A stretch of DNA of 36,577 nucleotides from Verrucomicrobiaceae bacterium (GTDB taxonomy: Bacteria; Verrucomicrobiota; Verrucomicrobiia; Verrucomicrobiales; Verrucomicrobiaceae), in contig JAIXVB010000518.1 of the NCBI GenBank assembly GCA_027483245.1, positions 1 through 36,577 of the forward strand, read 5' to 3'. Shown one piece after another: positions 1 to 36,577 of this stretch. The notes under the pieces are model-generated. The model did no database searches. It saw only the letters and a program-made list of their open reading frames with translations, and was not told where the DNA came from. Position 1 is the first letter of the stretch; each line of letters begins with the position of its first letter. A program made the translations under genes and the position numbers.

Positions 1-21
1 CGCAAAAGGCTTGGCTCGGCA

Positions 22-67
22 GCTGAACACTGATTACTGAATACCGAACACTGATTACTGTTTACTG
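22..67. repeat. Degenerate heptanucleotide tandem repeat (GCTGAAC ACTGATT ACTGAAT ACCGAAC ACTGATT ACTGTTT ACTG), just upstream of the helicase gene
   Basis: Read directly: six consecutive 7-nt units plus a partial one; the 15-mer GAACACTGATTACTG recurs at 25-39 and 46-60. Confidence 0.8.
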
Positions 68-84
68 CTCCCCCCTCGAAGCCC

Positions 85-3000
85 ATGTCCGATTCTCTGC
101 ACCACCTTCTCATCAGTGCCTCGGCGGGGTCCGGGAAGACTTACCAGTTGGTGCGGCGTTACTTGCATCTGCTGGCGCTGGGGCAGGAGGCGCAGGGGAT
201 TGCGGCGATGACGTTCACGCGCAAGGCAGCGGGGGAGTTTTTCAGCCGGATCCTCCAGCGACTGGCGGAGATGGCGCAGGAGCCTGAGATGGCGGAGGCT
301 TTTTTCAAGGGGGTGACGCCGCCGGTGGAAACGGCGCAGGACTTTGGCCAGATGCTGCGGCGGGTGACTCGGCAGATGCATCGGCTGCGGTTGGGGACGA
401 TGGACAGTTTCTTTGCCAATGTGGCCTCGTGTTTTCCCATGGAGCTGGGCCTGCCTGCGGGGGCGCGGGTGATGGATGAGTCGGAGACGAGACAGGCGCG
501 AAAGGAGGCTCTGGAGGGTTTGCTGGAAAGGCTCTACCAAGACGAGCATGGAGCGGCGCAGACGACGCTGATGGAGGCCTACAAACAGGCGACCTTTGGC
601 GCGGAGGAAAAGACGGTGGATCAGACCCTGCAGGATTGGTTGGCCAATGGGCTGACGCTGTGGGAGGACAGTTTGGGCGGTGAGAGGAGAGGCTGGGGGG
701 AGCTGGGGCGGATCTGGTCGCAGAAGCTCGAGCTGGGGACGCTGGCGGAGGTGATCGCGGAACTGCGCGTGGCTTTTCAACCGGGCAATGCCAAGGGGCA
801 GGACATGCTGGAAGAGCTGTGTGTGCAGGCGCTGGAGTCGGTGCCGGGCATGAGTCTGCCATCGCGCGTGAAGTTCTTTTTGGATAAGCTGCCGGAAATC
901 TGGAGTGATCTGCTGGCGGGGGATGCGGAGCTGGCCTGGGGAAAAAAAACGCGGGTCACGGGGGCGGCGGCGAGTGCGATGGTGAAGCTGGCCCGCACGT
1001 TGATGGCGCGAGAGTTTGTGGTGCGGGCGCAGCGGACTCAGGGCCTGGCAGCGGTAATGGCGATGATGGCGGAGGAGTATGCGCAGACGGTGCGGGCGCG
1101 GGGGAGATTGTCCTTTGCGGATGTGCAGCGGCTACTCTCGGACGCGGCGGTGCAGAAGTCTCCCTGGATCACGGGGGAAGGGGATCTGTGGTTTCGCCTG
1201 GATGGTCAGCATGAGCACTGGCTGCTGGATGAGTTCCAGGACACGAGCCGTGTGCAATGGCGGGTGATCGGCGGGCTGGTGGATGAGGTGATCCAGGACG
1301 AGGGCGGGGAGCGCAGTTTCTTTGCGGTCGGGGATCCGAAGCAGTCGATCTATCTGTGGCGGCAGGCGGAGCCGGATTTGTTCGATGACATCTTGCGTGC
1401 TTATCCAGGGCGGGGAGCGCAGGGATTGCATCGAGATCGGCTCAGCCAATCGTTCCGCAGTTCACAGTCGGTGCTGGATGCGGTGAATGCGGTCTTTGGC
1501 GATGCGCAGGTGCTGGGGAATCTGCTGCCGGAGGGCGCGCTGAAGGGATTTGCTTTTGAAAATCACACGGCGGCGAAACGTGATCTGACAGGCCATGCGG
1601 CGCTGCTGTCTCCCGATCCGAATCTGGAGAGTGAGGATGCGCAGACGCATCTCACAGCGGAGTTGTTGATGGAGATCCAGCCTCTCCAGCGCGGGCTTTC
1701 CTGTGCCATTCTGGTGCGTGCCAATAAAGATGCTCAAGCGATCACCGAGACGCTGCGGGCCAGCACGGGCATGGAGATCGTCTGTGAGTCTGACCAGCAT
1801 CCGTGCACGGACAATGCGGTGACTTTAGCGCTGCTGTCCGTGCTGCAACTGGCGGCGCATCCGGGAGATAAGATGGCGTTGGAACATCTCAAAATGACGC
1901 CGCTTTGGCCCCTGCTTCAAGGGGCGCGAGATGAGGGCGCTGGGGCTGAGGCGCTGAGAACGGAGGAGGCAGCTTGGCGTTACGCCATCACGGCCGTGCA
2001 GAGTCGGGTGTATGAAAAGGGCTTTGCCGCGTTCATGGAAGAATGGACGCCGCTGATCTGGAAGGTGCATCCTGAGATGGATGGCTTTCATGCGCGGCGG
2101 TTGGCGCAGATGGCGGACATCGCGGCGGAGTTTGATGCGACGGGCAATCGTGATCTGGATGCCTTTCTGGAGCATGCTCGTGAGTATCCGCTGCGCACAC
2201 GAGGCGCCGCCAACGCCATTCAGGTGATGACGATTCATGCCTCCAAGGGACTCGAGTTTGACATCGTCATCCTGCCGCGACTGGACGGCGCGGCGATGGA
2301 TCAAGCGCGGCAGGAAGATCTGCTGGTCAGTCGAGATGCGGAGGGCGTGCGATGGGTGCTTCAGACACCGCCGAAAGTCTATGCGCAGCTGGATCCGACT
2401 CTGCGTTCTGAGCTTTTGGAAACCAAACGACGCACGGCCTTTGAGTCCTTGTGTCGGCTCTATGTGGCGATGACGAGGGCGAAGCGAGCGCTCTATCTGA
2501 TCACCGATGTGCCCCCGAAAAATGCGGGTGCGCTTAAAGAAGCCAAACTGCTGCGCGAGACGCTGGGGAGCTCTCCGAAGCTGCGTGAAGGCACGGCACA
2601 GATGCTGGAATGGGAGACGGGAGATCCGCAGTGGTTTGTGGCCCATGCCTTTGTCCCAGCGACCTTGCCCGAGCCGATCGTGCTGCATCGACCCCTGGGG
2701 GAACTTCTGCGTCAATCGCAGCCGATGCCAAGGCGTCGCACGCCTTCCGGTGAGGAAGGGTTCGAGGTCAATGGAAAGGTCCTGTTTGGCGAGGGCAGGG
2801 AACCGGGGCGACGTCTCGGCACGCTCGTGCATGAGCTTTTTGCCGAGATCGAATGGTCACCCGTGTTGTCGGAGCTGGAGGCACGCTGGTTGGAGAAGGG
2901 CTTGCTGACGCCGGACGATCTGAGCGCAACGGAGGGACCCGCCGCCACGGCTCTCGACATGGTGCGTCAGGTTCTGGCCACTGCTGCCTGTCAGCCAGTG

Positions 3001-3318
3001 TTTGCCCCGCCAAGCACACAGGCGGTGGTGTGGCGAGAGCGGTCCTTTGATCTCATGGTTTCCGGGGAATGGATCACGGGCACCTTTGATCGGGTGCTGT
3101 TGGATCGCGATGCTCAGGGGCGCTACACTCAGGCCTGGATTGTCGATTTTAAGACCGATGATGTGCCCGATGAAGCGGCCCTGGAGGAAAAGCTTGCGGG
3201 TTATCGACCGCAGATCGTGCTCTATCGTCAGGCGCTTGCACGCTTGACCGGGCTGGCCGCCCAGGACATTCGGGCCTCTCTGCTCTTCACGCGCCGTCAG
3301 TCTCTAGTGGCGCTCTGA
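85..3318 (+). CDS. UvrD-family ATP-dependent helicase-nuclease, AddA/RecB-like
   Basis: Walker A ASAGSGKT near the N-terminus, LLDEFQDTSRVQW (motif II), VGDPKQSIYLWRQAEP (motif III), VMTIHASKGLEFDIVILP, LYVAMTRAKRALYL, and a C-terminal PD-(D/E)XK-like WIVDFKTDD. Confidence 0.93.
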   Translation: MSDSLHHLLISASAGSGKTYQLVRRYLHLLALGQEAQGIAAMTFTRKAAGEFFSRILQRLAEMAQEPEMAEAFFKGVTPPVETAQDFGQMLRRVTRQMHRLRLGTMDSFFANVASCFPMELGLPAGARVMDESETRQARKEALEGLLERLYQDEHGAAQTTLMEAYKQATFGAEEKTVDQTLQDWLANGLTLWEDSLGGERRGWGELGRIWSQKLELGTLAEVIAELRVAFQPGNAKGQDMLEELCVQALESVPGMSLPSRVKFFLDKLPEIWSDLLAGDAELAWGKKTRVTGAAASAMVKLARTLMAREFVVRAQRTQGLAAVMAMMAEEYAQTVRARGRLSFADVQRLLSDAAVQKSPWITGEGDLWFRLDGQHEHWLLDEFQDTSRVQWRVIGGLVDEVIQDEGGERSFFAVGDPKQSIYLWRQAEPDLFDDILRAYPGRGAQGLHRDRLSQSFRSSQSVLDAVNAVFGDAQVLGNLLPEGALKGFAFENHTAAKRDLTGHAALLSPDPNLESEDAQTHLTAELLMEIQPLQRGLSCAILVRANKDAQAITETLRASTGMEIVCESDQHPCTDNAVTLALLSVLQLAAHPGDKMALEHLKMTPLWPLLQGARDEGAGAEALRTEEAAWRYAITAVQSRVYEKGFAAFMEEWTPLIWKVHPEMDGFHARRLAQMADIAAEFDATGNRDLDAFLEHAREYPLRTRGAANAIQVMTIHASKGLEFDIVILPRLDGAAMDQARQEDLLVSRDAEGVRWVLQTPPKVYAQLDPTLRSELLETKRRTAFESLCRLYVAMTRAKRALYLITDVPPKNAGALKEAKLLRETLGSSPKLREGTAQMLEWETGDPQWFVAHAFVPATLPEPIVLHRPLGELLRQSQPMPRRRTPSGEEGFEVNGKVLFGEGREPGRRLGTLVHELFAEIEWSPVLSELEARWLEKGLLTPDDLSATEGPAATALDMVRQVLATAACQPVFAPPSTQAVVWRERSFDLMVSGEWITGTFDRVLLDRDAQGRYTQAWIVDFKTDDVPDEAALEEKLAGYRPQIVLYRQALARLTGLAAQDIRASLLFTRRQSLVAL

Positions 3319-3429
3319 GGCCGGTTCAGGGAGGAGGAATGGCAGGGCGATCAACTGTGCCTTGCACGGTGGCACTGCGACTGCTCCTATCTGCCACAAT
3401 CTCCTTCCGGGAACACGTGACTTCCTTGA

Positions 3430-5715
<2,286 letters not shown>

Positions 5716-5731
5716 GCTGACGACTTCGAAA

Positions 5732-5774
5732 CCCAAAACCGGCAAGCCAGAAGGTTGGCTTGTCGGTTGTTGGG
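5732..5774 (+). terminator. Stem-loop downstream of icd (no clear U-tract)
   Basis: CCCAAAACCGGCAAGCCA-gaagg-TTGGCTTGTCGGTTGTTGGG, near-perfect inverted repeat 17 nt after the icd stop. Confidence 0.55.
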
Positions 5775-5860
5775 TCTGAGGTCACTCGATGGATCACTCG
5801 TGCTGAAGTGGAACAGGCGTGAATCCTTGAACCTGGGTGCGTTTATTGATTTTTCACGAG

Positions 5861-6292
5861 ATGCCGAGTTCTGAACGTTCCATTTCCCCAGCGCCGACAC
5901 CTACCCAGCGGGTGGACAAGTGGCTGCATCATGTGCGAGTGTTTAAAACGCGCAGTTTGGCCACTCAAGCCTGTGGCCGGGGACACGTGACGCTGGATGG
6001 CCAGGAGGTGAAAGCATCGCGCGATCTAAAATTCGGGGATGTGCTGGAGGTGGTGCGCGGGGATTTGCGTCTGCGAGTACGGGTCCTAGCCCTGCCTCCC
6101 CAGCGATTGAGTGCGCCGAGGGTGCCTGAGTTTTTGGAGAATCTGACGCCTCAAGAATGGATCGAAAAAGCCAAAGCACTGCGTTTGCAACGCGAGCTGG
6201 AAACGCCTCGTGCCCATGAAACGGTGGCCAAGCCGAACAAACAGCAACTCCGCCAATTGCGCGAATGGCGAGAGCAGAATGAAGATCGTTAA
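5861..6292 (+). CDS. S4 domain RNA-binding protein (Hsp15-like)
   Basis: RVDKWLHHVRVFKTRSLATQACGRGHVTLDGQEVKASRDLKFGDVLEV matches the S4/Hsp15 pattern; an upstream start at 5837 is possible. Confidence 0.85.
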   Translation: MPSSERSISPAPTPTQRVDKWLHHVRVFKTRSLATQACGRGHVTLDGQEVKASRDLKFGDVLEVVRGDLRLRVRVLALPPQRLSAPRVPEFLENLTPQEWIEKAKALRLQRELETPRAHETVAKPNKQQLRQLREWREQNEDR

Positions 6293-6399
6293 AGATCTCG
6301 TTTCTTAAGGGTGGCCTTCATTCCTTGTCTTGCTGATACACACTTGCTTGCAAACCGGCGTTCGGCTGGCATTCTCACGCCCCTCTCTACCCACTCATC

Positions 6400-7293
6400 A
6401 TGGCCTCATCCCCCCTGCTCATCTACCTCGACGGTAAACTTGTTCCTGAATCCGAGGCCAAGGTATCTGTCTTCGACCACGGTCTGCTTTACGGCGATGG
6501 CTGCTTTGAGGGGATCCGCATTTACAATGGCCGTGTCTTTCGTCTGACGGAACACTTGGTTCGCCTCTATGAAAGTGCGCGTTCCATCTGTCTGACCATC
6601 CCGATCTCGATCGAGGAGATGGAAAAGGCCACCGTGGAGACCGTCGCCGCAAACAATCTGCGGGATGGTTACATCCGTCTGGTCATCACTCGTGGAGTGG
6701 GCTCGCTGGGGCTGAACCCTTATCAATGTCCAAAGGCCGGCATCATCATCATCGCCAGCGGCATCACGCTCTATGCGAAGGAAAAGTATGAGACGGGTCT
6801 GAATCTCATCACCTGTGCCACACGCCGCCCGACACCTGCCGCGCTGAGTCCGCAAGTGAAGAGCCTGAACTACCTGAACAACATCATGGCCAAGATCGAG
6901 TGCATCCAGGCCGGGTGTGAAGAGGGCATCATGCTCAACGAACAAGGTTATGTGTCCGAGTGCACAGGAGACAATGTGTTCATCCTGAAGAACGGCCAAG
7001 TTTACACGCCCACCATCGCCAGTGGCGCACTCAATGGCATTACCCGCCAAGCCGTGATCGAGGTCATGCGCGAGATGGGGCTTCAAGTCCACGAGGTGAC
7101 CATGACACGCCATGAAATCTACACGGCAGACGAGTGTTTCCTCACGGGCACCGCTGCGGAAGTGATCCCTGCGGTGCAATATGACCGTCGCCCCATCGGT
7201 GACGGCAAGCCTGGGAAGATCACGGCCGAGATCATCGAGCGCTTCAAGAAACTGGCGAACTCGACCGGCACGCCGGTGCCTTACCAGGCTTGA
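6400..7293 (+). CDS. ilvE: Branched-chain amino acid aminotransferase (PLP class IV)
   Basis: VSVFDHGLLYGDGCFEGIRIYNGRVFRL, PQVKSLNYLNNIMAKIECIQAGCEEGIMLNEQGYVSECTGDNVFI: typical IlvE motifs. Confidence 0.93.
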   Translation: MASSPLLIYLDGKLVPESEAKVSVFDHGLLYGDGCFEGIRIYNGRVFRLTEHLVRLYESARSICLTIPISIEEMEKATVETVAANNLRDGYIRLVITRGVGSLGLNPYQCPKAGIIIIASGITLYAKEKYETGLNLITCATRRPTPAALSPQVKSLNYLNNIMAKIECIQAGCEEGIMLNEQGYVSECTGDNVFILKNGQVYTPTIASGALNGITRQAVIEVMREMGLQVHEVTMTRHEIYTADECFLTGTAAEVIPAVQYDRRPIGDGKPGKITAEIIERFKKLANSTGTPVPYQA

Positions 7294-7323
7294 TCTGCGA
7301 AGAGTCCTTCATCGTGCCTTGAG

Positions 7324-8121
7324 ATGAACGAATACCACCGCCTGCTCCAAAAAGTCCTCACTCAGGGAAGTTACCGTGAGGACCGGACGGGCACCGGCGC
7401 GTATTCGGTCTTCGGTGAGCAGAGCCGGTATGATCTGAGTGCTGGGTTCCCCATCGTCACGACGAAGAAGCTGCATTTGCGCAGCATCATTCATGAACTG
7501 CTTTGGTTCCTCAAAGGCGATACGAACATCCGTTACCTTCAGGAAAACAAGGTCACCATCTGGGATGAGTGGGCGGATGAAAGCGGTGAACTCGGGCCGG
7601 TCTATGGTGCCCAATGGCGGCGCTGGCAGGGTTCGCCTGAGGCATTGCCGATTGATCAGATTCAAAAGCTCGTGGCGGGTTTGAAATCCAATCCCTACAG
7701 TCGGCGGCACATCGTCAGTGCTTGGAATGTCGCGGTGGTGGATCAGATGGCGCTGCCGCCTTGCCACTGTCTGTTCCAGTTCTTTGTCGATCAAGGGAAA
7801 CTGAGCTGCCAGCTTTATCAACGCAGTGCGGATCTGTTTCTCGGGGTTCCTTTCAACATCGCGAGTTACGCGCTTTTGACGATGATGGTGGCGCAGGTCT
7901 GCGATCTTCAACCGGGAGATTTTGTCCATACCTTTGGCGACCTGCATCTTTACAAAAATCATCTCGAGCAGGCTGAACTCCAACTCAGTCGCGAGCCGCG
8001 CGCGCTGCCGGTGATGAAGCTGAATCCTGAAGTGAAAGACCTCTTCGGTTTTCAATTCGAAGACTTCACGTTGGAAGGTTACGATCCCCATCCTGCGATC
8101 AAGGCCCCGATTGCGGTCTGA
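7324..8121 (+). CDS. thyA: Thymidylate synthase
   Basis: [15 protein letters not shown], catalytic region [43 protein letters not shown], 265 aa. Confidence 0.97.
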
Positions 8122-8135
8122 TCTCCACGAACTCA

Positions 8136-8162
8136 CACAGCCATGATCCGGGGCAGGCTGTG
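8136..8162. terminator. Small stem-loop downstream of thyA
   Basis: CACAGCC-atgatccggggca-GGCTGTG, 7-bp perfect stem; no U-tract on the + strand. Confidence 0.35.
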
Positions 8163-8200
8163 AAAAATAGAGTGTCCAATCTGAACCCGTCCTGGACTCA

Positions 8201-9454
8201 ATGTTTGCCATGAATCGCCGCCACTTTCTCACCAGTTCCCTTGCTGCTCTTTTGTCTCCCATTGCTGCTCAACAGGGACGTGCTCCGCGTTTGGTGCTGC
8301 GCTCCTCTTGGCAGACCGTGAACATCGGTGACATCGCTCACACACCCGGTGTTTTGGCCCTGCTGGAAAAACACCTGCCGCATGTGGAAGTGCGCCTTTG
8401 GCCCAGCAAGGTGGACAACGGCGTCGAAGAAATGCTGATGAAGCGTTTCCCGAAGCTCATCATTCTCAAAGGCACGGACGTGAAGAAGGCTTTTGAAGAG
8501 TGTGACTTTCTCCTTCACGGTTCGGGGCCTTCGTTGGTCGCTGAAAAGGATGTGGTGAAGTGGGCCAAAGAAACGGGCAAACCTTACGGCGTCTATGGCA
8601 TCACGCTGCCGATTCAGAGTTCGACTTCGACCAAGCCCGCTTCAGACAGTTCCGTTTCAAAAACGATTGAAGTGCTCAGTGGCGGCAAGTTTGCCTTCTT
8701 CCGGGATTCTGTTTCACTCGGAGTTGCCAAGGAGCGTGGCTGCACCTGTCCGATCATGGAGTTTGGTCCTGATGGTGCCTTTGCCACCGATCTGCGAGAT
8801 GACGAAAAGGCCATCGCCTTTCTCAAGGAACACGGTTTGGAAGAGGGGAAATTCCTCTGCTGCATCGGCCGTTTGCGTTTCTCGGAGTATTGGAAAATGA
8901 AGCCCGGCGTGAAGTTTGATGAAACCAAACACACGCGCAATGAAGCGATGAAGGAGCATGATTTGGCACCTTTGCGGCAGGCAATCATCGCTGTGGTGCA
9001 GCAGACGGACATGAAGGTGCTGCTTTGCCCGGAAGATTCCAGCCAGATGGAAGTGAACAAAGTGAACTTTTACGACAAACTGCCGGAAGACGTCAAAGCC
9101 AAGGTCGTTTGGCGGCCTAACTACTGGCTGACGGGTGAGGCCCTCAGCACCTATGTCCGCAGTGCGGGCCTATTTGGGGCGGAGATGCACAGTCCGATCA
9201 TGTGCATCGGCAATGGCATCCCGGCGATTGTTTGTCGGTGGAAAGAGCAGACCAGCAAAGGCCTGATGTGGCGCGACATCGGTCTGGACGAGTGGCTTTT
9301 TGATCTGGACAATGAAGCTGAAATCCCAGGGGTCGTGCCTGCGGTTCTGGCTTTGGCCAAAGATCCTGCTGCAGCCAAGATCAAGGCAGCCAAGGGACAA
9401 GCCGTGGTTCATGAGCGGCAGCGAGCCACGATGGCGATTGTCGGTCAGATGTGA
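8201..9454 (+). CDS. Polysaccharide pyruvyl transferase family protein with Tat-like signal
   Basis: [20 protein letters not shown] leader; [58 protein letters not shown] resemble PS_pyruv_trans proteins. Confidence 0.75.
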
Positions 9455-9455
9455 T

Positions 9456-9476
9456 CTTTCCCAACGTGTGGGAAAG
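9456..9476 (+). terminator. Stem-loop immediately after the pyruvyl transferase stop
   Basis: CTTTCCCA-acgtg-TGGGAAAG, perfect 8-bp stem 2 nt after the TGA; no U-tract. Confidence 0.5.
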
Positions 9477-9571
9477 TGGTCGCTCCATACTTCGAAAGCG
9501 ATGTAAGGAGGCAAAGGACAAAGCTGAAAGGCAATGGCATGATCCATGCGCGCCATTAAAGGCGTTCTTTC

Positions 9572-10831
9572 ATGTTTTTTCCTTTTTCTTCTCCTCGCCT
9601 TGGGTTCGCGGTTTTGTTGATGGTGAGCACTCGACTTTGGGCGGTGTCAGACAATGTCACCCCTGGGCTGATCACGCCGCCTCTGATCCCACCTCTGGAG
9701 ATTCCTGAAGAAACCAAGCCGGGCGTGAACCTGGTGCGGTTTTCTTTTGATCGTGAGTTCGACTCACCGGTGACACTGGCGACCATGCCGGGTCCGAGTG
9801 GTGAGCAGGTCCTGGCGATGCAGCGGGGTGAGTTCTGTGCGCTGCGTTTGGATGGTTCGGGGCACTGGCGTTCGTTCTTGGATTTCCGTAAGCGCATGGA
9901 AGGCCTGATTCTCTTTGAAGAAGGCGTTCACGGCATCGCCTTTCATCCGAACTTTGCCGAGAATCGTCTGTTTTATCTGAGCTACTCTCAAAATGAACCG
10001 CGCCGAACGGTCATCAGTGAGATGCGTGCGACGGAGGGGGCGGATCCGGTGGCTTTGCCCGAGACTGAACGTGTGATCCTAGAGGTGCAGCAACCGCTGG
10101 CAGATCACTGGGGTGGGCATCTGACCTTTGGCCCAGAAGGTTATCTCTACATTGCCCTCGGCGATGGAGGCCTGCGTGACGATCCGTATCGGCTGGCTCA
10201 GAATCCCTGGGTGTTGCATGGAAAGATCCTCCGAATCGATGTCAATGGTCGCACGGGAGCCCTGCCGTATGGCATTCCTGAGGACAATCCTTTTGCCAAA
10301 GATCAGATGGTCCGAAGTGAGATTTTTGCGTTGGGTTTCCGCAATCCTTGGGGTGTCTCTTTTGATGCAAAAACAGGTGATCTCTGGTGTGCCGATGTGG
10401 GCCAGGATCTTTGGGAAGAGATCAACTTGGTCAAAAAAGGGGCCAACTATGGCTGGAGTGATCGAGATGGTCCAGGAGCCGCCGTTTTCCACCCGAAACC
10501 CCTGATCAACAACACCGCCTACACGGACCCTGTCCACGCCTATTCACGCATGAGGGCAGAAGGCCTGTGCATCATTGGAGGGTTGCTTTATCGCGGCGCT
10601 CAGTTGGATGGCCTGGAGGGCGCGTTCATCTTTGCGGATTGGGGTTTTGGCACGGTGTGGGCGCTTGAAATCAATCCTGAAACCCAAATGGCGACGAAGC
10701 GCCTGATTCTGCATCGCCGAGGTGATCAAGATCGCCTCAACCCCACCTTGATCACGGCAGACGTTCGGGGAGAGCCGATCGTGCTGTCGCAGGAAGGTGG
10801 GATCTACCGTCTGGAATCTGTTTCCGAGTGA
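9572..10831 (+). CDS. PQQ-dependent sugar dehydrogenase-like protein (glucose/sorbosone dehydrogenase family), secreted
   Basis: Signal-like N-terminus; GIAFHPNFAENRLFYLSYS, HWGGHLTFGPEGYLYIALGDGG, GFRNPWGVSFDAKTGDLWCADVGQDLWEEINLVKKGANYGWSDRDG. Confidence 0.92.
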   Translation: MFFPFSSPRLGFAVLLMVSTRLWAVSDNVTPGLITPPLIPPLEIPEETKPGVNLVRFSFDREFDSPVTLATMPGPSGEQVLAMQRGEFCALRLDGSGHWRSFLDFRKRMEGLILFEEGVHGIAFHPNFAENRLFYLSYSQNEPRRTVISEMRATEGADPVALPETERVILEVQQPLADHWGGHLTFGPEGYLYIALGDGGLRDDPYRLAQNPWVLHGKILRIDVNGRTGALPYGIPEDNPFAKDQMVRSEIFALGFRNPWGVSFDAKTGDLWCADVGQDLWEEINLVKKGANYGWSDRDGPGAAVFHPKPLINNTAYTDPVHAYSRMRAEGLCIIGGLLYRGAQLDGLEGAFIFADWGFGTVWALEINPETQMATKRLILHRRGDQDRLNPTLITADVRGEPIVLSQEGGIYRLESVSE

Positions 10832-10837
10832 CGCGGA

Positions 10838-12859
10838 TCAGGCCTCTGCTGACTTGCGCTCGTTCACGATCCGATCCACCGCGTGTTTGGTCACGATGTT
10901 GCCCAGTGAGTCGCGGCCTTTGATGGCCATGGAGACAACAGGGAACTTCAGCGACAAGGTTCGCAGGTAGAGAGCTGGTTTCAGGTGAATGAGCAGGTTT
11001 TGGGCGTTGCTTTCTTCTTCTGTTTCGTGACGTGCAAAGAAGAGAACTAAGCTGCCAGGGGTGCCTTTGGTGAGGACGTATTGCTTGTCACGCGTGATCC
11101 CGCCGATGCGGAAACGTTTGGCCATCACGGGACCGTTTTTGCCATCGCGATAAATGAGGGTGTAAACTGCCTCTTCGTCTTTTTTGAAGAGATTGATGTA
11201 GAGAGGGTTTTTGCCCACGTGGATCTTCGGGGCCACCTTGGACACGGTCATCGCTCCTTCTTTGGTGAAGTAGAGGATGTCGTCGAGGTGAGAACATTTG
11301 CAGAGGGGCTCGCCCTCTTTCTTCAGGCCGGTGCCTGCGAAGCCTTCCTTGGCATCCAAATAGAGGGTTTCATTGGCCATGATGACTTCCGACGCCGTCA
11401 CCCGATCAAAGCTGCTGACCACCGTCCGGCGTTCACGCCCGGGGCCATAGGTTTTCTTCAAACGCTCAAAGTGGGCGATGGTGTAGCGTGTGAGTTGCTT
11501 CAGGTTTTTCTGAACCTGATCGATGTCTTTTTCGAGGGAACGAATGTGCTCATCGGCCTCGAAGCTGTTGAACTTCGAGATGCGTTTGATTTTGATCTCC
11601 GTCAGTCGAGCGACATCGTCGTCCGTGACGGATCGCTTGAGCACGCTGAGATGAGGTTTCAGGCCTTTCCAAATGGCTTCCATCACGGCCTCCCAAGTCT
11701 CTGCTTCTTCGATTCGGCGGTAGATGCGGTTCTCAATGAAGATCTTCTCCAGTGAGCTGAAGTGCCACTTTTCTTCGAGTTCGCTGAGCTGAATCTCCAA
11801 CTCGGCACCGAGCATCTTTTTGGTGTATTCAGCGCTTTCTTTCAGCAGGTCATTGACGCCAACAAAGCGTGGTTTGTCGTTCTGAATGACCACAGCGTTG
11901 GGAGCGATGGAGACTTCACAATCGGTGAAGGCATAGAGCGCCTGGATGGTCTGCTCGACATCGGTGCCGGTGGGCAACTGGACCACGATCTCGACAAACT
12001 CCGCCGTGTTGTCATCGACGCGTGAGATCTTGATTTTGCCTTTGTCATTGGCTGCCACGATGCTGTCCATCACGCCGCCGGTCGTGGTGCCAAAAGGGAT
12101 CTCGGTGATGCGCAGGATGTTCTTTTTGGCGCCTTCCTCGATTTTAGCGCGCACTCGAATGCGCCCGCCACGCAGCCCTTGATTGTAGTCGCTCGCGTCC
12201 ATGATACCCGCCTGGGGGAAATCGGGGACCAAATACACATCCTCACCGCGAAGTGCAGCCATGCTGGCATCGCAGAGTTCGATGAAGTTGTGCGGCAGAA
12301 TGCGGCAGCTCAATCCCACCGCGATGCCTTCCACGCCTTGTGCAAGGAGCAGGGGGAATTTGACCGGCAGGGTCACGGGCTCTTTGTTGCGTCCGTCGTA
12401 GCTGGCGGACCACTGGGTGACTTTGGGAGAAAAGACAACATCCAGGGCGAATTTGGAGAGCCGAGCTTCGATGTATCGTGGTGCCGCCGCGTTGTCTCCG
12501 GTGAGGATGTTTCCCCAGTTGCCTTGGGTGTCGATGAGAAGGTCTTTTTGACCAATCTGCACCATGGCATCGCCAATGCTGGCATCGCCATGAGGGTGAT
12601 ATTTCATCGTGTTACCCACGACATTGGCCACCTTGTTGTAACGGCCATCTTCCAGTTCATCCATGCTGTGCAGGATGCGGCGCTGAACCGGCTTGAAGCC
12701 ATCATGGATGTGCGGCACGGCACGTTCCAGGATCACATAACTGGCGTAGTCCAGGAACCAGTCGCCATAGAGATCATCCACCGGCTTGATTTCGATGGGG
12801 GCGCTGTCGGCGAGGATGGGGGAGGTGTCTTCGGACTTGGAGGATGCTTTTTTAGCCAC
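10838..12859 (-). CDS. DNA gyrase/topoisomerase IV subunit A (ParC-like, short 673-aa form)
   Basis: DGFKPVQRRILHSMDE, KYHPHGDASIGDAM, QGNWGNILTGDNAAAPRYIEARLS (catalytic Tyr region), LAQGVEGIAVGLSCRILPHNFIEL. Confidence 0.93.
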   Translation of the reverse strand: MAKKASSKSEDTSPILADSAPIEIKPVDDLYGDWFLDYASYVILERAVPHIHDGFKPVQRRILHSMDELEDGRYNKVANVVGNTMKYHPHGDASIGDAMVQIGQKDLLIDTQGNWGNILTGDNAAAPRYIEARLSKFALDVVFSPKVTQWSASYDGRNKEPVTLPVKFPLLLAQGVEGIAVGLSCRILPHNFIELCDASMAALRGEDVYLVPDFPQAGIMDASDYNQGLRGGRIRVRAKIEEGAKKNILRITEIPFGTTTGGVMDSIVAANDKGKIKISRVDDNTAEFVEIVVQLPTGTDVEQTIQALYAFTDCEVSIAPNAVVIQNDKPRFVGVNDLLKESAEYTKKMLGAELEIQLSELEEKWHFSSLEKIFIENRIYRRIEEAETWEAVMEAIWKGLKPHLSVLKRSVTDDDVARLTEIKIKRISKFNSFEADEHIRSLEKDIDQVQKNLKQLTRYTIAHFERLKKTYGPGRERRTVVSSFDRVTASEVIMANETLYLDAKEGFAGTGLKKEGEPLCKCSHLDDILYFTKEGAMTVSKVAPKIHVGKNPLYINLFKKDEEAVYTLIYRDGKNGPVMAKRFRIGGITRDKQYVLTKGTPGSLVLFFARHETEEESNAQNLLIHLKPALYLRTLSLKFPVVSMAIKGRDSLGNIVTKHAVDRIVNERKSAEA

Positions 12860-12887
12860 GGCTGGGAAAGGGGAAAAGGGGCGGAGC

Positions 12888-12907
12888 GTTCAGTGCTCAG
12901 TTCTCAG
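12888..12907 (-). repeat. Short heptamer tandem repeat; minus-strand reading CTGAGAACTGAGCACTGAAC, same unit class as 22-67
   Basis: Plus strand GTTCAGT-GCTCAGT-TCTCAG: two units plus a partial in the gap between two minus-strand genes. Confidence 0.6.
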
Positions 12908-12949
12908 GGCGGAGTCAAGGGAGAAGGGCAGTCCTTCATGCCGACGGGC

Positions 12950-14062
12950 TCAGTCCCAGACGATCAGGCTGCGCGCGACTTCGCCGCGTTCGAGGGCGGC
13001 ATAGGCCTCGTTAATCTGATCCAGGCGGTAAGTGCGGGTGAGGAGTTCATCCAACTGCAAATGGCCACTGCGGTGGAGATTCATGAGCCGAATGAGATCC
13101 ACCCTGGGGCGCGCACTGCCGTAGAGGGTGCCTTTGAGTGTTTTTTCCGCATAGACGAGTTGATTGACATTGATGGCGGCACGGGCGTCTCCGCGGCAGA
13201 TGCCTGACACCACACAGGTGCCACCTTTTTTGAGACTGTCGTAGGCCTGTTCGATGGGCTGTGGCTGGCCGATGGCTTCAAAGGCATAATCGACTCCACG
13301 GCCTCCTGTCAGATCGCGAATGGCCTGCACGGGGTCACTTAGGCTACTGTCCACAAAATGGGTCGCGCCCATCTGGCGTGCGTGCGCTTCTTTACTCGCT
13401 ACCTTGTCCACGGCGATGATCTGCACCGCGCTGACCATACGAGCACCTTGGATGATGTTTAACCCAATGCCCCCCGCGCCGAAAACGGCCACGCTAGAAC
13501 CTGCTGTGACGCCTGCGGCATAAACCACGGCGCCCACTCCGGTGATGACGCCACAGCTGATCAAGGCAGCTTTCCAGAGCGGAAACTCCGGGTCGATTTT
13601 CACCACGGCGGCCTCGGGCATGGTCGAGAGACTGCTGAATGTGGAGACACCGGCGTAGTGACGGATGCAGTCACCGCGCGGATTGCGAAAACGCGTCTGG
13701 CCGTCCGGCATCGTGCCTGTGAAGCGCATGGCGGTGCCCATGTCACAGAGAGCCGGTCGGCCATTGAGGCAAAAGTCACAGCGACCACAGGAGGCACGCC
13801 AAATGGGAATGACATGATCCCCTGGGGCGACGCTGGTGACGCCTTCTCCGATAGCCTCCACGACACCTGCGCCCTCGTGGCCGAGGATGATGGGGCAGGG
13901 CATGGGAAGGTCACCCTTCATCACATGTAGATCGCTATGGCAGATCCCCGCGGCCTTCATCCGCACCATGACCTCACCCACCTGTGGTGGCAGCACTTCG
14001 ACCTCTTCGATGACGAGAGGTTTTTTGGATTCATACAAAACGGCGGCAAGTGCAGTGGGCAT
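12950..14062 (-). CDS. Zinc-dependent alcohol dehydrogenase (MDR, class III-like)
   Basis: AAGICHSDLHVMKGDLPMPCPIILGHEGAGVVEAIGEGV, CGRCDFCLNGRPALC (structural zinc), VAVFGAGGIGLN. Confidence 0.93.
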   Translation of the reverse strand: MPTALAAVLYESKKPLVIEEVEVLPPQVGEVMVRMKAAGICHSDLHVMKGDLPMPCPIILGHEGAGVVEAIGEGVTSVAPGDHVIPIWRASCGRCDFCLNGRPALCDMGTAMRFTGTMPDGQTRFRNPRGDCIRHYAGVSTFSSLSTMPEAAVVKIDPEFPLWKAALISCGVITGVGAVVYAAGVTAGSSVAVFGAGGIGLNIIQGARMVSAVQIIAVDKVASKEAHARQMGATHFVDSSLSDPVQAIRDLTGGRGVDYAFEAIGQPQPIEQAYDSLKKGGTCVVSGICRGDARAAINVNQLVYAEKTLKGTLYGSARPRVDLIRLMNLHRSGHLQLDELLTRTYRLDQINEAYAALERGEVARSLIVWD

Positions 14063-14194
14063 GGGCTTATCGTTCAGGTGACCTTGCTGAATTCAAACAA
14101 ACGGATCTCGACGACGCTGGGTGCATCCCCGTGGAGCGGAAGAGCCAGTTCATGAGCTCGTCGCTGGAGCATGCTGAGGATCGGCCGAGCTGGA

Positions 14195-15496
14195 TTAAAG
14201 CTTGCGGTTCAGATCTTGAAGTCTCCACCAGGCGGATTCGATCGGGAAGAACTGGGAGAGATAAACACGGTCCACATCGTAATGTGTGATCACTCGTTCG
14301 ATGGCGCTGCGATGCTGCTCCACGAAGTCGCGTTCGGGGCAGAGAGTCACCACCCAAGCCGCGAAGCAGGGCTCACGAAGGTAGTCTTTTTCGATGTGCA
14401 TACGCGGTGAGTTCTTGCTTTGCACACGCAACCCAGCCACCGCCACATCCACGGCATCCTTTTCACTGTGTTGGGGTTTCCAGGCGGCATTCATCACACG
14501 CCAGTCGATGCTGAAAGCCTCGGTGCCATTCACATCGAACTTCTCGATCAGAGGAAGGCTTTTGGCCGAGAGCTCTGCGCTGTGTCGGAGTCCCTCAGCA
14601 TAAACAGCTTTGAGTTCAGGATCTTTTTCCATTTCCCAAAGTGCCCGCAGACAAATCACCCCTTCGGAGCCTGTCCAAGAGTGTCGGGGGCCTTGGCCTG
14701 GATCGAAGACCATGCCCTCACGGCAGAAGTCCAGCCGTGCTCGCTGTGCTTTGCCGACTTTTTCGTGGGCAGCTTCCAAGTAGCGTTTTTGCCATTCGTC
14801 TTTTCCTGTGAGGTGATGCATGGCTTTCATCACAAATAGGAGGCGCGGCACGCCTTCCCAGGTGGGTTTGGTGAAGTCTCCACGATGGGTGCAGGGCGGG
14901 CCATCGGTCGGCATCTTCCAGCCATTTTGATCGAGGATTTGAATTTGCTCAATGAAGGCTGCCGTGAGCTTGGTCTTCTCTTCGGGACTGGCGAGACCAT
15001 CCTGAAGGAAACGCCAGATGCCATAGTGCCAGGGCGTTGATTGGTCGTTGGAACCGAGCGGGTAGGTTGTCTTTCCATCGGTGGCGATGCCGCGCGCGAT
15101 GAAGCCCGGCGTTTTGCCAATGGTGGAGACCCGCAGCAGACCGGCGATCAGACGTCGCGCCTTGGTCCGGGCCTCCTCATCTTGGGTCAGACGCCAGCGT
15201 GTGCAGAGGGCATCGAGATAAAGTCCATTGAACATCGGGCCATCCTCATTGGGCACACCCCAACTGAGCGCGCTGGGTTTCATGTCCCGACAGTCTTCAG
15301 GTGTCGGGCGGATGATTTTTCCGTCCAGCCCGGTGTAGTCGAGCACGAGATCATACTCATCGACAAATCGTTCCCAGATCTCCTCATGGGCCCGCTGCAC
15401 GGCCTGTTCTGGAGTGGCGGCTTTGAAGGATGAAAAACACAGGGCTGTGAGCCCGAGAGTGGCGACAACGGCAGGTCGGATTGGCATGAAGCCCAT
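14195..15496 (-). CDS. Secreted hypothetical protein, possibly an alpha/alpha-toroid fold
   Basis: 433-aa ORF with signal-like N-terminus MPIRPAVVATLGLTALCFSSFKAA; helix-rich, WHYGIWRFLQDGL, THRGDFTKPTWEGVPRLLFVMKAM. Confidence 0.7.
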   Translation of the reverse strand: MGFMPIRPAVVATLGLTALCFSSFKAATPEQAVQRAHEEIWERFVDEYDLVLDYTGLDGKIIRPTPEDCRDMKPSALSWGVPNEDGPMFNGLYLDALCTRWRLTQDEEARTKARRLIAGLLRVSTIGKTPGFIARGIATDGKTTYPLGSNDQSTPWHYGIWRFLQDGLASPEEKTKLTAAFIEQIQILDQNGWKMPTDGPPCTHRGDFTKPTWEGVPRLLFVMKAMHHLTGKDEWQKRYLEAAHEKVGKAQRARLDFCREGMVFDPGQGPRHSWTGSEGVICLRALWEMEKDPELKAVYAEGLRHSAELSAKSLPLIEKFDVNGTEAFSIDWRVMNAAWKPQHSEKDAVDVAVAGLRVQSKNSPRMHIEKDYLREPCFAAWVVTLCPERDFVEQHRSAIERVITHYDVDRVYLSQFFPIESAWWRLQDLNRKL

Positions 15497-15587
15497 CGTT
15501 CACAGACCCGAGCTTCTGGCAATCAAGATCTGTGAGTGAATTCGACTCGAAGCCGCTTTGGCTCGATTCCTGAATCAACCCTCGGGG

Positions 15588-16172
15588 TTAACGTCGAGCA
15601 TCAAAAGCATCGTCATAACCGCGTTCGAAACTGCGGCGGTAACGCGGGTCATAGCGGCCGACATGAGCCCCCGGATCTGAGGCACGTCCAGCCACACGAT
15701 CACGGACTCCATACTCGTAACCTTGGCTGTAAGCAGGGTCATTGGCACCTTGATTGGATGGGGGCGTGGAAGGGGGGAAGTTGGGTTGCGGTGTGTAGCC
15801 GGGATTCTGTCCAGGATAACCCGGTGTTTGCATGGGATAACCCGGGCTCTGCATGGGGGGCGTCGTTGAGCGGTAGGACTGTTCGTAACCGTCTTTGTAT
15901 GCGTTGAGCTGGGCAGGGGAATAGTAGGGCTGATTGCGTGACGTGTTCCGCGGGATGCCTGCACTCGCATCATTCTGGCCGTCTCGCAGTCCGCGTTCGT
16001 AGGCTTGTTGGATCTGACTGCGGTCCTGCTCGCGCATGTCGGTCCGGTATTGCTCTCTGCCCTCTGTGTAGGGTGGCGGTGTGGCAGGTCCAAAGGGCGA
16101 CATCGGGTTGCCATAAGGATCCACGCACTGAGTGAGGAGCACTGGGAAAAGAAGCCAAAGAAGCTGACGCAT
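15588..16172 (-). CDS. Putative lipoprotein with Pro/Tyr-rich repeats and repeated Y-x-x-G-Y-x-x-G-like motifs
   Basis: MRQLLWLLFPVLLTQC lipobox-like start; PMQSPGYPMQTPGYPGQNPGYTPQP repeats; AYERGLRDGQND, AYKDGYEQSY, AYSQGYEYGVRD, SFERGYDDAFD. Confidence 0.65.
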   Translation of the reverse strand: MRQLLWLLFPVLLTQCVDPYGNPMSPFGPATPPPYTEGREQYRTDMREQDRSQIQQAYERGLRDGQNDASAGIPRNTSRNQPYYSPAQLNAYKDGYEQSYRSTTPPMQSPGYPMQTPGYPGQNPGYTPQPNFPPSTPPSNQGANDPAYSQGYEYGVRDRVAGRASDPGAHVGRYDPRYRRSFERGYDDAFDARR

Positions 16173-16273
16173 GGGTTAAAATAGAGCGGTTTCCCGCAAA
16201 CTGCTCCAAGAAAGATGGATCTTCTTGGAGATGCATTCGAGTCCAGTCATTGAGGCCCGATTGGGACCCGTGA

Positions 16274-16606
16274 CTACTCCACAAAGCGGATCACGTATTC
16301 GCCCTTTTTGTGCATGTTTTCATGGTCACGGGCGCGAATTTCCAGGTAGCTGGTGTCTGCTTTGATCCAGTCCACCTGACGCAGCAATTTATCCCGCTGC
16401 GCTTTCAGAGTGTTTCTCTGAGTTTCCATGGCGGCCAATTTGGCGCGCATGGTGTTTTGTTCAGCCAGAGGCTTTTTATAAACAGCCATCACAAGCGGCA
16501 CCGCCAGCAGAAGGAGACAGAATTTCCCCAGACGCACGAGACCCTTCAGCCATCGTTCCAGATGTTGAGGCTGTTCGTGTTCAGGTTGAAATTCAGTGTA
16601 TTCCAT
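16274..16606 (-). CDS. FtsB/DivIC family septum formation initiator
   Basis: Single TM, then coiled coil, then SYLEIRARDHENMHKKGEYVIRF; directly downstream of eno. Confidence 0.75.
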   Translation of the reverse strand: MEYTEFQPEHEQPQHLERWLKGLVRLGKFCLLLLAVPLVMAVYKKPLAEQNTMRAKLAAMETQRNTLKAQRDKLLRQVDWIKADTSYLEIRARDHENMHKKGEYVIRFVE

Positions 16607-16633
16607 GGCGGTGCCGTTGTGCGGCGTTGAGGA

Positions 16634-17932
<1,299 letters not shown>

Positions 17933-17935
17933 TTA

Positions 17936-17964
17936 AGTATGCTTAATCTTCGGGATTTTGGCAA
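17936..17964 (-). promoter_or_regulatory. Candidate sigma70-type promoter for eno
   Basis: Minus strand TTGCCA-17 nt-CATACT upstream of the eno ATG; the -10 lies within TTAAGTATGCTTAA (inverted repeat). Confidence 0.4.
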
Positions 17965-18087
17965 GCGAGCTTCTGAGAAGACACGATTGACGCGCTTTGA
18001 TAGCAGGAAACGCACCTGTCTCAACCAGAGAAGTGGGGCAGGTTGCTCAGGCTTGCCTAACCAGAGTGCTTGAGCCACCTATAACCG

Positions 18088-19074
18088 GTGAATTATCGTT
18101 TTCTGCGCAGGGTGTTGATTTTCCTTTTTCTCTTTCTCGTCCTTTTTGCAGTGAGTCTGATCTGGTGGGCTGGGGCTGAAATCGCCGCTCCAACGAGGCG
18201 TGCGCTCCAGAATTATCATCTGGAGTTTTTGGCGCATCCTGAAGAGCATGGCGTTCAGCTGAAGTCTTTTAGCCTCACGGATGGCACGCCCGTTTGGGTC
18301 TGTGAACCAGAGCCCACCGGTCGTCTGGGCGCTCGTGGGCAGAAGATTCGAGATCAAATGCTGGCGCGCCAGGTGCCGATTCCTCCCGCAGGTCAGATCG
18401 CGGGCACGTTGGTTTTGGTGCATGGGCGAAAGGGTCGCAAAGAAGACTACCTGCTCATTGCCGAACGGTTCTGTGCGGTGGGGTTTCGCTGTTTGTTGCC
18501 TGATTTGCCGGCTCACGGCGATCATCCCGGTGATCTGGCCTACTATGGCGTTCGTGAAGCGCAGCTTCCTGCCTCGGTGCTGTTTGAGGCTGCGCAGTCT
18601 TTGGGTTTTGATCCGCAGCCCGCCGGTTTGCTCGGCATTTCGATGGGTGGTTCGGTCGCCATGCACGCGGCCGATCAAGCCCAGGCTCCTTGGAAAACCT
18701 TGGCTATCATCTCGAGCTTCCACGCCTTTGAACCAGTGATTCGTCAGCAAGCTTCACGTTTTGCCGGAGCTTGGATCGGGAATGTCTGGGCACCTGCTGC
18801 GGGCTGGGTTTACGAAACCAAAACGGGGCAGGCCTTGTCAGTCATCCAGCCTCATCAACATGCGGCGAAGTTAAAAATTCCGACGTTGATCGCGCACGGC
18901 ACGAAGGATCGTGTGGTTCCTTTTGCTTCCGGTCAGCAGCTGTTTGCGGCCCTGCCTGAGGGCTTGGAGAAACTATGGGTCGAGATTCCCAATGCGGATC
19001 ACGACAATGTGCTGATCACGGACTTTCCGATTTATGCGACTCTCGCGGAGTGGATGCTGCATCGTGTCCGCTGA
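18088..19074 (+). CDS. Alpha/beta hydrolase, membrane-anchored N-terminus (GTG start)
   Basis: N-terminal TM, GTLVLVHGRKGRKEDYLLIAERF, nucleophile elbow GISMGGS, LIAHGTKDRVVPFASGQQL. Confidence 0.88.
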   Translation: MNYRFLRRVLIFLFLFLVLFAVSLIWWAGAEIAAPTRRALQNYHLEFLAHPEEHGVQLKSFSLTDGTPVWVCEPEPTGRLGARGQKIRDQMLARQVPIPPAGQIAGTLVLVHGRKGRKEDYLLIAERFCAVGFRCLLPDLPAHGDHPGDLAYYGVREAQLPASVLFEAAQSLGFDPQPAGLLGISMGGSVAMHAADQAQAPWKTLAIISSFHAFEPVIRQQASRFAGAWIGNVWAPAAGWVYETKTGQALSVIQPHQHAAKLKIPTLIAHGTKDRVVPFASGQQLFAALPEGLEKLWVEIPNADHDNVLITDFPIYATLAEWMLHRVR

Positions 19075-19088
19075 GTCGCAGCACCGGA

Positions 19089-20114
19089 TCACACGGGTCT
19101 CAGCACGCTTTTCACCACTTCACCGCGGTGCATTTTTTCAAAGGCTTCGTGCCATTCCGTGACAGGCCAGACGCCCCCGATGATGGGTTTGACATCAAAC
19201 TGACCGCTGCTGAGGAGTGCGATCACACGTTCCCAAATGGGCCAGTTGTGACTGAAGCTGCCTTGCAAGGTGATGTTTTTTTGCACCAGGGGATCGATGT
19301 TGAATCCGAGTGGCTGGGGCCCCCAACCGACTTTGCTGATCCATCCTGCTGGGCGGACGATGTCGAGGGCGATTTTCAGCGTGATGCTGGCTCCTGCCGC
19401 ATCGATCACCCCATCACAGCCTAAGCCATCCCGCGCTTGAGCCCAGGGTTTGGCATCGCCAATGATGACTTCGCAGCCATAGCCTTTGGCGATTTCCAGG
19501 CGATGTGCGTCTTGAGGCAAGCCAACGATCGCGACCTCCGCTCCGCACAACCGTGCCATGGCGGCACAAAGGATGCCGATGGTTCCTGGGCCGAGGACGA
19601 CAACACGGTCACCGGGTTCGATGCGTGCGTTTTTCACCACGGCATTGTAGGCGACGCAGCAGGGTTCAGTGAGGCAGGCTTGCTCAAAAGGAAGCTGATC
19701 CGGGACGTGATGCAAAATGCGACTCGGCACCCGCACATACTTGGTCATTGCACCATTCACACCGTAGCCGAATCCTTTGCGGGTGGGGTCCAGATTGTAG
19801 AGCCCACGTTTGGTCATCGGGTTGTTTGCGCTGATGATGGCGGCGGTTTCTGAGACCACCCGGTCGCCCTCTTGCCAGCCTTCGACATCCTTGCCGAGTT
19901 CGACGATGTGACCGCCAAATTCATGGCCGAGCACAACGGGATAATTCACCGGCCAAGAATGATCGGCGGTCCACTGATGCAGGTCCGACCCGCAAACACC
20001 AACATTTGCCACTTCCAGGAGTACATCCTCGGGGCCGATGGTGGGCTTTTCGATTTCGCGAATTTCGACAGAGCCTTTTTCGGGAGAGTAATTGACGACA
20101 GCAGCAGATTTCAT
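19089..20114 (-). CDS. Zinc-dependent sorbitol/threonine dehydrogenase-like MDR protein
   Basis: ANVGVCGSDLHQW, NYPVVLGHEFGGHIVELGKDVEGWQEGDRVVSE, VVVLGPGTIGILCAAMARLCGAEVAIVG. Confidence 0.88.
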   Translation of the reverse strand: MKSAAVVNYSPEKGSVEIREIEKPTIGPEDVLLEVANVGVCGSDLHQWTADHSWPVNYPVVLGHEFGGHIVELGKDVEGWQEGDRVVSETAAIISANNPMTKRGLYNLDPTRKGFGYGVNGAMTKYVRVPSRILHHVPDQLPFEQACLTEPCCVAYNAVVKNARIEPGDRVVVLGPGTIGILCAAMARLCGAEVAIVGLPQDAHRLEIAKGYGCEVIIGDAKPWAQARDGLGCDGVIDAAGASITLKIALDIVRPAGWISKVGWGPQPLGFNIDPLVQKNITLQGSFSHNWPIWERVIALLSSGQFDVKPIIGGVWPVTEWHEAFEKMHRGEVVKSVLRPV

Positions 20115-20282
20115 GGTGAATTGTTTTGAGAATAGGGCAAAGCCAGGGGTGACTGCCACGACAAAGAGTGTGTGATATGCGACAAGAGCGCAGGCTTTTA
20201 TTTCCGCTGATCTAACGTGGGCTTTGGATTGAAAAGCAAAGTTTGCTGGCGCAGATGCGAAACTGCTCGTTCAGTACTTCGA

Positions 20283-21533
20283 ATGACAGATCGCAAGCCC
20301 CTCTTTCTTTTCTCCAATCGCGCCGCTTATGGGATCATGGCCTTGGTTCTGGTGATCTATGGGAGCTTGGCAGTAGGTCGTCACTCAGAGCAGCTCATTT
20401 GGGATGAGGGTCGCTACATGGAGGGCGCTCAGAACCTGTTGCAGGGTTTTTATGTCACGGAAAAAGACCCCGATTTTGTCAACGGCCCGGGTTATCCGAT
20501 CGTGCTGATGCCTTTTGCCGGTGGGCCGTCGGCCTGGTTGTTCGCGCGTTTGCTCAATGCCTTTTTCATGGTGGGAGCGATGGCCTTTGTTTGGCTGACC
20601 GTGCGTCATTATGCGAACTCCGTTTGGGCTCTGGTGGGGGCGATTTTGGTCGGGCTGCATCCCACGTTGGTGTGGATGGGATTTGCGATCATGACGGAGC
20701 CTTTGGCGATGTTTTGCATCACCGGTTTCATGTGGAGTTTTTGCTGGGCCGTGCGGGCGCAAAGTTGGCGTGTGGCGCTGATTGCCGCCTTTTTTCTGGG
20801 GTGGTTGATTCTGACCCGCGTGTTTTTTGGTCATGTGCTGATGGCGACAGCGGTTCTCTGTCTCGGTCTGATGGTGCTGAAAGAGTGGCGCCCGACCTTG
20901 AGATTGACGCTCTTTGTGCTGGCTACAGCCTTTGCGATGTGTGTGCCCTATTTGTGCTACACCAAGGCAAAAACGGGGCAGACGCTGTGTTGGTCCACGA
21001 ACAGCGGCGAGTTGCTGTATTGGATGACCAGCAATCACGAGGGCGAAAACGGGCACTGGTTCAGCACTCAAGATGCTCAGGAACATCCTGATTTGGCACC
21101 CAAACACGATGAGTATTACGAGGTGGTCTATCAGAAGCCTGTCCTGGAGCGAGAGGCCATGTTCAAAGCCACGGCCCTGGCAAACTTAAAAGCCGACCCT
21201 TCTGCCGTGGCCTACAATTGGGTCTGCAACGTGGTTCGGTTGGCCTTCGGATTTCCCCGTTCGCATCAGGCTGAAGAACTGCGCACCATCGTGCTGATCG
21301 GGGTGAATGGCCCGTTGATTTTGATGGCGATTGCCGGCGGCCTGATCGGTGCAATGCGTTGGCGCACAGTGCCGATGGAAGTGTGGCTGATGGTCGGGTT
21401 CATCTCGTTTTATTTGGGGGGCAGCACCTTGGCACCCTCGCTGCCGCGTTACTTTGTTTTAGCCGTCCCGGTTCTTTTTCTAGCGACGTCTGTGGTCTGG
21501 AATCGTCATGTCCGCGTGGGCCTGAAGGATTGA
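20283..21533 (+). CDS. Glycosyltransferase family 39-type multispanning membrane protein
   Basis: Multiple TM helices with early acidic loop IWDEGRYMEGAQNLLQGFY and GPGYPIVLMPFA, typical of PMT/ArnT-like GT39 proteins. Confidence 0.75.
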   Translation: MTDRKPLFLFSNRAAYGIMALVLVIYGSLAVGRHSEQLIWDEGRYMEGAQNLLQGFYVTEKDPDFVNGPGYPIVLMPFAGGPSAWLFARLLNAFFMVGAMAFVWLTVRHYANSVWALVGAILVGLHPTLVWMGFAIMTEPLAMFCITGFMWSFCWAVRAQSWRVALIAAFFLGWLILTRVFFGHVLMATAVLCLGLMVLKEWRPTLRLTLFVLATAFAMCVPYLCYTKAKTGQTLCWSTNSGELLYWMTSNHEGENGHWFSTQDAQEHPDLAPKHDEYYEVVYQKPVLEREAMFKATALANLKADPSAVAYNWVCNVVRLAFGFPRSHQAEELRTIVLIGVNGPLILMAIAGGLIGAMRWRTVPMEVWLMVGFISFYLGGSTLAPSLPRYFVLAVPVLFLATSVVWNRHVRVGLKD

Positions 21534-21632
21534 AAAGATCAAATCGGCGCTGGAATCTCGGTTTAGACTGCCTACTGTTATCCTCCCCTACGCAGCAGCC
21601 AATGCTGTCGCGGCTCTTTCCCACCACCCTCT

Positions 21633-22847
21633 ATGGCGCAAAAAAAGACTCTGGTCTGCGATCCCGTGGAGTCCGTCATAGCGGACATCCGCGCGGGGCG
21701 CATGGTGATCATTACCGACGATGAGGATCGTGAAAACGAAGGCGATTTGATCTGCGCGGCAGAGAAAATCACTCCTGAGATGGTCACTTTCATGGTCCGT
21801 GAAGGCGGCGGCATGCTCTGTGTGCCGGTTTCCCTCCAAATCGCTCAATCGCTGAATTTGGAAAGCATGGTGCCTGAAAATCGAGAGGCTTTTCGCACCG
21901 ATTTCACCGTCACAGTGGATGCCGCCAAAGGCATCACCACAGGCATCAGTTCCGCTGATCGTGCTCGCACGATTCGTCTGCTGGCGGATGCAAAAAGCTC
22001 CAAGGACGACTTTGTCCAACCTGGGCACATCAACCCGCTGGTGGCTAAGCCTGGCGGCGTCTTGCGTCGCGCGGGGCACACGGAAGCAGCAGTGGACCTC
22101 TGCCGACTCGCCGGACTTCGTGAGGCGGGCGTGTTGATCGAGATCATGAATCCCGATGGCACCATGGCCCGGATGCCTGATCTCATGAAGTTTGCCAAAA
22201 AGCACAAGCTGAAGATTGGCACCATCGCGGATCTGATCGCGTATCGTCGTCGCAGTGAGAAGCTGATCGAGAAGATCGAAGCCGTGGATATGCCCACCGA
22301 CTTTGGCGTCTTCAAATTGCATCTTTACAAAAGCCATCTCGATGGTGTGCATCACATTGCCATGGTCATGGGGGAGGTGGATCCGAAAATCCCGACTCTG
22401 GTTCGTGTGCACAGCGAATGTCTCACGGGCGACATCTTCGCCTCCCGCCGTTGTGATTGCGGCAGCCAACTGCATGCAGCCATGAAGAAAGTCGCAGATG
22501 CTGGACGTGGTGTCATCGTTTACATGCGCGGTCATGAGGGGCGTGGCATCGGGTTGCATGGCAAGATCATGGCCTACAAGCTGCAAGAGGAAGGCCTGGA
22601 CACGGTCGAAGCGAATTTGAAACTCGGTTTTCCGATGGACCTTCGGGATTACGGCATCGGCGCGCAGATCATCTCCGATCTCGGTGTGCGAAAGATTCTT
22701 TTGATGACCAACAACCCACGCAAAGTCATCGGCCTTGAAGGTCATCAATTGGAAATCGTCGAGCAGGTGCCGGTCATCTCGGAGCCCAATCCTCACAATC
22801 AAAAGTATCTAGAAACCAAAAAGAAGAAACTCGGTCACAAGCTCTGA
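21633..22847 (+). CDS. ribBA: Bifunctional 3,4-dihydroxy-2-butanone-4-phosphate synthase / GTP cyclohydrolase II
   Basis: [26 protein letters not shown] (RibB) and [23 protein letters not shown]...GHEGRGIGL (RibA). Confidence 0.97.
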
Positions 22848-22856
22848 AGTCTTCTG

Positions 22857-22905
22857 TTTTGAGTCTGAGCGATGTCTGAAAACAGACTCGCTTCAGAACT
22901 CAAAA
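22857..22905. promoter_or_regulatory. Long imperfect hairpin in the ribBA-ribH intergenic region
   Basis: TTTTGAGTCTGAGCGATGTCTG-aaaa-CAGACTCGCTTCAGAACTCAAAA; about 22-bp stem with small bulges; no flanking U-tract. Confidence 0.6.
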
Positions 22906-22934
22906 TCACGAATGCTCTAACTGCCCTCTCCACT

Positions 22935-23441
22935 ATGTCTCAGCACGGCCCCAGTCGCCCACGTCCCCTTTCTGAACCGGTCACGATCGCGATCGTGGCC
23001 AGCTTGTATAACAATCAGTTTGTTCAAGGACTGATCGATGCTGGTCGCGAAGAGTTGGAGTTGTTGGCTCCCAATGCAGCCATCACGGTTTATCGCGTTC
23101 CTGGGGCGTTTGAGATTCCTGTTTGTGCCGAGTTGGTGATTAAAAACACACGGCCAGATGTGGTCATTGCCTTTGGGGTCATCATTCGCGGTTCCACGGA
23201 GCATGCGGACCTCGTCGGTGCCTCCGTCACGGATGCACTTCAGCAAATGGCGATCCGCCACACGCTGCCGATCATTCATGAAGTCCTGCTGGTGAGCAGC
23301 GAGGAGCAAGCTGAAGAGCGTTGCCTAGGCGTGAAAATCAATCGCGGCACTGAGGCGGCTCAGACTGCCGTGAACATGGTGTCTTTGTTCCGGAAAATGC
23401 GCGCCACTTTCGCGGGTCAACCCACTCTGGAGGAGAACTGA
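22935..23441 (+). CDS. ribH: 6,7-dimethyl-8-ribityllumazine synthase
   Basis: IAIVASLYNNQFVQGLIDAGREEL, YRVPGAFEIPVCAELV, AFGVIIRGSTEHADLV; start 22935 preferred over 22872. Confidence 0.93.
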   Translation: MSQHGPSRPRPLSEPVTIAIVASLYNNQFVQGLIDAGREELELLAPNAAITVYRVPGAFEIPVCAELVIKNTRPDVVIAFGVIIRGSTEHADLVGASVTDALQQMAIRHTLPIIHEVLLVSSEEQAEERCLGVKINRGTEAAQTAVNMVSLFRKMRATFAGQPTLEEN

Positions 23442-23446
23442 GCATC

Positions 23447-23860
23447 ATGGGAAAACGCCGCGAAGGCCGTGAAGCCGCTGTCCAATTTTTATTCGCCCGT
23501 GAACTGCACGGCGATCATTCGGTCGAAGAGCAAGAGGCTTTTTGGACCGTCCACAATGCCAAAGCATCCGTCCGCACCTATGCCGAAAGCTTGGTGAGTG
23601 GGGTGCTGGCGCATCTCTCGGAGCTGGATGAAATCATCGTCTCCGTCGTCGAAAACTTCCGCATCGAGCGTCTGGCCAATGTGGATCGCAACATCCTTCG
23701 TTTGGCCGTTTACGAACTCAAGCATGTGCCTGAGGTGCCCGCGCCGGTGGTGATCAATGAGGCCATTGAACTGGCCAAAGCACTGGGCGCTGGGGAGTCA
23801 GGTTCTTTTGTGAATGGCATCCTCGACAAGGTGTCGCAGAAGGTTCGCCCCAAGGCCTAA
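23447..23860 (+). CDS. nusB: Transcription antitermination factor NusB
   Basis: GKRREGREAAVQFLFARE, RLANVDRNILRLAVYELKHVPEVPAPVVINEAIELAKALGAGESGSFVNGILDKV. Confidence 0.95.
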   Translation: MGKRREGREAAVQFLFARELHGDHSVEEQEAFWTVHNAKASVRTYAESLVSGVLAHLSELDEIIVSVVENFRIERLANVDRNILRLAVYELKHVPEVPAPVVINEAIELAKALGAGESGSFVNGILDKVSQKVRPKA

Positions 23861-25278
23861 CTGGCCGCTTCGACAATGATTTTCGGCCCCTGGATTTCAC
23901 GGATGATGACCAGGGTGCCGCTGGGCAGGTAACCGCCCTCGACCGTCGCTTCCAGGCGTTGTTCACCAAATTGCACCGTGCCATACGGTCGCAAAGCACT
24001 GCACGTCTGGCCGGATTGACCGGGAGTGAGATGACGGCTCGGCATGCTGGGGCTGGAGCCTGCGGTGGATTCCAAAACCATGCGCTTGAAGGGCGCGCTT
24101 TCGGGCAAATAACGCCCCAGTGCCAAGAGCAAAACACCTGCGCCAATGACTCCCAAGGCGAAATTGCGAAGGCCCAGGGCATAGGTGCTGAGGTTGAAGA
24201 CCACTTCCGTCGGTGCTGCCTCAGTTCCACTCGGAGTCGGCAGCGGTATTTCCCACGCTGACATGGTGTAAACCAGCGCCACCATCACACAAACGAAGCC
24301 CAAAATGCCAGGAAGCACCATGCCAGGAAAGACCACGAGCTCGATGATCAGCAGGGCGATCCCCAAGATGAAAATACCCGCGACGACGGCGGTCTCTTGA
24401 CCCACCAAACTCCCGGCCACGGAGTGCCCAAAAAAGAACAAGGAGAAAGCAGCAATGGAGACAAAGCCTGGCAAACCAAAACCGGGTGTCTGCATTTCGA
24501 GATAACCGCCCGCGACTCCGATCAAGATCAAAATCGCCGCATACTTGGTGACCCAGATGGCGATGCTTTCAAAACCAGTGGGTTCTGCAGTGACGATGCT
24601 GCCTTTGAGGACTTCCGCCTTTTTGATGGCTTCCAAATTCTCAACGATGCCTTTGGCAAAGAGGGGTTTTCCATCCAAGAGCATGATCGCCTGCTCAGCA
24701 TCCAAGGTGAGGATGCTTTCCTTGGTGTCCAAGACTTGTTCTCCGACTTTTAATTCACGGCTCATGTCGATCATGGCCTCGATCACACGTGGGTCGTGGC
24801 CTTTTCGCTTCGCCACTGCGCGGGCCATGCCCATGGTTGCGGAATTCATTTTGGCACGCTCGGCATCGCCCATTTCCTCAGCACCGCCATAGATCGGCGT
24901 GGCGGCTCCCGCCGTGCTCGTGGGGGCCATGTAGATGCCGTCGGTTGCCACTGCAATCATGGCACCCGCCGACAGGGCCCGTTTGTTGACATAGGCAAAG
25001 CTGCGGGGTTTGAGCTTTTGCAGATCATTCATCATCAGGTCCACGGTGTCCCAGAGCAGGCCGCCCGGGGTATCGAGGTCGAAGATGACTGCCTCTGCGC
25101 CTTCCTTCGAGCAACGCTCCAAGGTGCGGGACATGAACTCGAACCGAGCACGCGAGATGAGGTCATCCTCTCCGACCGGAATGATCACCACCTTGCCTTG
25201 GTAATTGTCTGTCGCTTGCAGGGCGGTTGGAGACAGCAAGGAAAGCCCCAGGAAGATCAGCAGAAGGAAGGATTTCAT
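23857..25278 (-). CDS. NfeD family protein with N-terminal ClpP-class serine protease domain
   Basis: Signal peptide; DLDTPGGLLWDTVDLM, NKRALSAGAMIAVATDGIYMAP; multiple TM helices; C-terminal NfeD OB-like domain. Stop overlaps the nusB stop convergently. Confidence 0.9.
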   Translation of the reverse strand: MKSFLLLIFLGLSLLSPTALQATDNYQGKVVIIPVGEDDLISRARFEFMSRTLERCSKEGAEAVIFDLDTPGGLLWDTVDLMMNDLQKLKPRSFAYVNKRALSAGAMIAVATDGIYMAPTSTAGAATPIYGGAEEMGDAERAKMNSATMGMARAVAKRKGHDPRVIEAMIDMSRELKVGEQVLDTKESILTLDAEQAIMLLDGKPLFAKGIVENLEAIKKAEVLKGSIVTAEPTGFESIAIWVTKYAAILILIGVAGGYLEMQTPGFGLPGFVSIAAFSLFFFGHSVAGSLVGQETAVVAGIFILGIALLIIELVVFPGMVLPGILGFVCVMVALVYTMSAWEIPLPTPSGTEAAPTEVVFNLSTYALGLRNFALGVIGAGVLLLALGRYLPESAPFKRMVLESTAGSSPSMPSRHLTPGQSGQTCSALRPYGTVQFGEQRLEATVEGGYLPSGTLVIIREIQGPKIIVEAAS

Positions 25279-25349
25279 GACTGGGGTATCCTAGGCTGGG
25301 AAAACAAAAAACCGAAGTCTGAAGTCGAGCCGAATTCTCACGGTCGCGA

Positions 25350-25994
25350 TCAAATTTTGGCCTGCTCGATGAATTCCTGCACAAGAGCGAGGTCTTTGAT
25401 ACCAGGGCTGGACTCGACCCCACTGGCCACATCGACAGCTGCAGGGTGGGTTTCTAAAATGGCTTGGCGAACGTTTTGAGGAGTTAACCCGCCGGAGAGG
25501 ATGATTTTTTTGTCGGGAAACAGATCCTGAGCCATCTCCGCCAGTTCCCAGGGAAACGTCTCACCCGCACCGCCGTAGAGTCCCGGGTTGTAAGCATCCA
25601 AGAGCAGTGTCTCGCAAGGAAAAAGACCGATTTGGTCAAGCGAGGCCCGATCGCGGATTTGTAGGGCTTTGATCACATGGGCTCCCTGATCCAGCAGGCG
25701 ACCGACTTCAGCGGGGGATTCATCACCGTGAAGTTGCAGAATGTGCACCAGTGATTCCTGAATCAGGCGATCCAGCAGTGGGCGCTCAGGATTGACCATG
25801 ACGGCGACCAGGGTTGTTTCAGCGCGCAATTTAGGCAACCAAGCAGCGGCCATATCCACGGGCAGGTAGCGCTTTGATTTGGGCCAAAAGTTCACTCCCA
25901 GAGCATCGGCCCCGAGGCGGATGATGTCGCGCGCTTGGGATTCCTGGGTGATGCCGCAGATTTTGACGCCGAGCTGGGAGGGATCAGGGAACAT
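25350..25994 (-). CDS. trpF: Phosphoribosylanthranilate isomerase
   Basis: VKICGITQESQARDIIRLGADALGVNFWPKSKRYL, LQLHGDESPAEV, ILSGGLTPQNVRQAI, VDVASGVESSPGIKD. Confidence 0.93.
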   Translation of the reverse strand: MFPDPSQLGVKICGITQESQARDIIRLGADALGVNFWPKSKRYLPVDMAAAWLPKLRAETTLVAVMVNPERPLLDRLIQESLVHILQLHGDESPAEVGRLLDQGAHVIKALQIRDRASLDQIGLFPCETLLLDAYNPGLYGGAGETFPWELAEMAQDLFPDKKIILSGGLTPQNVRQAILETHPAAVDVASGVESSPGIKDLALVQEFIEQAKI

Positions 25995-26442
25995 GGGGCA
26001 GGCGAGAGGCGGCTTCGGACAGAAGGCTTGCGGTGAGGGTGAGCAAAGCGTCGAGTTTGGGAGGATACGTCAAAACGCCACGAACCCGTGCATCTCGAGC
26101 GAGATTTTGGTGCGCGTGGCTGTCTTCAGGGCGAACCATGAAAAGAACCGGCGGGGCTGAGTGACTGCCTGGATGGGCCAGGGGATAAGCTCGTGCCAAG
26201 AGTCGATCCAGTAGCACGCCACTGATGTCAGGCAGTGGAACGGCGAGGATGAGCAGTTGATAGGGACGACTGAGGGCCATCTCAAAAGCGCGCTCGCCAC
26301 TGGGGGTGTCATCGACTTCACAGTGGCGAAAAGACACCAAAGCCTCTCGAATGACCCGACGGAAAGGCAGGCTTTCCTCCGCCAGCAAAACGCGAGGAGG
26401 AGGGGGTGAAGCAGGCAAAGGACTTTCCATGAGATGGATCAA
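25984..26442 (-). CDS. Degenerate response-regulator receiver (pseudo-receiver) protein
   Basis: RVLLAEESLPFRRVIREAL...YQLLILAVPLPDISGVLLDRLL...RGVLTYPPKLDALLTL follows receiver topology; phospho-acceptor Asp and beta5 Lys positions are Ala and Tyr. 11-nt overlap with trpF. Confidence 0.6.
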   Translation of the reverse strand: MIHLMESPLPASPPPPRVLLAEESLPFRRVIREALVSFRHCEVDDTPSGERAFEMALSRPYQLLILAVPLPDISGVLLDRLLARAYPLAHPGSHSAPPVLFMVRPEDSHAHQNLARDARVRGVLTYPPKLDALLTLTASLLSEAASRLPHVP

Positions 26443-26457
26443 TGGTAGATTCTCAGG

Positions 26458-26486
26458 TTTACATTCTCAATCAAGCGGCATAAAAC
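26458..26486 (+). promoter_or_regulatory. Candidate sigma70-type promoter for the exbB-like operon
   Basis: TTTACA-17 nt-TAAAAC upstream of the exbB-like start; followed by the dyad GTGCATGATGCAC at 26507-26519. Confidence 0.35.
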
Positions 26487-26553
26487 ATGCTGATCTTGAG
26501 GTATTGGTGCATGATGCACGATCCTCGTGTCAGCCTGGCCCGAACGCAACGAC

Positions 26554-27249
26554 ATGACTGAACTGATTTCTAAAGGAGGACCCCTCGTATGGCTTTTATT
26601 GGCCTGCATGGGCTTTTCTGTCGCCATTTTCCTGGAACGACTCGCCTACTATCATCGGGTGAGCATGAATATCGGCGAGTTTCTCGCGGGGCTCGCTGCC
26701 TTGATTCGGAAGCGGAACTATGCGGAGGCCCTCCAGGAGGCACTGGCCACCCGGGTGCCTGCTGGGCGTGTGATTCATGCGGCCCTGTTGCGCCATCATG
26801 CCCCACGTGAGCAGCTGAAGGAAATCGTTCAGGAGGCAGGTCAGCTCGAAGTGCCGCGTTTGGAGCGTTATTTGGGCATCCTGAATGCCATTGCCCACGT
26901 CGGACCCCTCATTGGTTTGCTGGGCACCGTCATTGGTTTGCTGGACAGCTTTACCAATCTGTCCTCAGCCAACGGCATCACCACACCGGCCGAGGTTGCT
27001 CGCGGAGTTTATCAAAGTTTGATCACTTCGGCACTCGGGCTTGTGGTCGCCATCCCCGCTTACCTTTGCTACGCCTTTCTGAGTGCTCGTTCCCGCTCAA
27101 TCATGCATGATTTGGAGCGCGCGGGGGTGGAGATCGTCAACCTGATCGAAGATGCGAAGACCACGGACAACATCGTCGAATTCCGTCAAGCCACGACAGA
27201 GGACTCAGGGACGCCAAATAAAGGTCGCAGCCGGACTCACCGTGCGTGA
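26554..27249 (+). CDS. MotA/TolQ/ExbB-family protein
   Basis: ISKGGPLVWLLLACMGFSVAIFLERLAYYHR; HVGPLIGLLGTVIGLLDSF; VARGVYQSLITSALGLVVAIPAY. The GTG at 26527 is an alternative start. Confidence 0.9.
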   Translation: MTELISKGGPLVWLLLACMGFSVAIFLERLAYYHRVSMNIGEFLAGLAALIRKRNYAEALQEALATRVPAGRVIHAALLRHHAPREQLKEIVQEAGQLEVPRLERYLGILNAIAHVGPLIGLLGTVIGLLDSFTNLSSANGITTPAEVARGVYQSLITSALGLVVAIPAYLCYAFLSARSRSIMHDLERAGVEIVNLIEDAKTTDNIVEFRQATTEDSGTPNKGRSRTHRA

Positions 27250-27701
27250 TTGATGCTTCTAAAGGTCACTCCAACCGCCTACCGATGAAGCTCGAAAGCC
27301 ATCTGCCGAGGCAAAGTCCCTGGCTCTACATCACGCCCCTGCTGAATGCGATCCTGCTTCTGCTGGTGTATTTTCTCTTCAGCAGTGGTTTTGTGATTCA
27401 GTCGGGCATTACGGTGGAAAAACCGCGCTCCTCGAGTCGGCTAACAGGCTTCGATCGGGCGCACATCATCACGCTGGCGGCAGGCAATGAGGCCCCCATC
27501 TACTTCGATGGACGCCGCATCACGTTTGACCAGCTAAGTCAGCGTCTGGTGGATAGCCGCACGGGCGAGCGCCGCGTCATCATCCATCACGATCGTCAGG
27601 CTCCAAGTGGGCGAGTCGTGGAGATCATCAATCTGGCACAGGAACTGGGCTTTGAGGCAGCTTTGTCCACCACTCCTTCACAGACACCTCTGGTTCCATG
27701 A
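27246..27701 (+). CDS. ExbD/TolR-family protein with Asn at the TM Asp position
   Basis: Single TM YITPLLNAILLLLVYFLFSS; periplasmic part with IYFDGRRITFDQLSQRLVDS. GTG start overlaps the upstream stop by 4 nt; ATG 27285 is an alternative. Confidence 0.8.
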   Translation: MIDASKGHSNRLPMKLESHLPRQSPWLYITPLLNAILLLLVYFLFSSGFVIQSGITVEKPRSSSRLTGFDRAHIITLAAGNEAPIYFDGRRITFDQLSQRLVDSRTGERRVIIHHDRQAPSGRVVEIINLAQELGFEAALSTTPSQTPLVP

Positions 27702-28441
27702 AGCATTCGCATCGGCATGAGCCCAGGCCACTGACCTTTGACTGGCATGCCCATGATCGGAGCCTGGTGCGCATGGGCTTAGCCCTGCTGATGACTCTGA
27801 CAGTGATCGTTTGCCTGTTCATCGTTTTCCGGGTCGTGACACCGGAGACTCGCCGTCCCGACATTCGCCCGCAGCGTGTGCTGGTTTTGAATCCGTTGAT
27901 CCCGGCCGAGCGTGCTCTGATCCATCAGGCCATGGACCGCAGTTTTGGTCTCTTGCCCACAGAACCCCTGGTGGCAGACCCTGCGGCAGCGCTTAAACTG
28001 CCCACGTTTGAGCCGAGTTACGCGCGTCATGAATTGCGATTGAAACCCCTGCCCACAGGTCTGACAACATCGACGCAGGCTCGGCCCTTTGCTTTGGATA
28101 TCGACATCTTGCCGCCTTTATCTGGCACGCCCAAGACGACGACTCAGCCTGTGGTTTCTTCGGTCCTGAGGGCCGTTGTTGGCGGTGGATTGGCGGCTCG
28201 GGCGACTCAGTCTGTGGAGGTCAAAGAAGTGTTGTTAGCCGATGTGACACGGCCTCGTTTTCAGGTCGGTGTCGGCCCGTTGGGGCAGGTGATCGTAGCC
28301 TTGCCGCTCGCGGTTTCAGAAGACCCTGAGATGGTTCAAAAGCTGCATCATGCGATCACTCAGATGCGCTTCGCTCCCTCTTCAAATGAGATTGAGTGGG
28401 GGCAAATTTCCTTTCGTTGGGAAAAGGAGGGCGCTCAATGA
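27698..28441 (+). CDS. TonB-like single-TM protein
   Basis: His-rich N-terminus, one TM, C-terminal FQVGVGPLGQVIVALPLAVSEDPEMVQKLHHAITQMRFAPSSNEIEWGQISFRW resembling a TonB C-terminal domain; 4-nt overlaps at both ends. Confidence 0.6.
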   Translation: MKHSHRHEPRPLTFDWHAHDRSLVRMGLALLMTLTVIVCLFIVFRVVTPETRRPDIRPQRVLVLNPLIPAERALIHQAMDRSFGLLPTEPLVADPAAALKLPTFEPSYARHELRLKPLPTGLTTSTQARPFALDIDILPPLSGTPKTTTQPVVSSVLRAVVGGGLAARATQSVEVKEVLLADVTRPRFQVGVGPLGQVIVALPLAVSEDPEMVQKLHHAITQMRFAPSSNEIEWGQISFRWEKEGAQ

Positions 28442-28680
28442 TCGGCATCGGATTGGCAGAGCTGATCATGCTGGTGATGCTGATCGTCGTGAGTCTGGTT
28501 TGTGGCCTGTGGTTCTACACCTTTTGGCGTGAACAGCGCCGTGAGACTCAACGCCGCCGAATTGCCATTCAGTGCCGCATTTGCGGCTGCACCTATGCGA
28601 TTCCAAAGAAGTCTCCACACATCACTGTTTGCCCCTCCTGCGGAAGTCACAATGAGCGTGGTGGTCAGCCGCAAATTTGA
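28438..28680 (+). CDS. Small membrane-anchored zinc-ribbon protein
   Basis: IGIGLAELIMLVMLIVVSLVCGLWFYTFW TM helix followed by CRICGCTYAIPKKSPHITVCPSCGSH; ATG 28438 overlaps the upstream stop (ATGA). Confidence 0.7.
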   Translation: MIGIGLAELIMLVMLIVVSLVCGLWFYTFWREQRRETQRRRIAIQCRICGCTYAIPKKSPHITVCPSCGSHNERGGQPQI

Positions 28681-28693
28681 AGTTTAGCGGTGT

Positions 28694-30109
28694 CTATTCG
28701 ACGCGCACCTTGAGCATTGGCGGTGTGTTTCGCATGTTCTCTTTGCTGGCAAAAGCGTGAGCGAGTCCATTGCTGGCGGTCTCATCGGTTTCGCGAACAA
28801 TGATGAAAGTGACGAGGCCATTGGTGTCTGCGTTGAGGACCTCTGCAAGTGCTTCACCCTTGATCGAAAAAGCACCGCGTGTGGTGCCTTGAGGGACTAA
28901 AAATTGACCGATCAGGCGCGATTGATCCGCGACAGCGCTGGTGCGCAATTCAGGATTGTGAGCAGGTGCCTGTGACCACTTCAGCTCTTTTTCACTCCAT
29001 GTGTCTTGGCTCTCGTCCGTGAGGGCATACACCTTAAAAGTCGCATCGGGCACCAAAGAGGCGAAACCGAGATCGCTTGGCTCCATATGCAAGACGAACT
29101 CCGCTTCGGCGATGTGCTTTCCGCTGAAGCGTGTGAGGTCAAAGGCCACGTAAGCTTTGCGATCCAGGTTCATGCTGTGGGTCGTGTGCTTCACGCGCAG
29201 GTAGGACTCACGCCCAGTGGTTTTCTGACTGTTCTGCGATTGAATCCAGGAGTCCTGACCGCGCCCAAAAGCGGTGGTGATGAGCTGCCAGCCATCTCCG
29301 AGATCGTTGATGGGTCCCGGCAACCAGCGCCCAGGCTCTGGTTGATCGTTGTGATCGGCGTCGGGGTTAACGGCGCTTTGGATAAATCCGCCATAATCCA
29401 CTCGTTGGCCCGCCCGCAACTCTTTCTTGGCCGGATCGCCCGCGCGTTCGACTTCGACCAAACCTTCGATCACGTGCACCAGGCATTTGCCATCTTCACC
29501 GGCACTCACGCCAAAACGTGTGCCGTAATCCACGACTTTGGTTTCAGGGGTGTGAATGGTGAATCCCTTCGCCTGTGGGGGCACTTCGGCGACGACCGTG
29601 CCTTTGCGAACGCGACATTCCATGGCAGAGATCACCTCAAGAGTGACTGGGGCCTCCAGCGCGACTTCGGCCCCGCTGGCAAATTTGAGCGTGGCGATGC
29701 CATCCAGCAGTTCCAACATGCCGGGTTTCAAGCGTGAACCTTCCAGAGTGGGCAGTGCACTGTTTCCCCATTTGCAGGCGCTGGCTTTGGTCAGGGTCGC
29801 CACTGATGCAGGCTCGCGCTCAAAAAGCCACACAGCCCCAGCGGCCAGGATGGCGGCGGCGCTGGCTGTGAGAGCATGAAACCGCCATTGCGTGCTGCGC
29901 CGAGAGACCTTGGCGGGTACCGTAGGCGCGGCGGTCAGCGCATCGCTGCGGAGTTCGGCATCCATCAACGCGGTACGTGCGATCAGCTCGCGCACTTCAG
30001 CGTTTTTTTTGATCGCTTCATTGAGCGTGGATTGTTCGACTTCAGTCAGGGCGTGGTCGCGTGCGCGTTCCCACAGCTCGAGCCAGCGCCAGGTTTCATC
30101 AGGTTTCAT
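28694..30109 (-). CDS. FecR-like anti-sigma factor with C-terminal DNRLRE/CBM96-like domain
   Basis: TM ALTASAAAILAAGAVWLFE; FecR core GAEVALEAPVTLEVISAMECRVRKGTVVAEVPPQAKGFTIHTPETKVVDYGTRFGV; C-terminal DRKAYVAFDLTRFSGKHIAEAEFVLHM. Confidence 0.82.
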   Translation of the reverse strand: MKPDETWRWLELWERARDHALTEVEQSTLNEAIKKNAEVRELIARTALMDAELRSDALTAAPTVPAKVSRRSTQWRFHALTASAAAILAAGAVWLFEREPASVATLTKASACKWGNSALPTLEGSRLKPGMLELLDGIATLKFASGAEVALEAPVTLEVISAMECRVRKGTVVAEVPPQAKGFTIHTPETKVVDYGTRFGVSAGEDGKCLVHVIEGLVEVERAGDPAKKELRAGQRVDYGGFIQSAVNPDADHNDQPEPGRWLPGPINDLGDGWQLITTAFGRGQDSWIQSQNSQKTTGRESYLRVKHTTHSMNLDRKAYVAFDLTRFSGKHIAEAEFVLHMEPSDLGFASLVPDATFKVYALTDESQDTWSEKELKWSQAPAHNPELRTSAVADQSRLIGQFLVPQGTTRGAFSIKGEALAEVLNADTNGLVTFIIVRETDETASNGLAHAFASKENMRNTPPMLKVRVE

Positions 30110-30621
30110 GGGTGAGCCTCCAATTGTTTTTGCACGCAGTCCATCAGGGTCACACGCACTCGGCTGAGCGCGCGATACACGGCTGCCTCAGTGCGGCTGA
30201 CACGGTCTGCGATTTGATCGATCTCCAACTCGTCGTAGTAGCGCAGATGAATGAGTTGGCGGTGTTCGGTGGGCAGCTTGTTCAGACACGCGCGCAGGGC
30301 GTCTTGGCGCGGGGAGCCATCATCGGCGAGTTGAGAAACCGCATGTCCCAGAGCTTCCAGGGCTTCTTCATCCAGGGGCAAATGCTCGCGCTTTTTCTGC
30401 CTTCGATGCGTGAGGATCTGATGAAAAGCCGTTTTGCGAGCCCAGGCGAGGAAGTGGGTGCCGAGGGTGAAGTCATCGAAGTGTTTCCAAAGCAGCAGCT
30501 TCGTCTGTTGCAGGATGTCCTCGGCTTCGCTATCGCGCGGAACGAGCCCATGAACATAAAGACTCAACGCCCGATCATGAGCGGTGAGCAGTTCCAGGAA
30601 AGCAGTCGTTTTATCAGCCAT
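30106..30621 (-). CDS. ECF-type sigma-70 family RNA polymerase sigma factor
   Basis: DSEAEDILQQTKLLLWKHFDDF...FLAWARKTAFHQILTHRR...LPTEHRQLIHLRYYDELEIDQIADRVSRTEAAVYRALSRVR; 4-nt overlap with fecR-like gene. Confidence 0.92.
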   Translation of the reverse strand: MADKTTAFLELLTAHDRALSLYVHGLVPRDSEAEDILQQTKLLLWKHFDDFTLGTHFLAWARKTAFHQILTHRRQKKREHLPLDEEALEALGHAVSQLADDGSPRQDALRACLNKLPTEHRQLIHLRYYDELEIDQIADRVSRTEAAVYRALSRVRVTLMDCVQKQLEAHP

Positions 30622-30718
30622 TTGAATAGGATAGGCAAAAACCGCGATCTTTTGGACAGAAGAATGTGTGCTGGAGAAAATCTTGCGACCTCAGCCACGC
30701 GCTTCATAGCTAGGAGTC

Positions 30719-31795
30719 ATGTCACGCCCGCCTGTTTATGATGTCCTGTCCCTCGGTGAAGTCCTTTTGCGCCTCGATCCCGGTGAGGGAAGGGTGCGCA
30801 CCTCCCGCCAGTTCACGGCCTGGGAGGGCGGTGGTGAATACAATGCCGCTCGTGGGGCTCGTCGTTGTTTCGGTCTGCGCACCGGCATTCTGACCGCGTT
30901 TGCGGACAACGAGATTGGCCGATTGACCGAGGATCTTATCCTTCAAGGCGGGGTCGATGTGTCCCTCATCAAGTGGGTGCCCTATGATGGCATGGGCAAA
31001 CGCGTGCGTAATCCGATCAACTTCACCGAGCGCGGTTTCGGTGTACGTGGGGCCAAAGGCAGCGTCGATCGTGGACACAGCGCAGCTTCTCAGCTCAAGC
31101 CGGGTGACTTCGACTTTGATCACCTTTTTGGAACCTTGGGCTGCCGTTGGTTGCACACAGGTGGCATTTTTGCAGGCCTTTCAGAATCCACGGCTGAACT
31201 CACCCATCAGGCCTGCGAAGCAGCCAAACTGCACGGTGTGACTGTGAGTTACGATCTGAACTATCGGCCTTCACTTTGGCAAGAACGCGGTGGCTTCCCT
31301 GCGGCTCAGGCTTTGAATCGACGGCTGGCTCCTTACATTGATGTCATGTTCGGTGTGCTCAGCGACGAGCCGCCCGTGGCCAGTGCGGTGCCGACGGATC
31401 CCCAGGATATTTTTGCGGCTGAAGATGCCAAGTTGCGCCCCATGATCCTCAAGCTGGTGTCCGAGTTTCCCAATCTCAAAACCGTCGCTGCCACGCTGCG
31501 TCGTGTGCACACGGCCTCGATCAATGACTGGGGTTCACTCTGCTATCACGATGGTCAGTTTTATCGCAGTCGCAACTACCCGCGTTTTGACATCTTGGAT
31601 CGAATCGGGGCCGGGGATAGCTTCGTCGCCGGTTTGGTCTCTGGGATGCTGCTGGAAAATGATCCGCAGAAGGCCGTGGACTATGGCGCGGCTCATGGGG
31701 CACTTGCCATGACCACGCCAGGAGACACAAGCATGGCCATCCTGCCAGAAGTTCAGAAGCTGGCTGAAGGCGGCGATGCCAAAGTGCAGCGCTGA
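30719..31795 (+). CDS. PfkB-family sugar kinase, KdgK-like
   Basis: LSLGEVLLRLDPGEGRVRTSRQFTAWEGGGEYNAARGARRCFG; C-terminal RIGAGDSFVAGLVSGML. Confidence 0.88.
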   Translation: MSRPPVYDVLSLGEVLLRLDPGEGRVRTSRQFTAWEGGGEYNAARGARRCFGLRTGILTAFADNEIGRLTEDLILQGGVDVSLIKWVPYDGMGKRVRNPINFTERGFGVRGAKGSVDRGHSAASQLKPGDFDFDHLFGTLGCRWLHTGGIFAGLSESTAELTHQACEAAKLHGVTVSYDLNYRPSLWQERGGFPAAQALNRRLAPYIDVMFGVLSDEPPVASAVPTDPQDIFAAEDAKLRPMILKLVSEFPNLKTVAATLRRVHTASINDWGSLCYHDGQFYRSRNYPRFDILDRIGAGDSFVAGLVSGMLLENDPQKAVDYGAAHGALAMTTPGDTSMAILPEVQKLAEGGDAKVQR

Positions 31796-31808
31796 ATGAT
31801 CCTGAGAA

Positions 31809-31839
31809 GACAGACCGCCAGAAAGATGGGCGGTCTGTC
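31809..31839. terminator. Hairpin between convergent genes
   Basis: GACAGACCGCC-agaaagatg-GGCGGTCTGTC, perfect 11-bp stem; reaches into the stop codon of the minus-strand DUF1460 gene. Confidence 0.7.
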
Positions 31840-32722
31840 ACTCCACTGGGCGTGCAACGATGATGCCCGCATGGCTTTTGAATTGGGCCAAGTAGTCGGA
31901 GATGGACTGGTCCAAAGTGACCCGTTTGTGGTTTAGCGAGGCGTGCATGAAATGGCAAATGCCATCCTGAGTGCGGATGGCTAGACCGACATGACTGCAA
32001 TACACATGAGCTTTGTGAGTGACGATGCCGATGATGTCGCCGCTCTGGAGTTTCGGCTCTAAGGCGCGCACTGCAGACTTGGGGATGTAGCGAAAGGGAT
32101 GAGTCTGCAGCTCGGCCTCAATCTGAGCCATGCCACGGCGCAGCTCAGGATTGTTTTTCAGGTAACGATAGCTCTTCCAGAGAACCGTCATTTCATCGAT
32201 CCGACGTCCTTCAAGAGGCACCGTTTGGGCGAGTGATTGTGTGATGTCACGGACGTTGCCACGCTTGTCGTTATCTCGATACCATTCTTCGAGGTAATGA
32301 ATGCGGTCCAAATATCCTCCTTGGCAGACACCGCCTCGATAGCGGGTGATTTCGATCTCACGCAGCAAATCACTCGGCGTGTAGCTTGGCGACTTTCGAT
32401 TCAACATGCGGGCCAATCCCAAAGCGATCTCAAAGAAGGTCCAGCAATCCTGGCCTGTGAAGCTGGCCGAGGGAGATTCGATGTGGTCGTGGATCTCCAG
32501 TGTGAACCCCACATAAGGGATGCCTTGCATGGCCAGTGCAGCCCGAGTGACACGTGCGGCGATGGGGAGTTGAGCCCAGTTTTCAGCGAGCGCTTGAGCG
32601 ACGATTCGATCAAAGCGCGCTTTACCTGCGAAGGTGAGTGTTTGCGGTAAATGCTCGCGACTCCACGCTGCGCAGGGCAGGGCGCTGGCGGTGAGAGCCT
32701 GGAAAAAAGTGCGACGATTCAT
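31838..32722 (-). CDS. DUF1460 family protein (N-acetylmuramoyl-L-alanine amidase-like), exported
   Basis: MNRRTFFQALTASALPCAAWS Tat-like leader; GQDCWTFFEIALGLARM, RYRGG, GDIIGIVTHKAHVYCSHVGLAIRTQDGICHFMHAS. Confidence 0.82.
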   Translation of the reverse strand: MNRRTFFQALTASALPCAAWSREHLPQTLTFAGKARFDRIVAQALAENWAQLPIAARVTRAALAMQGIPYVGFTLEIHDHIESPSASFTGQDCWTFFEIALGLARMLNRKSPSYTPSDLLREIEITRYRGGVCQGGYLDRIHYLEEWYRDNDKRGNVRDITQSLAQTVPLEGRRIDEMTVLWKSYRYLKNNPELRRGMAQIEAELQTHPFRYIPKSAVRALEPKLQSGDIIGIVTHKAHVYCSHVGLAIRTQDGICHFMHASLNHKRVTLDQSISDYLAQFKSHAGIIVARPVE

Positions 32723-32725
32723 GGC

Positions 32726-33358
32726 TCAATAAGGGTCGATCGAGTCTGTCATGCGCATCGGTTGATGGATCTCCCCCGTGCTGGAATCCTGCCATTCGAT
32801 GTCTTCGCGATAACCAAAAGTGGTGGGAAGTTTCTCACACAACGGGATGAGTTGTTTTTCCAACTCACGCACAAAGGCTTCAATGGCGTGCCCATAGTCT
32901 TGGTTGCTCAGAGAGCGCGAGGCCGGACGGAGACAAACTTCCAAAATCATTTCACTGACCAAGGGTTCCAAGCCATAACCAATCATCGCGGCAGCGCGCG
33001 TTTGTTCGGTATCCAGTAAAAGCAAAACGCCATGGTTATCGCCCTCCCGTTCAACGGCGCTGAAGAGGCTGGCTCGATTGAACAGCCAGAAAGCGTACAC
33101 ACTCGGGGAGATCTCAGGAGGGAGTTTGCTCAAGACCGCCGCAAAGGTGATTTGAGGGAAGCGCTGTTCCAGGATTTGCACAGCCTTGCGCACCGACTTC
33201 TTTTCGCGATTCGAGAGCACGCCGGACTGATCAGCCAGCGGTGCATTGAGCATCGGCGGGATGCCCAAATGTTTGTCCAGCCCCGACAACGAAAAACCAC
33301 AATGCCCACAAGCTGCCGTGCTCTCAGCGATGGGTTGTTGGCAGGAGGGGCAGCGCAT
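32726..33358 (-). CDS. Zinc-ribbon/TPM domain protein
   Basis: N-terminal MRCPSCQQPIAESTAACGHCGF; then ADQSGVLSNREKKSVRKAVQILEQRFPQITFAAVLS, GVLLLLDTEQTRAAAMIGYGLEPLVSE. Confidence 0.7.
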   Translation of the reverse strand: MRCPSCQQPIAESTAACGHCGFSLSGLDKHLGIPPMLNAPLADQSGVLSNREKKSVRKAVQILEQRFPQITFAAVLSKLPPEISPSVYAFWLFNRASLFSAVEREGDNHGVLLLLDTEQTRAAAMIGYGLEPLVSEMILEVCLRPASRSLSNQDYGHAIEAFVRELEKQLIPLCEKLPTTFGYREDIEWQDSSTGEIHQPMRMTDSIDPY

Positions 33359-33377
33359 GAGATGACAAGGAAGAGAA

Positions 33378-33421
33378 CAACCCATCGCTCCGCAGCGGCT
33401 CCAAGGCGGCGCGATGGGTTG
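33378..33421 (-). terminator. Likely terminator of cstA
   Basis: Minus strand CAACCCATCGCGCCGCC...GGAGCGATGGGTTG long stem followed by T-rich TTCTCTTCCTTGTC. Confidence 0.7.
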
Positions 33422-33429
33422 GATCGAAT

Positions 33430-35475
33430 TTAAGCAGCGTCTGCGACGGCTGTTACATAAGGATCTTCATGAAGGACTGCTTTTTTAGCCCCGCTGAGAA
33501 GTTTGATCCACTCACGCAAACAACCGAGGAAGATGATGGCGACAGCGATCAAAAAGAAACCCGTGACCCAGGCATCCACCAGCCCATTGAAACGCAGATG
33601 GCCCCAGTCAGAGAGTTCCTTTTCGGTGCCGCCCGCAGCGATCTTGGCTGCATAAAATTCAGCCTGCTTGAGGAAACCCATCTTGGGGTCGGCATCGAAG
33701 AGTTTGATCCAACCTGCACTGAAGGTCGCCACCATCAGCAAGGCCAGTGGTGCCAACGTCACCGCGATGTAGCGTGCCTTGCCCATCTTGATCAAAATGG
33801 TGGTGCCGAGACAGAAGGCGATCACCGCTAACAGTTGATTGGCGATGCCAAAGAGTGGCCACAGGGTATTGATGCCGCCGAGGGGGTCCACCACACCTTG
33901 ATAAAGAAAGTAACCCCAGAAGGAGACGAGCAGTGCACTGGCGAAGACGTTGGCTGGCAGGCTTTGGGTATTGCCGAGAGGCTTCCAAATGTTCCCCATG
34001 AAGTCCTGAAGAATGAAGCGTCCAACGCGTGTCCCGGCATCAATGGTGGTGAGAATGAACAGCGCCTCAAACATGATGGCGAAGTGATACCAGAAGGCCA
34101 TCCATTGAGCGCCAAAAGCACGGGCGAACATGTGGGCCATACCGACTGCAAAGGTCGGTGCGCCGCCGGAGCGACCAAACATGGTCTTCTCTCCAATGTC
34201 GGTGGCGAGTTGGTTCATGCCTGCCACGGTCACCGGGAAACCCGCCTCGGTGATCAGGGTCGTGACTTGTTCAGGAGCCATCGTTTTGTTAACGCCCGCG
34301 TTGATCGCGAAGTATTCACCAGGTTGAAGCGCACAGGCGGCGACCAGCGCCATCAGTGCCACGAGCATTTCCGTGACCATGGCACCGTAGGCCACGCTGC
34401 GAATGCTATCTTCACGGTCGAGGAGTTTTGGCGTGGTGCCGCTGGAGATCAGGGCATGGAAGCCCGAGATAGCTCCGCAGGCGATGGTGATGAAAACGAA
34501 TGGGAAAACAGAGCCGAGAAACACGAGGCCACTGCCATCAATGTATTTGGTCAGCTTGGGCATGTGCAGATCGGGTGCCACAAAAACGACCGCCACAGCG
34601 AGCACCGCGACGGTACCGATTTTCATGAAGGTGCTGAGGTAGTCGCGCGGAGCGAGCAGCATCCAGACCGGCAAAACTGAGGCCGCGAAACCATAGATCA
34701 TGATCGACCATGCCAGCCATTCGCCATTGTAATCAAACCAGTGTTCGACACCCCAGTCCTTCAGATGGCTGCCCGCCCACACGCTGACAAGCAGACCCAC
34801 GATGCCAAAAATGGTGATGCCTTTCACACTGATTTTGAAGATCGTGTGCCCGACCCCCATGAGGAATGCCAGAGGGATAGTCATGGCGATGGTAAAAAGG
34901 CCCCAAGGGCTCTCGGCTAGAGCTTTGACGACCACGAGACCGAGCACGGCTAATAGAATGGTCATGATCGCCAGCACCGAGATCATGGCCACAAATCCAA
35001 CCAGCGGATTGACCTCTTCTTTGAGCATCTGGCCCACCGATTTCCCACCGCGGCGAATGGAGGCAAACATCACGATAGCATCATGTACACCGCCGCCCAG
35101 CGTCGCACCGATCAGGATCCAGAGCATTCCTGGAAGATAACCAAACTGAGCTGCGAGCACTGGGCCGACCAAGGGGCCTGGGCCCGCGATCGCTGCAAAA
35201 TGATGACCGAAGACGACCCATTTGTTGGTGGGCACAAAGTCTTTGCCATCCTTTTTGGTATGAGCGGGAGTGGCGCGTTCTTTGTCGAGCACCAGCACCT
35301 TCGTGATCAGCCATTTGCTGTAAAAACGATAGGCTACGGCGAAGGAACAGAGACCCGCGACCACAAGCCAAAGAGCGTTGATCGTTTCACCTTTGTGAAA
35401 GGCTGAAAAAGCCACCGAACCCGCGCCGAGCGCAGAAATGGCGATCCAAAGAAGTATGCTGAGTGCTTTTGGCAT
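33430..35475 (-). CDS. cstA: Carbon starvation protein A (pyruvate/peptide transporter family)
   Basis: NKWVVFGHHFAAIAGPGPLVGPVLAAQFGYLPGMLWILIGATLGGGVHDAIVMFASIRRGGKS, many TM helices. Confidence 0.95.
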   Translation of the reverse strand: MPKALSILLWIAISALGAGSVAFSAFHKGETINALWLVVAGLCSFAVAYRFYSKWLITKVLVLDKERATPAHTKKDGKDFVPTNKWVVFGHHFAAIAGPGPLVGPVLAAQFGYLPGMLWILIGATLGGGVHDAIVMFASIRRGGKSVGQMLKEEVNPLVGFVAMISVLAIMTILLAVLGLVVVKALAESPWGLFTIAMTIPLAFLMGVGHTIFKISVKGITIFGIVGLLVSVWAGSHLKDWGVEHWFDYNGEWLAWSIMIYGFAASVLPVWMLLAPRDYLSTFMKIGTVAVLAVAVVFVAPDLHMPKLTKYIDGSGLVFLGSVFPFVFITIACGAISGFHALISSGTTPKLLDREDSIRSVAYGAMVTEMLVALMALVAACALQPGEYFAINAGVNKTMAPEQVTTLITEAGFPVTVAGMNQLATDIGEKTMFGRSGGAPTFAVGMAHMFARAFGAQWMAFWYHFAIMFEALFILTTIDAGTRVGRFILQDFMGNIWKPLGNTQSLPANVFASALLVSFWGYFLYQGVVDPLGGINTLWPLFGIANQLLAVIAFCLGTTILIKMGKARYIAVTLAPLALLMVATFSAGWIKLFDADPKMGFLKQAEFYAAKIAAGGTEKELSDWGHLRFNGLVDAWVTGFFLIAVAIIFLGCLREWIKLLSGAKKAVLHEDPYVTAVADAA

Positions 35476-35593
35476 AAGTGGCGGCGAGATTAGTGGCAGG
35501 CAAGGGGATGGCAAGAGCGAAGGCTGCCTGTCATCAAGGTTGAACATTCTTCTAGCGTCGCGGGTCAGTTACCCGCAGCATACCCCCAACGTT

Positions 35594-36088
35594 ATGAAAA
35601 CCCTCTCTCTTCCCACTCTTGCCAAGGCGCTCCTCTGCCTGGCAGTGGTTGTCGGTCTCAGCAGTTGCAGCAGCCCGCTGGAACGCCGCATCGCCAACAA
35701 TCCCACGCTTTACCAAAAGCTCGCCGACAGTGACAAAGTCCTGATCAATCAAGGTCGTATCCGTGAGGGAATGACCAAAGAAGCCGTGTTTCTTTCTTGG
35801 GGCCGCCCAGACCAAGTGGCTGAAGGCAGTGCAAAAGGCGTGAAATCTGAAAAGTGGACCTACATGGGCTCCCAACCTGTCTATGTCAACAATGTCGGAT
35901 TCGGCTGGGGCGGTGGTTTTGGTGGAGGCTTCTACGGTCGTCGTGGCCTGGGTTATGGTTACGGCGGACTCTGGGATCCTTATTGGGGTGGCTACGGTGG
36001 CCCTGCGGTCACTTATGTGCCTTACAAAGTGGCCACCGTCGATTTCCGCGGCAACCGTGTGACCGGTTATCTGCGTGGGCGGCAATAA
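35594..36088 (+). CDS. Putative lipoprotein with SmpA/BamE-like segment and Gly/Tyr-rich tail
   Basis: LAVVVGLSSCSS lipobox; INQGRIREGMTKEAVFLSWGRPDQVAEG...EKWTYMG; then GFGWGGGFGGGFYGRRGLGYGYGGLWDPYWGGYGG. Confidence 0.65.
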   Translation: MKTLSLPTLAKALLCLAVVVGLSSCSSPLERRIANNPTLYQKLADSDKVLINQGRIREGMTKEAVFLSWGRPDQVAEGSAKGVKSEKWTYMGSQPVYVNNVGFGWGGGFGGGFYGRRGLGYGYGGLWDPYWGGYGGPAVTYVPYKVATVDFRGNRVTGYLRGRQ

Positions 36089-36091
36089 GGT

Positions 36092-36577
36092 TTAGCCAAC
36101 TTGACGCCGCACGGTGTTCCCGGGGTTCATGAGATCTTCTTTATCGAGTCCCGTGATCTTTTGCAGGCGGCCAAGCAGCCAAAACAGCAAGCACATGGTC
36201 ACTCCTACCATGGGAACGCCGATCACGATGAAGCCCACCCAGTTTTGACGTCCAATCGCCTGTGTGTAGGCTTCCGTGCCGGGGACGGTGCCATTCAGAT
36301 AATACAGAACCAGAGCCGCATTGGCCACGGCTGAAAGCATCATCGTGCCGGCTAGCGCCCAGGAGGCTTGCCAGAGCAATCCCTTGAAGGCGGTTTGTTT
36401 TTCAGGGCTATTCAGAGATTGATTCAAAAGCGGGTGATTGATCACCTGGGGATTCAGCAGCAGTTCATTGACCAGCGGTTTTCCCCAATAAAGACTCAGG
36501 GGAAAGGCCATTCCGAGGAACACGGGGAAAGCAGCCTCTTTGACGGCAAACCAGACGGGATTTAAATTCAGCAGTCC
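36092..36577 (-). CDS. VC0807-like membrane protein (5' end beyond window)
   Basis: The frame stays open to the window edge, adding GLLNLNPVWFAVKEAAFP before the tracked start; three or more TM segments. Confidence 0.55.
   Translation of the reverse strand, partial: GLLNLNPVWFAVKEAAFPVFLGMAFPLSLYWGKPLVNELLLNPQVINHPLLNQSLNSPEKQTAFKGLLWQASWALAGTMMLSAVANAALVLYYLNGTVPGTEAYTQAIGRQNWVGFIVIGVPMVGVTMCLLFWLLGRLQKITGLDKEDLMNPGNTVRRQVG

Follow-up and report, generated by a model that had tools for sequence, protein, structure and literature searches.

Current models of 5:2 motors rest on a single aspartate of ExbD, TolR and MotB that is described as strictly conserved (PMC9008036) and is called essential. 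An operon of Verrucomicrobiaceae carries asparagine at this position of its ExbD-like protein, which raises the question of what such a complex does when the aspartate is gone, and whether the change belongs to one genome, to a decaying locus or to a lineage. The operon lies in a window of 36,577 nucleotides (the whole stretch of DNA analysed here, contig C518), which is part of a 5.56-Mb, 92%-complete MAG resembling Prosthecobacter, with Prosthecobacter and further Verrucomicrobiaceae as its closest named relatives. It consists of four genes on the same (+) strand whose ends overlap or nearly abut:

26554..27249, + strand: exbB-like gene, 231 aa, PF01618 (Pfam MotA_ExbB E=3e-29; TolQ/ExbB matches in the PDB)
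27285..27701, + strand: exbD-like gene, 138 aa, start MKLES (Pfam ExbD E=6e-15; start kept among orthologs)
27698..28441, + strand: TonB-like gene, 247 aa, with an N-terminal TM helix, a disordered linker and a TonB-type C-terminal domain (AlphaFold and Foldseek; class orthologs)
28438..28680, + strand: gene for a small protein of 80 aa with one TM helix and a four-Cys zinc-ribbon-like tail (sequence; orthologs)

The open frame of exbD runs upstream to a GTG at 27246, and the start that is conserved in the orthologs is the ATG at 27285 (MKLES), 13 codons inside this frame, and not the GTG. The stop codon of the TonB-like gene is overlapped by the start of the 80-aa gene (ATGA). This zinc-ribbon-like fourth gene (28438-28680) adjoins the motor genes in many members of the class, and several other families have guaB (IMP dehydrogenase) directly after it (L159, L160, L175). 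In the window, the minus strand at 28694-30618 encodes an ECF-type sigma factor adjoining a protein in which a FecR domain is fused to a carbohydrate-binding module, CBM96. In a survey of the genus and order, 55 of 56 genomes gave matches at E <= 0.001, a count that includes paralogs; clear orthologs were present in 31 other genomes of the same genus (56-89% identity) and, at 31-45% identity, across the order. The exbB-like orthologs share 76-94% identity within the genus and about 50% within the order.

Both motor proteins passed the curated Pfam cut-offs, ExbB with 101.8 bits against PF01618 (cut-off 22.9) and ExbD with 55.9 bits against PF02472 (cut-off 25.4), and the top Foldseek matches of the predicted ExbD fold were the ExbD periplasmic domains 8pek, 8p9r and 8vgc (probability 1.00). 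None of the equivalog models for ExbB, ExbD, TolQ and TolR (TIGR02797, TIGR02804, TIGR02796 and others) reached its cut-off; TolQ, for example, scored 86 against a cut-off of 221 and ExbD_2 scored 35.6 against 123. The two proteins are thus members of the superfamily outside any named equivalog. On the tree, the subfamily's ExbD and ExbB proteins fall into a clade of their own, distant from the paralogs, and the window genome has a separate ExbB/ExbD/TonB set on contig C574 in which Glu, Asp and His are all intact. The same genome (G000) harbors two TolQ-like clusters with tandem, non-identical ExbD/TolR genes (C39 and C268, L006-L009), and the product of the next gene in the C39 cluster is reminiscent of the vWA-transducer arrangement published for PVC bacteria. 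In G000:C671 (L012) and in G016:C3 (L242), a long, repetitive and charged open frame ends in a match to the ExbD-like domain without its TM helix; the L012 frame comprises 211 aa and begins with a secretion-signal-like stretch.

The positions equivalent to Asp25 and Glu176 were located by HMMER alignments against PDB chains of E. coli ExbB and ExbD. The residues considered below are:

26608..26610, + strand: Met19 in TM1 of ExbB, at the site of E. coli Ser34 (subfamily alignment, column 18)
26926..26928, + strand: Thr equivalent to ExbB Thr148, retained (Thr in 120/120 subfamily loci)
27013..27015, + strand: Gln (CAA) at the ExbB Glu176 position (sequence, PDB alignment)
27028..27030, + strand: Ser at the ExbB Thr181 position (ortholog and PDB alignments)
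27345..27347, + strand: Asn (AAT) at the ExbD Asp25 position (PDB profile alignment, ortholog tables)

A sequence-only reading of this DNA, which used ungapped alignments and probably the exbD frame that opens at the GTG, had already assigned Gln to Glu176, Asn to Asp25 and Ser to Thr181 and had noted that Thr148 is kept, and the HMMER and PDB alignments agree with it. The interval that it gave for the two exchanges, 26998-27341, covers the Gln codon, but the Asn codon falls 4-6 bases beyond its end.

All Verrucomicrobiaceae orthologs with ExbD read have Asn at the Asp25 position except for three loci with Thr, and Asp was never found. The rule also holds for the isolates Brevifollis gellanilyticus and Verrucomicrobium sp. 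BvORR034/106. The window genome is fragmented into 758 contigs, a circumstance in which faulty assembly or annotation of the MAG might be suspected; such an error has a negligible probability and is refuted by the orthologs, for the same residues recur in dozens of assemblies made independently, and isolate genomes have them too. Among the sister families, f3 and f6 have Asp, f4 and f5 have Asn, and f2 is mixed. Across 120 loci of the class, the column contains 75 Asn, 34 Asp, 4 Thr, 3 Ser, 2 Gln, 1 Gly and 1 Cys, and in 85 non-redundant rows (44 Asn, 32 Asp, 4 Thr, 2 Ser and one each of Gly, Gln and Cys) Asp is absent from 53. On a tree of concatenated ExbB and ExbD from which the trait columns had been left out, Asp and non-Asp states require 14 parsimony changes, with at least nine independent pairs when only well-supported branches are used. 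Profile-matched loci from other classes of the phylum have Asp in 16 of 20 cases and lack it in the remaining four.

Among the ExbDs checked, the loss is confined to this operon, since the other TM-bearing ExbDs of the window genome have Asp in 10/10 cases and ExbD paralogs sampled from related genomes in 40/40 (an alignment-based count). These results demonstrate that the absence of Asp is a recurrent trait of one orthologous operon, mostly in the form of a change to Asn, with the genes intact. No report of a natural ExbD family without the Asp was found in a search of open-access literature, which leaves out most subscription journals and preprints. The ten Asp-containing ExbDs of the same cell might, on the other hand, supply what the operon lacks, if the Asn-type ExbD formed one half of a mixed dimer and a paralog contributed the Asp. 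Paired heterologous tolR-like genes are indeed known in PVC bacteria (PMC12204202), but the operon contains a single exbD and no co-linear partner gene, and its ExbD and ExbB lie far from the paralogs in the tree, so that we consider a mixed dimer unlikely.

The sequence-only reading had proposed a matched loss in both subunits. This proposal does not hold. The Glu176 position is labile: within the subfamily it is occupied by Q, E, K, R, T, S, M, L, H, N or V, it varies also in relatives that contain Asp, and in the Asp-containing paralogs of the window genome it is Gly, Val or Ser. Gln176 is paired with Asp25 in 8 loci and Glu176 with Asn25 in 9, and no association of the changes at the two positions was detected on the tree (independent pairs, median sign-test p = 1).

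The concerted change that had been overlooked is that of His20 of the TonB-like protein with Ser34 of ExbB. AlphaFold predicts for the TonB-like protein a single TM helix at the N terminus, followed by a disordered stretch and a C-terminal domain of beta-beta-alpha-beta type, and in a Foldseek search against the PDB ranks 1-13 were all C-terminal domains of the TonB family (TonB/FusB), with probabilities of 0.94-1.00 for ranks 1-10. Searches of the window protein against Pfam and NCBIfam gave no significant match, and the TonB_C cut-off was not reached; two orthologs from the class pass TonB_C (E=4.9e-6 and 3.1e-5), and orthologs also pass TIGR01352. In most of the class, the TM helix carries the His of the SxxxH (SHLS) motif, as in 'LSLLGHVLCFYLF' of L064; it was found in 51 other class loci and is absent from the window protein, from the Verrucomicrobiaceae orthologs read and from f2.

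In E. coli, TonB His20 touches ExbB Ser34 (PMC12215075). The Ser34 column of ExbB contains Ser in 51 of the 52 loci scored as having the TM His and in none of the 60 without it; His and Ser are thus present or absent jointly in 111 of 112 loci. The lone mismatch, L175, is mis-scored: its His lies away from the His20 site, where the helix borders the cytoplasm. All independent His/Ser changes seen were concerted, although their number (only 3-4 events) leaves a formal test unable to reach significance. Because His20 and Ser34 were gained or lost together, there is strong evidence that the third gene encodes the true TonB partner of the operon's ExbB, docked at the homologous site. The alignments also show that the window lineage exchanged the His20-Ser34 contact for hydrophobic residues. 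The paired exchange independently supports, on evolutionary grounds, the contact that cryo-EM had revealed. Co-variation of the ExbD Asp with the TonB His was likewise considered: the raw counts are suggestive (30 loci with both, 56 with neither, 22 with His only and 4 with Asp only), but they are not independent on the tree, and we do not assert this association. The 22 loci that lack Asp and retain His indicate that the loss of Asp is not merely part of a general shutdown.

Around the pore, Pro141 of ExbB is invariant (120/120 loci) and the Thr181 position is mostly Ser or Thr. Exchange of Thr181 for Ala occurs only among Asp-less members (14/86 versus 0/34 with Asp), as does the loss of Pro190 (9/86). 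No replacement acidic or basic column was found in the ExbD and ExbB pore helices of Asp-less members. These patterns fit a proton path that may have been relaxed within a conserved architecture. Nevertheless, the complex could still be proton-driven, through a polar ring of Thr148 and Ser181 together with water positioned by the Asn, or through an unrecognised residue. The invariance of Thr148, the prevalence of Ser and Thr at position 181, the largely polar nature of the replacements (N, T, S, Q) and the conserved architecture, including the co-evolving TonB contact, would all agree with this explanation. We nonetheless regard it as rather doubtful, as E. coli ExbD D25N, like TonB H20A, has no activity (PMC11658791), the pore helices offer no alternative protonatable column, and the Thr181 to Ala exchange and the loss of Pro190 are restricted to members without Asp.

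The loss of Asp might also mark the onset of decay in a system under relaxed constraint. Consistent with this, D/N toggling is frequent between close relatives (L161/L162, L137/L171), and decay is seen in one 0.9-Mb reduced genome with a Ser-type ExbD (G071, L159), whose TonB-like gene is interrupted by stop codons after about 70 codons, while G079, a sister of the same genus, has no operon at all. The broken gene also rules out the use of this reduced genome as proof that the operon is essential. However, reading frames are intact and synteny is conserved in about 30 genomes of the same genus and in many families. The dN/dS of the window ExbD relative to its closest two orthologs is about 0.07, and the median values for comparable pairs are 0.24 for ExbD, 0.06 for ExbB and 0.22 for the TonB-like protein, all approximate, with some pairs near synonymous saturation. 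The operon genes are under purifying selection, and the co-varying TonB/ExbB contact speaks for continuing selection on the assembly. The Asn25 codon is AAC or AAT depending on the genome, and there is a strong preference for Asn among the replacements, which implies that the Asp25 site still has a role. Decay of the operon is therefore quite improbable. The sequence-only reading had likewise argued against random decay, and the argument stands because the change to Asn is fixed across the family, under purifying selection and unaccompanied by a substitute acid. Its suggestion was a non-proton-driven, differently coupled or purely structural complex, and for the same reasons a complex that is not driven through this residue is plausible, although the loss of proton drive remains inferential.

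Our preferred explanation is that the operon product is a Ton-type 5:2 membrane complex, consisting of an ExbB pentamer and an ExbD dimer, with its own TonB-like partner that would span the periplasm. Its ancestor was presumably proton-driven, and proton cycling through ExbD may have ceased. MotB D22N is a mimic of the protonated state (PMC9389320), and Asn may in the same way imitate protonated Asp and fix the axle in one state. A complex with Asn at the Asp25 position is most likely unable to go through the canonical cycle, and the assembly would then be a static tether or scaffold across the envelope and not a motor. A tether that is not proton-driven is favored because assembly, partner contact and reading frames have been maintained. 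On balance, we hold it about evenly poised whether the complex has kept its 5:2 architecture, is not driven via the canonical Asp and acts as a static tether or scaffold. There is a comparable, roughly even chance for the broader proposition that a Ton-type 5:2 lineage found throughout the phylum has repeatedly and independently given up the Asp, giving rise to natural envelope-spanning complexes that are PMF-independent or differently energised. If true, these would be the first "5:2 motors" that lack a proton carrier in the wild type. The subfamily offers a natural way to ask whether 5:2 complexes can function in the absence of PMF, and its Asp-less members and their close Asp-bearing relatives form natural pairs for probing the role of the Asp beyond proton carriage.

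Among known systems, the operon is close to E. coli ExbB-ExbD-TonB (PDB 6tyi, 9ddo), with which it shares the gene set and order, PF01618 and PF02472, the ExbD periplasmic fold, the TonB C-terminal fold, the pore residues Thr148, Pro141 and Pro190, and homologous positions of the TonB-ExbB TM contact. Unlike the E. coli system, it has Asn for Asp25 in ExbD and Gln for Glu176 in ExbB, replaces both the SxxxH motif of TonB and Ser34 of ExbB, has a short TonB-like linker that is not proline/lysine-rich, and includes the zinc-ribbon gene as a fourth member. With TolQ-TolR-TolA (PDB 9ddm, 8odt) it has in common that TolQ is the best TIGR model for the ExbB-like protein (E=2.8e-24, far below the cut-off), but, in contrast to Tol-Pal, it contains neither TolB nor Pal, its partner has a TonB-like fold, and the equivalent of Asp23 is missing. 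The PVC vWA force transducers are likewise verrucomicrobial TolQ/TolR-like motor operons with alternative transducers (PMC12204202); one of their families retains the SHLS motif and adjoins tolR-like pairs, and the other bears the Asp on the vWA protein (PMC12204202), whereas the operon in the window has no vWA domain. MotAB stators with D22N or D32N share with it the Asn at the proton-carrying site and a locked, protonated-like state, but they are laboratory mutants, while the Asn described here is a natural and conserved state. The TM Asp of the axle subunit (Asp25/23/32) is the hallmark of proton-driven 5:2 motors and is missing in the window. The complex is of a known kind, a 5:2 Ton/Tol complex, and what is new is a natural subfamily without the Asp.
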